Shown here: piece after piece, positions 1-64,000 of the stretch | Numbering within the stretch: the stretch's first letter is position 1 | Layout of the letters: each line of letters begins with the position of its first letter | NCBI RefSeq assembly: GCF_018771565.1 | Contig: NZ_CP076326.1 | Location: 2,108,001-2,172,000, forward strand | Direction of reading: 5' to 3' | Source: Thermoflexus hugenholtzii | GTDB taxonomy: Bacteria > Chloroflexota > Anaerolineae > Thermoflexales > Thermoflexaceae | Length of the DNA: 64,000 bases | The notes under the pieces: generated by a model | The model's database searches: none | The model's input: the letters and a program-made list of their open reading frames with translations, nothing else | What the model was told of the DNA's origin: nothing | Made by a program: the position numbers and the translations under genes

Positions 1-383
1 ATGCAGATCACCTTGATGTCCACATTGCGTCGGGCGGCGTGGATCAGGTGGTTCCCGCCGATGGCCGCCAGGTCCCCATCCCCGCTGAACACTGTGACCA
101 TCAGCTCGGGCTTCATCAGCTTGAGGCCGATGGCGAAGGGGATGGGGCGCCCATGGGTGACGTGATACGAATCCAGGTTCATATAGCCGGGCACCCGCGC
201 CGTGCAGCCGATGCCCGAGACCACCACATGGCGCTCCACCGGGATGCCGGACTCCAGGATCGCCTGGGCGTAACAGCGCATCACGATGCCGATGCCGCAC
301 CCCGGGCACCAGATATGGGGCATGCGGTCCCGGCGGATGAGATCATCCAGGGGATGCTTTTCCGCCACCCACGCGTGCGCCAT
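1..383 (-). CDS. korB: 2-oxoacid:ferredoxin oxidoreductase beta (TPP) subunit, C-terminal part missing
   Basis: This is the thiamine-diphosphate-binding subunit of a cytoplasmic complex that oxidatively decarboxylates a 2-oxoacid to an acyl-CoA and reduces ferredoxin. Only the first 127 residues lie in the window; the gene runs off the left edge. Visible are WCPGCGIG (residues 25-32), the GIGCTAR stretch (57-63) and the Mg/TPP motif GDGD (101-104) followed by GGNHLIHAARR. Translation starts at the ATG at 383 and overlaps the end of the alpha-subunit gene by 41 bases, so the two are probably translationally coupled. The substrate (2-oxoglutarate, pyruvate or another 2-oxoacid) cannot be decided from this fragment. 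A gamma subunit is not visible and may lie beyond the edge. Confidence 0.9.
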   Translation of the reverse strand, partial: MAHAWVAEKHPLDDLIRRDRMPHIWCPGCGIGIVMRCYAQAILESGIPVERHVVVSGIGCTARVPGYMNLDSYHVTHGRPIPFAIGLKLMKPELMVTVFSGDGDLAAIGGNHLIHAARRNVDIKVIC

Positions 384-1533
384 GGAAGGCTGCCTCCCGA
401 ATGGCCTGCAGGATCGGATCCGGCGGGATCATCGCCCCGCCGGCGTGGAAAACCCCCTTCACGGGCTGGGAGACGTAGCGTTCGACCTCGCAGATCATCT
501 GACCCAGGTTCATCTCCGCCACGATGAAGACCTCCGCCTGCTTCGCCAGCTCCCGCACCACCTCGGCCGGGAAAGGCCAGAGGGAGATCAGCCGCAACAG
601 CCCGGCGGGGATCCCCATGCGGCGGGCGTCCGCCACCGCCCGCCGGGCCGAACGGGCGGTGCACCCGTAAGAGATGACCACGATCTTCGCGTCCTCCAGC
701 GCATACGTGTCGTAGCGGATCATCTGATGGGCGTTCCGCCGCACCTTCTCCACCAGCCGGGTCACCAGGCGGTGATGCGTCTCGGCGGACATGTCCGGGT
801 AGCCCCGCTCGTCGTGGGTCAGCCCGGTGAAGTGCACCCGATATCCCTCCCCGGCGTGCACCATAGGAGGGACCAGGTCCTCATCTTCCACCAGGAAAGG
901 TTTGAACCCGTTGCCGGCGGGATAGCGGGGCCGCTTCCGCTCCCAGCGGGGGATCTGGTCTTCGGGCGGGATCACCACTCGCTCGACCATGTGACCGACC
1001 ACCTCATCGGCCATCACCATCACCGGGATCCGGAAGCGATCGGCCACGTTGAAGGCCAGCACCGTGAGATCGAACATCTCCTGAGGGGACCATGGGGCAT
1101 AGGCCGCGATCTCGTAATCCCCGTGGGAGCCCCAGCGGGCCTGCATCACATCCGCCTGGCCGGGGAGCGTGGGCAGCCCGGTGGAGGGGGAGCCGCGCTG
1201 CACATCCACGATCACACAGGGGATCTCCAGCATGGCCGCCAGGCCCACGCTCTCCATCATCAGACTGAAGCCCGGGCCGGAGGTGGCGGTCATCGCCCGG
1301 GCGCCGGCCGCCGAGGCGCCGAGCACCGCCATGATGCTGGCGATCTCGTCCTCCATCTGGATGAAGACCCCTCCCACCTCCGGGAGGCGCTGGGCCATGC
1401 GCTCGGCGATCTCCGTGGAGGGGGTGATGGGATACCCGGCGAAGAAGCGGCACCCCGCAGCGATGGCCCCCTCGGCGCAGGCATGGTCGCCGTGCATGAA
1501 ATGAACGCCCGTCAACACACCCCGGCCCGTCAT
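343..1533 (-). CDS. korA: 2-oxoacid:acceptor oxidoreductase alpha subunit, KorA-like
   Basis: This 396-residue protein is the alpha subunit of the same oxidoreductase as the truncated beta subunit downstream. The family signature YPITPSTE is at residues 34-41. It is followed by the glutamate-containing segment QMEDEIAS and the glycine-rich TATSGPGFS stretch that builds the TPP/substrate pocket. The length fits stand-alone KorA-type subunits that lack the fused gamma domain. Its ATG overlaps the TGA of the ferredoxin gene upstream (ATGA, 1530-1533), and its 3' end overlaps korB by 41 bases, giving a tightly coupled D-A-B order. 2-Oxoglutarate or a branched-chain 2-oxoacid is the likeliest substrate by family; this is inference. 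Confidence 0.9.
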   Translation of the reverse strand: MTGRGVLTGVHFMHGDHACAEGAIAAGCRFFAGYPITPSTEIAERMAQRLPEVGGVFIQMEDEIASIMAVLGASAAGARAMTATSGPGFSLMMESVGLAAMLEIPCVIVDVQRGSPSTGLPTLPGQADVMQARWGSHGDYEIAAYAPWSPQEMFDLTVLAFNVADRFRIPVMVMADEVVGHMVERVVIPPEDQIPRWERKRPRYPAGNGFKPFLVEDEDLVPPMVHAGEGYRVHFTGLTHDERGYPDMSAETHHRLVTRLVEKVRRNAHQMIRYDTYALEDAKIVVISYGCTARSARRAVADARRMGIPAGLLRLISLWPFPAEVVRELAKQAEVFIVAEMNLGQMICEVERYVSQPVKGVFHAGGAMIPPDPILQAIREAAFHGARVGGGKASPG

Positions 1534-1814
1534 GCCGAGTCCACCTCAAGGGTGAAGATGGCGAACTCCGGGCAGACCATCATGCAGAACTCGCAATGGA
1601 CACAGGCGTTCTCTTTGCCGGGCGCGATCTCCGGGTAGTGGTAACCGCGCGAGTTCATCCGGCTGGACATGCGGAGCACCTGCTGGGGACAGAACTCCAC
1701 ACACATCTGACAGCCCTTGCAGCGCTCGGGGATGAGGAAAACCTGCCCCCGTGGGATCCGAACCTGGGTCAGGTTCAGCGGCTGCCGAGCGTAGACCCGC
1801 ATGATGCCCCCCAT
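1530..1814 (-). CDS. korD: 2x[4Fe-4S] ferredoxin-type delta subunit (KorD-like)
   Basis: This small electron-transfer subunit carries two complete CxxCxxCxxxCP motifs, CKGCQMCVEFCP and CVHCEFCMMVCP, separated by about 30 residues. It would pass electrons from the TPP subunit to free ferredoxin. The frame is open further upstream to 1919, but that extension looks unlike the family. I prefer the ATG at 1814, or the second ATG at 1802, which follows a run of six G. The stop overlaps the korA start by four bases, so it is the first gene of a korD-korA-korB unit that diverges from the por genes on the other strand. Confidence 0.88.
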   Translation of the reverse strand: MGGIMRVYARQPLNLTQVRIPRGQVFLIPERCKGCQMCVEFCPQQVLRMSSRMNSRGYHYPEIAPGKENACVHCEFCMMVCPEFAIFTLEVDSA

Positions 1815-1937
1815 ATCGGCGGCTGGGGCGGCTCCGGGCACAGCGCGGCACGATGACAGCGGGGAGAGACCAGCGATGCAACCGCCCGCAGTCTCACAGG
1901 GTCGACAACGCTGGTTCAATTCTCACCTTAAGAAAAT

Positions 1938-1968
1938 GATCACCCCTGTTGTAGTAATTTTGATCACC
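1938..1968. promoter_or_regulatory. Direct repeat TGATCACC in the divergent kor/por intergenic region
   Basis: The octamer TGATCACC occurs at 1938-1945 and again at 1961-1968, with start points 23 bases apart (about two helical turns) and A/T-rich flanks. Part of each copy, TGATCA, is itself palindromic. The pair sits in an AT-rich patch close to the korD side of the 363-base divergent intergenic region. This looks like a tandem operator, but no regulator is encoded nearby and I cannot assign convincing -35/-10 boxes. Confidence 0.35.
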
Positions 1969-2057
1969 TGATCCCTGTGACTTCCATCACGAGGAGGGAA
2001 GGCCGGGCGAACGCCACGTGGGAACTCGACATTCTTCACCCCAAAAGCGGGCCGGAG

Positions 2058-2093
2058 ATCACTGGAGAAATCCCCGCGCGATTCTACAGTGAT
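2058..2093. promoter_or_regulatory. Inverted repeat ATCACTG/CAGTGAT upstream of porG
   Basis: ATCACTG at 2058-2064 is mirrored by CAGTGAT at 2087-2093, with a 22-base spacer. It lies 85 bases before the porGD start. It could be a half-site pair for a dimeric regulator. The half-sites are short, so chance occurrence is possible. Confidence 0.25.
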
Positions 2094-2177
2094 TTGTAGA
2101 GGAAAATCGACGACGATCCGGGTTCGCCCCGGAAGCCTCACCGTGGCCGTCCGGGATTCCGCGAAGGGAGAGCTGCG

Positions 2178-3092
2178 ATGGGGGAGATGATCGAAATCCG
2201 ATGGCATGGGCGCGGGGGCCAGGGGGTGGTGACCGCCGCCCGCCTCCTGGCGGAGGCGGCCATGGAGGCCGGGTACTTCATCCAGGCCTTTCCAGATTAT
2301 GGGCCGGAACGCAGCGGGGCGCCCATCCGGGCCTTCACCCGCCTCAGCCGCTCCCCGATCTCCCTGCACTCGCAGGTGCAGGCGCCGGATCTCGTGATCG
2401 TGCTGGATGAAACCCTCCTGGGGGATCCGACCATCCTGGAAGGGCTGAAGCCCGAGGGCTGGCTGGTGGTCAACTCCGGACTGCCTCCGGACCGGGTCCG
2501 GGCCCGGGCGCGGGGCTATCCGGGCCGCCTGGCCCTCCTGGATGCCACCCGGATCGCCCTGGAGGTCCTGCAGCGGAACCTCCCCAACACGCCGTTGCTG
2601 GGCGCCCTGGCCCGGGTGACCGGGCTCTTTTCCCTGGAAGATCTCACCCGCCACCTCCACCATCACCTCGCCCCCAAATTCGGGGAGGCCATCGTCCAGG
2701 CTAACCTGGAAGCGGTCCGCCGGGGCTTTGAGGAGGTGCGCATCGATCCCGGCCGGATCCCGGCGGGCGAATGGGCGCTGGAAGCCTCCACGGCGGGGAT
2801 GGCCCTCCCCTGGTTTGAGCTGCCCCGGGGCGGCCTGATCCTGGACGCCGGGAACGCTGTGGCGTATGCCACGGGAGGCTGGCGGACCTTCCGGCCGGTG
2901 GTGGAGATGGAGAAATGCACGCACTGCCTCTACTGCTGGCTCTACTGTCCGGATGATGCGGTTCGGGTGGCCGGCGGGCGGTTCGTGGGCTTCGATGAGC
3001 TCCACTGCAAAGGATGCGGGATCTGCGCGGCCGTCTGCCCGCCCAAGGCCATCACCATGGTCGAGGAAGCCCGTGTGATGGCCGGAGCGTAA
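2178..3092 (+). CDS. porG: 2-oxoacid:ferredoxin oxidoreductase gamma subunit fused to a 2x[4Fe-4S] delta domain
   Basis: This 304-residue protein fuses two subunits. The N-terminal gamma domain (about 1-190) has the CoA-binding-type start with GRGGQGV at 11-17 and the conserved PDYGPERSGAP stretch. The C-terminal domain (about 235-304) is a ferredoxin with CxxCxxCxxxCP motifs at 247-258 and 277-288. Fused PorG-PorD proteins occur in pyruvate oxidoreductases. The start follows an AAGGGAGAG ribosome-binding sequence. The porA gene begins 11 bases after the stop, with AAGGAGG in the gap. Compared with the divergent kor set, where delta is a separate protein, this is a distinct complex, most likely pyruvate:ferredoxin oxidoreductase. 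Confidence 0.92.
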   Translation: MGEMIEIRWHGRGGQGVVTAARLLAEAAMEAGYFIQAFPDYGPERSGAPIRAFTRLSRSPISLHSQVQAPDLVIVLDETLLGDPTILEGLKPEGWLVVNSGLPPDRVRARARGYPGRLALLDATRIALEVLQRNLPNTPLLGALARVTGLFSLEDLTRHLHHHLAPKFGEAIVQANLEAVRRGFEEVRIDPGRIPAGEWALEASTAGMALPWFELPRGGLILDAGNAVAYATGGWRTFRPVVEMEKCTHCLYCWLYCPDDAVRVAGGRFVGFDELHCKGCGICAAVCPPKAITMVEEARVMAGA

Positions 3093-3103
3093 GGAGGTGC
3101 GCG

Positions 3104-4357
3104 ATGGGCCGATGGATGGCGCTGGAAGGCACCGAGGCGGTGGCCTACGCGATGAAGCAGATCGCCCCGGACGTGGTGGCCGCTTACCCCATCACCCCTC
3201 AGACCGGGATCGTGCAGACCTTCGCCCAGTTCGTGGCGGACGGGGAGGTCCCCACGGAGTTCATTCAGGCGGAGAGCGAGCACAGCGCCCTGAGCGCCTG
3301 CGTGGGCGCGGCGGCCGCAGGGGCCCGCGCCATGACCGCCACCTCCTCCCAGGGCCTGGCCCTGATGTGGGAGATCCTCCCCATTGCCGCCGCGATGCGG
3401 CTGCCCATCGTGATGCCCGTCGTCAACCGGGCCCTCTCCGCGCCCATCAACATCCATTGCGACCACTCCGACTCCATGGGCGCCCGGGACACGGGCTGGA
3501 TCCAGATCTATTCGGAGAACGCTCAGGAGGCCTACGATAACACCCTGCAGGCCGTGCGCATCGCGGAGCACCCCCAGGTCCGCCTGCCTGTGATGGTGAT
3601 GCAGGACGGCTTCATCACCAGCCACGCGGTGGAGCGCGTGTGGGTGGAGGACGACGATGCGGTGCGGGCCTTCCTGGGGACCTATCAGCCGGCCTGCACG
3701 CTCCTGAACTTCGAGCGGCCGCTCACCTTCGGGGCCCTGGATTTCTACGACTATTACTTCGAACACAAACGCCACCAGGTGGAGGCCATGCGCCGGGCGA
3801 AAGACGCGATCCTGGAGGTGGCCGAGGATTTCGCCCGACGCTTCGGACGCCGCTACGGGCTCTTCGAGACCTACCAGCTGGAGGACGCCGAGGTGGCGGT
3901 GGTGGTCCTCTCCTCCACCGCCGGGACCGCCCGCGTGGCGGTGGACAACCTGCGGCGGATGGGCTGGCGGGTCGGCCTGCTCAAGCCGCGGGTTTATCGT
4001 CCCTTCCCGGATCATGAGATCATCGCCGCCCTGCGGCACCTGCGGGCCATCGGCGTGATGGACCGGGCCATCGCTTTCGGGGCGCTGGAGAACGGAGGCC
4101 CCCTCTGGCTGGATCTGCTGGCGGCCGCCCACCGCCACGGCCTGCACATCCCCATTGCGGACTACGTGTTCGGCCTGGGCGGGCGGGACATCACCCCCTC
4201 GGAGATCGAGGGGATCTTCACCGACCTGATGCAGATCGCCGATCGCGGCGCGGTCACCCGCCCGGTCACCTACGTGGGGGTCCGCGGCGAGCTGCCGCTG
4301 CCCAGCCCCGCCGAGTGGTCCCTCTGGATCCCCGAGGCCACGATGGCCGGCGATTGA
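3104..4357 (+). CDS. porA: Pyruvate:ferredoxin oxidoreductase alpha subunit
   Basis: This 417-residue alpha subunit is of the PorA type. YPITPQTG near residue 28 and the segment around ESEHSALSA and ATSSQGLALMWE are characteristic of pyruvate oxidoreductases rather than KorA. The later HCDHSDSMGARDTGWIQ region also matches the pyruvate group. I chose the ATG at 3104, preceded by AAGGAGGTGCGCG, over an upstream in-frame ATG that would overlap porG. It converts pyruvate plus CoA to acetyl-CoA and CO2 with reduction of ferredoxin. In the reverse direction it could fix CO2; the direction cannot be read from sequence. Confidence 0.93.
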   Translation: MGRWMALEGTEAVAYAMKQIAPDVVAAYPITPQTGIVQTFAQFVADGEVPTEFIQAESEHSALSACVGAAAAGARAMTATSSQGLALMWEILPIAAAMRLPIVMPVVNRALSAPINIHCDHSDSMGARDTGWIQIYSENAQEAYDNTLQAVRIAEHPQVRLPVMVMQDGFITSHAVERVWVEDDDAVRAFLGTYQPACTLLNFERPLTFGALDFYDYYFEHKRHQVEAMRRAKDAILEVAEDFARRFGRRYGLFETYQLEDAEVAVVVLSSTAGTARVAVDNLRRMGWRVGLLKPRVYRPFPDHEIIAALRHLRAIGVMDRAIAFGALENGGPLWLDLLAAAHRHGLHIPIADYVFGLGGRDITPSEIEGIFTDLMQIADRGAVTRPVTYVGVRGELPLPSPAEWSLWIPEATMAGD

Positions 4358-4367
4358 GGAGGTCCCC

Positions 4368-5312
4368 ATGGCGGCTACTCCTCTGAACCTGAAGATCCTG
4401 TCGGAAAAGCCCACGCCTCTCTCCAGCGGGCACCGCCTGTGTGCCGGATGCGCGGAGGCCATCATCGTGAAGCAGGTCCTGCTGGCCATCGACGACCCGG
4501 TGGTGGTGATCAACGGCACCGGCTGTCTGGAGGTCTCCACCACCATCTTCCCCTACACGGCGTGGCGCGTGCCCTGGATCCACGTGGCCTTCGAGAACAC
4601 CGCCGCCGTGGCCGCGGGGGTGGAGGCCGCTTACCGCGCCCTCGTCCGCCGGGGGGTCCTCCCGGCCGACCGCCGGGTGGTCTTCGTGGCCTTCGCCGGG
4701 GATGGAGGGAGCTACGATATCGGCCTTCAGGCCCTCTCAGGGGCGCTGGAACGCGGGCACCGCTTCCTCTACGTGTGTCTGGACAACGAAGGCTACATGA
4801 ACACCGGCATCCAGCGCTCCGGTGCCACCCCCCGGGGGGCCTGGACCACCACCACGCCGGTGGGGAAGGTCATGCCGGGCAAACCCCAGTGGCGCAAGGA
4901 TCTGACCGCCATCGTCGCCGCCCACCGGATCCCTTATGTGGCCCAGGTCGCCCCCTCCCACTGGAAGGATCTGATGACCCGGGTGCGCAAGGCCGTGGCC
5001 AGCGGAGGCCCTGCCTTCCTGAACGCCCTTTCCGACTGCAACCGGGGCTGGCGGCACGATCCGGCCCAGACCATCGAGGTCACCCGCCTGGCCGTCGAGA
5101 CATGCTACTGGCCCCTCTTCGAGGTCGAGGATGGGGTGTGGCGGCTGAACTACCGGCCGCGCCGCAAGCTCCCCATCACCGAATACCTCCGGCTCCAGGG
5201 CCGGTTCGCTCACCTGCTCCGGCCGGAGTTCCAGGACCTGGTGGCGGAGATCCAGGCGGAGGTGGATCGACGCTGGGAGGAGCTGCTGCGTCGCTGCGGT
5301 GAGACGGCCTGA
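4368..5312 (+). CDS. porB: Pyruvate:ferredoxin oxidoreductase beta (TPP) subunit
   Basis: This 314-residue TPP-binding subunit has LCAGC at 24-28, TGCLEV at 51-56 and a later cysteine in LSDCNRGW. These are the cysteines expected to hold the proximal [4Fe-4S] cluster in PorB. GDGGSYDIG provides the Mg-TPP motif, and DNEGYMNTG is also typical of PorB. It starts 10 bases after porA with a GAGGAGG-type site. The set porGD-porA-porB is complete here. Confidence 0.93.
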   Translation: MAATPLNLKILSEKPTPLSSGHRLCAGCAEAIIVKQVLLAIDDPVVVINGTGCLEVSTTIFPYTAWRVPWIHVAFENTAAVAAGVEAAYRALVRRGVLPADRRVVFVAFAGDGGSYDIGLQALSGALERGHRFLYVCLDNEGYMNTGIQRSGATPRGAWTTTTPVGKVMPGKPQWRKDLTAIVAAHRIPYVAQVAPSHWKDLMTRVRKAVASGGPAFLNALSDCNRGWRHDPAQTIEVTRLAVETCYWPLFEVEDGVWRLNYRPRRKLPITEYLRLQGRFAHLLRPEFQDLVAEIQAEVDRRWEELLRRCGETA

Positions 5313-5348
5313 ACCCCTTCGGCAACCCTGAGCACGGAGAGGCGTGCG

Positions 5349-5864
5349 ATGCTGGTAGCGCGAGATATCATGACCCCCAACCCGGTCACCGTCCGGCCGG
5401 ACGACCCGCTGGGCGTAGCGGTGGAGAAGATGCGCTCCCGTCGCTGCCGGCGGCTGCCGGTGGTGGAGGGGGACCGGCTGGTGGGGATCATCACGGATCG
5501 GGATGTGCGACTGGCCCTGAATTCCCCGCTGGTGCTCCACGAACGGCGCTCGGACCGGCTCCTCCTGGAGCATGTGCCGGTGCGGGCCTGCATGACGCCT
5601 GACCCCATCACGGTCTCCCCGGATACCCCGCTGATCGAGGTGGTGCGTCTGATGCGGGATCACAAGTTCGGCGGGGTGCCCGTCGTCGAGGGAGATCGCC
5701 TGGTCGGGATCATCACCGAGACGGATCTCATGGATCTGCTCATCCGGCTCCTGGAGTTCGGCGTGGATGAGATCCCCTGGAGCCGGATGCGACGCCCCGA
5801 GAGCGCTTCCGCCTTCCCGATCCCATCGGGAGCCCCTTCATCCAACGCTTCCAGGCGGGCGTGA
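5349..5864 (+). CDS. Tandem CBS-domain protein
   Basis: This 171-residue cytoplasmic protein consists of two CBS motifs that form one Bateman module. The first repeat contains MTPNPVTVRPDDPL, RRLPVVEGDRLVGIITDRD. The second contains MTPDPITVSPDTPL and GGVPVVEGDRLVGIITETD. Such modules bind adenine nucleotides and usually sense energy state. There is no fused catalytic domain, and the last 35 residues are low-complexity Ser/Pro/Ala. It starts 36 bases after porB behind a GGAGAGG site, so it may be cotranscribed and modulate that complex; this is inference from position only. A long palindrome follows the gene. Confidence 0.85.
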   Translation: MLVARDIMTPNPVTVRPDDPLGVAVEKMRSRRCRRLPVVEGDRLVGIITDRDVRLALNSPLVLHERRSDRLLLEHVPVRACMTPDPITVSPDTPLIEVVRLMRDHKFGGVPVVEGDRLVGIITETDLMDLLIRLLEFGVDEIPWSRMRRPESASAFPIPSGAPSSNASRRA

Positions 5865-5899
5865 GCCTTCCGAGGATCCTGGAACGACCCTTCCCGTCG

Positions 5900-5927
5900 G
5901 CGCAGGGCCTGGATCCAGGCCCTGCGC
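5900..5927 (+). terminator. Perfect 28-base palindrome after the CBS gene, putative terminator
   Basis: The 28 bases form a perfect palindrome (GCGCAGGGCCTGG and its complement around a central AT), 36 bases past the CBS stop. No T-run follows, so this may be a weak or Rho-assisted terminator or an mRNA-stabilising hairpin. Confidence 0.5.
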
Positions 5928-6086
5928 TCCTCCGTTCCTCCCCGCTCCCGACGCCCGGAGCCCGGCCGCGCCGTTCCGATGCCCGCCTGGCCGGCTCCGG
6001 CCACAGGATGCGCGGGGACCTCCGAAAGCAGGTGGAGTAAACTGGGAAACAGGAACCGCCGGAATTCGGAACGCGCGGAGGTCAGG

Positions 6087-7196
6087 ATGCACATCGGGAT
6101 CCCGAAAGAGCGCCGACCGGAGGAATACCGGGTGAGCCTCACCCCGGCAGGGGTGGAGATGCTGACCCAGGCCGGACATACGGTGTGGGTGGAGAGCGGG
6201 GCGGGCCTGGGAGCCGGCTTCACGGATGAGGACTACCGCCGCGCAGGCGCTCAGATCGTCTACTCCGGGCCTGAGGTCTACGGACGGGCGGATCTCGTCG
6301 TGAAGGTGGCGCGGCCCACTCAGGAGGAGTTCGAATGGCTGCGGGAGGGCCAGGCCCTGATGGGCTTCCTCCATCTCGCCGCCGCCCGACGGGACAAGAT
6401 CGAGATCCTGCTCCGGCGGCGGATCACCGCCATCGCCTACGAGACGGTGCAGGCCGACGACGGGAGCCTCCCCATCCTGGCTCCGATCAGCGCCATCGCC
6501 GGACGCATGGCCGCCCATGTAGCGGCCACCCTGCTTCAGAACGACCGGGGGGGCAAAGGGATCCTCCTGGGCGGCGCCCCGGGCGTCCCACCCGCTGAGG
6601 TGGTGATCCTGGGGGCCGGCGTCGTAGGCTCCAACGCCGCCCGGGCCTTCGCCGGCATGGGAGCCAGCGTCTACGTGCTGGACAAAGACATCCGCCGGCT
6701 CCAGCGCCTCGAGGAGCTGTGCGGAAGCCAGGTCATCACCATGGTTTCCCATCCTTATAACCTGCGCAAGGTCGTCCGCTTCGCCGATGTGCTGATCGGC
6801 GCCGTGCTGGTGCCCGGCGCCCGCACGCCCATCCTGGTCACCCGGGAGATGGTCCGCGCCATGAAACCCCGTTCCCTGATCATGGACATCTCCATCGATC
6901 AGGGCGGGTGCGTCGAGACCAGCCGCCCCACCACCCATCGCGACCCCACCTTCGTCGAGGAGGGGGTGATCCACTACGCGGTGCCCAACATGACCGGCGT
7001 GCTGGGGCGGACCGCCACGCACGCGCTGACGAACGCTCTCTGGCCCTTCCTGGAGGAGATCGCCCGGGTGGGTCTGGAGGAGGCCCTGGATCGGGATCCT
7101 GCCCTGGCCCGCGGGGTGAACACGCGGGAGGGCCGGGTGACCCACCCGGAGCTGGCCCGCGTTCTGGAGATGGAGGCTTCGATCCGCCAGGGGTGA
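6087..7196 (+). CDS. ald: Alanine dehydrogenase
   Basis: NAD-dependent L-alanine dehydrogenase interconverts alanine with pyruvate plus ammonia. The 369-residue length matches the family. Visible are the N-terminal IGIPKE..EYRVSLTP substrate segment, the VVKVARPTQEEF lysine region, the GFLHLAA histidine region and a Rossmann dinucleotide motif VVILGAGVVGSNAARAF. The ATG at 6087 follows GGAGGTCAGG; an upstream in-frame extension to 5979 is not family-like. A 222-base gap containing a palindrome separates it from the CBS gene, so it may have its own promoter. Its product feeds directly into the pyruvate oxidoreductase encoded just upstream. Confidence 0.93.
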   Translation: MHIGIPKERRPEEYRVSLTPAGVEMLTQAGHTVWVESGAGLGAGFTDEDYRRAGAQIVYSGPEVYGRADLVVKVARPTQEEFEWLREGQALMGFLHLAAARRDKIEILLRRRITAIAYETVQADDGSLPILAPISAIAGRMAAHVAATLLQNDRGGKGILLGGAPGVPPAEVVILGAGVVGSNAARAFAGMGASVYVLDKDIRRLQRLEELCGSQVITMVSHPYNLRKVVRFADVLIGAVLVPGARTPILVTREMVRAMKPRSLIMDISIDQGGCVETSRPTTHRDPTFVEEGVIHYAVPNMTGVLGRTATHALTNALWPFLEEIARVGLEEALDRDPALARGVNTREGRVTHPELARVLEMEASIRQG

Positions 7197-7217
7197 TCCT
7201 CGTCGAGGAGGCATCCG

Positions 7218-8537
7218 ATGTCCTGGATGGAACTCTACCGCGAGAAGCTGATGACGCCGGAGGAAGCCGTCCGTCGCTACATCCGATCCGGGATGCGGGT
7301 GTTCCTCTCGGGGAACTGCGGGGTCCCTCAGCGCCTGTTAGCCGCCCTGGTGGAATACGCCCCTCAGCTGGAGAACGTGGAGATCGTGCAGGTCCTCACC
7401 GTGGGCCCCGCGGATTATGTGGCCCCCGGCATGGAGCGGCACATCCGCGTCAACACCCTCTTCATCAGCGACAACGTTCGTCGGGCCGTCCAGGAGGGTC
7501 GGGCCGATTTCACCCCCTGTTTCCTCTCTGAGATCCCCGGCCTGTTCCGCAGCGGCCGGCTCCCTCTGGACGTGGCCCTCATCCAGGTCTCGCCGCCGGA
7601 TGAGCATGGGTTCTGCTCCTTTGGGGTGGAGGTGGGGATCACCAAGCCGGCGGCCCAGTCGGCGCGCGTGGTGATCGCGGAGGTCAATGAACACATGCCC
7701 CGCACCCTGGGCGACAGCTTCATCCACATCTCCCGGCTCACCGCCGTCGTCCCTGTCTCCTACCCTCTCCCCGAGGTCCACATGGCGGAGCAGTCCGAGG
7801 TGGCCCGGCGCATCGCTGAGCACATCGCCGCCATGGTCCCGGACGGCGCCACGCTGCAGACCGGCATCGGGGCCATCCCCGACGCCGTCCTCCGGGCGCT
7901 TACGAATCACAAGGACCTGGGGATCCACACCGAGCTGTTCTCCGATGGGATCATCGATCTGGTGGAGAAAGGGGTGATCACGGGGGAGCGGAAAACCCTG
8001 CACCCCGGGAAGATCGTGGCCGGCTTCATGCTGGGCACCCGCCGGCTCTACGAGTTCGTCCACGACAACCCGATCTTTGAGCTGCATCCCACCGATTACG
8101 TGAACGACCCCTTCATCATCGCCCAAAACGAACGCATGGTGGCTATCAACTCCGCCATCGAGGTGGATCTCACCGGGCAGGTCTGCGCGGACAGCATCGG
8201 CCATCTCTTCTACAGCGGGGTGGGCGGGCAGCTGGATTTCATCTACGGCGCCTCCCGATCCCGCGGGGGGCTGCCTATCATCGCCCTGCCCAGCACCGCC
8301 CGCCTGAAGGATGGGACGGTGATCAGCCGCATCGTGCCCACCCTCAAACCCGGCGCCGGCGTCACCACCACCCGCAACCATGTCCGCTTCGTGGTCACCG
8401 AGTGGGGGGTGGCGGATCTCTATGGGAAGACCATCCGCCAGCGGGCCCGCGCCCTGATCGAGATCGCCCACCCGGACTTCCGGGAAGAGCTGGAGCGCGC
8501 CGCCTACGAGCTGCGTTATCTGCGGGAGGACCGATGA
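7218..8537 (+). CDS. Acetyl-CoA hydrolase/CoA-transferase family protein
   Basis: This 439-residue protein belongs to the family that contains 4-hydroxybutyrate CoA-transferase and acetyl-CoA hydrolase. GIGAIPDAVL and GIHTELFSDGIIDL are visible; the Glu in the latter is the expected acyl-enzyme nucleophile. The C-terminal half carries the GQVCADSIG and YSGVGGQLDFI motifs. It starts 21 bases after ald with a GAGGAGG site. With por and ald it could move CoA between acetyl-CoA and another acid, recovering or spending acetate. The exact acyl donor and acceptor cannot be told apart from sequence. Confidence 0.88.
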   Translation: MSWMELYREKLMTPEEAVRRYIRSGMRVFLSGNCGVPQRLLAALVEYAPQLENVEIVQVLTVGPADYVAPGMERHIRVNTLFISDNVRRAVQEGRADFTPCFLSEIPGLFRSGRLPLDVALIQVSPPDEHGFCSFGVEVGITKPAAQSARVVIAEVNEHMPRTLGDSFIHISRLTAVVPVSYPLPEVHMAEQSEVARRIAEHIAAMVPDGATLQTGIGAIPDAVLRALTNHKDLGIHTELFSDGIIDLVEKGVITGERKTLHPGKIVAGFMLGTRRLYEFVHDNPIFELHPTDYVNDPFIIAQNERMVAINSAIEVDLTGQVCADSIGHLFYSGVGGQLDFIYGASRSRGGLPIIALPSTARLKDGTVISRIVPTLKPGAGVTTTRNHVRFVVTEWGVADLYGKTIRQRARALIEIAHPDFREELERAAYELRYLREDR

Positions 8538-8583
8538 CCCGGCGGCGCGCTTCTTGAACCTGTGATCCGGATGAAAGAACAGG

Positions 8584-9747
8584 ATGAGCAAGCCGCTCCC
8601 TGATGGAGGATCCCTTCCGGTAAGGGGAGGCGTGAGGGATCTCCTGCGCGTCCTGGGGGAACGGGGGCTCCGGTTGCCTTTGTTCTACAAGATCCTGATC
8701 GCCAACACCCTCCTGGTCGCGGCCGGGGCCGTGATCGGCACCACCCTGTCCTTTCGGGCAGGCCACCAGCTGTCCGGGGAGGCCTATCATCGCTGGCACT
8801 ACGTTTACATCCTGCTCTTCGCGGCGGGAGGGACGGCGCTGAGCGCCCTGATCTACAGCTTCCTGCTGCGCTGGGCCCTTCGTCCTCTGGAACAGCTCCA
8901 GGAAGCGGCCGAAGCGATCCGTCAGGGCCGGCTCGATGTGCGCGTCCCTCTCCACCCCTTCCGCGACGCTCAGATGGAACGGCTGGTGGAGACCTTCAAC
9001 CGGATGGTGGAGACCATCGCCAGCAACAGCGAGCGCCTGCACTGGCTCTCCCAGCAGATCCTGCAGGCTCAGGAGGAGGAACGGGCACGGATCGCGCGGG
9101 AACTGCACGATGAGGCCGCCCAATGGTTGACCTCCCTGCTGATCCGCCAGCGCCTGCTTCTCCGCAACCTCCCCCCGGAGATGCGCCCGGAGGTGGAGGA
9201 GCTCCAGCGGATGACCGCCGCCGCCCTGGAGCATCTCCGCCGGATCGCCATGGAGCTCCGCCCCGCCATCCTGGATGACCTGGGGCTGGTGGAAGCGCTG
9301 CGATGGCAGGCGGAGGAGTTCCAGAAACAGACAGGGGTCCCCATCACCCTCCGGGTCCAGGGACGGATCGAACGGCTGCCCCGCCAGGTGGAGCTGGTTC
9401 TTTATCGGGTCGCCCAGGAAGCCCTGACCAACATCGCCCGGCACGCCCGGGCCACCCGGGTGGAGGTTACATTAAACTGCTCAACGGAGCATCTGGAGCT
9501 TTTCATCGCAGATGACGGGGTCGGCTTCGACCCGGAGGCGGTCCGGCGGTCGCGCGCCCGCTCCCTCGGGCTGATCGGGATGGCCGAGCGTCTCGCCCTG
9601 ATCGGGGGGACGCTGGAGATCGATTCCGCCCCCGGCAAGGGCACGCGCATCCGCGCCCGGGTGCCTGCGGGTGGACCCCATTGTCTGGCTCGGGAGGTCT
9701 GGCATGATGAACGGAGGACGGAAGATCCGCATCCTGATCGCGGATGA
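8584..9747 (+). CDS. NarL-family membrane sensor histidine kinase
   Basis: This 387-residue kinase has two predicted membrane spans (about residues 36-58 and 75-98) that bracket a very short extracytoplasmic loop of under 20 residues. A HAMP linker, a HisKA_3 dimerisation domain with the phospho-acceptor His in ARELHDEAAQ, and a HATPase_c domain with EALTNIARHA, DDGVGFDP and GLIGMAERL follow. The tiny loop suggests that the signal is sensed in the membrane or cytoplasm. Its 3' end overlaps the start of the response-regulator gene by 44 bases, so the pair is coupled. It starts 46 bases after the CoA-transferase gene. Confidence 0.92.
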   Translation: MSKPLPDGGSLPVRGGVRDLLRVLGERGLRLPLFYKILIANTLLVAAGAVIGTTLSFRAGHQLSGEAYHRWHYVYILLFAAGGTALSALIYSFLLRWALRPLEQLQEAAEAIRQGRLDVRVPLHPFRDAQMERLVETFNRMVETIASNSERLHWLSQQILQAQEEERARIARELHDEAAQWLTSLLIRQRLLLRNLPPEMRPEVEELQRMTAAALEHLRRIAMELRPAILDDLGLVEALRWQAEEFQKQTGVPITLRVQGRIERLPRQVELVLYRVAQEALTNIARHARATRVEVTLNCSTEHLELFIADDGVGFDPEAVRRSRARSLGLIGMAERLALIGGTLEIDSAPGKGTRIRARVPAGGPHCLAREVWHDERRTEDPHPDRG

Positions 9748-10378
9748 CCACCCGGTGCTCCGCCGGGGTCTGCGGGCGCTGATCGAAGAAGAGCCGGACA
9801 TGGAGGTGGTGGGGGAGGCCGGGAACGGCCTGGAGGCGGTGCAGCTGGCCGAGCGGCTCCGCCCCGACGTGGTCATCATGGACATCTCGATGCCGGAGCT
9901 GGACGGGCTGGAGGCGACCCGGCGGATCCGCGAACGTTCCCCTTCCACCTACATCCTGATCCTCACCGTCCACGCCCACGAACGCTACCTCTTTCCCGTC
10001 CTCAAAGCGGGGGCCTCCGGATACGTTCGCAAGACCGCTGCGGATGAGGAGCTGATCGAAGCCATCCGGGTGGTAGCCCGAGGCGATGTCTTCCTCTATC
10101 CCTCCGCCACCCGCATGCTCCTGGACGATTACCTCGCCCAGGTTCGGGCCGGGCGTGAGCAGGATTCCTACGAGAGCCTCAGCGAGCGGGAGCGGGAGAT
10201 CCTCCGCCTGCTGGCGGAGGGTCACACCAACGCGGAGATCGCTCAGAAATTGAACCTCAGCGTGAAAACGGTGGAGACTTACCGAACGCGCATCATGGAG
10301 AAGCTGCATCTGCGCACCCGGGCCGAGCTGGTGCGTTATGCCCTCCGCAAAGGCCTGATCTCCGAAGAGACCGCTTGA
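9704..10378 (+). CDS. NarL/FixJ-type response regulator
   Basis: This 224-residue regulator has a complete receiver domain, with the acidic pair D14-D15, phospho-acceptor D60 in IMDISMPELDG and the lysine of GYVRKT. A LuxR-type helix-turn-helix (LSEREREILRLLAEGHTNAEIA) lies at about 155-215. The ATG at 9704 has a GGGAGG site six bases upstream, better than an in-frame ATG at 9671. It is the partner of the overlapping histidine kinase. The next gene, a radical SAM protein, follows after 18 bases and is probably in the same transcript. Confidence 0.93.
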   Translation: MMNGGRKIRILIADDHPVLRRGLRALIEEEPDMEVVGEAGNGLEAVQLAERLRPDVVIMDISMPELDGLEATRRIRERSPSTYILILTVHAHERYLFPVLKAGASGYVRKTAADEELIEAIRVVARGDVFLYPSATRMLLDDYLAQVRAGREQDSYESLSEREREILRLLAEGHTNAEIAQKLNLSVKTVETYRTRIMEKLHLRTRAELVRYALRKGLISEETA

Positions 10379-10396
10379 TTCGAAAGGAGGACCCCT

Positions 10397-11575
10397 TTGG
10401 CCCGTTTGAGGCTTGAAGCGGACGGAACGCTGCGCCTCCCCCCGGAGATCCTTCGTTCATACGGCGTGGAGCCGGGGACGGAAGGCGTGCTGGAGCAAAC
10501 GGAGGATGGATGGGCTTTCCACGCCATCCGCCCCGATCTGCGCCGCGTTTACGTGGAGGTCACTGCCCTCTGCAATCTCAACTGCGCCATCTGCATCCGT
10601 CGGGTCTGGCGGGATCGCCCCGGATCCATGCGCTGGGAGGTTTTCGAAGAGCTCATCCGACAGCTGCGGGCCTTCCCGGAGCTGCGCCGGATCACGTTCG
10701 GCGGGTTCGGGGAGCCTCTCGTCCATCCCCGCATCGCGGATATGGTGGCCCTGGCACGAACCCTGGGTGTGGGGATCACCCTGACCACTAACGGCCTGCT
10801 TTTGGATCGGGCGATGGCGGAGGCGCTGTCGGAAGCCGGGCTGGACACGGTGGTTGTGTCCATCGACACCGCCCACCTTCAGGCCTATCGGCAGGCCGGC
10901 CTGGTCGACGGCCTGGATCGGGTCATCGATAACATCCGCGGGCTGCAGGCGCTGGCGCGGGCGCACCGCCGCCTGGTCCCCCGCATCGGGCTGGAGTTCG
11001 TGCTCACCCGGGACAGCCTCCCGGAGCTCCCTCATGTCCCCCGCCTGGCCCAGGCGCTGGGAGCCTCGTTCGTTCTCATCACCCATCTGCTCCCCCACAC
11101 GCCGGATCAGGCCCAGGCCATCCTGTATGACCGCGGAGAGCCCCTCCCCGCCCTCCCCGGCTGGCCGGTCCCCGGCGGGGACTGGCTGGTCTGGGGCCTC
11201 GCTCGCATGCCGCGCTCCCGATGGGGCGCGATGCGGCGCTGCCGCTTTATCGAAGAACGCTCCACCGTGATCCGCTGGGACGGCGGGGTCAGCCCCTGCT
11301 ATGCGTTGATGCATTCTTATCCCTATTACATTTACGGACGTCGCAAAGAGGTCACCGCCTACATCCTGGGCTTCATCCAGCAACAACCCCTCATCGAGAT
11401 CTGGGGCTCGGAGGAATATGTGCGGTTCCGGGCGAAAGTGCGGGCCTTCCGTTTCCCCTCTTGTGTGGATTGCGGGATGGCCTGCTACTACGCCGCCCAC
11501 AACGAGGACTGCTGGGGAAACACTCCCTCCTGCGCCGATTGTCTCTGGGCTCAGGATATCATCCGCTGCCCATGA
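10397..11575 (+). CDS. Radical SAM/SPASM protein, tungsten-oxidoreductase-maturase-like
   Basis: This 392-residue protein starts at a TTG behind a strong GAAAGGAGG site. Residues 1-45 resemble a short AbrB/SpoVT-type swapped-hairpin domain. The radical SAM cluster is C59-x3-C63-x2-C66 (ALCNLNCAICIR). The C-terminal third has the extra cysteines of a SPASM region, ending in NEDCWGN and CADCLWAQDIIRCP. From memory this tail and the N-terminal domain resemble the radical SAM maturase found with tungsten-cofactor oxidoreductases; I cannot confirm the subfamily. No AOR-type tungsten enzyme is encoded in this window. It follows a two-component pair, so it may be a regulated maturation or peptide-modifying enzyme. 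Confidence 0.75.
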   Translation: MARLRLEADGTLRLPPEILRSYGVEPGTEGVLEQTEDGWAFHAIRPDLRRVYVEVTALCNLNCAICIRRVWRDRPGSMRWEVFEELIRQLRAFPELRRITFGGFGEPLVHPRIADMVALARTLGVGITLTTNGLLLDRAMAEALSEAGLDTVVVSIDTAHLQAYRQAGLVDGLDRVIDNIRGLQALARAHRRLVPRIGLEFVLTRDSLPELPHVPRLAQALGASFVLITHLLPHTPDQAQAILYDRGEPLPALPGWPVPGGDWLVWGLARMPRSRWGAMRRCRFIEERSTVIRWDGGVSPCYALMHSYPYYIYGRRKEVTAYILGFIQQQPLIEIWGSEEYVRFRAKVRAFRFPSCVDCGMACYYAAHNEDCWGNTPSCADCLWAQDIIRCP

Positions 11576-11582
11576 AGAAAAA

Positions 11583-11613
11583 GCGGGTCAGACCCCTCCA
11601 GGGTCTGACCCGC
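11583..11613 (-). terminator. Strong terminator of the rhodanese/Mo-oxidoreductase operon
   Basis: A perfect 13-bp stem (GCGGGTCAGACCC and its complement) has a 5-base loop and, read on the minus strand, is followed by TTTTTC. It lies between the convergent radical SAM and rhodanese genes. It should end the minus-strand operon and may also stop plus-strand transcription. Confidence 0.85.
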
Positions 11614-11631
11614 CAGATGCCCTCGCCGGCT

Positions 11632-12549
11632 TCACTGGGCTTTCTCCACGGGCTCCCCGGCCTTCTGCCAGCCGACGATGGCGGGGGTGAAGTTGCGCAC
11701 GTTGGTGTAGCCCAGCAGCTGCAGCGCCGCCGTGGCCATCCCCGCTCGATGCCCCGTCCGGCAATAGACCACCACCGGCTTGTCCTTCGGCAACTTGTCC
11801 AGATTCTTCGCCAGCGTCCGAATCGGGATGTTCACCGCCCCAGGGATGTGCCCCTCCGCATACTCGTTCGGCTCCCGCACATCCACCAGCACCACGTTCC
11901 CCGCCGCCAGCATGTCCTTCAACGCTTCCACCGTCCCCACCGTGTAATACTTGTCCGGAATCCCGCTCAAAAACCGATCCACCACCGCGAGGAGCTCCGG
12001 ATCCACCTGGGGCTGTCCGACGGAGCGCGCTTCCACCGGCTCGGTGCTGAGCGGCTCCCCCGCGTCCTTCCAGCCGACAATGGCGGGGGTGAAGTTGCGC
12101 ACGTTGGTGTAGCCCAGCAGCTGCAGCGCCGCCGTGGCCATCCCCGCTCGATGCCCCGTCCGGCAATAGACCACCACCGGCTTGTCCTTCGGCAACTTGT
12201 CCAGATTCTTCGCCAGCGTCCGAATCGGGATGTTCACCGCCCCAGGGATGTGCCCCTCCGCATACTCGTTCGGCTCCCGCACATCCACCAGCACCACATT
12301 CCCCGCCGCCAGCATGTCCTTCAACGCTTCCACCGTCCCCACCGTGTAATACTTGTCCGGAATCCCGCTCAAAAACCGATCCACCACCGCCTTCACATCG
12401 AGGGCCGCTTTGGTGGGCGTCGGCGGGACCGGAGTGGGCGCCACCGTCGGCGTGGGAGGGGCCACGGTGGGCGTCGGAGCGACCGCAGGCCCGCAGGCCG
12501 CCAGCGTTAGAGCAAAGATGGTGAGAAGGATCCACAACGTCCGCTTCAT
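11632..12549 (-). CDS. Lipoprotein with two nearly identical tandem rhodanese domains
   Basis: This 305-residue protein has a lipoprotein signal (LTLAACGP, lipid Cys 19) and a Pro/Thr/Val-rich linker to about residue 47. Two rhodanese domains offset by exactly 134 residues follow. Each has VDVREPNEYAEGHIPGA and the active-site loop YCRTGHRAG, with catalytic cysteines C129 and C263. It should be anchored outside the cytoplasmic membrane and handle persulfide or thiosulfate sulfur. It is the last gene of the minus-strand run that starts with the molybdopterin oxidoreductase, and it is separated from the cytochrome b gene by only 34 bases. That placement supports a sulfur-metabolic role for the operon. 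Confidence 0.88.
   Translation of the reverse strand: MKRTLWILLTIFALTLAACGPAVAPTPTVAPPTPTVAPTPVPPTPTKAALDVKAVVDRFLSGIPDKYYTVGTVEALKDMLAAGNVVLVDVREPNEYAEGHIPGAVNIPIRTLAKNLDKLPKDKPVVVYCRTGHRAGMATAALQLLGYTNVRNFTPAIVGWKDAGEPLSTEPVEARSVGQPQVDPELLAVVDRFLSGIPDKYYTVGTVEALKDMLAAGNVVLVDVREPNEYAEGHIPGAVNIPIRTLAKNLDKLPKDKPVVVYCRTGHRAGMATAALQLLGYTNVRNFTPAIVGWQKAGEPVEKAQ
11668..11988. repeat. 321-bp direct repeat, copy A (rhodanese domain 2)
   Basis: This stretch matches 12070-12390 with only two mismatches that I could find by eye (G/A in GACRATGG and G/A in ACCACRTTCC). The offset is 402 bases, exactly 134 codons, so reading frame is preserved. Confidence 0.95.
12070..12390. repeat. 321-bp direct repeat, copy B (rhodanese domain 1)
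   Basis: This is the partner of 11668-11988. An 81-base unique linker separates the two copies. Near-identity at synonymous positions indicates a recent duplication or continuing gene conversion. Confidence 0.95.
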
Positions 12550-12583
12550 GGTTGCCTCCTGAGACTCAGGGTTTCGTGCATGC

Positions 12584-13300
12584 TTATCCCACTGCTTCCT
12601 CCTCGGCCCGGGCGCCGCGAACCCGGCGAGGCTCCGGGATCTCCTCCTGCACTTCGATCACATAGGGAGGCTCCTGGGGGATGGAGGCCAGCCACAGGGC
12701 ATGCTCCATCCGAGCGTATTCCTCGCTGACGTAGCCAGTGGTCATCGCCGGCAGGGCATCGTAGACGAAAGTGAAATAGATGTGGCCTACGGTGAGGATG
12801 GCCATCAGGGCCATCGAGAGATCATGAACGAGCGTTGCCGCGAGCAGGCCGGTGGGCCCGAGGGAGCCCTTGCCCAGCCACAGGGCCAGGCCGGAGCCGG
12901 AGATGGCAAAGTAAGCGATGATGGTGAGGGCGTGATGGATCTTCTGGCCCGCGTTGACCCGCCCCTGAGGGGGCAGATGCGAGGTGCGACCCAGGAAATA
13001 GCCCGGGAAACCTTTCAGCCATTCCAGATCCTCTCGGGTGTAGGTGAAGGAATCCCGAACCAGATCCCGAAGCCCCCGGAAGTCCAGAAGGGCATACAGG
13101 GCGGGGGTGAGGAGGAAGATCACCGCCGCCACCCGGTGCAGCAGGCGGGAGAGGCCGCCGGCCGCGAGGAAGGAGAGGGGTGGCCAGATCAGGGCCAGCC
13201 CGGTGATGAGGAGAACGAAGAAGGCCCCCGCGTGGAGCCAGTGGACCACCCGCTGGCCCGGACGATAGCGCAGCACCCATCGGACAGTCCGCGTGGCCAT
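12584..13300 (-). CDS. Cytochrome b subunit (FdnI/PhsC-like) of a membrane oxidoreductase
   Basis: This 238-residue integral membrane protein has four predicted helices. Histidines suitable for two b hemes are in VVHWLHAG (H20, H23), LLHRVAA, ATLVHDLSM and TVGHIYFTF. The motif GRVNAGQKIHH before the third helix is typical of the gamma subunit of formate dehydrogenase-N and related di-heme cytochromes b. It would exchange electrons between the quinone pool and the Fe-S subunit encoded three bases upstream. The charged C-terminal tail (about 175-238) is cytoplasmic. Confidence 0.88.
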   Translation of the reverse strand: MATRTVRWVLRYRPGQRVVHWLHAGAFFVLLITGLALIWPPLSFLAAGGLSRLLHRVAAVIFLLTPALYALLDFRGLRDLVRDSFTYTREDLEWLKGFPGYFLGRTSHLPPQGRVNAGQKIHHALTIIAYFAISGSGLALWLGKGSLGPTGLLAATLVHDLSMALMAILTVGHIYFTFVYDALPAMTTGYVSEEYARMEHALWLASIPQEPPYVIEVQEEIPEPRRVRGARAEEEAVG

Positions 13301-13303
13301 GGT

Positions 13304-14038
13304 TCACTCCCCATGGTTTTGCGAGTTCCGCTTTTCCTCTAAATGACGCCGCCGGGCGATGAAGAAGGCGATCCCGCTGGTGAGGACGCTGAGCGCGAGG
13401 GCGCCCAGACTCAAGGGCTGAACCCCATCCTTCCAGATGGCCAGGGGCGGGATCTGCGGCTGCGCCGGCAGGCCCAGCGCCTCCGGCGGTGCCGGAAGCA
13501 CCATGATGACCCCCAGACCGCCCATCTGGGTCTCTCCATAGATCTGAGCCTCGGGGTAGCGATCCTTCAGAGCGGCCACCCGCGCCCGCGCCTCCGCCAG
13601 GATCTCTTCCCGGGTCCCGCACTGCAGGGCCCCCGCCGGGCAGGTTCGGACGCACCAGGGCTCCTCACCCCTCTGGACCAAATCGAGACACGAAGCGCAT
13701 TTGGAGACGCGTCCGTCCACCAGGCGCGGCACCTTATATGGGCAAACTTCGACGCAGTAGCCGCACCCGCTGCATCGGTCGAAATCCACCAGCGTGAAGC
13801 CATCGCGCTTGTAGAGGGCGCCGGTCGGACAGACCTGGACGCATGCCGCCTCCGCACAGTGGAAGCAACGATGAGGGACGAAGGCGCCCCGCAGCTCGGG
13901 GAAGCGGCCCCACACCACCTCCCGGATCTCCACCCATCGCTCTCCGGGGGCCAGCTCCCGGCCGGCCTTGCAGGCGATCACACAGGCCTGACAACCCAGA
14001 CATCGGCTCAGGTCGATGAGCATCGCCAGTCGGGCCAC
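13304..14038 (-). CDS. Four-cluster ferredoxin-type electron-transfer subunit (FdnH/PhsB-like)
   Basis: This 244-residue subunit starts at GTG behind GGGAGGTGTGAA. It carries four [4Fe-4S] binding sets, including CLGCQACVIACK, CFHCAEAACVQVCP, CSGCGYCVEVCP and CASCLDL..CVRTCP. A single hydrophobic helix near residues 210-230 anchors it, as in FdnH. It links the molybdopterin subunit to the cytochrome b. The gene starts one base after the stop of the catalytic subunit. Whether the complex faces outside follows from the Tat signal on the catalytic subunit. Confidence 0.9.
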   Translation of the reverse strand: MARLAMLIDLSRCLGCQACVIACKAGRELAPGERWVEIREVVWGRFPELRGAFVPHRCFHCAEAACVQVCPTGALYKRDGFTLVDFDRCSGCGYCVEVCPYKVPRLVDGRVSKCASCLDLVQRGEEPWCVRTCPAGALQCGTREEILAEARARVAALKDRYPEAQIYGETQMGGLGVIMVLPAPPEALGLPAQPQIPPLAIWKDGVQPLSLGALALSVLTSGIAFFIARRRHLEEKRNSQNHGE

Positions 14039-14039
14039 T

Positions 14040-16316
14040 TCACACCTCCCGGATCAGGCGCACGAAATTCACCCGCATCCCCGCCCCGCCCGAGATCGGA
14101 TCCAGACGATACCGGGTGATGAGCAGGTTGTCGCTCGCCCCCCGTCCCTCCGCCCGGCTCAACCGGGAACCCCGATGGCCGAAGCCGTGAACCAGATAGA
14201 CGGCATCCTTGCGGATACGCGGGGTCGCCCGCACCCGCACCGGACCGCTGCGGACGCCGTCCTGGTTCTCCAGGAGAACCAGGTCGCCGTTCTTCAAGCC
14301 CAGCGCGGCAGCCGCCTCATCGTTGACCCACACCTCGTTCTCCGGATAAACCTCCGCCAGCCAGGGGTTGTTCTGGGTCTTGCCGAAGGTGTGGAGCGGG
14401 TGCCGCCCATACAGCAGGCGGAAGTATCCCGGCAGCGGCTCCTCCACCGGCTCATAAACGGGGAGCGGATCGAAACCCGCCCGGGCCAGGGCCTCCGAGT
14501 AGATCTCGATCTTGCCGCTGGGGGTGGGGAACGGCGTCTCCCCCTCCCCGTAGTCCTCCAGGTAAGGCTTGCCGGGCCAAGTGAAGACCCCGCCCGCCTC
14601 CCGCAGCCGGTCCAGGGAGAGGCCCACGGACATCAGGCGGGTGTTCAGGTATTCCTCGATGCTGGACCACTGGAAGTAATCGGCCAGACCCAGCCGCAAC
14701 CCCAGCTCCCGGGCGATCCACCAACCCGGACGGGTGTCCGGCAGAGGCTCCACCGCCGGCTCCCGCAAGGCGATGTAGGGCGTGCGGTGCAAAGCCACCC
14801 ACAGCTCATCGTAACGCTCCAGGAACGTCGCCTCCGGCAGGACGATGTCCGCCCAGGCCAGGTGCTCCTGGGGGAGCACATCGATGGCCAGGACGAACTC
14901 CAGGCGCTTCAACGCCTCGATGGTGCGCGGGACGTTGGGGATCGAATGGAACAGGTTGACCCCGTAGACGACCAGGCCGCGGATGGGATAGGGCTGGCCG
15001 GTGATCATCGGCTCGATGAGCTCCTGGATGACCACGGGGCCGGTGGCGAACTTGCTCCCCACCCCATCCGCGCGGGGCGGATGCCCCGGCGTGTCCGGGA
15101 TCCGGATGCCCGTCGCCGCCGCGCCGCATCCTCCCGCCGCCACCTCCACCGGGAAAGGCGGGTGCGGATAGGGATCCAGGGCCGGCGCCCGCGGGATGTA
15201 GAGGCCGCCCCGCCGCCCCACGTTGCCCAGCAACACGTTCAGGATGAAGAGCGCCCGCATGCGCTGGGTGTCGTTCCCATACCAGACCACATGCCGCCCG
15301 GGCGGGATCACCACCTGAGGCCGGTGGGCTGCCATCTCCCGGGCGACCTCCCGGATCACCTCCGCCGGGATCTCGGTGATCGGGGCCGCCCATTCCGGAG
15401 TGAAGGGACGGATATGCTCCGCCAGACGCTCAAAGCCAACCGTGTATTTCTCGATGTATTCGCGATCGTAAAGCCCTTCGGTGATCAGGACGTTCATCCA
15501 GGCCAGAAGAAGGGCCGTGTCCGTGCCGGGCTTGATGGGCAGCCAGCGGTGCGCCTTCAGCGCCGCCGTGGAGCAGCGGGGATCCACCACCACGAGCTTC
15601 GCCCCCCGGGCCAGGGCCCGGGCGAAGTCCTGCATCACTGTGTTGTGGGCGTTCTCCCCGATGTGATTGCCGATGAGGACGATGTAGCGGGTGTTCTCCC
15701 AGTCCACCGGCTCGTGGCCGCCTACGCCCCGCCCGAAGGTGATCTGAGCGGCAACCTCGCGGGGGGTCAGACAGAGGCCGGTGGCCGGCTTGCCGACGTT
15801 GGGGCTGCCGAAAGCCAGAGGCAGATAGTCCCCGAACCAGAAGTCCCCGGTGGTGTGGGCAAACCACGCCACCGACTCCGGCCCATACTGATCCCGGAGG
15901 CGAGCCAGCGCTTCCGCCGCTCGATCCAGCGCCTCCTCCCAGGTCGCCTCCCGGAACGACCAGGTCCCCCGTTCCCCGGTGCGGATCAGCGGCTTGCGCA
16001 GACGGTCCGGATCGTAAAGGTGGGCCACGGCCGCCTGACCCCGGCCGCACAGACGGCCCCGGCTCTTCGGGTCCTTCGGGTTGCCCTCCACCTTCACGAC
16101 CCGGCCGTTCACGGTATAGACCAGCATGCCACAGCGCCACATGCACATATCGCAGTAGTTGTAAGTGATCCGCACCTCATCGGGACGATACCACGGCCAG
16201 CGCGCCCCGCGGGCTCGAAGGAAGGCGAGCACAGGCTCTCCGATCCGGGAGAGGCCCATCCACATCCCCGCAAGGGCGCCCCCACGTTGCAGGAACTCCC
16301 GACGGGTCAGCTTCAT
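14040..16316 (-). CDS. Tat-exported molybdopterin oxidoreductase, thiosulfate/polysulfide-reductase-like catalytic subunit
   Basis: This 758-residue catalytic subunit belongs to the DMSO reductase superfamily. A twin-arginine signal (TRREFLQRGG) opens the protein. The FS0 cluster ligands are C55, C58, C62 and C90. A cysteine at 182 (TGLCLTP) sits where the Mo/W ligand is expected; I see no in-frame UGA and no formate-dehydrogenase-type CxH signature. The length and the Cys ligand favour a PhsA/PsrA-like sulfur-oxyanion or polysulfide reductase. The FdnI-type cytochrome and rhodanese neighbours point towards thiosulfate reductase. Formate dehydrogenase or another member cannot be excluded. The ATG at 16316 is chosen because it places the Tat signal at the N-terminus. 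Confidence 0.82.
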   Translation of the reverse strand: MKLTRREFLQRGGALAGMWMGLSRIGEPVLAFLRARGARWPWYRPDEVRITYNYCDMCMWRCGMLVYTVNGRVVKVEGNPKDPKSRGRLCGRGQAAVAHLYDPDRLRKPLIRTGERGTWSFREATWEEALDRAAEALARLRDQYGPESVAWFAHTTGDFWFGDYLPLAFGSPNVGKPATGLCLTPREVAAQITFGRGVGGHEPVDWENTRYIVLIGNHIGENAHNTVMQDFARALARGAKLVVVDPRCSTAALKAHRWLPIKPGTDTALLLAWMNVLITEGLYDREYIEKYTVGFERLAEHIRPFTPEWAAPITEIPAEVIREVAREMAAHRPQVVIPPGRHVVWYGNDTQRMRALFILNVLLGNVGRRGGLYIPRAPALDPYPHPPFPVEVAAGGCGAAATGIRIPDTPGHPPRADGVGSKFATGPVVIQELIEPMITGQPYPIRGLVVYGVNLFHSIPNVPRTIEALKRLEFVLAIDVLPQEHLAWADIVLPEATFLERYDELWVALHRTPYIALREPAVEPLPDTRPGWWIARELGLRLGLADYFQWSSIEEYLNTRLMSVGLSLDRLREAGGVFTWPGKPYLEDYGEGETPFPTPSGKIEIYSEALARAGFDPLPVYEPVEEPLPGYFRLLYGRHPLHTFGKTQNNPWLAEVYPENEVWVNDEAAAALGLKNGDLVLLENQDGVRSGPVRVRATPRIRKDAVYLVHGFGHRGSRLSRAEGRGASDNLLITRYRLDPISGGAGMRVNFVRLIREV

Positions 16317-16347
16317 CGAACACCCTCCTCCAGCGGACTTCAAACCC

Positions 16348-16830
16348 TCACGGACCAACGGGGCTCAAGCGAGACGAGGCGGAGATCTCCCCTTCTCCGG
16401 CTCCGGCCTCCTGAGCGGGGGCCGCCGGCAACAATCCCTCCCGCTCCATCGCCCGGCGGACCAGGCAGAGGATCGTGACCATCCACTCTTCATCCAGCCG
16501 ATCCCGCGGGGTGCTGGCGCACGCCCCCGCTGCCCAGAGGGCGGACCGATAGGCTTTCGGCGCGCCCGGCGGCAACAGCACCACCACGCGCATCTGAGGG
16601 TTGCGATCGAACATGCGGGAGAGGAGATCAGGCGTTTCCTCTTTCGCCCATTCCCAATCCAGCAACAGTAACGTCCTCGGATCACGCCCGGCCCTCTCCT
16701 CCAGCTCGGAAGGCGCTTCCACCGTTTCCACCGTCACCGGCCAGGGAAGTAGATCCAGGGCTGCCTGAGCCACTCGCTGCATGGTCTGACGAAACAACGG
16801 AGACGCGATCGCCAGAAGAACTCGCAACAT
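16348..16830 (-). CDS. Pseudo-receiver (degenerate CheY-like) protein
   Basis: This 160-residue protein has the alternating pattern of a response-regulator receiver domain. It starts RVLLAIASPLFRQTMQR, close to the usual V-L-I-A-D-D-H-x-x-F-R pattern but with I-A-S in place of the acidic pair. An aspartate is retained at the phospho-acceptor position (TLLLLDWEWA, D58), but no typical S/T-x-x-x-K ending is clear and there is no output domain. Such proteins act as phosphorylation-independent adaptors. It precedes the molybdopterin oxidoreductase gene by 31 bases on the same strand, so it may be the first gene of that operon. The family assignment is by fold pattern only. Confidence 0.6.
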   Translation of the reverse strand: MLRVLLAIASPLFRQTMQRVAQAALDLLPWPVTVETVEAPSELEERAGRDPRTLLLLDWEWAKEETPDLLSRMFDRNPQMRVVVLLPPGAPKAYRSALWAAGACASTPRDRLDEEWMVTILCLVRRAMEREGLLPAAPAQEAGAGEGEISASSRLSPVGP

Positions 16831-17175
16831 CTTGGCCCCCAACCGGAATGAGAGATCCTCCGCCTTGACCACTTTCAGTTTCCCGAACCCCACCCCGCCT
16901 GTCATCAGGGAACTCCCGGATCCTGCAGGGGAAAATCCCCGCACCGCGGGCGGGAGAAATCCCGACTCTGAGCGAGGGAAAAGAGAAAGGGGGACCGGTC
17001 CGGCCGCTCCGGCCGGCTGACGAGCGCCCTATCGTCAGGCCGGGTTAAAATCCTCACAGAGGGCTTCCACGCCCGCCCGGAGCGGGCCTTCCGGGACCCG
17101 ATGCGCCCGCGCGGGGACGGGACGGGACCCTGGGGGACGCGATCATGCCTATCCCCCCATCCGGAGGGGCCTTTC
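16831..17175. other. Divergent intergenic region with small hairpins
   Basis: This region lies between the pseudo-receiver (minus) and the acyl-CoA synthetase (plus). It contains short hairpins, GGGGA-AAA-TCCCC at 16928-16940 and CGGGA-GAAA-TCCCG at 16951-16964. A possible -10 box TAAAAT lies at 17046-17051, without a clear -35. I see no further gene. Confidence 0.4.
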
Positions 17176-19122
17176 ATGAAAGAGTTGAACCTTCAGGTCG
17201 TCTGGCATCCGGACCCGGAGACGGCGGAGCGGAGCAACGTCTCCGCCCAGATGCGCCGGCTGGGCCTTCCCTCTTATGAAGCCTTCCTCGAATGGTCCTT
17301 CACCGACCCCCATGGCTTCTGGAAAGCCTTCTTCGAGGACACCGGCTTCCGCTGGCGCGCCCCCTATCGGGAGACCCTGGACGTTCGCAACGGGGCACCA
17401 TGGGCCCGATGGTTTGTGGACGGGGCCCTGAACGCCACCGAGAGCGCTTTAGATCGCCACGTGGAGGCCGGGCGCGGGGAGGCCATCGCCCTGATCTGGG
17501 AGGGAGAAGAAGGGGAGATCCGCCGCTACACCTATCGCCAGGTTTTCGAGGAGGTCGCCCGGCTGGCCGGGGCGCTGCGCGCCCTGGGCGTGCAGCCCGG
17601 CGATCGCATCGGGTTGTTCCTGCCCATGATCCCGGAGGTGGCCTTCGCCCTGCTGGCCGCCATGCGCATCGGGGCCATTGTCATCCCCCTGTTCTCCGGC
17701 TTCGGCCCTGAGGCGGTGGCCGTGCGCCTGCAGGACGCGGAGGCCCGCTTCCTGATCACCGCGGATGGTTTCCCCCGACGGGGACGGATCGTTCCGATGA
17801 AGGAGATCGCCGATGAGGCCCTGCGCGCCGCCCCCAGCGTGGAGAAGGTCCTCGTGGTCCGCCGGGCCGGCAACCCCATCCCGTGGCGGGAAGGGCGGGA
17901 CCTCTGGCTCCACGAGGTCATCGGCCGGGGGGCGCCCGTTCACGAGGCGCCCGCCTTCCCCAGCGAGACACCTTTCATGATCATCTACACCTCAGGGACC
18001 ACCGGCCGGCCCAAGGGGACAGTCCACGTCCACGGCGGGGCGCCCATCAAAGCCGCCCAGGATATGTTCCACCTCTTCGATGTGAAGCCGGTGGACGTCA
18101 TCCACTGGGTGACCGACATCGGCTGGATGATGGGGCCCTGGCTGATCCTGGGCAGCCTGACCCTGGGCGCGACGTGCCTGATCTACGACGGGGCGCCCGA
18201 TCACCCGGAGCCGGACCGCCTGTGGGAGCTGGTGGAGCGGCATGGCGTCACCATCCTGGGCGTCTCCCCCACTCTGATCCGGGCCCTCATGCGCGCGGGG
18301 ACGGAATGGCCGGATCGTCACGCCATGCCCTCGCTGCGCCTGCTGGGCTCCACCGGCGAACCGTGGAACCCGGAGCCGTGGCTGTGGACCTTCCAGCACG
18401 TGGGCAAGGGGCGATGTCCGATCATCAACTACTCCGGAGGCACGGAGATCTTCGGAGGCATCCTGGGCTGCACCGTGCTGCGCCCCCTCAAACCCTGCTC
18501 CTTCAACACCGTCGTCCCCGGCGTCCAGGCGGACTGCGTGGACGAGGCCGGGCGGCCGGTGCGGGAAGAGGTGGGCCTCCTGGTGATCCGCAACCTGAAC
18601 CCCGGGATGACCCGGGGCTTCTGGCGGGATCCCGAACGCTACCTGGAGACCTACTGGTCGCGCTGGGAGGGGCTCTGGTATCACGGGGACCTGGTTTACA
18701 TCGACGAGGACGGCTTCTGGTATATCCTGGGGCGGGCGGATGACACCCTGAAGGTGGGCGGCAAGCGCCTGGGCCCGGCGGAGATGGAATCCGTGCTGGT
18801 GGAGCACCCTGCGGTGGCTGAGGCGGCGGTGATCGGCGTCCCGGATGAGATCAAGGGAGAAGCCCCCGTGGCCTTCGTGGTCCTGAGGCCCGGTTATGAG
18901 CCCGACGAGGAGCTGCGGGCGGCGCTGATGGAGCACGTGGCCCGGCGGATGGGCAAAGCCCTGGCGCCGAAGGAGGTCCGCTTCGTCCGCGACATCCCCA
19001 AGACCCGCAACGCCAAGCTGATGCGCCGGGTCATCCGCGCCGTCTACCTGGGGCGTGACCCCGGGGACCTCTCCGCCCTGGAGAACCCGCAGGCGGTCGA
19101 GGAGATCCGCCGGGCTCGCTGA
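17176..19122 (+). CDS. Acetyl-CoA synthetase-like AMP-forming acyl-CoA ligase
   Basis: This 648-residue ligase activates a carboxylic acid to an acyl-AMP and then to an acyl-CoA. The P-loop-like core motif YTSGTTGRPKGT and the INYSGGTEIFGG, YHGDLVYIDEDGFWYI and DTLKVGGKRLGPAEME segments are present. The C-terminal catalytic lysine lies in PKTRNAKLMRRVI. The N-terminal ACAS-type domain precedes the AMP-binding domain, so acetate, propionate or another short acid is likely. The ATG at 17176 has a GGAGGGG site; an upstream in-frame start at 17101 is less likely. The next gene follows after 33 bases. Confidence 0.88.
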   Translation: MKELNLQVVWHPDPETAERSNVSAQMRRLGLPSYEAFLEWSFTDPHGFWKAFFEDTGFRWRAPYRETLDVRNGAPWARWFVDGALNATESALDRHVEAGRGEAIALIWEGEEGEIRRYTYRQVFEEVARLAGALRALGVQPGDRIGLFLPMIPEVAFALLAAMRIGAIVIPLFSGFGPEAVAVRLQDAEARFLITADGFPRRGRIVPMKEIADEALRAAPSVEKVLVVRRAGNPIPWREGRDLWLHEVIGRGAPVHEAPAFPSETPFMIIYTSGTTGRPKGTVHVHGGAPIKAAQDMFHLFDVKPVDVIHWVTDIGWMMGPWLILGSLTLGATCLIYDGAPDHPEPDRLWELVERHGVTILGVSPTLIRALMRAGTEWPDRHAMPSLRLLGSTGEPWNPEPWLWTFQHVGKGRCPIINYSGGTEIFGGILGCTVLRPLKPCSFNTVVPGVQADCVDEAGRPVREEVGLLVIRNLNPGMTRGFWRDPERYLETYWSRWEGLWYHGDLVYIDEDGFWYILGRADDTLKVGGKRLGPAEMESVLVEHPAVAEAAVIGVPDEIKGEAPVAFVVLRPGYEPDEELRAALMEHVARRMGKALAPKEVRFVRDIPKTRNAKLMRRVIRAVYLGRDPGDLSALENPQAVEEIRRAR

Positions 19123-19155
19123 GACAGCCGCCCATCATCCGGAGGAGCAGGGCTC

Positions 19156-19530
19156 GTGCGCGCGCGCACCCTGTGGGAGAGCTTCGGTTTTGCCTTCGCC
19201 GGGCTGCGCTACGCCTGGCGGACCCAGCGGAACCTGCGGATCCATGGGGCGATCACGGCTCTGGTGATCGCCCTCGCCGGGCTGCTCGGGTTCGATCCCC
19301 TCCGCTGGGCCATCCTCCTGCTCACCATCGCCATGGTGTGGGCGGCGGAGCTGCTCAACACCGCCCTCGAGACGGTGGTGGATCTCGTCAGCCCCACCTT
19401 CCATCCGATGGCCCGGATCGCCAAGGACGTGTCGGCGGGGATGGTTCTGCTGTGCGCCATCGCCGCTGTGCTGATCGGCCTGGCCCTCTTCGGCCCGCCC
19501 CTGTGGGCCCTCGGTGCCCGCTTTCGTTAA
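19156..19530 (+). CDS. dgkA: Diacylglycerol/undecaprenol kinase family protein
   Basis: This 124-residue protein with three hydrophobic helices has the DgkA signature AAELLNTALETVVD followed by KDVSAGMVLL. Gram-positive-type DgkA proteins phosphorylate undecaprenol or diacylglycerol in the membrane, recycling lipid carrier for envelope synthesis. The start is GTG at 19156 behind GGAGGAGCAGG. The next gene, a membrane glycosyltransferase-like protein, begins 23 bases later; together they suggest an envelope-lipid function. Confidence 0.88.
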   Translation: MRARTLWESFGFAFAGLRYAWRTQRNLRIHGAITALVIALAGLLGFDPLRWAILLLTIAMVWAAELLNTALETVVDLVSPTFHPMARIAKDVSAGMVLLCAIAAVLIGLALFGPPLWALGARFR

Positions 19531-19553
19531 CCTTCCTGTTCGGAGCTTCCCGA

Positions 19554-21590
19554 ATGGAGAGACCACGCCCTCCCGCTGCACCGGCCGTCCTTCCACCTCA
19601 AAGAGAGGAGAAGGCTCCCGCTCCCTCAGGCTTCTCGGTCCTCCCGTCCCTCCCCACGCTGGGGACGGGGAGCCTCCTTTTCATACTCCTGTTCGCCCTG
19701 TATATACCGGTCCTCTCCGTCGGCTTTTTCTCGGACGATCTGCTCCTGACCGTGATCGCCCCTCGGGATCCCCTCGCGCTGTTCCGGAGCGCGGAGGGGC
19801 TCTTGCACTATCGGCCTCTTTCCATGTCGCTCTTCTGGCTTGTCGGGCGCGCTTTTGGATTTCAGGGGGCGGTCTTCCATTTCCTCACCCTGAGCGTTCA
19901 CCTGTTGAACGCCTCCCTGCTCTATTCGATCCTGCGACGGCTCGGCGTCCCTCGGGCCCCGGCGTGGAGCGCCACGGCGCTCTTCGGGTTGCTCCCCTTC
20001 GCCCACGAGGCCATCGCCTTCGTGATGGGATCGGTGCACAGCCTGGCCCTCCTCTGGATGCTGAGCGCCACCGCCCTCGCCCTCCGGCCGGGCCGATCCC
20101 CTCGTTGGGGTCATGCCCTCCTCGCCCTCGGGGCCTATCTGGCGGCCGTCCTCTCCCACGAGACCGGCATCGTCTGGCCCGCCCTGCTGCTCCTGCTGGA
20201 GCGATGGCGTCCGGGACGGTTCCAGGGCCTTCGTCCCCTGATCCTCGCCGGCTTCGCTCTGGGAGCCGGTTACATGCTCTTCTGGCGGACTCGTCCGCGG
20301 GGCGATCCGGGGGTGCTGGCGCTGCCCATCTTCACCCTGGAAAGCAGCCTCTACGCCGTTCAGGGATGGCTGTATCCCCTGGGGCCGGCGCTCCGGCCGC
20401 TATGGGAGGCCCTCTTCGGGCCACGGCCGATCCTCCTGCGAGCCCTGCGGCCGGGGGACTGGGCCTTCCTGGGCCTGGGGCTGGGGGTGACCGTAGCGAT
20501 GATGGCCATCGCCCGGCCTCGCCGGCTGGTCGCCCTGGGATTGGGATGGTTCGCCGTCAGCATCACCCCATCCCTGCTGTTCTGGGGCCCGGCCTCCGGG
20601 ATGATGAATTATCCGCGGATGCTGGTGATCCCCGGCGTGGGCAGCGCCATGGCCTGGGCCGCGGTCGTGGAAAGCGGGCGGCAACGCGGGGCCGGCGGGC
20701 GAGGGCTGGTGGGAGCAGGTCTGGGCGTCACGCTCCTCGTCTCCACCCTTGTCACCGTCGCTTCGCTGGGGTATTACCAGGATGCCACGCGCATCCTGCG
20801 GGGGATGGCCGCGGCAGCCTGGGAGGCCGGGGATCGCCCCATCCTCTACGTCAACCTCCCCTACAACGTGGGCTACCGATGGTTCCGCGCTCGCTTTTAT
20901 CCTTACATCTATGGGGGCGCAGGAGCCGTGCTCATCACCACGGACCGGGAGCTGGCCCGGTATATCCGACTGAACGGAGGCCCGGATCTCACGGGCCGGC
21001 CCTCGGGATGGGTGGAGAGCCGGCGCTTAGAGGTCCTTTACCCCAACTGGTTCACCCCCGCGCCGCCCATCGACTTCCCCGGCCTGCGGGACACCCTGGA
21101 GGATCACGCGGTGTATGTGTTCCGGGAGGATCTCGCCTGGGTCCCCCTCCACGAAATCTGGCGGGTTCATGGGATGTCCGACCGCGTGCATGCGGAGGCA
21201 CCTCCCCTGGAGATCCTGGAGCCCAGCCCGCGCTTCGATGGGCGGATCGCGCTGCGCGGCTGGCGGATCGATGAGGAGGCCGGGGAGCTGATCCTGGCCT
21301 GGGAGGCCCTGGCCCCGCCGGAGCGCCGATGGCATGTGTTCGTCCATTTGCTGGACGAGAAGGGCGAGCTCCTCGGACAGGCCGACGGGCCGATGGCCGG
21401 TGGGCTGGCACCTACCGAGGCATGGCGGACCGGGGATTGGGTGATCGACCGTCGCCCGCTCCCCCCGGGGATCCGACCGGCCGCCCTCCGCCTCGGCCTC
21501 TACGATTGGACCAGCGGGGAGCGGGCGACGGTGGAATGGGGAACGCTCAGGCCCCCGGACCGATACGTGGTTCTTGCAACCCCCCGATGA
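19554..21590 (+). CDS. Polytopic membrane protein, GT-C/GT39-like glycosyltransferase
   Basis: This 678-residue protein has about ten hydrophobic helices between residues 35 and 420. The loop after the first helix contains SDDLLLT, matching the acidic pair of GT-C lipid-linked sugar transferases. HYRPLSMSLFW and FHFLTLSVHLLNA resemble TMTC/GT39-type proteins. The last 190 residues form a soluble beta-rich domain (ALRGWRIDEEAGE and RWHVFVHLLDEKGELLGQADG) that resembles one seen after membrane domains in other Chloroflexota proteins, from memory. It probably transfers sugar from a polyprenyl carrier to an outer-surface acceptor; donor and acceptor are unknown. It overlaps no other real gene and ends 12 bases before the convergent SufT-like gene. 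Confidence 0.7.
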   Translation: MERPRPPAAPAVLPPQREEKAPAPSGFSVLPSLPTLGTGSLLFILLFALYIPVLSVGFFSDDLLLTVIAPRDPLALFRSAEGLLHYRPLSMSLFWLVGRAFGFQGAVFHFLTLSVHLLNASLLYSILRRLGVPRAPAWSATALFGLLPFAHEAIAFVMGSVHSLALLWMLSATALALRPGRSPRWGHALLALGAYLAAVLSHETGIVWPALLLLLERWRPGRFQGLRPLILAGFALGAGYMLFWRTRPRGDPGVLALPIFTLESSLYAVQGWLYPLGPALRPLWEALFGPRPILLRALRPGDWAFLGLGLGVTVAMMAIARPRRLVALGLGWFAVSITPSLLFWGPASGMMNYPRMLVIPGVGSAMAWAAVVESGRQRGAGGRGLVGAGLGVTLLVSTLVTVASLGYYQDATRILRGMAAAAWEAGDRPILYVNLPYNVGYRWFRARFYPYIYGGAGAVLITTDRELARYIRLNGGPDLTGRPSGWVESRRLEVLYPNWFTPAPPIDFPGLRDTLEDHAVYVFREDLAWVPLHEIWRVHGMSDRVHAEAPPLEILEPSPRFDGRIALRGWRIDEEAGELILAWEALAPPERRWHVFVHLLDEKGELLGQADGPMAGGLAPTEAWRTGDWVIDRRPLPPGIRPAALRLGLYDWTSGERATVEWGTLRPPDRYVVLATPR

Positions 21591-21602
21591 GATCCGGGCG
21601 CG

Positions 21603-21947
21603 TCACCACATCCCCCACTCCGCCAGGGCATCCTCCTCCATCATGGAGGGATCCCACATCTCCATACTCAGGGTGACCTTCGTCGGCCGGCCGGTCACCT
21701 GCTCCGTCACGTAACGCACCTGCTCCAGCAGGTAGGGGCCGGCGGGGCAGAAGGGGGTGGTGAGGATCATGGTGATCTGCACCAGATCCGGCTGGACCTC
21801 GATGTTGCGGATCAGGCCCAGGGAGACCACGTTCATCCCGATCTCCGGGTCTACCACGGTGCGGAGGGCCTCGCGGATCTTCTGGATCAGCTCCTCCTCG
21901 GATCCAGCAGGAGAAGCGGACTGGGGAGCCACCTCGTTCTCCGGCAT
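21603..21947 (-). CDS. sufT: MIP18/DUF59 Fe-S assembly factor, SufT-like
   Basis: This 114-residue protein consists almost entirely of a DUF59 domain, with DPEIGMNVVSLGLI and the cysteine-containing TTPFCPAGPYLLEQV. Proteins of this type (SufT, PaaD, MIP18) help deliver Fe-S clusters to target proteins. The ATG at 21947 is preceded by GAGGAGGTCTCCG. It lies 84 bases downstream of the sufR-like gene on the same strand and beside the suf operon, which supports the role. Confidence 0.85.
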   Translation of the reverse strand: MPENEVAPQSASPAGSEEELIQKIREALRTVVDPEIGMNVVSLGLIRNIEVQPDLVQITMILTTPFCPAGPYLLEQVRYVTEQVTGRPTKVTLSMEMWDPSMMEEDALAEWGMW

Positions 21948-22031
21948 CGGAGACCTCCTCAAAAAGGATGTTCGTGGGTGGAGGCAGGGGAACGGCCCTC
22001 GACTTCGGGGAGCGCGCTTCCCACCCTCGCC

Positions 22032-22700
22032 TCACGCGGCGGAGGGATAGGAGGGCTCCTCCCTCTGGAAGCTGACGGACGAAGGCGCGGCGGTTCGGAT
22101 GATGAAGGTGCAGCAGAGATCGCCGCTCAGGATGCAACTGGAACGCTCCACGTCCGCCTCCAGGGTAAGGGCGATGAGGGCTCGATCCAGGTCGCACACC
22201 TCAGGATGATGATGGACCACATAATTGTAAGGGCAATTGTATTGATGGAGGCGGAGCTCATTGCCCAGGCGCTCCCATCGGGCCAGGAAACCTTCCTCCC
22301 CCAGCAGCTCCACCAGGGCCTCCAGCTTTTCCTCCAGAGTCCGGCAGGCCCGCACCCGCTCCCCATGCTCCACCGCGATCTCCTGCGCCATGGCGATGAA
22401 GAGGCGGTGGATCTCCTCCTCGGGGAGACGGGATTTAAGTTCGTTGAGCAGACGAGCAGCTAGGCGATGGTAACCCTGGGGGAACTGGGAGAGGGCCTCC
22501 TCCCGCAGGAAGAACACCAGCCGGGGCCGGCCCACCCCCCGCCGCTCCACCTGCGCATCCACCAACCCTTGACGCTGCAGGATGTTCAGGTGATAATGGA
22601 CGGTGACCGGCGTAAGCCCCAGCTCCTCGGCGAGCTGCGCCGCGGTCATCCGCCCCCGTTCCTTTAAACGCTGCAGGATCTGCTGTCGGGTCTGGCTCAT
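22032..22700 (-). CDS. sufR: SufR-type Fe-S-responsive transcriptional repressor
   Basis: This 222-residue regulator has an N-terminal winged helix-turn-helix (residues 5-60; AAQLAEELGLTPVTVHYHL). The C-terminal sensor half has C156-x12-C169 (NCPYNYVVHHHPEVCD) and GDLCCTF at 193-199. These match the cysteine pattern by which SufR binds an Fe-S cluster. Cluster-loaded SufR represses suf and its own gene; loss of the cluster relieves repression. The start at 22700 is divergent from sufC, and both promoters lie within about 80 bases of each other. An extra cysteine, C189, is also present. Confidence 0.88.
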   Translation of the reverse strand: MSQTRQQILQRLKERGRMTAAQLAEELGLTPVTVHYHLNILQRQGLVDAQVERRGVGRPRLVFFLREEALSQFPQGYHRLAARLLNELKSRLPEEEIHRLFIAMAQEIAVEHGERVRACRTLEEKLEALVELLGEEGFLARWERLGNELRLHQYNCPYNYVVHHHPEVCDLDRALIALTLEADVERSSCILSGDLCCTFIIRTAAPSSVSFQREEPSYPSAA

Positions 22701-22765
22701 CGATCGCCCACCTTCCCCAGGCATCGGGTGAGGAATCCGCCCTGTTAAGAGTCCGCATCATCCCC

Positions 22766-22794
22766 ATCTTAGCCGGTTTCCCGCCTCCTGTCAA
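22766..22794 (-). promoter_or_regulatory. Promoter of sufR
   Basis: On the minus strand TTGACA (22794-22789) and TAAGAT (22771-22766) are separated by exactly 17 bases. This is an optimal spacing for a housekeeping sigma factor. It mirrors the sufC promoter with the same two hexamers. Confidence 0.85.
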
Positions 22795-22818
22795 TTTCGC
22801 AGATTTTTATGAAAAGTA

Positions 22819-22847
22819 TTGACAAACACGGGTGGGCGTGGTAAGAT
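22819..22847 (+). promoter_or_regulatory. Promoter of sufCBDS
   Basis: TTGACA at 22819-22824 and TAAGAT at 22842-22847 have a 17-base spacer. The -35 box lies only 24 bases from that of the divergent sufR promoter, so one bound SufR dimer between them could repress both. CACGGGT at 22827-22833 and ACCCGTG at 22861-22867 form an inverted repeat around the start site. Confidence 0.88.
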
Positions 22848-22879
22848 GAAGCCTGAGTCTACCCGTGAGGGGGAGAGCG

Positions 22880-23659
22880 ATGGAGGACGCGCTGATCATC
22901 CGGGATCTCCACGTCCGCGTGGAGGGCAAGCCGGTCCTGCGGGGGGTGGATCTGACGGTGCGCAAGGGGGAGATCCACGCCCTGATGGGCCCGAACGGTT
23001 CCGGCAAGACCACCCTGGCCTACGTCCTGATGGGACATCCCGCTTACACCGTGGAGCGGGGGGAGGTGCTCTGGAAGGGGCAGAACCTTCTGGAGCTGCC
23101 GCCCGACGAGCGGGCCCATCTGGGGCTGTTCCTGGCCTTCCAGTATCCGGTGGCGGTGCCGGGGGTCACGGTGGCCAACTTCCTGCGCACGGCGCTGAAC
23201 GAGCGCCGCAAGCGCCTGAACCCCGAGGACAAAGGGATCCCGATCCCGGAGTTCCGCAAGCTGTTGCGAGAGAAGCTGGCCCTGCTGGGGCTGGAGGAAT
23301 CCTTTGCCAGCCGTTACGTCAACGATGGCTTCTCCGGCGGCGAGAAGAAGCGGCTGGAGATCCTCCAGATGGCCGTGTTGCAGCCGGAGATGGCCATCCT
23401 GGATGAGACCGACTCGGGGCTGGACATCGACGGGGTGCGCACGGTGGCCGAGGGGATCAACCGGGTCTTCGGCCCCCACATGGGGATCCTGCTCATCACC
23501 CACTATCAGCGCATCCTGAACTACGTGAAGCCTCACTTCGTTCACGTGATGTATAACGGCCGCATCGTGGCCTCCGGCGGGCCGGAGCTGGCCCTGGAGC
23601 TGGAGGAGAAGGGCTACGAGTGGCTGCGAGAGCAGTTCGCCGAGCAACCCACGGCCTGA
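22880..23659 (+). CDS. sufC: SufC ATPase of Fe-S cluster assembly
   Basis: This 259-residue ABC-type ATPase drives the SufBCD scaffold complex. Walker A is GPNGSGKTT. The family-specific signature is [14 protein letters not shown], and Walker B with the D-loop reads [15 protein letters not shown]; the switch histidine is in LLITHY. The start at ATG 22880 follows GAGGGGGAG. It is the first gene of the suf operon behind a consensus promoter. It precedes sufB by nine bases. Confidence 0.95.
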
Positions 23660-23668
23660 GGGGGGATC

Positions 23669-25075
23669 ATGGCGGCGGAGACCTTCGATCTGAGCGAGCT
23701 GGGCACGTATAAATACGGGTTCGCAATGCCCGAGCGTTACGTCTATAAGGCCCGCAAGGGCCTCTCCCGGGAGATCGTGGAGGAGATCTCCTGGCTGAAG
23801 GGGGAGCCCGACTGGATGCGGGAGTTTCGCCTGCGAGCGCTGGAGATCTTCCTCGCCAAGCCCATGCCCACCTGGGGGGCGGACCTCTCGGGGATCAATT
23901 TCGATGACATCTACTACTACATCAAGCCCACCGACAAGAAGAGCCGCTCGTGGGACGAGGTGCCGGAGGAGATCCGGCGCACCTTCGAGCTCCTGGGCAT
24001 CCCCGAGGCCGAGCGCAAGTTCCTGGCCGGAGTGGGCGCACAGTATGAAAGCGAGGTGGTTTACCACAACCTCCAGGAGCACCTGCGCAAGCTGGGCGTG
24101 ATCTTCGTGGACACCGACACGGCGGTGCGGGAGTATCCGGACCTGGTGCGGGAATACTTCGGGACGGTGGTCCCGCCCGACGACAACAAGTTCGCCGCCC
24201 TGAACTCCGCCGTCTGGTCCGGCGGCTCCTTCATCTACGTGCCGCCGGGGGTCCATGTGGATCTCCCGCTTCAGGCCTACTTCCGCATCAACGCCCAGAA
24301 CGTGGGCCAGTTCGAGCGCACCCTGATCATCGCGGAAGAAGGATCTTTCGTGCATTATGTAGAGGGTTGTACTGCTCCAATATATACTACCGACTCCCTG
24401 CACAGCGCGGTGGTGGAGATCATCGTCAAGCCGGGCGCCCGGGTGCGCTACACGACGATCCAGAACTGGTCCACCAACGTTTACAACCTGGTGACCAAGC
24501 GGGCTGTGGTCTATCGTGACGCGGTGATGGAGTGGGTGGATTGCAACCTGGGCTCTAAGGTGACGATGAAATACCCGAGCGTTTACCTGATGGAGCCGGG
24601 GGCCCGCGGGGAGATCCTGTCCATCGCTTTTGCGGGCCGCGGCCAGCATCAGGACGCGGGGGGGAAGGCGATCCACGCCGCTCCCCACACCCGCTCCCGC
24701 ATCATCTCCAAGTCCATCAGCAAGGATGGAGGGCGCACCTCCTATCGAGGCCTGGTGCGGGTCTACCCGGGCGCCGAGGGCTCCACGGTCAGCGTCAACT
24801 GCGACGCCCTGATCCTGGATGAGATCTCCCGCTCCGACACGTATCCGTATATGGAGATCGAGGAGGACAACGTCACCATCGGCCACGAGGCCACGGTGAG
24901 CAAGATCAGCGACGAGCAACTCTTCTATCTGATGAGCCGGGGCATCCCCCAGGAAGAGGCGGCGGCGATGATCGTCACCGGCTTCGTCGAGCCCCTGGTG
25001 AAGGAACTGCCCATGGAATACGCCGTGGAGATGAACCGGCTCATCCGCCTGCAGATGTCCGGCTCGGTGGGTTAA
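23669..25075 (+). CDS. sufB: SufB scaffold subunit
   Basis: This 468-residue protein is the scaffold on which nascent Fe-S clusters form. Characteristic segments are [20 protein letters not shown] (Cys234) and the C-terminal [16 protein letters not shown] and [10 protein letters not shown]. The length is typical, and the start is ATG 23669 after GAGGGGGGATC. No intein is present. A run of 19 codons around Cys234 (24335-24391) uses A/T-ending codons against the GC-rich norm of the gene; see findings. SufB, SufC and SufD act as one complex. Confidence 0.95.
24335..24391 (+). other. A/T-ending codon patch inside sufB over the VEGCTAP motif
   Basis: Fifteen of 19 consecutive codons end in A or T (for example GTA, GGT, TGT, ACT, GCT, CCA, ATA, TAT), whereas codons on both sides almost all end in G or C. 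The patch covers the most conserved SufB cysteine motif. Confidence 0.85.
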
Positions 25076-25110
25076 ACCACCGGGGTTGCAGGAGGAGGCC
25101 GGGCACCGGA

Positions 25111-25143
25111 GGCGCCCCGGCGATGGATCGCTGCCGGGGCGCC
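25111..25143 (+). other. Hairpin between sufB and sufD
   Basis: GGCGCCCCGGC at 25111-25121 pairs perfectly with GCCGGGGCGCC at 25133-25143 across an 11-base loop, in the 169-base gap between sufB and sufD. There is no T-run. It may stabilise the sufCB message or attenuate sufD. Confidence 0.5.
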
Positions 25144-25244
25144 CCGGGGACCCGGGACCTCGCCGTCTGCCTGGACCGTTCCGCCCAGGAGCTTCCAGAC
25201 GGATCATCTTCACCCCATAACCTCACAGGAGGTCGAGATCCGCA

Positions 25245-26582
25245 ATGGCGGAAGCATCGGAGATCCGCGAAGCGGCCCGGGGGATCGGGCCGGAGGCCTT
25301 CCAGGCCTTCCTGGCCGCCCGGGAGGAACCCGATTGGCTCCGGCAAGCCCGCCGGGAGGCCTGGGAGATCCTGCGGGAGACCCCCAAGCCCGGCCCGACC
25401 GATGAAGCATGGCGGCGCACCGACATCCAGGCCCTGGCTGTGGAGGAGCTGGCCACCGTCCTTTTCCCGGACGGATCCTCCCCGGCCCCGGAGATGCGCC
25501 AAATCGTGGAGCCGAGCGAGGACCTGTCGGGGGGGCTGCTGTTGCTCGACAGCGGGGTGGCCCTGCACTGGCTGGATGAGCGCCTGCACCGCCGGGGTCT
25601 GATCTTCACGGATCTGGCCACTGCGGCCCGGGAGCATCCGGACCTCGTCGCCTCGCACCTGGGACAGGTGGTCCGGCCGGGGGACGGCTTCTTCGCCGCG
25701 ATGAACGGCGCCTTCTGGCGCAACGGCATCTTCCTGTATGTGCCGCGGGATCTGGAGGTCCCCCTGCCCCTGCGGGCGGTGATCGGCTTGCAGGAGCTGC
25801 CGACCGACATCTCTCGCATCCTGATCGTGGTGGAGCCGGGCGCTCAGGTGACCTTCATCGACGAACGCCTGGCGGATGACGCGGTGGGGGCCGCCTTCCA
25901 CAACGGGGTGGTGGAGATCCACCTGAAGGAGAACGCCCGCCTGACCTACATCGCCCTCCAGAACTGGGGCCGTTACATGTGGAACTTCACCCACGAGCGG
26001 GCCTTTGTGGACCGCGACAGCACCCTGGACTGGGTGGTGGTGGGGATGGGAGGTGGCGTCACCAAGACCTTCCTGGAGGTCGCCCTCATCGGCCGCGGGT
26101 CCACAGCCTACATGTCCGGCGTCTTCTTCCTGGACGGCCAGCAACACGCCGACTACGACACCGAGCAGGATCACATCGCGCCCTACACCAAAAGCGATCT
26201 GCTCTACAAAGTCGCCCTGAAGGATCGAGCCCGCTCCGTTTGGCAGGGGATGATCCGGGCGCACCCCGGAGCTCAGAAGACCGACGCTTACCAGGCCAAC
26301 CGCAACCTGATCCTCTCCCCCCATGCCCGGGCGGACTCCATCCCCGGCCTGGAGATCATGGCCAACGACCTGCGCTGCACCCACGGGGCCACTGTCGGCC
26401 AGATCAACGAGGAAGAGCTCTTCTATCTGATGTCCCGCGGCCTCTCCCGGACGGTCGCCACGCGGCTCATCGTGGAGGGGTTCTTCGCACCCGTCTTGGA
26501 CCGTATCCCTGTGGCCGATGTCCGGCGCCAGGCGGATCACATCATCCACCGCAAGCTGGGCGTGCCACCGGAGGAAGAGTAG
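25245..26582 (+). CDS. sufD: SufD scaffold subunit
   Basis: This 445-residue paralogue of SufB completes the SufBCD complex. It has the shared beta-helix core with QQHADYDTEQDHIAPYT and the conserved C-terminal LRCTHGATVGQINEEELFYL segment, including the histidine in THGAT. It lacks the VEGC cysteine motif of SufB, as expected for SufD. The ATG at 25245 follows AGGAGGTCGAG. Its TAG stop lies within a hairpin repeat at 26580-26610. Confidence 0.93.
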   Translation: MAEASEIREAARGIGPEAFQAFLAAREEPDWLRQARREAWEILRETPKPGPTDEAWRRTDIQALAVEELATVLFPDGSSPAPEMRQIVEPSEDLSGGLLLLDSGVALHWLDERLHRRGLIFTDLATAAREHPDLVASHLGQVVRPGDGFFAAMNGAFWRNGIFLYVPRDLEVPLPLRAVIGLQELPTDISRILIVVEPGAQVTFIDERLADDAVGAAFHNGVVEIHLKENARLTYIALQNWGRYMWNFTHERAFVDRDSTLDWVVVGMGGGVTKTFLEVALIGRGSTAYMSGVFFLDGQQHADYDTEQDHIAPYTKSDLLYKVALKDRARSVWQGMIRAHPGAQKTDAYQANRNLILSPHARADSIPGLEIMANDLRCTHGATVGQINEEELFYLMSRGLSRTVATRLIVEGFFAPVLDRIPVADVRRQADHIIHRKLGVPPEEE

Positions 26583-26610
26583 GGGCGATCCGGGAGGGGG
26601 GTCGCCCCTA
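26580..26610 (+). repeat. TAGGGGCGA/TCGCCCCTA hairpin overlapping the sufD stop
   Basis: A perfect 9-bp stem (26580-26588 with 26602-26610) has a 13-base loop. The first three bases are the sufD TAG stop codon. A shorter form of the same element overlaps the TAG stop of the tsaC gene at 54595. Confidence 0.6.
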
Positions 26611-26712
26611 CCCGATTCACCTAAAATAAATAGGGGATAGGGAGCATTGATGCAGGGCGGCCCGGCCTTTACAGAGGAACGTTTATCCGGGGAACATGCG
26701 GGGAGGACCCCT

Positions 26713-27966
26713 ATGGGAAGCGTGGGGCTACAAGCCATCCTGGATGTGGAACGGATCCGGGCGGATTTCCCCATCCTCCACCAGACCGTGAACGGGAAAC
26801 CCCTGGTGTTTTTGGACAGCGCGGCCAGCTCTCAGAAGCCCATCCCGGTGATCGAGGCGATGAACGCTTATTACCGCACCACCCACGCCAACGTCCACCG
26901 CGGGGTCTACCGCCTGAGCGAGCAGGCCACCGCGCTGTATGAGGAGGCCCGGCGCAAGATCGCCGCCTTCATCGGCGCCGCTTCCCCTAAAGAGATCATC
27001 TTCACCCGCAACGCCACCGAGTCCATCAACCTGGTGGCCTACGCCTGGGCCCGCCCCTTCCTGCGGGAGGGAGACGAGATCCTCCTCACGGAGATGGAGC
27101 ACCACAGCAACTTGGTCCCCTGGTTCCTGGTGGCTCAGGAGAAGGGGCTCCGCATCCGATATATCCCCATCGACGATGAGGGCCGCCTGCGGCTGGATCT
27201 GCTGGATGCGCTGATCACCGAGCGGACCCGGCTGGTGGCGGTGACGATGATGTCGAACGTGCTGGGGACCATCAACCCCCTCCGACCGATCATCGAGAAG
27301 GCCCACGCGGTGGGGGCCGTCGTGTTGGTGGACGGCGCCCAGGGGGTTCCGCATCTCCCGGTGAACGTCCAGGAGCTGGGATGCGATTTCCTGGCCTTCT
27401 CCGGCCATAAGATGTGCGGCCCCACCGGGATCGGGGTGCTGTGGGGGCGGCGCGAGCTCCTGGAGGCCATGCCCCCCTTCCTGGGCGGCGGCGACATGAT
27501 CCGCCGGGTCACCTTCGAGGGCGCGGAATGGAACGAGCTGCCCTACAAGTTCGAAGCGGGAACCCCGGCCATCGCCGAGGCCATCGGGCTGGGAGCGGCG
27601 GTGGATTACCTGAGCCAAATCGGGCTGGAGGCCATCCACCGCCATGAGCAGGCCCTGGCCGCCTACGCTATGGAGCGCTTGAGTGAGATCCCCGGCCTTC
27701 GCATCGTGGGGCCTCCCCCTGCGGAGCGCGGCGGCGTGGTGGCCTTCGCCATGGATCGCATCCACCCCCACGACATCGCCACCATCCTGGATCGGGAGGG
27801 CATCTGTATCCGGGCCGGCCACCACTGCGCGATGCCGCTCCATGAGCGACTGGGCCTCACCGCCACCGCCCGGGCCAGTTTCTATCTCTATAACACGATG
27901 GAAGAGGTGGACCGGCTGGCGGAGGGGCTGGAGATCGTGCGCCGGACCTTCCGGCGCCTGGCCTGA
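26713..27966 (+). CDS. sufS: SufS cysteine desulfurase
   Basis: This 417-residue PLP enzyme releases sulfur from cysteine for the SufBCD scaffold. The PLP lysine is in AFSGHKMCGPTG and the persulfide cysteine in RAGHHCAMPL, a class II desulfurase arrangement. The chosen ATG at 26713 follows GGGAGGACC; an in-frame ATG at 26647 is possible but not family-like. It is the last gene of the suf operon and converges with clpX, with six bases between the stops. No SufU/IscU or SufE partner gene is present in the window. Confidence 0.94.
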   Translation: MGSVGLQAILDVERIRADFPILHQTVNGKPLVFLDSAASSQKPIPVIEAMNAYYRTTHANVHRGVYRLSEQATALYEEARRKIAAFIGAASPKEIIFTRNATESINLVAYAWARPFLREGDEILLTEMEHHSNLVPWFLVAQEKGLRIRYIPIDDEGRLRLDLLDALITERTRLVAVTMMSNVLGTINPLRPIIEKAHAVGAVVLVDGAQGVPHLPVNVQELGCDFLAFSGHKMCGPTGIGVLWGRRELLEAMPPFLGGGDMIRRVTFEGAEWNELPYKFEAGTPAIAEAIGLGAAVDYLSQIGLEAIHRHEQALAAYAMERLSEIPGLRIVGPPPAERGGVVAFAMDRIHPHDIATILDREGICIRAGHHCAMPLHERLGLTATARASFYLYNTMEEVDRLAEGLEIVRRTFRRLA

Positions 27967-27971
27967 GCCGA

Positions 27972-29249
27972 TCAGGCGGCCCGGCGCAGCTCCACCGGCT
28001 GGCCGGACTCCGTCAGGAGCAGGGGCATCGCCTGCCCCCGGATGGCTTCCGCGGTGACGATGCAACGACGGATGTGGGGATGAGAGGGGATCTCATACAT
28101 CACGTCTAACAGCGTCCGCTCCAGGATGGCCCGCAGGGCCCGGGCCCCCGTCCCCAGGCGCAGCGCCTCCTCCGCAGCCGCCTCGATGGCCTCCGGCGTG
28201 AAGATCAGCTCCACGTTGTCCAGGGCGAACAGCCGCTGGAATTGCTTCACCAGGGCGTTGCGGGGCCGGGTCAGCACCGCCTTCAGCGCCTCCCGATCCA
28301 GGGGATCCACCGGGATCACCACCGGCAGCCGCCCCACCAGCTCCGGGATCAGGCCGAAGCGGATGAGATCCTCGGGGGCCACCTGCTGCAGCAGCTCCGC
28401 CTCCGACAGGCTGATCCGCCCCCGGGCTCTGACCTCGCCGGGGAAGCCGATATGCCCGCGCAACCCCAGGCGCTCGGCGATGATCTTCGAAAGCCCCTCG
28501 AAGGCCCCGCCGCAGATGAAGAGGATGTTGGTGGTGTCGATCTGGATGAACTCCTGGTGGGGATGCTTCCGCCCGCCCTGCGGAGGGACGTTGGCGATGG
28601 TCCCCTCGATGATCTTGAGAAGGGCCTGCTGCACGCCCTCCCCCGAGACATCCCGGGTGATGGAAGGGTTGTCGCCAGATTTGCGGGCGATCTTGTCGAT
28701 CTCATCGATGTAGACGATGCCCTTCTCCGCCCGCTCCAGGTTGTAGTCGGCCGCCTGGATCAGCCGGAGGAGGATGTTCTCCACATCCTCCCCCACGTAA
28801 CCGGCCTCCGTCAAAGAGGTGGCGTCGGCGATGGCGAAGGGGACGTCGAGGATGCGGGCCAGGGTGCGCGCCAGCAGGGTCTTCCCGCAGCCGGTGGGGC
28901 CGATGAGCAGGATGTTGCTCTTCTCGATCTCCACATCCTCCCAGCGTCCCCTGCTGGTGATCCGCTTGTAGTGGTTGTAGACCGCCACCGACAGCACCCG
29001 CTTCGCCCGCTCCTGCCCAACGACATACTGGTCCAGGTAAGCGTAGATCTCCCGAGGGGAGGGAAGACGCGAGGGAACGGACAGGGGGAGGCCGGCCTCC
29101 CGGCGCTCCCCCCGCAGCATCCGATAGCTAAGCTCCACACACGCCTCGCAGATGTAAACCCCATCCGGGCCCGCCAGAAGCCGACCCGTCTCCTCCGGAT
29201 CCCGCCGACAGAAGGAGCAGCGGGGCGCTTCCTTGCGGGCGCGTTGCAT
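27972..29249 (-). CDS. clpX: ClpX ATP-dependent unfoldase
   Basis: This 425-residue AAA+ unfoldase feeds substrates to ClpP. The N-terminal zinc-binding domain has CSFC (11-14) and CEAC about 20 residues later. Walker A is GPTGCGKT, Walker [10 protein letters not shown], and the pore loop GYVGEDVE is present. The RKH-type loop reads [10 protein letters not shown]. It lies six bases after clpP on the minus strand and starts behind AAGGAGTGACC. The tig-clpP-clpX order is conserved widely. Confidence 0.96.
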
Positions 29250-29255
29250 CCCCGG

Positions 29256-29921
29256 TCACTCCTTATGCCCGTCTGGGGTGGCGGCCGCCCGGGTGGGAAG
29301 CGGCGGCAGCTCCTTGTGCGGCGGCGGCTTCAGCACCTCATCGATGATCCCGTATTTGACCGCCTCCTCCGCCGACATGTAGTAATCCCGATCGAAATCG
29401 TCGGCGATCCGCTCCACCGGCTGGCCGGTGTGGCGGGCCAGCAACTCGAAGATCAGGTTCTGCATCCGCATCAGCTCTTTATACTGGATCTCCACGTCGG
29501 GAGCGTAGCCATGGGCCCCGCCGCCAGCCGGGTGCATGTGGATGGTGGCATGGGGGAGCGCGAAGCGACGGCCCTTGGTGCCGGCCGCCAGCAACACCGT
29601 GGCCATGCTGGCCGTCCACCCCACCGCGATGGTGGAGATGGGGGCGCGCACCTGCTGCATGGTGTCATAGATGGCCAGGCCCGGATAGATCAGCCCGCCC
29701 GGCGAGTTGATGTAAAGCCGGATCTCCTCCTCCGGATCCTCCCGATCCAGATAGAGCAACTGCGCGACCACCAGGTTCGCCACCTGATCCGTGATGGGGG
29801 TTCCCAGGAAGATGATCCGCTCCTTCAGCAGCAGCGAGTAGATGTCGTAAACCCGCTCGCCGCGCCCCGTGTTCTCGATCACCATCGGGATCAGCAGCTC
29901 CGGCAACCCTTCCCGAGCCAT
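29256..29921 (-). CDS. clpP: ClpP protease subunit
   Basis: This 221-residue serine protease subunit forms the degradation chamber. The catalytic serine is in GWTASMAT and the histidine in IHMHPAGG; the aspartate is expected in the [11 protein letters not shown] region. The usual glutamine and proline after the histidine are replaced by proline and alanine. The C-terminus has about 20 extra residues rich in Pro, Leu and Ala. The ATG at 29921 follows a perfect AAGGAGG site, which favours it over an ATG at 29945 inside the trigger factor gene. Confidence 0.94.
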
Positions 29922-29941
29922 CGCCCGCCTCCTTCCAATCG

Positions 29942-31288
29942 TCACGTGGGGTCTGAGGGTTCAACAGAGGAGGGAACCGCCTCCTCCGCCTCCGGTTCAG
30001 GAGCCGGAGAGGCCTCCGCCATCACGGGGGACACCGCCTCCCCCCGCGCGATGGCCACCAGGCGTTCCAGCGCCCGGCTCAGCAGAAGCCGCGACCGGAG
30101 GCTGGACATCACCGTCGGCCTCAAGCGCTGCCAGGCCTCCTCCGAGACCTGGAGCCGCTGGCGAACCGCGCCAGCCTCCTCCTCCAGCTCCTCCTCAGGG
30201 ACGGAGAGCCCCTCCTCCTGCGCCAGCTGATACAGGATCAGGCCCCGGCGGATCCGCTGCTCCGCCTGAGGCCGCAGCTCCTCCCGCAACGCCTCCGGCG
30301 TCTGATTGCGCTCCTTCAGATAAGACTCCAAATCCTGTCCGCGTCGACGCAGCGTGTTCTCCAGATCCTCGATGAGATCGTCGATCTCCTCCTCCAGCAT
30401 CTGCGGGGGGAACTCCACCTCCGCCTGCTCGGCCAGGGCCTTCAGAGCCCGCTCCGCGTATTCGGCGTCATATTGGCGGCGGAGATGGGCCGCCAGATCC
30501 TCCCGGATCTTCGCCTTCAGATCCTCCAGGGTCTCGAAGTCCCCCACCGTCTGGGCCAGGGCGTCATCCAGATCCGGAAGGAGATAGCGCGCGAGCCCGG
30601 TGAGCGTCGCCTCGACCTGCAGCGTCCGCGATGGATCCCCGGGCCAGGGCAGATCGAAGGACCGCGTCTCATTGAGGGCCATCCCGACGATCCGCTCCTC
30701 CAACCCGGGCAGCGGCGGGGCCTCCTGGCCCAGCACGAAGGAGAATTCATCCTCCAGAAGGGTTTTCCCCTCCGCGTCCCTCGCCCGCAGGGCGACCGTG
30801 ACCATCATCCCGGGCTCCGCTGTCCCCTCCGAAAGGGGCTCAATGATGGCGTTGTCCCGCCGCAACCGCTCCAGGACTTCCTGCACCGCTTCCTCCGTGG
30901 GTTGCGGCGGCTCATAGGGCACCCGCAGGGACCGGTAGTCGCCGAGCCGGACCTCAGGCTTCAACGGCACGATCACCCGGAAGGTGAGGGGCTCCGGCTG
31001 GATCTGCTCCAGCCGGCCCGGCCCATAGGGATCCAGGCCGAGCTGATCCAGGGCCTCCCGGTAGACCTCCTGGCTGAGGAGCTCCACCGCCTCCTCGAAG
31101 ATCGCCTCCCGACCGAAGGTTCGGAGCACCACTTCATAGGGTGCCCGACCGCGGCGGAAGCCCGGGATCTCGTAGCGCTCCGAGAAGCGCCGGGCGACCC
31201 GGCGCATTGCCTGCTCCACCCGTTCCGGCTCGACCTCGATGGTCAGGGCCACCTGGCGTGACGGGAGGCTCTCGCTCGTGATCCGCAC
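29942..31288 (-). CDS. tig: Trigger factor
   Basis: This 448-residue ribosome-associated chaperone and prolyl isomerase starts at GTG 31288 behind GGAGGAGCC. The ribosome-docking signature GFRRGRAP is at about residues 43-50. A peptidyl-prolyl isomerase domain with [17 protein letters not shown], and long charged helices, make up the rest. The acidic C-terminal tail (residues 410-448) is rich in Glu and Ala. It is the first gene of the tig-clpP-clpX operon and has a good promoter. Confidence 0.95.
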
Positions 31289-31414
31289 CCGTAGGCTCCT
31301 CCTTCTTCGGAATCCCGACGGATCCCCACCGGGAGCGCCTTCCCATCCCCTCCGCGCGTGACGCCCGGCCTGCGCCCCAGGGGATGAGCGGGAGGATCCG
31401 GCCGGTCACGTGGA

Positions 31415-31443
31415 ATTATAACGAGCCCATGATGGAGCTGCAA
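31415..31443 (-). promoter_or_regulatory. Promoter of tig-clpP-clpX
   Basis: On the minus strand TTGCAG (31443-31438) and a perfect TATAAT (31420-31415) are separated by 17 bases. They lie about 127 bases upstream of the tig start. Confidence 0.75.
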
Positions 31444-31454
31444 CAAACGGTGCG

Positions 31455-31460
31455 TATAAT
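31455..31460 (+). promoter_or_regulatory. -10 box upstream of the FHA regulator gene
   Basis: A perfect TATAAT lies 53 bases before the FHA gene start in the same divergent region as the tig promoter. No good -35 hexamer is found at 16-18 bases, so a regulator or another contact may be needed. Confidence 0.5.
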
Positions 31461-31513
31461 AATGTGGTGGGTCCATCGGATGGACGCTCTCCGAGATAGA
31501 GGAGGGAGCGATC

Positions 31514-32203
31514 ATGCCCGGGGCCGAGGCGCCGATGCTGGTGATCACCGAGGGGCAGCTGGCCGGGCATCGCTGGCCGATCGATCAGGAGGTGCTCCTC
31601 ATCGGCCGCGGCGAGGGCTGTGACCTGGTCCTTCCCGAGCGTCAGATCTCCCGGCAGCACGCCCGGCTCCGACGGGAGGCCGACGGTTATTACATCGAGG
31701 ATCTGGGCAGCAAAAACGGGACGTTCATCAACGGCCAGGCGCTCCCCCCGTTCGTCCCTCATCGGCTGAAGGATGGAGATGAGATCGCGCTGGCCCTGTG
31801 CGTGCGCATGCGCTTCATCAGCGCCGAGGCCACGCTCCCCCTGGAATCCCCTCCCGTCGCCTGGCTCTCCCAGGGCCTGATCATCGATCGGGCTGCCCGC
31901 CGGGTGTGGGTGAACGGCCGAGAGGTGAACCCGCCGCTCTCCCCGGCTCAGTTCCGCGCCCTGGAGCGTCTGGCCCTGGCGCACGGCGCGGTGGTCTCCC
32001 GGGAGGAATTGGTGGGTTATATCTGGCCGGAGGAGGACCCGCGGGGGGTGACGGAACAGGCCCTGGACGCCCTGATCCGTCGACTGCGGGAGCGTCTGGC
32101 CCAGGTCGACCCCGGGCGGGATTACATCCTGACGGTGCGCGGGCACGGCTTCCGCCTGGCCGACGTGCCCCTGCAACTCAAGGGCCAGCCGGAGGAACGA
32201 TGA
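31514..32203 (+). CDS. FHA-domain/winged-helix transcriptional regulator
   Basis: This 229-residue protein joins an N-terminal FHA phosphothreonine-binding domain (about 10-110; IGRGEGCDLVLP, ISRQHARL, SKNGTFING) to a C-terminal OmpR-type winged helix (about 125-220; SPAQFRALERLA, VSREELVGYIWP, VTEQALDALIRRLRERL, YILTVRGHGFRL). It therefore probably links Ser/Thr kinase signalling to transcription; there is no receiver domain. No kinase gene is nearby. Its TGA overlaps the ATG of the YraN gene. Confidence 0.88.
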   Translation: MPGAEAPMLVITEGQLAGHRWPIDQEVLLIGRGEGCDLVLPERQISRQHARLRREADGYYIEDLGSKNGTFINGQALPPFVPHRLKDGDEIALALCVRMRFISAEATLPLESPPVAWLSQGLIIDRAARRVWVNGREVNPPLSPAQFRALERLALAHGAVVSREELVGYIWPEEDPRGVTEQALDALIRRLRERLAQVDPGRDYILTVRGHGFRLADVPLQLKGQPEER

Positions 32204-32574
32204 GGACCCAGCGGGCCTCTCGACGCGCCCTCGGGACGGCGGCGGAGACGTTCGTGGCCGCCCATCTGGAAGCTCGTGGATACCGCATCCGGGCCCGGAA
32301 CTGGCGCTGCCCGTTCGGGGAGATCGATCTGATCGCCGAAGGAGACGGCTGGCTGCTCTTCATCGAGGTCCGCGCCCGGCGCAACGACCGCTTCGGACGG
32401 CCGGAGGAGAGCCTGAGCCCGCGCAAGCGCCGGCGCCTGCAGCAGACAGCCCTGGCCTATCTGGGCCAGCTGGAAGGCCCGGAGCCCAGCTGGCGGGTGG
32501 ATCTGGCCGCTGTGTCCCTGGACCCTCGGGGTCGGCCCATGGAGGTCTCCTTCATCGAGAACATCCTGGAGTAG
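32200..32574 (+). CDS. yraN: YraN/UPF0102 family endonuclease-like protein
   Basis: This 124-residue protein has the UPF0102 pattern of a restriction-endonuclease-like fold: GEIDLIAEGDGWLLFIEVRAR in the core and a PRKRRRLQQTALAYL helix after it. In most members the second motif reads E-V-K-x-R; here the lysine is replaced by arginine (E-V-R-A-R). The start overlaps the stop of the FHA regulator in an ATGA, so the two are translationally coupled. The cellular role of the family is poorly defined. Confidence 0.85.
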   Translation: MRTQRASRRALGTAAETFVAAHLEARGYRIRARNWRCPFGEIDLIAEGDGWLLFIEVRARRNDRFGRPEESLSPRKRRRLQQTALAYLGQLEGPEPSWRVDLAAVSLDPRGRPMEVSFIENILE

Positions 32575-32611
32575 AGGCGGCCCGGGGCCGTCCGGGTCGG
32601 GATGAGCGGCT

Positions 32612-33211
32612 TCAATCGGGGTTCCCTTTCCCGCGCAACGGAAGGCGGATGATGGGGGTGTAGATCGCCCCCTCTGGATGGAGATCGCTGCGCATCAGGG
32701 TGATCTCCTCCACCCGCACCTCCCCCAGCTGCCCCACGGGGGTTCGCGCGATCACCTCCGCGATCTGCCGGTGATGGACAGGGGTGGCATCCCGGCTCAC
32801 CCGGGCCAGCGTGAGATGGGGCTGATACGGCCGATCCTCAGGGGGATACCCCAGCTTCTGCATGCTGGCCTCCACCAAGCGCTGAAAGCCCGCCAGCGCC
32901 CGCGTGGGATCGGACACCCCCACCCAGATCACCCGGGGATGGCGGGGATCCGGGAAGCACCCGAGCCCCTCCACCACGAACATGAAAGGCCCACGCTCCA
33001 GGGTCAGTCCCCGCAGCGCCGCGATGATCTCATCGATCTGAGCGGCAGGGACCATCCCCAGGAATTTCAAGGTGAGATGGATGCTCTCCGGACGCACCCA
33101 GCGGATCGGGAGATCCCGGAGCTCCTGACGCAGACGACGCTGCACCTCCGCCAGCTTTTGCTGGAGCGCATCGGGCAGCTCCACCGCGATGAAGGCGCGC
33201 ACCGCCACCAT
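32612..33211 (-). CDS. thpR: RNA 2',3'-cyclic phosphodiesterase
   Basis: This 199-residue 2H phosphoesterase (LigT/ThpR family) has both catalytic H-x-T-x motifs, SIHLTLKFLG near residue 44 and PHLTLARV near residue 132. It hydrolyses RNA 2',3'-cyclic phosphates and may act in tRNA processing. The ATG at 33211 follows GGGAGGGCTTGGG. It starts downstream of a terminator hairpin that ends the pgk unit. Confidence 0.92.
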   Translation of the reverse strand: MVAVRAFIAVELPDALQQKLAEVQRRLRQELRDLPIRWVRPESIHLTLKFLGMVPAAQIDEIIAALRGLTLERGPFMFVVEGLGCFPDPRHPRVIWVGVSDPTRALAGFQRLVEASMQKLGYPPEDRPYQPHLTLARVSRDATPVHHRQIAEVIARTPVGQLGEVRVEEITLMRSDLHPEGAIYTPIIRLPLRGKGNPD

Positions 33212-33279
33212 CCCAAGCCCTCCCGAAGGTGGCAGGATAGAGGGCTCCTCTCCCGCATGTGGACAGGCGATCGGAAAAC

Positions 33280-33317
33280 GCGATGGTGGTGCGGCGCTCT
33301 CTGCGCACCACCATCGC
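33280..33317 (-). terminator. Terminator after the pgk unit
   Basis: A perfect 14-bp stem (GCGATGGTGGTGCG and its complement) with a 10-base loop is followed on the minus strand by GTTTTCC. It ends transcription from the pgk and beta-sandwich genes. Confidence 0.75.
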
Positions 33318-33375
33318 CCCCGTCCCATTATAGAACAGAAAACGCAGGCGTCCCCGGTGCGCGGTCGCGGGCGGC

Positions 33376-34146
33376 TCAACCCGACTCGATCTCCACGCGA
33401 CGCAACGTCAGAGCCTGAGGGGCGGGAACCGGAAGGAGTCCCGCGGAAAGACCGGCGGCAGGATCCAGGGTCAGGAACTGGTTGTCGATCCAGGCCACGA
33501 ACCCCAGGGGGCCGGGGGGAGCGAGGGGCGCGCGATGGACCTCTTCTCCATCCACTTCGAAAATCACCTGACGGCGTTCCCAGCGCAGGACGTAGCGATG
33601 CCATGCCGTGAGATCGATCTCCAGAGGACGCTGAGAGACCGCCATCCAGCGTGCGCCCAGGGAGAGGACGGTGCGGGCGAGGGGTGGGGCTTTCAGGAGC
33701 CGCCACAAGCCCTGCTGGAGCCACCCGGGGATCCGGAGGCGGGGGCCGGTCGGGCTGCGCCACACCATTGCCAGCCAGCCCCGCCCCGCATCCGCAGGGG
33801 ACAGCGCGATCCGGGAGGGAGGCGAGGCGAAGAAGAACCAGACTGCGGAAGGGGGGCCGATGAGGGCGCCCGGCATCGCCGCCGCGTTCCAGAACCCGAA
33901 CCCCGCTGTCCCCACCAGCGTTTCCATGGGATGGGAAAAGCGCGCCTCGACGATCAGGCGAACCGGTGGACGCCAGACGAAGCGGGAGCCTCCATAATCA
34001 TCGAGCTGGGCGTCCGCATAGCGATCCCCGGGGCTGGGGAGCAGCATCAGATGGAGGGCCTCCGCGTCCGCAACGATCTGGGCGGCCCCCATGGTCATCC
34101 GCACCCATGGCCGGTCCGCCGGCTTCAGGGGCGCCCCCCGGTTCAT
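33376..34146 (-). CDS. Beta-sandwich (concanavalin-A-like) protein of unknown function
   Basis: I do not recognise a named family. The 256-residue protein is Trp- and Pro-rich and has no signal peptide or membrane helix. The segment WHRYVLRWERRQVIFEVDGE followed by GFVAWIDNQ resembles the WxxYxIEW...FxVDG stretch of glycoside-hydrolase-16-like and LamG folds. No E-x-D-x-x-E catalytic triad is apparent, so binding rather than hydrolysis is more likely. It begins 19 bases after pgk on the same strand and is followed by a terminator, so it appears cotranscribed with pgk. Confidence 0.6.
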   Translation of the reverse strand: MNRGAPLKPADRPWVRMTMGAAQIVADAEALHLMLLPSPGDRYADAQLDDYGGSRFVWRPPVRLIVEARFSHPMETLVGTAGFGFWNAAAMPGALIGPPSAVWFFFASPPSRIALSPADAGRGWLAMVWRSPTGPRLRIPGWLQQGLWRLLKAPPLARTVLSLGARWMAVSQRPLEIDLTAWHRYVLRWERRQVIFEVDGEEVHRAPLAPPGPLGFVAWIDNQFLTLDPAAGLSAGLLPVPAPQALTLRRVEIESG

Positions 34147-34165
34147 ATGCCGGATCCCCGAGGCC

Positions 34166-35347
34166 TTACGAGGAGGACGGGCGATCGGCGAGGGCGGCGA
34201 TCCCGGGGAGGGTGCGGCCCTCCAGGAACTCCAGGCTGGCCCCTCCGCCGGTGGAGATGTGGGTGATGCGGTCCGCGACGCCGGCGGCGTGCACGGCCGC
34301 CACCGAGTCCCCTCCGCCCACGATGCTGATCGCCCCGCTCTCCGCCACAGCCCGGGCGATGGCGAAGGTCCCCTCGGCGAAGCGCGGGAACTCAAAGACG
34401 CCCATAGGTCCGTTCCAGACGATGAAGGCGGCCCGCCGGATCTCCTCGGCATAGCGGGCCACGGTCTGCGGCCCGATGTCCAGGATCCGCCATCCGTCCG
34501 GCACCTGATCCACCGGCACCACCTGGGCCCGGGCATCCGGGGCGAACGCGTCGGCGATCACCACGTCCACCGGCAGCATCAGGCGTTCCCCGCCTTCCTG
34601 GAGGAGGCGCCGGGCGGTCTCCAGGGCCTCGTCCTCCACCAGCGAATCGCCCACCCGGTAGCCCATGGCCTTCAAGAAGGTGTTGGCCATCCCGCCGCCG
34701 ATGAGCACTCGATCCGCCCGGGCGAGCAGGCTCTCGATGACCCCGATCTTATCGGAGATCTTGGCCCCCCCGAGGATCGCCACGAAAGGCCGGCCCGGGT
34801 TCGTGAGGGCCTGGCTCAGATAACGGATCTCTTTCTCCATGAGGAAGCCGGCGACGACCGGGATGAAACGGGCGATGGCTTCGACCGAGGCGTGGGCGCG
34901 ATGGGCTGCGCCGAAGGCGTCGTTCACGCACAGATCCGCCAGGCGGGCCAGCCGGCGGGCGAACTCGGGGTCGTTCTTTTCCTCCTCCGGATGGAACCGG
35001 AGGTTCTCCAGCAACAGCACCTGGCCGGGCTGCAGGGCCGCAGCCATCGCCTCCACCTCCGGGCCCACGCAGTCGGGGGCCATCTGGACCGGGCGGCCCA
35101 GCAGCTCGCTCAGGCGCTCGGCCACCGGGCGAAGGCTGAAGGCCGGGTCGGGCTTCTTCGGGCGGCCCAGGTGCGACATCACGATGAGGGCCGCGCCCTG
35201 GTCGAGGAGATACTGCAGCGTGGGCAGGGTCGCCCGGATCCGCGTGTCGTCGGTCACCTTCCCATCGGCGATGGGCACGTTGAAATCCACGCGGACCAGG
35301 ACCCGGCGTCCGCGGACGTCCACATCTCGCACGGTCATCTTGTTCAT
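34166..35347 (-). CDS. pgk: Phosphoglycerate kinase
   Basis: This 393-residue glycolytic enzyme transfers phosphate between 1,3-bisphosphoglycerate and ADP. The N-terminal substrate loops read RVDFNVP and MSHLGRP. The hinge region KMAPD-like and the C-terminal nucleotide domain with [17 protein letters not shown] and GGGDSVAAV are complete. The start at ATG 35347 follows GGGAGGATCC; an in-frame extension upstream to 35410 is not conserved. The length is typical. Confidence 0.96.
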
Positions 35348-35467
35348 CGCGGATCCTCCCCGCTGAACGGAGGGCTCAGGCTCCAACAAGATCACAAACC
35401 ACCTGCGCACCCCGTCTCCTCATTTTACCCGGACCCCCGGAGGCGCAGGCCGTCTTCCTCCCAGGAT

Positions 35468-35547
35468 GGGTGTGTCCCAAAATCGTAGGACAACTGCTCG
35501 CAGTTGTCCTACAAGGCGGCCAGGCCCGACAAAATCGGGACACACCC
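35468..35547. repeat. 80-bp nested palindromic repeat, copy 1
   Basis: The outer arms are GGGTGTGTCCC (35468-35478) and GGGACACACCC (35537-35547). The inner hairpin has a 13-bp stem, GTAGGACAACTGC (35485-35497) with its complement at 35500-35512. The right part carries AAGGCGGCCAGGCCCGAC. It lies between divergent pgk and the citrate synthase gene. Confidence 0.93.
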
Positions 35548-35680
35548 CCGAGAATCCTCCGGAAAACCCTCACTTCACATTACCGGAAGAGAGGCACAGG
35601 GGCCAGTGACGAACGGAGGCCCAGTATGTGAATTTCATCACAAATCGAGGATTTGAGGGCCTGAGATGTGGAAGGGGAAG

Positions 35681-35709
35681 TTGCCTCCTGCTCCGGCTGG
35701 GGCTAAGAT
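35681..35709 (+). promoter_or_regulatory. Promoter of the citrate synthase gene
   Basis: TTGCCT at 35681-35686 and TAAGAT at 35704-35709 are separated by 17 bases. The leader is about 125 bases long and contains a 7-bp hairpin (GCGGAAA at 35719-35725, TTTCCGC at 35735-35741). No gene is seen in the rest of the 35348-35841 gap apart from the repeat. Confidence 0.7.
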
Positions 35710-35841
35710 GGATCTGGAGCGGAAAGGATTTGCTTTTCCGCACAGGGGGATCTCAAGGAGAGGCCGCTCGCTGGATCCGGTACAACGGAAGGGGGGAGGG
35801 GCAGCGAGGCCGGTGAACCTGAACCGAACGAGGAGGTTGTC

Positions 35842-37032
35842 ATGACCACAACAGCAGCCCCCCAGGAAGTGAAGTATATCGGGAAGCCGGGCGAGGTCTC
35901 CTTCGCCAAGGGCCTGGAAGGCGTGATCGTCGCGGAGTCGGTGAAAAGCTACGTGGACGGAATCGCCGGCCGCCTGATCTATCACGGGATCCCCATTGAG
36001 GTCCTCGCCGAGAAGTCCACCTTCGAAGAGACCGCCTTCCTCCTCCTCTACGACAAGCTCCCCACCGAGGACGAGCTGGATGTCTACAAGATGCGCCTCC
36101 GCCAGTATCGGGAGATCCCGGACGAGGTCTATGACTTCATCTCCCGGGCCGGGCGTCGCTACAACTTCCATCCGATGTCGGTGTTGCGCACGGCCATCTC
36201 CATGCTGGCGGCCTTCGACGACTCCGCGGAAGAGGACACGATGATCGCCCACGAACGGGAGGCCATCAAGCTGACCTCCCGCATCGCCACGGTGGTGGCC
36301 GCCATCGGGCGCGCCCGCAAGGGCCTCCCCCCGGTTCATCCCCGCCCCGACCTGAGCCACGCCGCCAATTTCCTCTACATGCTCTTCGGGGAGGAGCCGG
36401 ACCCCTTCTACGCCCGGGTGATGGATGTCATCCTCATCCTTCACGCGGATCACGAGTGCAACGCCTCCACCTTCACCGTGCGGGCCATCACCTCCACCCT
36501 GAGCGACATGTATTCGGCCGTGGTGGGAGGCATCGCCGCCCTCAAGGGTCCGCTCCATGGGGGCGCGAACGAGGAAGTGATGCACATGCTTTATGAGATC
36601 GGGGAGGTGGAGAACGCGGAGGCGTGGGTGCTCCGGGCCCTGGCCCGCAAGAAGAAGATCCCCGGCTTCGGCCATCGCGTCTACAAGACCTATGACCCGC
36701 GGGCGCACATCCTCAAGCAGTATGCCCTGGAGGTCACCCGGCGGGCCGGCACGGAGAAGTGGCTGCGGATGGCGGAGGTGATCGAGCGGGTGATGATCGA
36801 GCGGCTGGGCCAGAAGGGCATCCAGCCCAACGTGGACTTCTACTCGGGCATCGTGATGGCCTCCATGGGCATTGAGACCGCCCTCTTCACCCCGATCTTC
36901 GCCGTGGGGCGCATCGCCGGCTGGGTGGCCCACGCCCTGGAACAGCGAAAGGACAACCGCATCTACCGGCCGCGCTTCTTCTACGTCGGCCCCGAGCACA
37001 TGGAATACATCCCCATCGAGGAGCGCGGCTGA
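35842..37032 (+). CDS. gltA: Citrate synthase
   Basis: This 396-residue enzyme condenses acetyl-CoA with oxaloacetate. The catalytic histidines are in LHADHECNAS and GPLHGGANE, and the aspartate in NVDFYSG. RVYKTYDPR near the C-terminus binds substrate. The size and the short N-terminus fit the thermophile/Gram-positive type II-like group; 2-methylcitrate synthase activity cannot be excluded. The ATG at 35842 follows GAGGAGGTTGTC. It uses acetyl-CoA that the por complex or the acyl-CoA ligase in this window could supply. Confidence 0.93.
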   Translation: MTTTAAPQEVKYIGKPGEVSFAKGLEGVIVAESVKSYVDGIAGRLIYHGIPIEVLAEKSTFEETAFLLLYDKLPTEDELDVYKMRLRQYREIPDEVYDFISRAGRRYNFHPMSVLRTAISMLAAFDDSAEEDTMIAHEREAIKLTSRIATVVAAIGRARKGLPPVHPRPDLSHAANFLYMLFGEEPDPFYARVMDVILILHADHECNASTFTVRAITSTLSDMYSAVVGGIAALKGPLHGGANEEVMHMLYEIGEVENAEAWVLRALARKKKIPGFGHRVYKTYDPRAHILKQYALEVTRRAGTEKWLRMAEVIERVMIERLGQKGIQPNVDFYSGIVMASMGIETALFTPIFAVGRIAGWVAHALEQRKDNRIYRPRFFYVGPEHMEYIPIEERG

Positions 37033-37055
37033 GCGCTTCCGGGGCCCGAAACCAC

Positions 37056-37089
37056 AACGGGCGCGGCCTGAACGTGGGCCGCGCCCGTT
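37056..37089 (+). terminator. Terminator of the citrate synthase gene
   Basis: A 13-bp stem (AACGGGCGCGGCC with its complement) and an 8-base loop are followed by TCTTTC. It lies 23 bases after the stop and may also serve the convergent sugar-binding protein gene. Confidence 0.85.
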
Positions 37090-37127
37090 TCTTTCCCGGA
37101 ACGCCATCGGCAGGGTTCTTCTTCACC

Positions 37128-38405
37128 TCACTTGCACATCTTGTTCTCCACACAGGCCTTCTGGAGGGCTTCCATGGCCGCCTTGGCATCCCGGCTGGTC
37201 ACGAAGTTAAAGATGATGTCGTTGAAGGCAGTGGCGAAGCCCTCCGGAGCAGCCGAGCCGTGGACCTCGCTCGGGATCAGCTGGTCCCGGGCGAAGTCGT
37301 CCATCGAGGACTGCAGATACACGTCGAACTTGCTGCGATCGCAGTCCAGGCGAGCGCAGATGGAGCCCTTCTTGGGGTTGAAGGCCTCCTGACCCTCCTT
37401 CGAGCCGCAGACCTTCAGCCAGGCGATGGCCTGCTCCCGATGGGGGGCCTTCTTGGGCAGGCCGAAAGTGTCGGTCACCACCATGAAGAGCCCCTTGTTG
37501 TTCGGGGCAGGGACCCACCCGTAGTCCACGCCCGGCTTGGCTCCCTTCGAGAGGAAATACCCGTGGGACCAGTCCCCCATCACGGTCATGGCCGCCTTGC
37601 CGTCCAGAACCAGCTGGGTGGCTGAGTCCCAGGTGTGGGCGGCATGGTCTTCATTGACGTAATCCAGCATCCGCCCGAAGATCTCGAAGGCCTTGGCCAC
37701 CTCCGGCCCCGTCCAGGGCGTCTGGCCGGTCCACAGGCCCCGGTATTTCTCCGCTCCCAGCACGCCCGCGAGGACCGTCTCGAAGAGGTGAGCGGCCTCC
37801 CACTTCAGCTTGTCCCCCAGGGCCAGCGGGGTCACCCCCTTGGCCTTGAGGGCCTCGGCCACCTGGAAGAACTCATCGAAGGTGGTGGGGGGCTGCAGGC
37901 CATACTGATCGAAGATCTTCTTGTTATACCAGAGGACGTTGCCCCGGTGGACGTTGACGGGGACGGAGTAGATCTTCCCCTCGTGGCTGACCAGGTCGAT
38001 CAGCTGCTTGGGGAACTTGTCCATCCACCCCTCGCTCTTCCACAAATCCGTGATGTCCTCCATGTAGCCGGTCTTCACCCAGGTGTCGATCAGCTCCGCC
38101 CCGCCGTGGACCTGGAAGGAATCCGGCGGGTCGCCGCCCAGCATGCGGGTCTTCAGCACGGCCTTGGCCTGGGCGCCGGCGCCGCCCGCAACGGCAGCGT
38201 TGATGATCTCCACGCCCGGATATTTCTGACGATAGACGGTGAACATCGCCTCCAGCCCTTCCGCCTCCCCACCCGCCGTCCACCAGGAGAAGATCTCCAG
38301 CTTCTTGGCCGGGGCAGGGGTGGCCGGTTGGGCGCAGGCGGCCAGGAGCAGGGTGAGGATCAGCAACAGCGCCACATAGAGGGACCAGCGATGGGACCGG
38401 GACAT
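37128..38405 (-). CDS. Sugar ABC transporter substrate-binding lipoprotein
   Basis: This 425-residue family-1 solute-binding protein has a lipoprotein signal (TLLLAACAQP). The mature protein starts with EIFSWWTAGGEAEGLEAM, like the glucose/mannose-type binding proteins, and has many Trp residues for sugar stacking (GLWTGQTPWTGPE). The start at 38405 follows GAAAAGGAGG. No permease or ATPase gene is adjacent, so the cognate components must be elsewhere. Confidence 0.9.
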   Translation of the reverse strand: MSRSHRWSLYVALLLILTLLLAACAQPATPAPAKKLEIFSWWTAGGEAEGLEAMFTVYRQKYPGVEIINAAVAGGAGAQAKAVLKTRMLGGDPPDSFQVHGGAELIDTWVKTGYMEDITDLWKSEGWMDKFPKQLIDLVSHEGKIYSVPVNVHRGNVLWYNKKIFDQYGLQPPTTFDEFFQVAEALKAKGVTPLALGDKLKWEAAHLFETVLAGVLGAEKYRGLWTGQTPWTGPEVAKAFEIFGRMLDYVNEDHAAHTWDSATQLVLDGKAAMTVMGDWSHGYFLSKGAKPGVDYGWVPAPNNKGLFMVVTDTFGLPKKAPHREQAIAWLKVCGSKEGQEAFNPKKGSICARLDCDRSKFDVYLQSSMDDFARDQLIPSEVHGSAAPEGFATAFNDIIFNFVTSRDAKAAMEALQKACVENKMCK

Positions 38406-38479
38406 GGCAACCTCCTTTTCTCAGCGGGCGAACCTCAAGGCTGAGGGGAGCCGATGGCGTTCCGGATCCTCACCTGCTA

Positions 38480-38507
38480 TTCTAAACAGGGAAGAAGGGC
38501 TGTCAAG
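38480..38507 (-). promoter_or_regulatory. Promoter of the sugar-binding protein gene
   Basis: On the minus strand TTGACA (38507-38502) and TAGAAT (38485-38480) are separated by 16 bases, about 75 bases upstream of the start. Confidence 0.75.
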
Positions 38508-38601
38508 CCCTCTCACGCGCGCCGCATCCGCCTCCCCCTCCCCCTTCTCCTCCCGGGCCTGTAAGGGTCTGGAGGTGGATCCGTAAAGCGCACTCCGACG
38601 G

Positions 38602-38607
38602 TATAAT
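38602..38607 (+). promoter_or_regulatory. -10 box upstream of the subtilase gene
   Basis: TATAAT within an AT-rich patch (ATAATTAATTAAATA) lies 39 bases before the subtilase start. No convincing -35 box is visible. Confidence 0.45.
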
Positions 38608-38646
38608 TAATTAAATACTGTCCAATCCCATGATCCGGAGGATGCC

Positions 38647-39879
38647 ATGGGGCGGCGATGGTGGATTCTATTTTGGGTCGTTTGCATGATCGGCGTCCTG
38701 GGCGGGGCACCCCGCTTCCCTTCCCCGCAGACCGTTCCCCCTGGCCGCTATGTCCCGGATGAGCTCCTGGTGAAGTTCGCCCCCGGCGCGGATCCGATAG
38801 CCCTGGCTCACGCCTTCGGGTTCCGCCTCCACCATCTCACCCGACTGGGGGTGTGGGTGGTGAAGGTTCCCCCTCAGGCGCTGGAGGCGGTGGGGACGGC
38901 TTTGAGCCGCCACCCGCTGGTGAAGTATGTGGAGCTGAACGGCATCGCCACGGCCTTCCTGGACCCCAACGATCCCTACGACAACACCTCCTGCTACAAC
39001 TCCTCGAAGGCGGGCTGCGTCTCCCAGTGGGCCTGGGGGAAGATCCAGGCGTATGCGGCGTGGGATCTGGTGACCGGCTCCGGCACCGTCCGCATTGCGG
39101 TCGTCGACACCGGGATCGATAACAGCCACCCAGACCTCCCGCCGGTGGCGGATCAGTGGGACTTCGTGAACAACGATGGCATCGCGGAGGACGACAACGG
39201 TCACGGCACCCACGTGGCCGGGACCATCGGGGCTCTGACGAACAACGGGGTCGGCGTGGCGGGGATGAACTGGCAGGTCCAGCTCCTGGCCGCCAAGGTG
39301 CTGGACGCCAGCGGCTCGGGGACTTACGCCCAGGTGGCCGATGGCATCGTCTGGGCCGCTGATCACGGCGCGAAGGTCATCAACCTGAGCCTGGGCGGCT
39401 CCATCGGCTCAACGACGCTGCAGAACGCGGTGGACTACGCCTGGAACAAGGGGGCGGTGCTGGCATGCGCGGCAGGCAACAGCGGCTCCTCCGCCAAAAC
39501 CTACCCGGCCGCTTATACGAACTGCATCGCCGTAGCGGCCACGGATGAGAACGACAACAAGGCCTCCTTCTCCAACTACGGCGCCAAATGGGTGGACGTC
39601 GCCGCGCCCGGCGTGCGCATCCTCTCCACCATGCCGGACACGCCGGTTTACCTGACGACCCAGTATGGCTACTTCACCACTTACGATGCGCTGAACGGCA
39701 CCTCCATGGCGACGCCGCACGTGGCGGGGCTGGCCGGGCTGGTGTGGGCGACCGGCAAGTGCGCCACCAACGCATGCGTGCGCCAGCGCATCGAGGCGAA
39801 CGCGGATCGCATCGCGGGCACAGGCCGCTACTGGTATTGGGGGCGTATCAACGCCTACCGGGCCGTCAGCGCCCCGTAA
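38647..39879 (+). CDS. Secreted subtilisin-like serine protease (S8)
   Basis: This 410-residue protease has a signal peptide (residues 1-21) and a short propeptide (about 35-100) that opens with VPDELLVKF, as in aqualysin/fervidolysin-type proteases. The catalytic triad is D154 (VVDTGID), H186 (NGHGTHVAG) and S353 (NGTSMATPH), with oxyanion N278. Cysteine pairs C116/C124 and C274/C293 could form stabilising disulfides. It is expected outside the cell and to be thermostable. There is no anchoring domain. The gene stands alone with a -10 box upstream and a terminator downstream. Confidence 0.94.
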   Translation: MGRRWWILFWVVCMIGVLGGAPRFPSPQTVPPGRYVPDELLVKFAPGADPIALAHAFGFRLHHLTRLGVWVVKVPPQALEAVGTALSRHPLVKYVELNGIATAFLDPNDPYDNTSCYNSSKAGCVSQWAWGKIQAYAAWDLVTGSGTVRIAVVDTGIDNSHPDLPPVADQWDFVNNDGIAEDDNGHGTHVAGTIGALTNNGVGVAGMNWQVQLLAAKVLDASGSGTYAQVADGIVWAADHGAKVINLSLGGSIGSTTLQNAVDYAWNKGAVLACAAGNSGSSAKTYPAAYTNCIAVAATDENDNKASFSNYGAKWVDVAAPGVRILSTMPDTPVYLTTQYGYFTTYDALNGTSMATPHVAGLAGLVWATGKCATNACVRQRIEANADRIAGTGRYWYWGRINAYRAVSAP

Positions 39880-39901
39880 GCCCGCGGGATCCCGAAGCCT
39901 C

Positions 39902-39944
39902 GGGGGCCGGGCGGGCCCGGAGGGCCCTGCCCGGCCCCCCTTTT
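39902..39944 (+). terminator. Terminator of the subtilase gene
   Basis: An 11-bp stem (GGGGGCCGGGC with GCCCGGCCCCC) encloses a loop that can itself fold on GGGCCC, followed by CTTTT. It is 22 bases past the stop. Confidence 0.85.
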
Positions 39945-40033
39945 CCGCCTGTTCCTCCCAATGAAGAGATGGCATTTGGGTTATGATAGAATTGCAAGAG
40001 AACGGATTCCATCCCTCGCCGGAGGGAGCTTCG

Positions 40034-40795
40034 ATGGCAGGGCACAGCAAGTGGGCGAACATCAAACATCGCAAGGCGGCCATGGACGCCAAGCGCGGGC
40101 AGCTCTTCAGCCGTCTGACCCGCGAGCTGATCATCGCGGCCCGGGAGGGAGGGCCTGACCCGGAGACCAACCTGCGCCTGCGGCTGGCCATCGAACGGGC
40201 CCGGGCGGCGAACATGCCCAAGGAGAACATCGAGCGGGCCATCCGGCGCGGCGCCGGCCTGGAGAAGGGGGCGGAGCAGTTCGAGGAGCTGCTCTACGAA
40301 GGCTACGGCCCCCACGGGGTGGCCATCCTCGTGCGGGTGCTGACGGACAACCGGAACCGCACGGTGGCCGAGCTCCGCCGCATCTTCTCCCGCCACGGGG
40401 GGAGCCTGGCGGAATCGGGCGCGGTGATGTGGAACTTCGAGAAGAAAGGCTATATCGCCATCCGCCCCGATGGCCAGGACCCCGAGCGCATCTTCGAGAT
40501 GGCCATTGAGGCAGGAGCGGAGGACGTGGAGATCAGCGAGGACCTGGTGGAGATCTACACCGCCCCGGAGGACCTCCAGGCTGTGCGCCAGGCCCTGATA
40601 GCGGCCGGCCTCACCATCGACAACGCCGAGGTCACCATGCGGCCCAAAACCCGGGTGGCCCTGGACGATCACGCCACCATGGCCGTGATGTCCCTGGTGG
40701 ACGCCCTGGAGGAGCTGGACGATGTCCAGCAGGTCTACTCCAACCTGGAGATCTCCGATGAGCTGATCCGTAAATATGAGGCACAGGCCGCGTGA
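40034..40795 (+). CDS. yebC: YebC/PmpR family protein
   Basis: This 253-residue protein starts MAGHSKWANIKHRK, the invariant N-terminus of the family, and continues with NLRLRLAIERARAANMPKEN. YebC proteins act as transcriptional regulators and, in some bacteria, relieve ribosome stalling on proline-rich sequences. The ATG at 40034 follows CCGGAGGGAG. Its stop overlaps the ruvC start in an ATGA. The yebC-ruvC neighbourhood is widely conserved. Confidence 0.95.
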   Translation: MAGHSKWANIKHRKAAMDAKRGQLFSRLTRELIIAAREGGPDPETNLRLRLAIERARAANMPKENIERAIRRGAGLEKGAEQFEELLYEGYGPHGVAILVRVLTDNRNRTVAELRRIFSRHGGSLAESGAVMWNFEKKGYIAIRPDGQDPERIFEMAIEAGAEDVEISEDLVEIYTAPEDLQAVRQALIAAGLTIDNAEVTMRPKTRVALDDHATMAVMSLVDALEELDDVQQVYSNLEISDELIRKYEAQAA

Positions 40796-41280
40796 TGCGG
40801 GTGCTGGGGATCGACCCGGGGATCGCGATCACCGGTTACGGACTGGTGGAGGAGCGGGAGGGGAGCCTGGAGGCCCTGGCCTATGGGGACATCCGGACGC
40901 CCGCGGGGGATCCGCTTCCCCAGCGTCTGCGCCAGCTCTATGAGGCCATCTGTTCTCTGATCGAAGCCCATCGCCCGGACGTCGCGGCCATCGAGCGGGT
41001 GTTCTTCGGGCGCAACGTCACCACCGCTTTCGCCGTCGGGCAGGCCCGCGGGGTCGCCCTCCTGGCCCTGGCCCAAGCCCAGATCCCCATCTACGAATAC
41101 ACCCCTGCGGACGTCAAACAGGCCCTGGTGGGATACGGGAGCGCCCCCAAGGCCCAGATCCAGGCGATGGTTCGCATGCTCCTTCACCTCCCGGAGATCC
41201 CCCGCCCGGACGACGTGGCCGATGCCCTGGCCGTAGCCATCTGTCACCTGAACCACGCCCGCCTCGCTGCCCTGCGCTGA
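40792..41280 (+). CDS. ruvC: RuvC Holliday junction resolvase
   Basis: This 162-residue nuclease cuts Holliday junctions. The active-site acidic residues are in GIDPGI, AIERVFF and PDDVADALAVAICH. There are two adjacent start ATGs, at 40792 and 40795; either keeps the overlap with yebC. The gene lies upstream of ruvA but is separated from it by a response-regulator gene. ruvB is not in the window. Confidence 0.94.
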   Translation: MMRVLGIDPGIAITGYGLVEEREGSLEALAYGDIRTPAGDPLPQRLRQLYEAICSLIEAHRPDVAAIERVFFGRNVTTAFAVGQARGVALLALAQAQIPIYEYTPADVKQALVGYGSAPKAQIQAMVRMLLHLPEIPRPDDVADALAVAICHLNHARLAALR

Positions 41281-41293
41281 GAAAGAAGGATCC

Positions 41294-41317
41294 GGCCCGC
41301 GAGGCCGCCCGCGGGCC
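41294..41317 (+). other. Hairpin between ruvC and the response-regulator gene
   Basis: An 8-bp stem GGCCCGCG/CGCGGGCC with an 8-base loop lies 13 bases after the ruvC stop. Without a T-run it is at most an attenuator. Confidence 0.4.
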
Positions 41318-41336
41318 CTCGCCTCCGGAGCGGAGC

Positions 41337-42218
41337 ATGATCGGCCCGATCCTGATCGTAGAAGATCAGCCCCAGGAGGCCCAGGCGCTCTCCGAGCTGC
41401 TGCGCTGGAGCCTCCGGCCCGCCGTGGTGGCCCCCGATCTCCGCACGGCCCGGCGACGCCTGCTGGAGCTCCGCCCCTCCGTGATCATTCTGGATCTCAA
41501 CCTCCCGGATGGGGATGGGCTGGCCTGGTTGAAGGAGCTGCGCAGTCGAACCTTCGGCTGGAACTTCACGATCCTGGTCATCTCCGGGCGCACGGATCCG
41601 GATCAGATCGCCGAGGCCCTGCTGGCGGGGGCGGATGACTACCTGACCAAACCCTACGCGCCCCAGGAGCTGCTGGCCCGGATCGCGGTGGCGGAGCGCC
41701 TGGCCGCGCTGCGAGCCGGGTTCCGATGGCTAACTGCTTTTCGACCTCCCCTGCCCGGCCCCGGGCGCTACGCTTCCGCCGGGATCCTGATCCTGCGCTC
41801 CCCCGAAGGGAAAGATCGGGAAGCGTTGCGGTTGGAATGGGCCCAGGGCGTCCGCCATCTGCGGCAGGCGGACGGGATGCCGCTGCCCCTCCCGGACGGA
41901 AGCCTGCTGGCCCTCTTCCTGAGCGTGACCCGGGCGCTGGAGGCCCTTCGCTCCTTTCCCTTCCTCTGGACCGCCGTGCTCCACGTGGGCTCGGTGGAGC
42001 TGGGCTGGCTGGAAGCGCCCGGCTTCGCCGCCGGAACCATCATCGGGGAGGCGATCCGGGAAGCGCTCCGCCTGGCCTATCTGGCCCCAGCAGGGATGCG
42101 TCTGATCACGGAGGTTGCCTACGCCGCGCTGGCCTCACCGCCGCTTGCACGCCCATGGGAACCTGCCGCCCGCATCGCCGGGCTCCCCGCCCGAGAGCTC
42201 CCGGAGGGCGAACGGTAG
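41337..42218 (+). CDS. Response regulator with a degenerate cyclase-like output domain
   Basis: Residues 1-120 of this 293-residue protein are a complete receiver domain (E9-D10, D53 in ILDLNLPDGDG, lysine in DYLTKPY). Residues about 145-275 are not a DNA-binding domain. The order PDGSLLALFLSVTRALEALRSF..LHVGSVELGWLE..GTIIGEAIREALRLAYLAPAGMRLI follows that of class III nucleotidyl cyclases (GDxxxAxF, HxGxxxxG, GxxVxxAxRL, APxG). The first metal-binding Asp segment is not recognisable, so it is probably inactive or only a binding module. The gene lies between ruvC and ruvA. Confidence 0.7.
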   Translation: MIGPILIVEDQPQEAQALSELLRWSLRPAVVAPDLRTARRRLLELRPSVIILDLNLPDGDGLAWLKELRSRTFGWNFTILVISGRTDPDQIAEALLAGADDYLTKPYAPQELLARIAVAERLAALRAGFRWLTAFRPPLPGPGRYASAGILILRSPEGKDREALRLEWAQGVRHLRQADGMPLPLPDGSLLALFLSVTRALEALRSFPFLWTAVLHVGSVELGWLEAPGFAAGTIIGEAIREALRLAYLAPAGMRLITEVAYAALASPPLARPWEPAARIAGLPARELPEGER

Positions 42219-42258
42219 CCCGCGCAGTGAAGATGCAAAACCCAGAGGGGGTGAGGGA

Positions 42259-42855
42259 ATGCTTGTTCAGGTGCGGGGGATCGTGGAAGCCATCGGCAAG
42301 GATTGGGTCCGGCTGGATCTGAACGGCCTGGGGTTGCAGGTGTATGTGCCCCCCAGCGTGCTGGCGCAGGCGCGTCGAGGGGAGCCCCTCACGCTGCACA
42401 CCACCTTGCTGGCCCGGGTGGAGGGCCACGGCATCACGTTCACCCTCTACGGGTTCGCCGACGAGGAGGAGCGAGAGCTTTTCGAGCAGCTGCTCACGGT
42501 GAACGGGGTGGGGCCGCGGGCGGCCCTGGCCCTCCTGAGCCTCTCCGCCCCGACGTTGCGGGCCGCCATCGCCCAGGAGCAGGTGGAGATCCTGCGGAGG
42601 GTCCCCGGCATCGGCCCCAAGACCGCCCGCTCCATCATCCTGCATCTTAAAGAGCGAATCGGCGCGGTCCCGGCTCCCGGGGCCCCGGCCGCGCGTCCCG
42701 ACGACACGGAGATCATCGCGGCCCTCACCGCCCTGGGCTACAGCGTGGTGGAAGCCCAGGCCGCCCTCTCCCAGGTCCCACCCGATCCGAACCTGCCCCT
42801 GGAGGAGAAGATCCGCCTCGCCCTGAGTTACTTCGCCCGCCGGCCGGGACGGTAG
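42259..42855 (+). CDS. ruvA: RuvA Holliday junction branch-migration protein
   Basis: This 198-residue protein binds four-way DNA junctions and recruits RuvB. It has the N-terminal OB fold (MLVQVRGIVEAIG), two helix-hairpin-helix motifs (LLTVNGVGPRAALALLS and LRRVPGIGPKTARSII) and the C-terminal RuvB-binding domain (ALTALGYSVVEAQAAL). The ATG at 42259 follows GAGGGGGTGAGGGA. It converges with the phnE gene, with 13 bases between the stops. Confidence 0.95.
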   Translation: MLVQVRGIVEAIGKDWVRLDLNGLGLQVYVPPSVLAQARRGEPLTLHTTLLARVEGHGITFTLYGFADEEERELFEQLLTVNGVGPRAALALLSLSAPTLRAAIAQEQVEILRRVPGIGPKTARSIILHLKERIGAVPAPGAPAARPDDTEIIAALTALGYSVVEAQAALSQVPPDPNLPLEEKIRLALSYFARRPGR

Positions 42856-42868
42856 CGGGGAGTGCCGT

Positions 42869-44017
42869 TCACCGGATCGCCTCTCGCAACCGGGCGCTGA
42901 TGTAATCCATGGCGGACACCACGGCCACGATCGCCCACACCGCCGTCCCGGCCCGGTGATAGTCCGTCTGATCGATCCACAACTTGAGCTGATAGCCGAT
43001 CCCTCCGCCTCCCACAAACCCCACGACGGTAGAGATGCGGATGTTGATGTCCCAGTGATAGATGATGAAGGCCAGGAACGGCAGGGTGATCTGCGGGATC
43101 ACCGCATAACGGATGACCTGGAGGGGATTCGCGCCGGTGGCGGTGAGGGCCTCCACCGGGCCCGGGTCGATGGTCTCCACGACCTCGGAGAAGAGCTTGC
43201 CCAGGTTGACCACGGTGGCCACGGTGAGGGCCAGCACCCCTGCGAAGGGCCCGAAGCCCACCCAGGTGGCGAAGATCGCGGCCACCACCAGCGGCTCGAT
43301 GGAGCGCACCACGTTGAACATCGTGCGCACCAGATAATAGACCGCCGTGCCCACGGGCCCCCGGGCCGTGATGTTGCGCGCGGCCAGGAAGGAGAGGGGG
43401 GCGGCGATGAGGGTGGCCAGGGTGGTGGCCATCAGGGCCAGGAAGATCGTCTGGAGCATCAGCTCCAGGGTGCGGATCAGGGCCGGGCTCACCTGCCACT
43501 GCCCCTCCCAGCGCGCCTCCGCCTGCAGCCGGGCTCCTCCCTCCTGCGCCAGAAGAGGACGGATCTCCACCTCCAGGGTGAAGTTCCCCACCGCGTCCGT
43601 GCGGGTCCGCCCGGCCAGCAATTCGCCTCCCAGGGGCAACTGGGGGCTGGGCGCAAAGCGCCAGCGGACCACCACCTCGCTGTTCGGGCGGAACCCTTCG
43701 CCCCGAACCCGGATCCGCTCCCCTGAGGCGGCGCAGGACGGGAAGAAGAGGCGGGGCCCCTCTCCCGTTGTCCTCTCCTCGGGCACGCTCCCCGCCGCGC
43801 ATGGCACTTGCAACGCCCCCTCCACGCGCTGCAGGCCGCGCTCCGGGACCAGGATCTCCGGGGTGATGAAAGCGGTGAAGATCTCCCGGGCGCGCTGGGC
43901 GGCCTGGGGCTCCACGAACTTCCCCAAATCGACGCCCACCATTCGCCAGGACCAGGCATAGATCAGGAGGACGAGAAACCCGATGGCGATTCGGATCCAC
44001 AGACGCGGTCGACGCAT
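42869..44017 (-). CDS. phnE: PhnE-type ABC permease with an extracytoplasmic insert (first of two)
   Basis: This permease is 382 residues long, against about 260-290 for ordinary PhnE. One membrane helix (7-24) is followed by an extracytoplasmic stretch to about 180, with C73 (LQVPC) and C95 (FFPSC) and an Ig-like unit (RIRVRGEGFRPNSEVVVRW; TDAVGNFTLEVE). The permease domain follows (TIFLALMATTLATLIAAPLSF; EALTATGANPLQVIRYAVIP), with the EAA-type loop for the ATPase. It lies 37 bases after the second phnE gene and closes the cluster. Phosphonate, phosphite or an organophosphate are possible substrates. Confidence 0.88.
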   Translation of the reverse strand: MRRPRLWIRIAIGFLVLLIYAWSWRMVGVDLGKFVEPQAAQRAREIFTAFITPEILVPERGLQRVEGALQVPCAAGSVPEERTTGEGPRLFFPSCAASGERIRVRGEGFRPNSEVVVRWRFAPSPQLPLGGELLAGRTRTDAVGNFTLEVEIRPLLAQEGGARLQAEARWEGQWQVSPALIRTLELMLQTIFLALMATTLATLIAAPLSFLAARNITARGPVGTAVYYLVRTMFNVVRSIEPLVVAAIFATWVGFGPFAGVLALTVATVVNLGKLFSEVVETIDPGPVEALTATGANPLQVIRYAVIPQITLPFLAFIIYHWDINIRISTVVGFVGGGGIGYQLKLWIDQTDYHRAGTAVWAIVAVVSAMDYISARLREAIR

Positions 44018-44054
44018 AGCGGTTCAGATCCCTCGCGGGATGCCGCAACGCCTC

Positions 44055-45425
44055 TCAGACGATCCGGCGGCGCACCTGAGCGCTCACGAAGTCCAGGGCC
44101 ATCACCACCAGGGCGATGCCGATCACCGCCGTGGCCACCTGACGATATGCGCTCAGGCGGATCCACTCGCTCAACCGAAAGCCGATCCCCCCGCCCCCCA
44201 CGAACCCGATGATCGTGGACATGCGGACATTGATGTCCCAGCGGTAAACCGCAAAGGAGATGAACTCCGGCACCACCTGAGGCACCACGGCGTAACGGAT
44301 GACCTGGAGGCGGGTCGCCCCGGTGGCGGTGAGGGCCTCCACCGGCCCCGGATCGATGTGCTCCACCACCTCGGAGAAAAGCTTCCCCAGGGCGGCGATG
44401 GAGTGGACCATCAGGGCCAGCATCCCGGCGAAAGAGCCCAGGCCCACCCAGACCACGAACACGATCCCGAAGATCAGAGGCTCCACGGACCGGACGATGT
44501 TGAAGAAAGCCCGCATCCCGTAATAGATCAGGCGGGTGGGAAGGGAGCCTCCCATCAGGTTGCGCGCAGCCAGGAACGACAAGGGGGCCGCGATGAGCAC
44601 AGCGAAGGTGGTGGCCAGCAGGGCGATGGCCACCGTCTCCCCCATCTTCTCCGCCACCTCCAGCAGGGCCTCGCTGGGCCGCGGGCCTCCGATCACCCGC
44701 ACCGTGTGGATCTCCAGGAAGTGGGTCTGGGACTGGCCGGGGGGCGGCTCGAACCCGGGAGGAACCGCGCGGGGAGCCAGGAAGGCGACTCGAAAGCGTC
44801 CGGCCCCATCCGCCTGCACCGACAGAGGGCGCCCTCCCTGCAGGATCCGCTGGCGCTCGCCGATGGGATTCACCCACCAGAGCTCCAGCGGGACTCCGGG
44901 CGGGAAGCCCTCCCCTTCCAGGGTCAGCGCGTCGCCAGCCTGGGCGCAACCGGCGGAGAGCCGGGCCTCCACCCCCTCGCGAACGGTCACCGGCTGGGGC
45001 GCGCTCCGACACGGGACCTCCACCGGGATCCGGAGCACCTGTCGCTCCGTGGGATAGGTCAGGAGATCGGGTTGGGTCAGGGCGACCAGATAGGGGCGCA
45101 TCTTCTCGAAGCGCACGAAAGGGGCGCGCAGGTCGATCTCCGTGACCTCCCAGCCCACCGCGTAGAGGACGGCCAGCGCGGCCAGGGTGGCGGGCCACAG
45201 ACGGGGCCGCCGGCCGCTGAGCCGCCGCCAGGCGTCATAGATCGTCCCCAGCCCCCACAGCCCCACCCCCAGCCACAGCCCGGGATGCCCGCGCCATCCC
45301 GCCAGCCCGATCAGAGCCAGGGAGACGCCCACCCAGACCGCGGCCATGGATCGCTGACCCAGGGCCTGATAGGCCAGCGCCGGGAGAAGGGCATACCCGC
45401 GCGGAGGACGCCGCTCAGCCGCCAA
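44055..45425 (-). CDS. phnE: PhnE-type ABC permease with an extracytoplasmic insert (second of two)
   Basis: This 456-residue permease has two or three N-terminal helices (about 25-90), an extracytoplasmic stretch with C139 (EVPC) and C160 (SAGC) and an Ig-like unit (ALTLEGEGFPPGVPLELWW; ADGAGRFRVAF), then a PhnE permease core (TVAIALLATTFAVLIAAPLSF; EALTATGATRLQVIRYAVVP). I chose the TTG at 45425 because AGGAGG lies nine bases upstream inside the end of phnC; ATGs at 45470 and 45509 would overlap phnC further. The two permeases share motif order and probably form a heterodimer with PhnC. Confidence 0.85.
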   Translation of the reverse strand: MAAERRPPRGYALLPALAYQALGQRSMAAVWVGVSLALIGLAGWRGHPGLWLGVGLWGLGTIYDAWRRLSGRRPRLWPATLAALAVLYAVGWEVTEIDLRAPFVRFEKMRPYLVALTQPDLLTYPTERQVLRIPVEVPCRSAPQPVTVREGVEARLSAGCAQAGDALTLEGEGFPPGVPLELWWVNPIGERQRILQGGRPLSVQADGAGRFRVAFLAPRAVPPGFEPPPGQSQTHFLEIHTVRVIGGPRPSEALLEVAEKMGETVAIALLATTFAVLIAAPLSFLAARNLMGGSLPTRLIYYGMRAFFNIVRSVEPLIFGIVFVVWVGLGSFAGMLALMVHSIAALGKLFSEVVEHIDPGPVEALTATGATRLQVIRYAVVPQVVPEFISFAVYRWDINVRMSTIIGFVGGGGIGFRLSEWIRLSAYRQVATAVIGIALVVMALDFVSAQVRRRIV

Positions 45426-46173
45426 TGCGCTCGGCCTCCTGACCGTAGATCTCCTTGAACCGGCGGTCATCGATCTCGTCCGGCCGCCCGTCGAAGACCT
45501 TGATCCCATCCTTCAGCCCGATCACCCGGGTCGCGTAACGATGGACCAGATCCAGGAAGTGCAGGCTGCAGAGGACAGTGACGCCGTCCTTCCGGTTCAG
45601 CTCTTCGATGTAGCGGAGGATCGAATGGGCAAGGACGGGATCCAGGCTGGCGACCGGCTCGTCGGCCAGGAGCAGGCGGGGCTCCTGCATCAGGGCGCGG
45701 GCGATGCCGACCCGCTGCTGCTGGCCACCGGAGAGCTCGTCGGCTCGTTTGTCGGCGAGATCCGCCAGCCCCACCCGCTCCAGGGCCCGCATCGCCCGCT
45801 GCACCTCAGAAGGAGGAAAGTAGCCCAGCAGGCTGAGCCAGGGGTTGACATATCCCAGACGGCCTGCGAGGACGTTGGTGAGGACGGTCGCCCGTTTCAC
45901 CAGGTTGAACTGCTGGAAGATCATGCCGATTTGGCGCCGGATCTTCCGCAGCTCCCGGGGGGAGGCGGCGGTGATGTCGATCCCGTTCCAGATCACCCGG
46001 CCGGAGGTGGGCTCGATCAGGCGGTTGATGCAGCGCAGCAGCGTGCTCTTCCCCGCCCCGCTGAGCCCGATGATGGCCACGAACTCCCCATCCTCCACCG
46101 TGAAGCTGACCTCATGCAGCGCCCGCGTCCCATCCGGATAGATCTTGGTCAAACGCTCCACAATCAGCGGCAT
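45415..46173 (-). CDS. phnC: PhnC-type ABC transporter ATPase
   Basis: This 252-residue ATPase energises the phosphonate-type importer. Walker A is GLSGAGKST, the Q-loop [11 protein letters not shown], the signature [17 protein letters not shown], and Walker [14 protein letters not shown]. The order and the [20 protein letters not shown] stretch are typical of PhnC. It lies downstream of phnD, separated by 139 bases that hold a hairpin. Its 3' end overlaps the start of the following permease by 11 bases. Confidence 0.93.
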
Positions 46174-46277
46174 GGGAGGTGCCCCCGGATCTCTCGGGGT
46201 CGGGTCGGGGAGAACATCGGGATTTTCCTCATCGCATGGGCGGAAGAACCCGGCGGAGGGATCCCCGGATCTGACAG

Positions 46278-46305
46278 GCGGGGGACCGGGAGGCCGGTCC
46301 CCCGC
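46278..46305 (-). terminator. Hairpin between phnD and phnC
   Basis: A perfect 12-bp stem (GCGGGGGACCGG with its complement) has a 4-base loop, just after the phnD stop. Such a hairpin commonly raises binding-protein expression relative to the ATPase and permeases by partial termination or message protection. Confidence 0.65.
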
Positions 46306-46312
46306 TTCGGGA

Positions 46313-47221
46313 TCACTTGGCCGGCTTCACCAGATCCTCCAGCTTGTAGCCGGAGGCGCTCAGCTGAGCCCGGAACTCATCGTAGAAGGAGTCGTCCACC
46401 TTCTGCAGGCCCTCGATCTGATAGACCGTCTTCAGGGCCTGCTTGCCCTCCTCCGAGGCCGCGATCTCCAGCAGCGCCTGCCGGATCTTCTCCTTGAGGT
46501 CCGCCGGCAGATCCTTGACCACGCTGACGTTGTCGTTGGGGATCTTCGCCGTGGTGGCCAGCACCACCACCTTCTCCTTCACATCCGGCAGATCCTTCTC
46601 CACCGCGCCCCGGGCGTCCACATAGGTCGCCCCGGCGTCGCAATCCCCATTGTAGACCGCCTTGACCACGTTGGGGTGGGAGCCCGCGTTCACCGTCTCG
46701 GCGAAATCCTTGTCCGGGTCCACCCCGTTGGCCTTGAGCAGGATGCGGGGCATCAGATAGCCGGAGGTGGAGAGGGGATCCACCCAGCACATCACCTTGC
46801 CTTTGAGGTCGGCGAGGCTCTTGATCCCGGAGTCCGCCCGCACAATGATCTGCCCGGTGTAGTAGGTCTGGTTGAAGCGGACGGTGGCCAGGATCACCTC
46901 CACGCCGTATTTCTCGTGGGCCAGGAGGTAGCTTAAGGTGTTCAGCCATCCGATCTGGGCCTGGCTGGCCCCCATGGCCTCCACCGCAGCGGCGAAGCTG
47001 CTGGCCAGGTTGATCTTGACTTTCATGTTTAGCTTTTTGCTCAACAGCTCGGCCAGTTGCTCGCCCCCCCGCTTGATCTCCTCAGACTCCCCGGAGGGGA
47101 CGAAGACCATCACCAGGGGGTTCTGCTCGCTGCCCAGAGGAGGCTTCTGAGGCGCGCAGGCCCCCAGGGCCAGGCCGAGGAACAGAACGCCGAGGGTCGC
47201 CACTCCCATCAGGCGTTTCAT
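46313..47221 (-). CDS. phnD: PhnD-type phosphonate/phosphite-binding lipoprotein
   Basis: This 302-residue solute-binding protein has a lipobox (LALGACAP). Family motifs are QIGWLNTLSYLLAHEKYGVE, YYTGQIIVRADSGI and the helix-capping segment WVDPLSTSGYLMPR that binds the phosphonate group. GAGSHPNVVKAVYNGDCDAG-like text follows. PhnD, PtxB and HtxB relatives bind phosphonates, phosphite or hypophosphite; the sequence alone does not separate them. The ATG at 47221 follows GGAAGGAGG and a consensus promoter. No phosphonate-degrading enzyme is encoded nearby. Confidence 0.9.
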   Translation of the reverse strand: MKRLMGVATLGVLFLGLALGACAPQKPPLGSEQNPLVMVFVPSGESEEIKRGGEQLAELLSKKLNMKVKINLASSFAAAVEAMGASQAQIGWLNTLSYLLAHEKYGVEVILATVRFNQTYYTGQIIVRADSGIKSLADLKGKVMCWVDPLSTSGYLMPRILLKANGVDPDKDFAETVNAGSHPNVVKAVYNGDCDAGATYVDARGAVEKDLPDVKEKVVVLATTAKIPNDNVSVVKDLPADLKEKIRQALLEIAASEEGKQALKTVYQIEGLQKVDDSFYDEFRAQLSASGYKLEDLVKPAK

Positions 47222-47262
47222 TGGAGAACCTCCTTCCTCGGATTTCGCGAACGCTCAGATCC

Positions 47263-47291
47263 ATCTTAGGGGGGGAGGAAGGGGATGTCAA
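47263..47291 (-). promoter_or_regulatory. Promoter of the phnDCEE operon
   Basis: On the minus strand TTGACA (47291-47286) and TAAGAT (47268-47263) are separated by 17 bases, identical in both hexamers to the suf promoters. It lies 42 bases upstream of phnD. Confidence 0.85.
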
Positions 47292-47328
47292 ACACTATGG
47301 ATTTCCAGCGTCGCGAAGGGGCCGTGGG

Positions 47329-47357
47329 TTGACGCAAACAGGAGGCCCGGTTACAAT
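47329..47357 (+). promoter_or_regulatory. Promoter of rpmB
   Basis: TTGACG at 47329-47334 and TACAAT at 47352-47357 have a 17-base spacer. It drives the short rpmB transcript, with a leader of about 95 bases. Confidence 0.8.
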
Positions 47358-47458
47358 AACCCGCGCGCTAACAGAGGCCTGGGGAGGACGCTTAGGCGAA
47401 CGAGGCGATGGATCAGGAGCGGCAACCTGCCCTCATCCTACGAACCGGGGGAAGCCCC

Positions 47459-47644
47459 ATGGCACGCTGTGAGCTCTGCGGAAAAGGGACGGCTTTCGGC
47501 AACTACGTCAGCCACTCGAATCACGCCGAGCGCCGGCGGTTCATGGCCAACGTTCAGAAGAAGCGGGTCACCCTGAACGGGGTCACACGCCGGATCCACA
47601 TCTGCACCCGCTGCCTGAAGGCCCTCCACAAGGCAAGGGCCTGA
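47459..47644 (+). CDS. rpmB: Ribosomal protein L28
   Basis: This 61-residue large-subunit ribosomal protein has CELCGKG at its N-terminus and CTRC near the C-terminus, so it is the zinc-binding four-cysteine form of L28. GNYVSHSNH and NVQKKRV are the conserved core. The ATG at 47459 is preceded by GGGGGAAG. The gene is monocistronic, with its own promoter and a strong terminator. Confidence 0.95.
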   Translation: MARCELCGKGTAFGNYVSHSNHAERRRFMANVQKKRVTLNGVTRRIHICTRCLKALHKARA

Positions 47645-47663
47645 TCCGCTGGCCTCCTCACGA

Positions 47664-47706
47664 GGGGATGGGGAGCCCGGTGAGGGCTTCCCATCCCCTG
47701 TTTTTT
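47664..47706 (+). terminator. Rho-independent terminator of rpmB
   Basis: A 15-bp stem (GGGGATGGGGAGCCC with GGGCTTCCCATCCCC, one G-T pair) and a 5-base loop are followed by TGTTTTTT. It abuts the stop of the convergent pyruvate kinase gene. Confidence 0.93.
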
Positions 47707-49157
47707 CATGCGGACGTGGAGCCGTTGGACGTGGGAGCCGGCTCGATGCGATGGACTTTCAGGAGGTTCGTATGGCCGGGGCGGCCGAAGGGGACGCCGG
47801 CGGTGATCACCAGGAGATCCCCGGGCTGGGCCAGGCCGCTCTGGAGGGCCGCCTGGCTGGCCGCCCCCAGCATCTCATCGGTGTTCCGCACCGCCGGCAT
47901 CAGGGCAGGCTGCACCCCCCACACCAGGGCCAGCCGCCGCAGGGTGGCCGGGACCGGCGTCACCGCCAGGATGGGCACCGAGGGGCGGTGACGGGCGATC
48001 ATCCGGGCCGTGTAGCCGGACATCGTGGAGGTGACGATGGCCCGGGCCCCGATCTGCTCAGCGATCTCCACCGTCGCCCGGCTGATGGCCTCCGTGACCT
48101 CCGCAGGCTCCCCGATGAGGTCCAGCCACCGGCGGTGAGGCATGGCCTCCTCCGCGATCCGGGCGATGCGCGCCATCATCTGCACCGCCTCCACCGGATA
48201 GGTGCCGGTGGCCGTCTCCGCGGAGAGCATCACCGCATCCGTCCCATCCAGGATGGCGTTGGCCACATCGCTGGCCTCCGCACGGGTCGGACGGGGATGG
48301 CTCACCATGGAGTTGAGCATCTGGGTTGCGGTGATCACCGGCTTGCCCGCCCGGTTGCACAACCGGATGATCCGCTTCTGATGGATGGGCACCTCCTCCG
48401 GAGGGATCTCCACTCCCAGGTCCCCCCGGGCGACCATCACCGCATCCGCCGCCTCCAGGATGGCCTCGATGTTATCCAGAGCCTCCCGTTTCTCGATCTT
48501 GGCGATGATCGGGATTGAGGCCCCCAGCTCCTGCAGGAGGCCTCGCAACGCGCGGACATCCTCCGCGGTGCGCACGAAGGAGAGCGCCAGGTAATCCAAC
48601 CCCTGTTCCACCGCAAACCGCACATCCAGCCGGTCCTTCTCCGTGAGGGCGGGCAGGGTCAGCGGGAGGCCCGGCGCGTTGATCCCCTTATGGGAGCTCA
48701 GCGTTCCCCCACGCACCACCCGACAGACCACGTCCGTCCCGTTCACTTCCTCCACCCGGAACTCCAGCAGCCCGTCGTCCAGAAGGAGGATCTGGCCGGG
48801 CTGCACCAGGGCCACCAGCTCCGGATGGGGGAGATGGACCTCCTGAGGGCTGCCGGGGACCGGACGGGTGGTCAGGGTGATGCGCTGGCCCGGGGCGATG
48901 GAGATGTAACCTCCCTCGATGACGCCGACCCGCCAGCGCGGGCCCTGGAGGTCCCCCAGGATGGCGACGATCGCGCCTTCCTCCTGGGCCACCTGGCGCA
49001 CCAGTGCGATGCGTCGGGCATGGGCGGCGTGGTCGCCGTGGGAGAAATTGATGCGGGCCACGCTCATCCCCGCCCGGATCATCGCCCGCAGGACCTCCGG
49101 ATGATCCGTAGAAGGGCCCAGGGTGCAGACGATTTTGGTGCGTGGTCGCATGGACAT
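47706..49157 (-). CDS. pyk: Pyruvate kinase
   Basis: This 483-residue glycolytic enzyme makes pyruvate and ATP from phosphoenolpyruvate. RTKIVCTLGPS, ARINFSHG, the catalytic MVARGDLGVEIP, and PVITATQMLNSM are all present. The C-terminal allosteric domain has ATGTYPVEA and TSTMSGYTARMI. I chose the ATG at 49157 (GGTGAGGTCC upstream); the next ATG at 49151 is also possible. An in-frame extension to 49310 is not conserved. Its product feeds the por complex of this window. Confidence 0.95.
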   Translation of the reverse strand: MSMRPRTKIVCTLGPSTDHPEVLRAMIRAGMSVARINFSHGDHAAHARRIALVRQVAQEEGAIVAILGDLQGPRWRVGVIEGGYISIAPGQRITLTTRPVPGSPQEVHLPHPELVALVQPGQILLLDDGLLEFRVEEVNGTDVVCRVVRGGTLSSHKGINAPGLPLTLPALTEKDRLDVRFAVEQGLDYLALSFVRTAEDVRALRGLLQELGASIPIIAKIEKREALDNIEAILEAADAVMVARGDLGVEIPPEEVPIHQKRIIRLCNRAGKPVITATQMLNSMVSHPRPTRAEASDVANAILDGTDAVMLSAETATGTYPVEAVQMMARIARIAEEAMPHRRWLDLIGEPAEVTEAISRATVEIAEQIGARAIVTSTMSGYTARMIARHRPSVPILAVTPVPATLRRLALVWGVQPALMPAVRNTDEMLGAASQAALQSGLAQPGDLLVITAGVPFGRPGHTNLLKVHRIEPAPTSNGSTSA

Positions 49158-49317
49158 CGTGGACCTCACCGCTCGGCCTCCATCACCGGGAGCGAATCCG
49201 GTGTCGGGATGATGGATCAACGATCCGGGTGTAAGCTGAAATCCGTTTCGGCCCGGGCTACGGCGACCCCCTCCATTGTAGGTCGAAATCGATCCTCCGG
49301 GCCGAGACACCTATCCG

Positions 49318-49397
49318 GGGTGTGTCCCAATTTTGTCGGGCCTGGCCGCTTTGTAGGACAACTGCTCGCAGTTGTCCTACGATTTTGGGACACACCC
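49318..49397. repeat. 80-bp nested palindromic repeat, copy 2
   Basis: This is the same 80-bp element as at 35468-35547 in the opposite orientation, with two base differences in my alignment. The outer arms are 49318-49328 and 49387-49397. It sits between fabH (which ends at 49485) and pyk, both on the minus strand. The remainder of the 49158-49484 gap shows no gene. Confidence 0.93.
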
Positions 49398-49484
49398 CTT
49401 ATCCGGGGATCGCGGAGGGGAAGCGGTCTCTCCGCGCCCTGCGACGCGGCCGGGGCCATCGCGAGGAAAAGACAACCCCTGCTT

Positions 49485-50618
49485 TTATTCGCCCTCCTGC
49501 CGGAGGAAGCGGCTCAGCCAGGCGTCGAAGCGCCGCCAGAGACGCATCAGGCGGGAGTGCAGCTGGGCCGGCAGGTAGAGGGTGATGCGGCCCAGACGCT
49601 CCAGCCAGGGCGGCCGGGGACGCGCCAGAGGCATCCCCCACCGGACCACGGCGGCGGCCCAGGTCAGGCCGGCGCCGAAGGCCACCATCACGGCGGTGTC
49701 CCCGGATTTCAGGCGCCCCTGCTGCGCGGCCTCGCACAGCGCGATGGGGATGCTGGCGGAGGAAGTGTTTCCGTAACGATCGATGTTCACGAAGAAGCGC
49801 TCCATCGGCAATCCCAGACCCTTCGCCGCGGCCTCGATGATCCGGATGTTGGCCTGATGCGGGATGATCAGATCCACATCCTCCAGGCGCAGCCCGGCCT
49901 GAGCGACCACCTCCCGGGTGGCCTTCTCCATCACCCGAGTGGCGAACCGGAAGACCTCCCGACCGTTCATCCGGACGAAGTGACAGCCGTCCCGCACCAC
50001 CGCCTCCGAGATGGGCATCCGGCTGCCGCCCGCGGGCAGGATCAGGAGCTCCCCCCCGGAGCCGTCCGCCCGGATCATGGAGGCCAGCACGCCGCCGGGG
50101 ATCTCGCTCCCTTTCAGCACCACCGCCCCTGCCCCGTCCCCGAAGAGCACGCACGTGTTGCGATCGCGCCAGTTCACGATGCGGGAGAGGGTCTCGGCCC
50201 CGATGACTAGGGCGATGTCATGGGTCCCGGCCCGGATGGCGGCGGCAGCCATGTGCAGGGCATAAATGAAGCCGGAGCATCCGGCGAGCAGATCGAAGGC
50301 CCCTGCCCTTGAGGCCCCCAAGGCGTCCTGGACCAGGCAGGCGGTCGCCGGGAAGAGGTGCTCGGGGGTCACCGTGGCCACCAGGATCAGGTCCACATCC
50401 CGGGGGTTGATCCCAGCCACCGCCAGCGCCTCCTCGGCGGCGGCGATGGAGAGGGTGGCGGTGCTCTCCTGAGGGCCGGCCACCCGCCGCTCCCGGATCC
50501 CCGTGCGGGTCACGATCCACTCGTCCGAGGTGTCCACAAACTGAGCCAGCTCGTGGTTCGTAACCACCCGCTGGGGGACCGCCATCCCCCAGCCCACGAT
50601 GTGCGCGTAACGGGCCAT
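49485..50618 (-). CDS. fabH: 3-oxoacyl-ACP synthase III (FabH) with a C-terminal extension
   Basis: This 377-residue enzyme starts fatty acid synthesis by condensing acyl-CoA with malonyl-ACP. The catalytic residues are Cys in LAGCSGF, His in IPHQANIRI and Asn in YGNTSSAS. The usual family length is about 320-330. Here about 48 extra residues rich in Arg, Trp and Leu follow the final strand (AAAVVRWGMPLA), ending WLSRFLRQEGE; they could form an amphipathic membrane-contacting helix. The ATG at 50618 follows AGGGGGAGTCGG. fabF lies 49 bases upstream on the same strand. Confidence 0.93.
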   Translation of the reverse strand: MARYAHIVGWGMAVPQRVVTNHELAQFVDTSDEWIVTRTGIRERRVAGPQESTATLSIAAAEEALAVAGINPRDVDLILVATVTPEHLFPATACLVQDALGASRAGAFDLLAGCSGFIYALHMAAAAIRAGTHDIALVIGAETLSRIVNWRDRNTCVLFGDGAGAVVLKGSEIPGGVLASMIRADGSGGELLILPAGGSRMPISEAVVRDGCHFVRMNGREVFRFATRVMEKATREVVAQAGLRLEDVDLIIPHQANIRIIEAAAKGLGLPMERFFVNIDRYGNTSSASIPIALCEAAQQGRLKSGDTAVMVAFGAGLTWAAAVVRWGMPLARPRPPWLERLGRITLYLPAQLHSRLMRLWRRFDAWLSRFLRQEGE

Positions 50619-50667
50619 CCGACTCCCCCTGGTCAGGGATTCCGCGAGGATTCAGAAAGGGGAAGGT

Positions 50668-51915
50668 TCACGACGCGCCATCCTCATAACGCCGGAAGAT
50701 CACGCAGGCGTTGTGGCCTCCGAAGCCGAAGGAGTTCGACATGGCCGTCCGCACCGGCTTGCGTCGCGCCACGTTCGGCACATAATCCAGGTCGCACTCC
50801 GGATCGGGGTGCTCGTAGTTGATCGTGGGCGGGATGACGCCATCGGTGATGGCGCGGATGCAGACGATGGCCTCCACCGCCCCCGCCGCGCCCAACAGGT
50901 GGCCGATCATGGACTTCGTGGAGGAGATCGGCACATCGTAAGCCGCTTCCCCGAAGACCGCCTTGATGGCCTGGGTCTCGCTCTTATCGTTGAGCGGGGT
51001 GCTGGTGCCGTGGGCGTTGATGTAATCGATGTCCCGGGGCGAGAGGCCCGCATCGGCCAGGGCCCGGCGCATGGCCAGAGCCGCTCCCTCCCCGTTCTCC
51101 AGAGGAGCGGTGATGTGATAGGCATCCGCCGAGGTCCCGTAGCCCACCACCTCCGCGTAGATCCGGGCGCCCCGGGCCCGGGCGTGCTCCAGCCGCTCCA
51201 GGATCAGGATCCCCGCTCCCTCCCCCATCACGAAGCCGTCCCGGGTCCGATCGAAGGGACGGGAGGCCCGCTCCGGCTCCTCGTTGCGGGTAGAGATGGC
51301 GCCCATCACGTTGAAAGCGGCCACGGCCACCGGGAGGATGGCCGCCTCCGCGCCGCCGGCGATCACCACGTCGGCATCGCCCCGCCGGATCAGATGCATG
51401 GCCTCGCCGATGGCGTTGGTCCCGCTGGCGCAGGCCGTGACCACGGCCATGTTGGGGCCGCGAAAGCCATAGGCGATGGCGATCAGGCCCGGCGCGGTGT
51501 CCGCCAGCATCATGGGGACCATGAACGGGCTGATCCGGTCCGGCCCCCGGGTCATCAAGGTCTCCACGCCCTGCACCAGGGCCCCGATCCCGCCGATCCC
51601 CGTCCCCAGGATCACCCCCACCCGCTCCCGATCCACATGGGCAGGATCCAGGCGAGCGTCCTGGAGGGCTTGCTGGGTGGCGGCCAGGGCGAACTGGGCG
51701 TAGCGATCCATGCGGCGGGCCTCCTTGCGGCCGAACCACGCCTCCGGGTCGAACCCCTTGACCTCGGCGGCGATACGGGTTTTCATCGCCGAGGCATCAA
51801 AGAGGGTGATCGGACCCACACCCGAGCGCCCGGCCACCACGTTCCGCCAGAACGTCTCCACATCGTTCCCCAGGGGCGTGATCGCCCCCATCCCGGTGAT
51901 CACCACGCGCGTCAT
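50668..51915 (-). CDS. fabF: 3-oxoacyl-ACP synthase II (FabF)
   Basis: This 415-residue condensing enzyme elongates fatty acyl-ACP. The active-site Cys is in [10 protein letters not shown] and the two histidines in [11 protein letters not shown] and [12 protein letters not shown]; the C-terminal glycine-rich [10 protein letters not shown] is intact. The ATG at 51915 ([10 protein letters not shown]) has GAGAGGAGG 12 bases upstream. The frame stays open far upstream to 52614, but only this start matches the family. fabF and fabH form a minus-strand pair; no acpP or fabD/fabG is adjacent. Confidence 0.95.
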
Positions 51916-52139
51916 CTCGAAAAGCCTCCTCTCGATGCCCACTCCTCGCATCTCAAGCCTGAGGACTCCGATCCCCCTTCGATGGGCTTTCATGTCGGAC
52001 AGCGCGCGGGGTGCGAAAAACGACCCCCTCGGCCCCTCCGGAGGGCCTCGCCCCGTCCGCCGGCGTCCGGGCTCCTCGTTGAAAGCCCACAGAAGGAGAG
52101 GGCTTCTTCTGAAAAGAAAACACCTTCCTTCGGGAAATG
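51916..52139. other. Intergenic region upstream of fabF
   Basis: This 224-base gap lies between the ResB-like gene and fabF. It contains a short inverted AAGCCC/GGGCTT pair but no clear promoter or terminator, and I see no gene in it. Confidence 0.4.
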
Positions 52140-53255
52140 TTACGCCGTCGGCGGACCCGGCTCCGCATGCCCGGGCGAGCGGGAGCGACGGGCGAAAGCG
52201 GCAGGGAGGATCTGCAGGGCACCGGCGAGCAGGCCGATCAGGGCCATCGCCCCGCTCAGGACCCACTGGGCGAAGACGAGGGGCGAGAGGAGCACGATCC
52301 GATAGACCGGGCGGGCGGTGAGCGCGAGGGCATAGCCGCCCGGCAGCGCCCGCTCCAGCGTCTCGCCGTCGCGGAGCGATGGAAGCGCCTCCTGCCAGAC
52401 CACCTCGCCGGTCCCTTCCCGGAAAACCGTCAGCGTCCGCGGGAGGCTCAGCCGGAGGATCCAACCGGCCTGGGGGAGGGCGGCGAAGGCCTCGCCTTCC
52501 GGAGAGGGATGCAACAACAGGCTGGAAACCGGTGGGGCGTCCAGGGCGGCGCGCAGCGTCAGCGGCCCTTCCGGCCCGGCCGCCCGGAGCTCCAGCACGG
52601 CGCCCTCGCGCCACGCCAGGGCGATGTAAGGTCCCAGACGTAGAGGACGGTTCGGCGCGAAGGTCAGCCCCCCCACAGGGTTCCCTTGCTCCCAGAGGAC
52701 GATCCGCCCTTCCTCCAGGGTCAGCCAGAACGCTCCGACGGACCGCCCTTCCCCCGGCGCCAGGGAAACCGAGAGCGGAGGCGGAAGGGCCTCGCCGGCG
52801 ATCCCCACAAGGATGGCCCCCAGGAGGGCGGCCGCGCTAAGGGCGGCCCACCGACGCCGGGCCGCGGCCGCCTCCAGGGCGTGGACCAGCAGGCTCAGCC
52901 CCAGGGCGGCCCATGCCAGCCGCCAGCCCGGCGTCTCCCTCAGGGCCCACAGACCCAGGCGCTCCAGCGGATCGAACAGGGCGCCGAAGCGCAGCCGGGC
53001 CCGGGCCACCCAGAGGCCATAGGCCGGATCGCGCGGCTCCGGCGCCTGGGAGGCCAGAAGCATCCAGAGGAGGCCGAGGGCAAGCAGCGCCGCCGGGATG
53101 CCGATCCCCCAGGGGCTGCTCAGCCATCCCCATACGCGGCGCAGAAGATGCCATCCCTCGCGGATCCCATGCGCCCATCCGGGCGAGGGCATCCAGGGGG
53201 GAATCCGGACGCTTCTCCGATTTTCCGCTGATTCTGAAGAAGGATGTTCCCGCAT
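52140..53255 (-). CDS. ResB-like cytochrome c biogenesis membrane protein
   Basis: This protein of about 371 residues has three hydrophobic helices within the first 155 residues ([38 protein letters not shown]; a third near [10 protein letters not shown]). A large extracytoplasmic beta-rich domain and one C-terminal helix ([17 protein letters not shown]) follow. This topology and the first-loop text [21 protein letters not shown] resemble ResB of cytochrome c maturation system II. Sequence similarity is modest, no ResA or CcsA neighbour is present, and the start codon is uncertain (ATG 53255 chosen). It is immediately downstream of tRNA-Thr. Confidence 0.6.
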
Positions 53256-53279
53256 CGAGGGAATCACCGGGGTCTGGAA

Positions 53280-53352
53280 AGCCACCTGCGGGATTCGAAC
53301 CCGCGACCCCCCGCTTACGAGGCGGGTGCTCTACCGGCTGAGCTAAGGTGGC
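53280..53352 (-). tRNA. tRNA-Thr (anticodon CGU)
   Basis: The 73 bases fold as a standard cloverleaf: a 7-bp acceptor stem (GCCACCT/AGGTGGC), a D arm with AGCCGGTA, an anticodon stem CCCGC/GCGGG with loop CTCGTAA (anticodon CGT) and a T arm GCGGG-TTCGAAT-CCCGC. It reads ACG. The 3' CCA is not encoded, and the discriminator base is T. Confidence 0.97.
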
Positions 53353-53365
53353 ATCCGCGACTTCA

Positions 53366-53394
53366 ATTATACGGGAATCCGAGGAGCTCGACAA
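53366..53394 (-). promoter_or_regulatory. Promoter of tRNA-Thr
   Basis: On the minus strand TTGTCG (53394-53389) and a perfect TATAAT (53371-53366) are separated by 17 bases. The -10 box lies 13 bases from the mature 5' end. Confidence 0.85.
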
Positions 53395-53544
53395 CCCGGC
53401 AAGCCCCTGCGATCGGGCTTTCCGGCGGTCCCCCCAGGCCGGCCATGAGGCGCCGCAAGCGGTCGTCCCTCCTCGCTCCGGGCTTGGTCCTCATCTTGCT
53501 TTTCCCTGAGCCCCCTCCCAAAATCCCTTCCGGAGGACGGGACG

Positions 53545-54597
53545 ATGACGCGGGTGATCTCGATCGACCCCGAGCGCCCGGATCCGGGGACCATCGCCCG
53601 GGCGGCGGAGATCCTGCGGGAGGGCGGCCTGGTGGCCTTCCCCACGGAAACCGTATACGGGTTGGGGGCCGACGGCCTCAACCCCAAGGCCCTGGAGCGC
53701 CTGTTCGCCGCGAAGGGTCGGCCGCCCACCGACCCCGTGATCCTCCACATCGCGGACCTGGAGATGCTACCCCGGCTGGCCCGGGAGATCCCTCCCCCTG
53801 TCTGGACCCTGGCGCAGCGCTTCTGGCCGGGCCCCCTGACCCTGGTGCTGCCCAAGCAACCTGCGGTCCCCGATCTCGCCACCGCCGGCCTGCCGACGGT
53901 AGCGGTGCGGATGCCCGCCCATCCGGTGGCCCTGGCCCTGATCCGAGCGGCAGGGACGCCCATCGCGGCCCCCAGCGCCAACCGGTTCGGCCACGTCAGC
54001 CCAACCACCGCCCGGCACGTCCTGGAGGACCTGGAGAGCCGCATCGATCTCATCCTGGACGCAGGCCCCACGGCCATCGGGGTGGAGTCCACGGTGCTGG
54101 ACCTCACCCGGCCGGTGCCCACCATTCTCCGACCAGGGGGCTTGCCCCGCGAGGCCCTGGAGGCCGTTCTCGGGCCGGTGGCTGTGTTCGACCGCGCGGT
54201 GGCGGGTCCCGCGCCTTCCCCCGGGATGCTGCCCAAACATTATGCGCCCCGCACGGAGCTGGTGGTCCTGCTGGGGCCGAAAGAGAGGCTGCGCCCGCAC
54301 CTGCGGGAGATCGCTCGCCACTACGTCCAGCAGGGACACCGGGTGGGGCTGTTGATTGCGGAGGAGGACCGCGCGGCTGTGGCCGACCTGCCCGTTGAGG
54401 TCGCGATCCTGGGCTCGGAAGCGGACCTGGCGAGCATCGCCCGCCGGCTGTATCCGGCGCTCCGGGAGCTGGACCAGCGGGGGCTGGATCTGATCCTCGC
54501 CCGGGAGTTCGGGGCCGAGGGGCTGGGGCTGGCCATTCGGGATCGCCTCATCCGCGCCGCCGGCGGCCGGGTCATCCGGATCGAAGAACCATCGTAG
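53545..54597 (+). CDS. tsaC: Threonylcarbamoyl-AMP synthase (Sua5/TsaC type)
   Basis: This 350-residue protein makes threonylcarbamoyl-AMP from threonine, bicarbonate and ATP for the t6A37 modification of ANN-reading tRNAs. The YrdC domain (1-205) has GGLVAFPTETVYGLGADG, KGRPPTDP and PSANRFGHVSPT. The extra C-terminal Sua5 domain (about 215-350) makes it the long form. The ATG at 53545 follows GGAGGACGGGACG. It is divergent from the tRNA-Thr gene, one of its expected targets. Its TAG stop is part of a short hairpin. Confidence 0.94.
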   Translation: MTRVISIDPERPDPGTIARAAEILREGGLVAFPTETVYGLGADGLNPKALERLFAAKGRPPTDPVILHIADLEMLPRLAREIPPPVWTLAQRFWPGPLTLVLPKQPAVPDLATAGLPTVAVRMPAHPVALALIRAAGTPIAAPSANRFGHVSPTTARHVLEDLESRIDLILDAGPTAIGVESTVLDLTRPVPTILRPGGLPREALEAVLGPVAVFDRAVAGPAPSPGMLPKHYAPRTELVVLLGPKERLRPHLREIARHYVQQGHRVGLLIAEEDRAAVADLPVEVAILGSEADLASIARRLYPALRELDQRGLDLILAREFGAEGLGLAIRDRLIRAAGGRVIRIEEPS

Positions 54598-54616
54598 GGG
54601 CGAGAGATCTTCGCCC
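54595..54616 (+). repeat. TAGGGGCGA hairpin overlapping the tsaC stop
   Basis: GGGCGA (54598-54603) pairs with TCGCCC (54611-54616) across a 7-base loop. The leading TAG is the tsaC stop codon, as in the longer element at the sufD stop. Confidence 0.5.
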
Positions 54617-54633
54617 GGGAGGTCTGCCGACCC

Positions 54634-55380
54634 ATGGGGATCATCCACATCGGATGCTGCGGGTTCCCCAAAGCGCGATCGGTTTACTTCCGGATGTTCC
54701 GGGCTGTCGAGGTCCAGCAGACGTTCTACGATCCGCCCCAGCCGAAGACGCTGCGGCGATGGCGCGAGGAGGCGGGGCCGGATTTTGTTTTCACCATTAA
54801 GGCGTGGCAGCTCGTCACCCACCCGGCGAGCAGCCCGACTTACCGCCGGTTGCGGCACCCCCTGGCCCCTGAGGAACGCCCTCAGGCCGGCGCCTTTCAG
54901 GACACGCCGGTGGTGCAGCGGGGATGGGCTGCCACGGTGGAGGCGGCGAAGGCCCTAAGCGCGGCGGTCGTGCTGCTGCAGTGCCCGGCCTCCTTCACCC
55001 CGACCCCTGCCCACCTCCGCAACCTGGAAGCCTTCCTCGAACGCGTCCGGGAGGTCCCCTTCCGGCTGGCCTGGGAGCCCCGGGGCGACTGGCCGGAGGC
55101 GGTGATCCGTCGCATCTGCGAGCGCTACCGGCTGATCCATGCCGTAGATCCTCTGGCGAGCGCCCCGGTCACCGGCGACGTCGCCTACTTCCGCCTCCAC
55201 GGCCGGACCGGATACGCTTATCGTTACACCGACGCGGACCTGGAGGAGCTCTGGGCCCGCTGTCAGGGGTTCCGGGAGGCCTTCGTGTTCTTCAACAACG
55301 TGTCCATGTGGGAGGATGCCCGGCGGTTCCAGGAGATGGTCCGGCTCCGGCCGCCCTCTCCGGATGGGGCTACAATTTAA
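54634..55380 (+). CDS. DUF72 family protein
   Basis: This 248-residue protein belongs to the TIM-barrel-like DUF72 (YecE) family. It has the start IHIGCCGFPKARSVYF and the motif VEVQQTFYDPPQPKTLRRW, then FVFTIKAWQ, VLLQCPASF, LAWEPRG and YFRLHGRTGY. No biochemical role is established for the family to my knowledge. It lies 36 bases after tsaC, with GGGAGG upstream of the ATG at 54634, so it may be cotranscribed. Confidence 0.9.
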   Translation: MGIIHIGCCGFPKARSVYFRMFRAVEVQQTFYDPPQPKTLRRWREEAGPDFVFTIKAWQLVTHPASSPTYRRLRHPLAPEERPQAGAFQDTPVVQRGWAATVEAAKALSAAVVLLQCPASFTPTPAHLRNLEAFLERVREVPFRLAWEPRGDWPEAVIRRICERYRLIHAVDPLASAPVTGDVAYFRLHGRTGYAYRYTDADLEELWARCQGFREAFVFFNNVSMWEDARRFQEMVRLRPPSPDGATI

Positions 55381-55452
55381 GTGAGAAGAGGTTCTCCCGC
55401 GCGCTTCCTCGCTGTCCGGCACGATGGGAAAACCGGGTGAGGGAGGTCGACC

Positions 55453-56538
55453 ATGTTTACCGAGCGGGATCTGCGGGAGCTGGCTGCGCTGGAAAGCCCG
55501 GATGTCCCCGTCCTGAGCCTCTACCTGAATGTAGATCCCCGCCATCAGACCAAGGATCATTACCGGTTGAACCTGCGGCATCTGCTGGAGCGCGTGGAGG
55601 ACCAGGTTTCCCGGGCCGATGTGGAGGCGGTTCAGCGTTTCGTCGAACGGGAATACGATGGCTCGGGGCGGGGCCTGGCCGTGTTCTCCGCCCAGGCTCG
55701 CGGCCTGTGGCGGGTCTTCACCCTTGCCGTTCCCACCCCCAACCTGGCCTTCGTAGGGCGCAAGCCCTATGTCTTTCCATTGGCCAAGCTCTGGGACGCT
55801 TACGGCCGCTTCCTGATCGCGCTGGTGGACAAGACCCATATCCGCCTGCTGTTCTACCAGATGGGGGAGCTCCGGGAGACCCTGGAGCTGCGCGGGGAGC
55901 CCATCAAGCGCCACAAGCAGGGGGGCTGGGGAGCGGAGAAGCTCCAGCGACACGAAGACGAGGTGGCCTATCGCAACCTGAAAGAGGCGGCCGAGCTGAC
56001 GGTGGGCTTCTGTGAACGCCACCAGCCCCGCTACCTGCTCCTCGGCGGGGCGGACCCGACCGTCGTGGAGTTCCGGGAGCTCCTGCCCTCCCCCTGGCGG
56101 GATCGCATCGCCGGGACGATCCCGGGGGACCGAATGGCGGATGAGGAGGAGCTCCGGGAGGCGGCCCTGCGCGTCCTCCAGCAGGTCGAACGGGAGCGGG
56201 AGTTCGCCCTGGTGGAGACGGCCATCACCGCGGCGTCCAAAGGGGCCAACGGGGTGATCAACCTGGAGGACACCCTGCGGGCGGCTGCCGAGGGCCGGGT
56301 GCAGGTATTGCTGGTGGCCGACGGCTTCCACGCTCCGGCTTACCGGTGCGCCGGCTGCGGCTTCCTCACCACGATCCCGCGCGCATCCTGCCCCTTCTGC
56401 GGCGCGGCCTTCGAAACGCTGCCGGACGCCGTGGACTGGCTGATCGCCACGGTGCTGGAGAACGGCGGCCAGGTGGAGATCGTCGAGGGCCATCCCCGCC
56501 TGCGGGAGCTCGGCACGGCCGCCCTGCTGCGCTACTGA
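55453..56538 (+). CDS. Bacterial eRF1-like (baeRF) protein with a C-terminal zinc ribbon
   Basis: This 361-residue protein resembles archaeal/eukaryotic peptide-chain release factor 1. A loop KQGGWGAEKLQRHED at about 155-169 corresponds to the GGQ-type loop of the family, with GGW in place of GGQ. The middle domain (YLLLGGADPTVVEF) and C-terminal domain (LVETAITAASKGANGVINL) follow. Near residue 303 a zinc ribbon starts, with CAGCG and CPFCG, as in aRF1. Proteins of this kind are proposed to act in ribosome rescue or stress; the role here is inference. The ATG at 55453 follows GAGGGAGGTCGACC. Confidence 0.82.
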   Translation: MFTERDLRELAALESPDVPVLSLYLNVDPRHQTKDHYRLNLRHLLERVEDQVSRADVEAVQRFVEREYDGSGRGLAVFSAQARGLWRVFTLAVPTPNLAFVGRKPYVFPLAKLWDAYGRFLIALVDKTHIRLLFYQMGELRETLELRGEPIKRHKQGGWGAEKLQRHEDEVAYRNLKEAAELTVGFCERHQPRYLLLGGADPTVVEFRELLPSPWRDRIAGTIPGDRMADEEELREAALRVLQQVEREREFALVETAITAASKGANGVINLEDTLRAAAEGRVQVLLVADGFHAPAYRCAGCGFLTTIPRASCPFCGAAFETLPDAVDWLIATVLENGGQVEIVEGHPRLRELGTAALLRY

Positions 56539-56603
56539 GGGAGACGCTCCGCCTGAGCGTGATCCGCGGTCTCCTCTGGACTATAGGAGGAAGGAGCCTC
56601 AAA

Positions 56604-56864
56604 ATGGCTCTGAAGATTTCCATCGCTGAAGCCAGGAAAGATTTCTCTGCGCTGCTCAAGCGCGCCCGGGAGGAACCGGTGATCATAACCCGGCGGGGCG
56701 AGCCGGCGGCGGTGATCTTGCCCTTCGATGAATACGCGCGCTTGCAGCGACTGAAGGCCTATTCCACCATGGTGCGTCTCTCCCAGGAGATGAAGGGGAT
56801 CGACATCCGCGCCACCGAGTTAGACGAAGCCTCCCGGAGGGAGCTGGAGGAACGGACGAGGTGA
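56604..56864 (+). CDS. Phd/YefM-type antitoxin without a visible toxin
   Basis: This 86-residue protein has the Phd/YefM N-terminal DNA-binding fold: ISIAEARKDFSALLKRAREE, then PVIITRRGEPAAVILPFDEY. The C-terminal half is the charged toxin-neutralising tail. It starts behind AGGAGGAAGGAG. The expected toxin gene is absent. A GTG at 56861 overlapping the stop opens only 17 codons before a TAA, and these do not resemble RelE, Doc or PIN toxins. It could be an orphan or a regulator. Confidence 0.85.
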   Translation: MALKISIAEARKDFSALLKRAREEPVIITRRGEPAAVILPFDEYARLQRLKAYSTMVRLSQEMKGIDIRATELDEASRRELEERTR

Positions 56865-56910
56865 AGAAGGAGGCCTTGAAGGTCTGCCGCTACCCGGTGG
56901 GGGGACGCCG

Positions 56911-57762
56911 CTAAAGGGCCAGCGAAGATTCCCCCCGGCCTCCCACGAGCAGCCAGGCGCTGAGGAGGGTGGCGAAGGCGAGCGCCGTCAGGATCCCTGT
57001 CAGCAGGAGCGCGGCTCCCAGGTCGCTCTCCATGGCCGACAGGATGGCGAGCGGCATGGTCTGGGTGCGCCCGGGCATGTTCCCGGCAAACAGATACGTG
57101 GCGCCGAACTCCCCGACCGCCCGCGCCCAGCAGAGGATCAGGCCGGAGAACATGCCCGGGAAGGCCAGGGGCAACCTCACGTGCTGCCAGATGCGGATCG
57201 AAGACGCTCCATCCACGGCGGCGGCCTCTTCCAGCTCCTTCGGCACCATCATGAACCCCAGGCGCGCTCCCCGGATGTAGAAGGGCACGGAGATGAACAG
57301 CTGGGCCGTCACAACCCCGGCGGGGGTGAAAGGCAACGAGATCCCCATCCGCTCCAGAAGCGGGCCCAGCGCCCCTTGCCGCCCGAAAACCAGCAGCAGC
57401 AAAACCCCCGCGGCGATCGGCGGGACGACGATGGGCAGCTCCACCAGCCCTTCTACCAGCGTCTTGCCCGGGAACCGTTGCCGGGCCAGCAGATACGCCA
57501 GCGGGGTTCCCAGCACCAGGGCGGCCAGCACGGTCGCCAGGCTGGTCTGCAGCGTGAGCTGGAACGCCTGACGGACCAGGGCGGAGCCCGTTTCCTCCCA
57601 GAGAGGGATCCTCAGGAGATAGAAGATCAGGATGGGGAAGGGGCTGATCAGGAACAGGGCCAGGGGAAGGCTCCACACATACAACCAGATCCCGGAGCGC
57701 AGGAAGACCTGCGGCCTCGCTCCGCCCCGGCGAGGAAACGCGGCGATGCGATCCGTAACCAT
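56911..57762 (-). CDS. modB: Molybdate-type ABC transporter permease
   Basis: This 283-residue permease has six predicted helices and the binding-protein-dependent transport signature (EEAAAVDGASSIRIWQHVRLP). PIVVPPIAAGVLLL and ARAVGEFGATYLFAGN are typical of ModB. The ATG at 57762 follows GGGGAGGTTGCGC. It lies 26 bases after modA on the minus strand. The ATPase gene modC does not follow; the next gene downstream is an unrelated antitoxin on the other strand. Tungstate is an alternative substrate. Confidence 0.92.
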   Translation of the reverse strand: MVTDRIAAFPRRGGARPQVFLRSGIWLYVWSLPLALFLISPFPILIFYLLRIPLWEETGSALVRQAFQLTLQTSLATVLAALVLGTPLAYLLARQRFPGKTLVEGLVELPIVVPPIAAGVLLLLVFGRQGALGPLLERMGISLPFTPAGVVTAQLFISVPFYIRGARLGFMMVPKELEEAAAVDGASSIRIWQHVRLPLAFPGMFSGLILCWARAVGEFGATYLFAGNMPGRTQTMPLAILSAMESDLGAALLLTGILTALAFATLLSAWLLVGGRGESSLAL

Positions 57763-57788
57763 GCGCAACCTCCCCACGACAGGTCCGC

Positions 57789-58601
57789 CTATGGCGCGCC
57801 AAACCCCCAGCGCTGCATGACCGCCTGGCCCCGGGGGGAACGCAACAGATCCACAAAGGCGCGCGCCGCGACGGGATGCGGCGCCTCCTTCAAAAGGGCG
57901 ATCGGATAGCGGGCGATCACGTTCAGGGAATTCGGGATCTCCACCACCCGCACCTTCTCCCGATAGGCCGGCGTCACGTCTGTGCGGTAGACGAAGGCGG
58001 CGTCCGCCTCCCCCAGGGCCACCCGGGCCAGGGCGGCCTTGACGTTGGGCTCTGAGGAGGCCACGTTCCGCAGCACCCGCTCCGCGAAATCCGGCCCGTA
58101 AGCCGGATCCCGGGCGGCGCGGGCCAGCACCTCCCGGGCGTAAGCCCCGATGGGCGCCTCCGGTCCGGGCAAAGCCAGGCGCAGGCCGGGCCGGGTCAGG
58201 TCCGCCAGGGCGGCGACGCCGCCGGGGTTGGAGGCCGGCACCACGATCACCAATCGGTTGGTGGCGAAGATCCACGGACCCTCCGCCACCCGGCCGGCCC
58301 GCGCCACCTCCTCCATGTTTTTCTCATCCGCGGAGGCGAAGAGATCTGCTGGCGCTCCCTGCAGGATCTGGGTTCGCAAGATGGAGGAAGCGCCGAAGTT
58401 GAAGATGACCTTCGCCCCGGGATGCTCCTGCTCAAAGAGCACGGCGAGCTCCCGAAAGGGCTCGGTGAGAGAGGCGGCCGCGAACACGATCACCTCCCCT
58501 TCCCGCGCGGGAGCGCTCGCGGTCGGATCCGGGGGAGAACCTTTCCCGGCGCAGGCGGCCAGGATCGCCGCGCTGAGCAGGAAGATGCGGATGCGACGCA
58601 T
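57789..58601 (-). CDS. modA: Molybdate-type ABC substrate-binding lipoprotein
   Basis: This 270-residue binding protein has a lipobox (AAILAACAGK) and a ModA core: VIVFAAASLTEPF near the N-terminus, FNFGASSILRTQI, GAPADLFASADEKNM, and later FVYRTDV. The oxyanion-binding serines in AAASL and FGASS are conserved. It lies 12 bases after the regulator gene and 26 before modB. Specificity for molybdate over tungstate cannot be read from sequence. Confidence 0.92.
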   Translation of the reverse strand: MRRIRIFLLSAAILAACAGKGSPPDPTASAPAREGEVIVFAAASLTEPFRELAVLFEQEHPGAKVIFNFGASSILRTQILQGAPADLFASADEKNMEEVARAGRVAEGPWIFATNRLVIVVPASNPGGVAALADLTRPGLRLALPGPEAPIGAYAREVLARAARDPAYGPDFAERVLRNVASSEPNVKAALARVALGEADAAFVYRTDVTPAYREKVRVVEIPNSLNVIARYPIALLKEAPHPVAARAFVDLLRSPRGQAVMQRWGFGAP

Positions 58602-58613
58602 GAGGGCACCGCC

Positions 58614-59756
58614 TCACGTCTCCAGCCGGGCCACCAGGGCGCCGGCAGGTCCAGGATCGAAGCCGCCGATGGCCTCCAGTTCCTCCCGGAAGCGGCGGCC
58701 GCTCAATACCTCCAGCAAAGCCTCCACCGCAGGGGTCCGGAAGAACGCCTCCGGGATGACCAGGTCGTAACGGGATTCCGCCAGGGGCAGGAACCCCAGC
58801 CCGAAGATCCGGGCGACGGGCAACACCCCTGGCCCCGCATCGGCCAGCCGGGCGGTGAGCGCCGCGGCCACCTCCAGATGATCCCGGGCCCGCCAGCGGA
58901 GGGCGGGAAGGGCCGAGGGCGGGACGCCCTCCCGACGAAGCCGCCACGCCAGGATCCGCTGGCTGCCCGCCCCGCTCTCCCGCAGGAGAACCCGCAAGCC
59001 GGGCCGGGCCAGATCCTGGAGGTGATGGATCCGACCGGGGTTGCCGGCAGGCACCATCACTCCTTCCACCCAGCGGGCCAGGGTGACGACCGCCACGGGG
59101 CGCCCGGCCAGGATGCGACGGATCGCCGGGAGATTGTCCATCCCCCGCACCGGATCCGCGAGATGGGTGCCGGCGATGTGGAGCTCCCCGCGCGCCAGGG
59201 CCTGCAGCGCCGCCTGGCTGTTCATCGGGATCCAGCGCAGGCGATATTCCGGGAACCGTTCCCTCAGATGCGCGGCCAGCAGCGCCAGGGCCGGGTTGCA
59301 CCCTCCGATGAGCAGCGTCCGCTCCAGGATCGCCGGGGGGACCCGCAGGGCCACCCGGACCCGTCCGGGGCGTCCGCCTTCCACGAGGAAGCCGTCGGCC
59401 GGGGCGTGAAACCCCCATGCTTCCTGCAACGGCCACGCGATGAGGCGCTCCCCCACCCGAGCGAGGCCCACCCGCCGCGTCGCCGGCTGGCCCCGCCGGA
59501 CCGGGAGCGGCCATTCGGCCTCCAGGATCTGCGCCGCCGGGGGAGCCGGGAACAGATCCTCCACCCGGCACGAGAGGGCCTGGGCCAGGCGGAGGGCCAC
59601 CGCCACGTTGGGCAGATACCGGCCGGCCTCGATGGCGCTGAGGGCCTGCCGGCTCAGCCCGGCCCGCCGCGCCAGCTCGGCCTGGCTCATCCCCTGCCCC
59701 TCCCGGATCTCCCGCACCCGGTTCTCCCCACCCTCCAGCCGCACACGCCGTCCCAT
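58614..59756 (-). CDS. Molybdate-sensing regulator: HTH fused to a binding-protein-like domain
   Basis: This 380-residue protein has an XRE/Cro helix-turn-helix at about 8-65 (MSQAELARRAGLSRQALSAIEAGRYLP). From about residue 165 it has a periplasmic-binding-protein-like domain (LLIGGCNPALALLAAHLRE; LARGELHIAGTHLADP; GLRVLLRESGAGSQRI). This domain order is known in molybdate-responsive regulators that replace ModE. It is the first gene of the unit, followed by modA and modB. The ATG at 59756 has GGGAGGG five bases upstream. A palindromic operator overlaps its own promoter, which suggests autoregulation. Confidence 0.88.
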   Translation of the reverse strand: MGRRVRLEGGENRVREIREGQGMSQAELARRAGLSRQALSAIEAGRYLPNVAVALRLAQALSCRVEDLFPAPPAAQILEAEWPLPVRRGQPATRRVGLARVGERLIAWPLQEAWGFHAPADGFLVEGGRPGRVRVALRVPPAILERTLLIGGCNPALALLAAHLRERFPEYRLRWIPMNSQAALQALARGELHIAGTHLADPVRGMDNLPAIRRILAGRPVAVVTLARWVEGVMVPAGNPGRIHHLQDLARPGLRVLLRESGAGSQRILAWRLRREGVPPSALPALRWRARDHLEVAAALTARLADAGPGVLPVARIFGLGFLPLAESRYDLVIPEAFFRTPAVEALLEVLSGRRFREELEAIGGFDPGPAGALVARLET

Positions 59757-59783
59757 CGCATCCCTCCCGTGGAACACACCGCG

Positions 59784-59812
59784 ATGGTAATGGATTCCGG
59801 TCAATTTGTCAA
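59784..59812 (-). promoter_or_regulatory. Promoter of the mod operon
   Basis: On the minus strand TTGACA (59812-59807) and TACCAT (59789-59784) have a 17-base spacer, 27 bases upstream of the regulator start. Confidence 0.75.
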
Positions 59813-59824
59813 TTATCATTGACA
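59807..59824. promoter_or_regulatory. Palindromic operator TGTCAAT-TATC-ATTGACA
   Basis: Perfect 7-bp half-sites with a 4-base spacer cover the -35 box of the mod promoter. A dimeric regulator bound here would block RNA polymerase. The product of the first gene of the operon is the obvious candidate. Confidence 0.6.
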
Positions 59825-59881
59825 CCCCAGGCGCCGGAAGGCAGGGCCCAGCGCGGCTGCGCTCCTTCCGCAGGAGCGGGG

Positions 59882-59926
59882 ATGTGTCCCAAAATCGTGG
59901 GACAACTGCTCGCAGTTGTCCCACAA
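59882..59926. repeat. 80-bp palindromic repeat family, truncated copy 3
   Basis: ATGTGTCCCAAAATCG is followed by the inner hairpin, GTGGGACAACTGC (59897-59909) and GCAGTTGTCCCAC (59912-59924). The right outer arm is missing. Relative to copies 1 and 2 the stem pair A-T has become G-C on both sides, a compensatory change. Confidence 0.88.
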
Positions 59927-60017
59927 GGTGGATTACAATAGAGGGTCGGTGTGAGAACGCAGAAGGCCCGCAGAGGGTTCTGCAAGGGCAGGTCGAAACC
60001 CAGGGACGGAGGAGGCT

Positions 60018-61088
60018 GTGAATTCCGCGACATCGACCTCTCCCCGCCCGGCCTCAGGCGGGCGGTATTACCGGCTGTTCGTGGCGGTCCTGCTCGCCTC
60101 CACGTTGCTTTCCACCTGGCTGGGGATCGCCGTGGTGATGGCCGCGCGCGCCCAGCGCTGGCGGGCGATGGCCGGCGCGGGAGGCTCCGGCGGCGGCCCG
60201 CTGGGCCTGCCGCCCATCTCCGAGGTGGGGCGGATGCTCAATCCCATCGAGTGGCTCAACCCGGCGCCCGCATGGCCGGTCCCCGGCCGTCTGAACATCC
60301 TGGTGCTGGGCGTGGATCGCCGGCCCGACGAACAGGACGTCCCGGTCCGCTCCGATGGGATCATGCTCATCGGCCTGGACCCCATCAGCGATACGATCTC
60401 CGTGCTCTCCATCCCCCGGGATCTCTATGTGCCCATCCCCGGGCTGGAGGAGCGCGGGATCTCCCAGAGCCGCATCAACACCGCGTGCTTCTACGGGGAC
60501 TATTACCACCTCGGCGGATGCGGGGAGCTGGCCAAGCGGACGGTGGCTTACAACTTCGGCGTCCCGGTGCACCGCTACGTCCTCCTGGACTTCAACGGCT
60601 TCAAGCGGATCATCGATCTGGTGGGCGGGATCGAGGTGGATGTGCCCCGCACCATCGTGGACAACGCTTACCCCACGGATGACTATCGCACGGAGCGCCT
60701 GGTGATCCCGGCCGGGCGGATCCATATGGATGGGGAGCTGGCGCTGAAGTATGTGCGGACCCGGCATGCGGACAGCGATTTCGGGCGGCTGAAGCGGCAA
60801 CAGCAGGTACTGATGGCCCTGCGGGCGAAGGTCCTTTCCCTTCAGACCCTGCCCCAGATCCCGGAGATCCTGCGGACCCTGGGCAACTCTGTGCAGACGG
60901 ATCTGACGATCCCGGAGATGCTGGCCATCGCCCAGTTCGCCCGGGGGGTGCCGGAGGAGCGGATCCGCCTGCTCGCCGTGGAGCCCTCCATGGTCCGCCC
61001 CTGGCAGACGCCGGGGGGCGCGGCGGTCCTGATCCCCAACCGCCAGGCGCTGGCGGCGCTGATGGAGGCGTTCAACTGGGAGCGATAG
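60018..61088 (+). CDS. LytR-CpsA-Psr (LCP) family cell-wall ligase
   Basis: This 356-residue membrane-anchored protein has one N-terminal helix (about 18-42) and an extracytoplasmic LCP domain. Key segments are LGVDRRPDEQD, VRSDGIMLIGLDP, LSIPRDLYVPIPG, VGGIEVDVP and ALKYVRTRHADSDFGRLKRQQQ, including the conserved Arg and Asp that bind the polyprenyl pyrophosphate head group. LCP enzymes attach glycopolymers to peptidoglycan or proteins. The start is GTG at 60018 behind GGAGGAGG. It converges with murE, with 15 bases between the stops. Confidence 0.93.
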   Translation: MNSATSTSPRPASGGRYYRLFVAVLLASTLLSTWLGIAVVMAARAQRWRAMAGAGGSGGGPLGLPPISEVGRMLNPIEWLNPAPAWPVPGRLNILVLGVDRRPDEQDVPVRSDGIMLIGLDPISDTISVLSIPRDLYVPIPGLEERGISQSRINTACFYGDYYHLGGCGELAKRTVAYNFGVPVHRYVLLDFNGFKRIIDLVGGIEVDVPRTIVDNAYPTDDYRTERLVIPAGRIHMDGELALKYVRTRHADSDFGRLKRQQQVLMALRAKVLSLQTLPQIPEILRTLGNSVQTDLTIPEMLAIAQFARGVPEERIRLLAVEPSMVRPWQTPGGAAVLIPNRQALAALMEAFNWER

Positions 61089-61103
61089 GCCGGGGGAAGG
61101 GGA

Positions 61104-62684
61104 TCAGCCGGAAGAAGCTTTTTCCTGCAGGGCGCGGAGGTAGCACCAGGGCCGGATCAGGTCGCGGCCTTTCCCCAGCCGCTCCCGCAGGGCGGCGCGC
61201 ATGACCTCCCGCTCATCCCAGGGATATTCCACGGTCCCGTAACACAGCGAGGGCTCGTGGCCTTTGCCGCAGGCGATCACCAGATCGCCCGGCCCCGCCA
61301 GGTCCACCGCGAAGCGGATGGCCTCGGCCCGGTCCGGGATGCGCCAGAAATCCACACCCTCCACGCGCCCTTCTGCCCGCACGCCCTCGGCGATGGCCTC
61401 CAGGATGGCCTCCAGATCCTCCGTCCGGGGATCCTCGGCGGTGATCACGATGCGGTCCGCCAGCCGTCCGGCCACGCGGCCCATCATCCCCCGCTTCTGC
61501 ACGTCCCGCAGCCCGGCGCTGCCAAAGACCACGATCACCCGCCCCGAGGTCATGCGCCGGACGGTCTTCAGGGCCTGCTCCAGGGCATTCGGCGTGTGGG
61601 CGAAATCCACGATGGCGATGAAATCCTGCCCCTCGTCGATCCGTTCCATCCGGCCCGGGACGCCCGGGAGGCGCCGCACGCCCTCGGCGATGGCCTCCGG
61701 CGGCAACCCCAGGGCGACTCCAACCCCCACGGCGGCCAGGATGTTGGAGATGTTGTATTCCCCCACCAGGACGGTCTCGATGGGGATGGCGCCGACCGGC
61801 GTGCGGGCGATGAAGCGGGTGCGGCCCGGCTCGAAGCGGACCTCCTCGGCCGTCAGGTCGGCCGGCTTCTCCCGGGCGTAGCTCAGGTAGCGATCGGCCG
61901 GGATGCGCCGGAAGTAATCGTAAGAGGGATCCTCGGCGTTCAGGATCGAGGTTTTGGGGAGCCCTTTGCGGGCGGAAGCCCGGAGCATCTCGAACAGGCG
62001 GGCCTTGGCGGCCCGGTAGTTCTCCCATGTGCCGTGGAAGTTCAGGTGCTCGTGGGTGAGGTTGGTGAGGACGGCGATGTCGAAGTCGCAGGCGGTGACC
62101 CGGTGCTGGGCCAGGCCCTCGGAGGTGGTCTCCAGCACGGCGTGGGTGAGGCCCGCCTCGACCATCTCGCGGAGATAGCGCTGGACTTCCGGGGCCTCGG
62201 GCGTGGTGGTGTGGAGGCCGGTCTCATAGACCCGATCCCCGATCACGGCGTTCACGGTGCTGATCATCCCCGCCCGGACCCCGGCGGCGGTGAGGATGGA
62301 GTGGATGAGGTTCACGGTGGTGGTCTTGCCGTCGGTCCCCGTCACACCGATCAGGATCAACCGGCGGGAGGGGAAGTCGTGGAAGGCGGCGCAGAGCCAG
62401 GCCAGCGCCTCCCGTCCGCTGGGAACCTCCACGTAGGCCACGTCCTCCGGGAGAGGGAGCGTCTCCCGGGGCCGCTCCCCGACCACCGCCGCCGCCCCGC
62501 GGGCCAGGGCGTCGGGGATGAAGGCGTGCTTGTCGTGCTGCAGCCCGCGGTAGGCCACGAAAAGGGCTCCCGGCCGGACCTGCCGGGAGTCGGTCACCAC
62601 GTCCTGAATCCACGGGTCGCCACCGGTGTGACGATACGGGAAAGGAAGGGCCTGAAGCAGCTGGGAGAGGGTCCGAGGGGCCAT
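61104..62684 (-). CDS. murE: UDP-N-acetylmuramyl-tripeptide synthetase (MurE)
   Basis: This 526-residue ligase adds the third amino acid to the peptidoglycan stem. The N-terminal domain has VTDSRQVRPGALFVAYRG, the ATP loop is GVTGTDGKTTT, and HTTTPEAPEVQRYL and TNLTHEHLNFHGTWENY follow. The amino-acid-selecting motif, D-N-P-R in mDAP-adding MurE, reads EDPRTED here. The third residue (mDAP, Lys or Orn) is therefore uncertain. The ATG at 62684 follows GGGAGAT. It lies 21 bases after trmD on the same strand. Confidence 0.93.
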   Translation of the reverse strand: MAPRTLSQLLQALPFPYRHTGGDPWIQDVVTDSRQVRPGALFVAYRGLQHDKHAFIPDALARGAAAVVGERPRETLPLPEDVAYVEVPSGREALAWLCAAFHDFPSRRLILIGVTGTDGKTTTVNLIHSILTAAGVRAGMISTVNAVIGDRVYETGLHTTTPEAPEVQRYLREMVEAGLTHAVLETTSEGLAQHRVTACDFDIAVLTNLTHEHLNFHGTWENYRAAKARLFEMLRASARKGLPKTSILNAEDPSYDYFRRIPADRYLSYAREKPADLTAEEVRFEPGRTRFIARTPVGAIPIETVLVGEYNISNILAAVGVGVALGLPPEAIAEGVRRLPGVPGRMERIDEGQDFIAIVDFAHTPNALEQALKTVRRMTSGRVIVVFGSAGLRDVQKRGMMGRVAGRLADRIVITAEDPRTEDLEAILEAIAEGVRAEGRVEGVDFWRIPDRAEAIRFAVDLAGPGDLVIACGKGHEPSLCYGTVEYPWDEREVMRAALRERLGKGRDLIRPWCYLRALQEKASSG

Positions 62685-62705
62685 GGCGATCTCCCGGCCA
62701 GGATG

Positions 62706-63530
62706 TCAACCGCGCGCTTCATCCGGCAAGGGTGCGGAGGGCTCCCCAGGGGGCGCCCCTTCGAGCAGGGGGGCCAGGAGGGCGCGGCGCTCCGCTTCCC
62801 AGCGGGCGATCCAGGAGCGCTCCTCTTCGGTGAGGGCCGCCCGGAGGAGGAGATCCGGGCGACGTTCCCAGGTCCGCCGGAGGGACTGCATCCGGCGCCA
62901 CCGGGCGATGGCCTGGTGATGGCCGGAGCGCAGGACTTCGGGGACCTCCCAGCCCCGATAGACGGCGGGGCGGGTGTAGTGGGGATGCTCCAGGAGGCTC
63001 CCCGCGAAGGAGTCGTGCCGCGGGGCCTCCGGATCGCCCAGCACGCCGGGCACCAGGCGCACCACAGCGTCGAGGATCACCAGGGCGGCGGGCTCGCCGC
63101 CGGTCAGGACGAAGTCGCCGATGGAGATCTCGTCGGTCGCCAGGTGCTCCCGCACCCGTTCGTCCACGCCCTCGTAATGACCGCAGATCAGCACCAGGCG
63201 GGGATGGCCGGCCAGCTCCCAGGCCACCTCCTGGGTGAAGCGCCGCCCGGCCGGGTCCAGGAGGATGATGGGGATCTGCATACGCTCGGCCTCCGGGACC
63301 TCCGCCAGGATATGCTCCACGGCGTCGAAGATCGGCTCCGGCCGCATGACCATCCCGCCGCCCCCGCCGTAAGGCGTGTCATCGGTCACCCGATGCCGTC
63401 CGATGCCGAAGGCGCGCAGGTTGTGGATCACGATCTGAACGTGTCCAGACTCCTGAGCGCGCTTCAGGATGCTGACCCGCAGGGGGCTCTCAAAGTATTC
63501 CGGGAACAACGTCACGACGTCAATCCGCAC
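62706..63530 (-). CDS. trmD: tRNA (guanine-N1-)-methyltransferase TrmD
   Basis: This 274-residue enzyme methylates G37 of tRNAs, preventing frameshifts. It starts at GTG 63530 behind AAAGGTGA. MRIDVVTLFPEYF opens the protein, and the trefoil-knot AdoMet site is in LICGHYEGVDERV and SIGDFVLTGGEPAALVILDAV. The C-terminal part (about 240-274) is a Pro/Glu-rich tail. It is not in the usual rpsP-rimM-trmD-rplS order in what can be seen here. Confidence 0.95.
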   Translation of the reverse strand: MRIDVVTLFPEYFESPLRVSILKRAQESGHVQIVIHNLRAFGIGRHRVTDDTPYGGGGGMVMRPEPIFDAVEHILAEVPEAERMQIPIILLDPAGRRFTQEVAWELAGHPRLVLICGHYEGVDERVREHLATDEISIGDFVLTGGEPAALVILDAVVRLVPGVLGDPEAPRHDSFAGSLLEHPHYTRPAVYRGWEVPEVLRSGHHQAIARWRRMQSLRRTWERRPDLLLRAALTEEERSWIARWEAERRALLAPLLEGAPPGEPSAPLPDEARG

Positions 63531-63570
63531 GCCCGTTCACCTTTCGATGGCGCAAGGGTTGCGGCGGAAG

Positions 63571-63715
63571 CAAGAGTTCGCGGCTAAAGTTGCTCCTACA
63601 AAAAGATGGTTTCTGCAGGAGGGGCTTTCGCCCCGAACTTTCCGCCTTTGATGGCACAAGGCCGCCCCGGCAGGATGAATGCCGAAATGAATTTCGGCTC
63701 ATGCATTGGCTTCAG
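63571..63715. repeat. Intergenic tandem repeat, unit A
   Basis: This unit of 145 bases starts CAAGAGTTCGCGGCTAAAG and ends in GGCTTCAG. It contains three hairpins: around GCGGCTAAAGTTGC, GGGGCTTTCGCCCC, and GCCGAAAT-GA-ATTTCGGC. The preceding bases (63541-63570) resemble the end of another, partial unit. Confidence 0.85.
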
Positions 63716-63740
63716 TCCCAAACCTCGGTCTTTGACGACG

Positions 63741-63897
63741 CAAGAGTTCGCGGCTAAAGCCGCTCCTACAAAAAGATGGTTTCTGCAGGAGGGGCTTTAG
63801 CCCCGAACTTTCCGCCTTTGATGGCACAAGGGTCTCAGCGAAGCCGCCCCGGCAGGATGGATGCCGAAACGAATTTCGGCTTACGCATTGGCTTCAG
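63741..63897. repeat. Intergenic tandem repeat, unit B
   Basis: This is the second unit, 170 bases after unit A, with the same order and a 12-base insertion (GTCTCAGCGAAG). Stem changes are GCGGCTAAAGCCGC and GGGGCTTTAGCCCC, both still paired. No gene is seen between trmD and the end of the window. Confidence 0.85.
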
Positions 63898-63954
63898 CGC
63901 GGCCCGAATTCAATTGTGAAGATCCATCTTTCAAGGCGCAAGAAGGATGTTTTT

Positions 63955-63974
63955 CGGTCGGCGCATGCCGACCG
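63955..63974. other. 20-base perfect hairpin CGGTCGGC-GCAT-GCCGACCG
   Basis: This 8-bp stem with a 4-base loop follows a short T-run (GTTTTT) on the plus strand. It is near the window edge, so its context is unknown; it could be the terminator of a minus-strand gene that ends further right. Confidence 0.4.
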
Positions 63975-64000
63975 CCGGCCGAAGGCTCTGCGCCGATTGC

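Follow-up and report, generated by a model that had tools for sequence, protein, structure and literature searches.

A Thermus PsrA-type operon with a rhodanese lipoprotein in Thermoflexus hugenholtzii, and predicted selenocysteine forms among its Chloroflexota relatives

PsrABC of Thermus thermophilus (PDB 2vpw-2vpz) contains the nearest solved relative of the enzyme considered here, and its catalytic subunit PsrA is described in PMC8076601 as a quinol:polysulfide oxidoreductase, a role that PMC3764938 calls likely. Thermus and Wolinella PsrA share only 33% identity according to PMC3764938. Two other systems resemble the present locus in part. PhsABC of the Salmonella/E. coli type likewise combines a MopB subunit with a four-cluster subunit and a cytochrome b, while FdnGHI of E. 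coli has related partner subunits (FdnH is 32.8% and FdnI 21.6% identical to those found here) and its catalytic subunit FdnG is a selenocysteine-containing MopB enzyme. A further comparable protein is Sud of Wolinella, a periplasmic rhodanese-type polysulfide-sulfur transferase, which is a soluble single-domain dimer thought to hand sulfur to PsrA.

The locus described here lies on the 3.3 Mb, single-contig chromosome of the thermophilic Chloroflexota bacterium Thermoflexus hugenholtzii, and was analysed within a stretch of 64,000 nucleotides that we call the window. Five minus-strand open reading frames run from 16830 down to 11632, separated by intergenic gaps of 31, 1, 3 and 34 bases (Table 1). 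A previous reading of the DNA, made from the sequence only, had claimed tightly packed genes with gaps of 1-34 bases, among them those for a subunit with four clusters, a cytochrome b of the FdnI type and a double rhodanese lipoprotein; the coordinates bear out the packing, and the contents are as it stated. The locus is like Thermus PsrABC in its catalytic subunit, which is 62% identical and has the same histidine, arginine, molybdenum-ligand cysteine and second cysteine. It is unlike Thermus PsrABC in having an FdnI-type cytochrome b where Thermus has an NrfD-type PsrC. Its other parts are a partner subunit that resembles FdnH and the lipoprotein with rhodanese domains.

Table 1. Positions of the genes and sites of the cluster and its neighbours in the window
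Feature	Coordinates	Strand	Basis
160-aa protein, read as receiver-like, role not assigned; first ORF of the cluster	16348..16830	-	no match in Pfam or NCBIfam
psrA, 758 aa, Tat-type Mo/W catalytic subunit of the Thermus PsrA type	14040..16316	-	profiles, tree, alignment
Cys397 codon (TGC in the window, TGA in predicted selenoprotein relatives)	15126..15128	-	computed from ORF start 16316
Four-[4Fe-4S] electron-transfer subunit, 244 aa, FdnH/PhsB-like, C-terminal membrane stretch	13304..14038	-	FdnH/PhsB alignments, cysteine motifs
FdnI-type cytochrome b, 238 aa	12584..13300	-	PF01292, 69.8 bits
Rhodanese lipoprotein, 305 aa, two domains	11632..12549	-	PF00581 x2, 185.2 bits
Intrinsic-terminator-like hairpin at the cluster end	11582..11614	-	15 pairs, 10 GC, T tail
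Convergently oriented neighbours, a histidine kinase and a response regulator that may have a regulatory role	8584..10378	+	profile matches

The catalytic subunit and its electron-transfer partners

The 758-residue protein starts with MKLTRREFLQRGGALAG, which is of the twin-arginine type, and carries one CxxCxxxC..C cluster motif, three MopB Pfam domains and, at the alignment column of the molybdenum ligand, Cys182. The earlier description of a Tat-type Mo/W protein with a cysteine ligand is therefore confirmed. Against Thermus PsrA the protein scores 1044.6 bits, while any other PDB chain scores at most 192.7, and its best Foldseek match is 2vpw_A, the Thermus PsrA chain. His154, Cys182 and Arg341 of the window protein align with His145, Cys173 and Arg332 of Thermus, which we take to be the active-site set of PsrA; together with Cys397 they are common to the window and Thermus proteins, while PhsA and FdnG are without the His/Arg/Cys397 set. 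Forty-five rows were placed in a quick maximum-likelihood tree, for which the program warned of long outgroup branches; the window protein, its relatives and Thermus PsrA fall in one clade with an SH-aLRT of 98. Outside it are PhsA of E. coli SE11, FdnG of E. coli, two paralogues from the same genome and a pair of Chloroflexota proteins with 41% identity (the tree omitted L025, L084, L086, L087, L088 and L089, and L061, whose motif escaped the label pattern, was assigned selenocysteine by hand). Since the PDB scores, the tree and the shared residue set favour Thermus PsrA, the 758-residue subunit is, by family, PsrA with formate dehydrogenase-like electron-transfer partners. The earlier proposal of sulfane-sulfur reduction outside the membrane, which a grouping of the catalytic subunit with formate dehydrogenases would have contradicted, remains the best reading, given the Thermus PsrA score and clade.

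The partner subunits point in a different direction by their profiles. The 244-residue protein contains four cysteine motifs of the Fe4S4 type, is hydrophobic over a stretch close to the C-terminus, and aligns with FdnH over 268 residues and with PhsB at 40.0% identity over 150 residues. The 238-residue cytochrome b has four histidines that align with those of FdnI, and its best NCBIfam model is formate dehydrogenase gamma, below the cut-off; for the electron-transfer subunits as a pair, the best curated models are formate dehydrogenase beta and gamma, both below their cut-offs. These matches are what could be said for a periplasmic formate dehydrogenase of the FdnGHI type, which we consider hardly credible. 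The catalytic subunit scores only 136.5 bits with the FdhG model TIGR01553 against a cut-off of 814, the tree separates it from FdnG, and its Cys182 is followed by LTP, not by the HGP of FdnG, so that a (Sec/Cys)-His-x-Pro ligand motif is absent. A formate dehydrogenase identity was rejected on the FdhG score, the tree and the presence of CLTP instead of UHGP.

A thiosulfate reductase, in which coupling of the Phs type would run via the cytochrome b and the rhodanese would use or supply thiosulfate, is unlikely, though less so. Rhodaneses classically use thiosulfate, and the nearest curated model for the catalytic subunit is that of PhsA (NF012032, 491.7 bits). The membrane anchor is a cytochrome b, and a shorter C subunit is taken as a hint of thiosulfate reductase in PMC2500031. 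Against this, the PhsA score lies under the cut-off of 694, as do the scores with the curated FdhG, DmsA and TtrA models under theirs, and PhsA itself falls outside the clade and is without the His/Arg/Cys397 set. We thus rejected PhsA as the identity of the subunit, and the label "PhsABC-like" given by the sequence-only reading does not hold. The locus also differs from PhsABC in pairwise comparison: a plasmid collection gave only Enterobacterales PhsA-like matches of 30-34% identity, and a blastp comparison of PhsC with the cytochrome b of the window yielded nothing at E ≤1. Moreover, the type of anchor varies within the psrA clade. The anchor encoded in the window is a PF01292 cytochrome b instead of an NrfD-type PsrC, an NrfD-type anchor as in Thermus is found in two loci of the same clade (L068, L080), and in two others (L065, L069) a cytochrome b match is absent between the iron-sulfur gene and the rhodanese gene. 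Because of these four loci, the membrane module of the clade is, judged by gene content, exchangeable.

Cysteine or in-frame TGA at position 397

Cys397 is, by alignment, a second conserved cysteine distinct from the molybdenum ligand Cys182. It lies in a loop (residues 380-428) for which the AlphaFold2 model has a pLDDT below 50. The psrA gene of one relative, G018, contains one in-frame TGA, and this codon is aligned with Cys397 of the window and Cys388 of Thermus. A scan of named genomes yielded 35 loci, and 37 rows were read (the window, L025, L029 and L055-L088). Twelve of the 37 rows contain a single in-frame stop, which in every case is a TGA in the Cys397 column; 23 have cysteine at this column, and the two rows L086 and L088 are frameshifted, with the TGA visible when their frames are read separately. 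The molybdenum-ligand cysteine is kept in 37 of 37 rows. This differs from FdnG, whose selenocysteine is the metal ligand (UHGP): here the ligand stays cysteine and the predicted selenocysteine of the relatives lies elsewhere.

A class-level search of 396 genomes returned 13 rows that contain just one TGA; they come from 11 genomes, including G018 and other known assemblies. Twenty-one loci were read in its follow-up, and six of them were new, two with TGA and four with cysteine (L111 yielded no motif and L112 was left out). The total comes to 16 TGA genes, all aligned to the conserved cysteine column. A phylum-level search of 400 genomes at E 1e-180 returned only the two Thermoflexus genomes of the sample, so the spread beyond Thermoflexus rests on the named-genome scan and the class-level search. 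The TGA genes come mostly from metagenome assemblies.

Constraints on bacterial SECIS elements, as given in PMC13188914, are a loop of 3-9 nt, a stem of 4-16 bp, a G in loop position 1 or 2, a spacing of 16-37 nt and an energy of -7.5 kcal/mol or lower. Hairpins within these limits follow 13 of the 14 TGA sites but none of the 21 Cys sites in the first set, which left out the Cys rows L057 (partial, with its motif not found) and L025 as well as L089; with the new loci added, the numbers are 15 of 16 and 1 of 25. The TGA sites that pass share a hairpin, GAGGC-loop-GCCTC, with the loop beginning 23-24 nt past the TGA. Its common loop is AGGTCT, which we take to resemble the SECIS loop of E. coli fdhF. 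The same test is passed by 397 of 2800 shuffled downstream sequences of TGA sites and by 696 of 4200 of Cys sites (14-17%), and by 43 of 362 other TGA triplets, and covariation in the hairpin is minimal. The strict version of the test also fails on the known element of E. coli fdnG. As the test allows chance passes and misses the fdnG element, it supports selenocysteine and does not prove it.

Further support comes from the sequence beyond the TGA and from the genomes that carry it. Identity is 74.6% after the TGA and 75.1% before it (14 Sec and 24 Cys rows), and differences after the TGA amount to 20.7, 13.0 and 48.3% at codon positions 1, 2 and 3 (12 Sec genes). The reading frame after the TGA is, on these counts, under protein-level selection. 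SelB scores over its cut-off in 10 of the 12 TGA genomes and tRNA-Sec is found in 11 of 12, with at least one of the two in all 12. Three of the other 22 genomes are without both SelB and tRNA-Sec (G077, G078 and G092), and all three have cysteine: the genes of G077 and G078 (L073, L074) are the sole Cys genes that nest within the TGA clade, and for G092 the Cys state was predicted beforehand and then found. Since most Cys genomes also have the selenocysteine machinery, the link between machinery and TGA is one-way only.

It could be argued that the TGA codons are true stops, assembly errors or signs of decay, as they are predicted from DNA in mostly metagenome assemblies and two of the TGA genes are frameshifted. 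We consider this very improbable, since all 16 TGA codons fall at a single column that is cysteine in the other genes, 15 of the 16 are followed by hairpins, the frame past the TGA is under protein-level selection and the loss of the machinery accompanies cysteine. The TGA relatives read as selenocysteine polysulfide reductases, with Cys397 as a redox-active residue. Cysteine is replaced by selenocysteine mainly at redox-active positions, and the TGA column therefore marks a candidate catalytic residue in a polysulfide reductase.

Of the 119 prokaryotic selenoprotein families inventoried in 2026 (Table 1 of PMC13188914), only two are MopB enzymes, FdhA and FwdB (formate dehydrogenase and formylmethanofuran dehydrogenase), both with UHxP, and PsrA is not among them. 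In the open literature searched we found no selenoprotein polysulfide or thiosulfate reductase, and no selenoprotein-specific PsrA model is among the best 25 of 26 NCBIfam (June 2026) matches to the G018 protein. We know of no MopB enzyme with selenocysteine away from the metal-ligand position, so that a selenocysteine PsrA, if true, would be the first. The operon itself is a variant of known PsrA systems, and the selenocysteine form in its relatives is the noteworthy part. If the prediction is true, it would add a selenoprotein family whose genes are cut in two at the UGA by gene callers, and sulfur respiration in Chloroflexota may for this reason be under-annotated.

The rhodanese lipoprotein and a possible route for sulfur

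The 305-residue protein combines a lipobox-like LAAC with a pair of rhodanese domains, each of which has a CRTGHR loop, and is thus classed as a lipoprotein rhodanese. The sequence-only reading had regarded the pairing of a reductase with a rhodanese as unusual. However, of the 25 loci for which 2.5 kb or more of downstream sequence is available (33 loci were tabulated), 23 have a rhodanese gene downstream of psrA, so the pairing is the normal state of the clade. The gene is missing at L070 and L077. These two loci share assemblies with L068 and L080, which do have a rhodanese. The rhodanese genes of the clade encode two or four domains each, which makes the product, a lipid-anchored chain of domains beside psrA, unlike the soluble Sud of Wolinella. 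No described operon of this make-up, with a rhodanese beside psrA, was found in the open literature searched.

The two domains of the window protein are 98.1% identical in DNA over 324 nt, a feature absent from the sequence-only reading. Among five Thermoflexus genomes, the domain pair within a protein has 94.1-99.1% DNA identity, compared with 80.9-96.3% between genomes, and in a tree of the domains the two copies pair within each Thermoflexus genome. This near-identity is best read as the outcome of gene conversion, by which the domains would evolve in concert. The rhodanese domains of G018 have diverged from each other, and for this reason the tandem is probably old. As for in-frame stops, no TGA occurs in the rhodanese genes: 24 of the 25 outside the window have no internal stop; at L063 the frame is broken by one TAA/TAG within a domain.

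How could these components work together? The reading we favour, with somewhat better than even confidence in all its parts jointly, is that the operon specifies a Thermus PsrA-type enzyme that is linked to quinol and reduces polysulfide (sulfane sulfur), in which Cys397 handles sulfur and is replaced by selenocysteine in Chloroflexota relatives. The substrate, the direction of the electrons, the role of Cys/Sec397 and the hand-over from the rhodanese are what we infer from family and gene context. Electrons from menaquinol would pass through the FdnI-type cytochrome b to the four-cluster subunit, and from there to the [4Fe-4S] cluster and the Mo/W-bisPGD centre of PsrA on the outside. Sulfane sulfur could be gathered as a cysteine persulfide by the lipid-anchored rhodanese domains, which would then present it. 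At Cys397, placed in a loop found in this clade, the sulfur would be taken up or cleaved next to the metal, with release of sulfide. In the Chloroflexota relatives, selenocysteine would be inserted at this position at the in-frame UGA via the SECIS hairpin. Points against this reading include the anchor, which is of the FDH-like kind shared by thiosulfate reductases and FDH-N and does not resemble PsrC, and the lack of a rhodanese gene at L070 and L077.

A bolder proposal is that residue 397, as cysteine or selenocysteine, is a second catalytic residue of Thermus-type PsrA that accepts sulfane sulfur from the rhodanese chain and passes it to the metal, and that the selenocysteine form constitutes an undescribed selenoprotein family; we hold this only tentatively. 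If true, it would help to explain how sulfur chains are dealt with by a molybdenum enzyme, and also the association of psrA with a lipoprotein of rhodanese repeats.

The same components could also run in reverse, with the enzyme oxidising persulfide or sulfane sulfur that the rhodanese brings, and delivering the electrons to quinone or the respiratory pool. Subunits of the FDH-N type normally move electrons from the catalytic subunit to quinone, and psrA relatives presumably occur in lineages that include aerobes. We nevertheless regard this direction as quite unlikely, as the nearest solved relative, Thermus PsrA, is described as acting from quinol to polysulfide in PMC8076601.

Surroundings of the operon

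The "strong terminator" of the earlier reading stands as regards the long stem with its T tail at 11614-11582, but not as regards numbers: the region 9600-17400 has two terminator-like sites against a mean of 3.7 in shuffled sequences, a count that is not significant. A sigma-70-like promoter was found 0 times, where 0.9 would be expected. An upstream alternative start is possible for the 160-residue open reading frame, the product of which we read as receiver-like. In 15 of the 36 loci surveyed, psrA is directly preceded by a homologue of this frame, and homologues of the kinase and response regulator lie near psrA in 11 of the 36.

Variation of the psrA-rhodanese operon among relatives

The two rhodanese domains encoded by the single lipoprotein gene of the operon show concerted evolution in five Thermoflexus genomes, and gene conversion is the likely cause. 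In three of the eight genus relatives (G002, G003 and G006, with assemblies 84-93% complete), both the Thermus-type polysulfide reductase catalytic gene, psrA, and the tandem rhodanese gene are missing. This absence could reflect either gain or loss of the operon as a whole unit, or an operon that falls within assembly gaps.

Two assemblies (loci L068/L070 and L077/L080) each contain two TGA-type psrA copies, with an in-frame TGA at the column of window Cys397. Within each pair, one copy (L068, L080) is accompanied by a rhodanese of four domains and by an anchor of the NrfD type. Its partner copy (L070, L077) has the cytochrome b, and no rhodanese was found there in the locus survey. At two further loci (L065, L069), the interval from the iron-sulfur gene to the rhodanese gave no cytochrome b match. 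The complexes encoded there may therefore have no dedicated membrane anchor.

A maturase gene beside the operon

Coordinates of the maturase and rhodanese genes in the window
Feature	Position	Strand	Model
Radical SAM maturase, tungsten-oxidoreductase type	10397-11575	+	TIGR04317
Two-domain rhodanese lipoprotein	11632-12549	-	

In the curated-model search, the maturase product scored 382.2 bits against TIGR04317 (cut-off 380). Its gene also adjoins the operon at Thermoflexus loci L025, L055, L056 and L057, so that the arrangement is kept. AFOR_N proteins are likely to be the targets of the maturase. Since all four AFOR_N loci of the genome are located outside the window, the maturase gene lies away from its likely targets.

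More distant PsrA-like genes

Loci L032 and L033 carry PsrA-like genes of 41% identity alongside a YeeE/YedE-like gene, together with genes judged from their translations to be cytochrome c-like, Rieske-like and cytochrome b-like. This gene set is a candidate for another sulfur system. At L058 and L070, an additional PsrA-like gene occurs together with YeeE near psrA.
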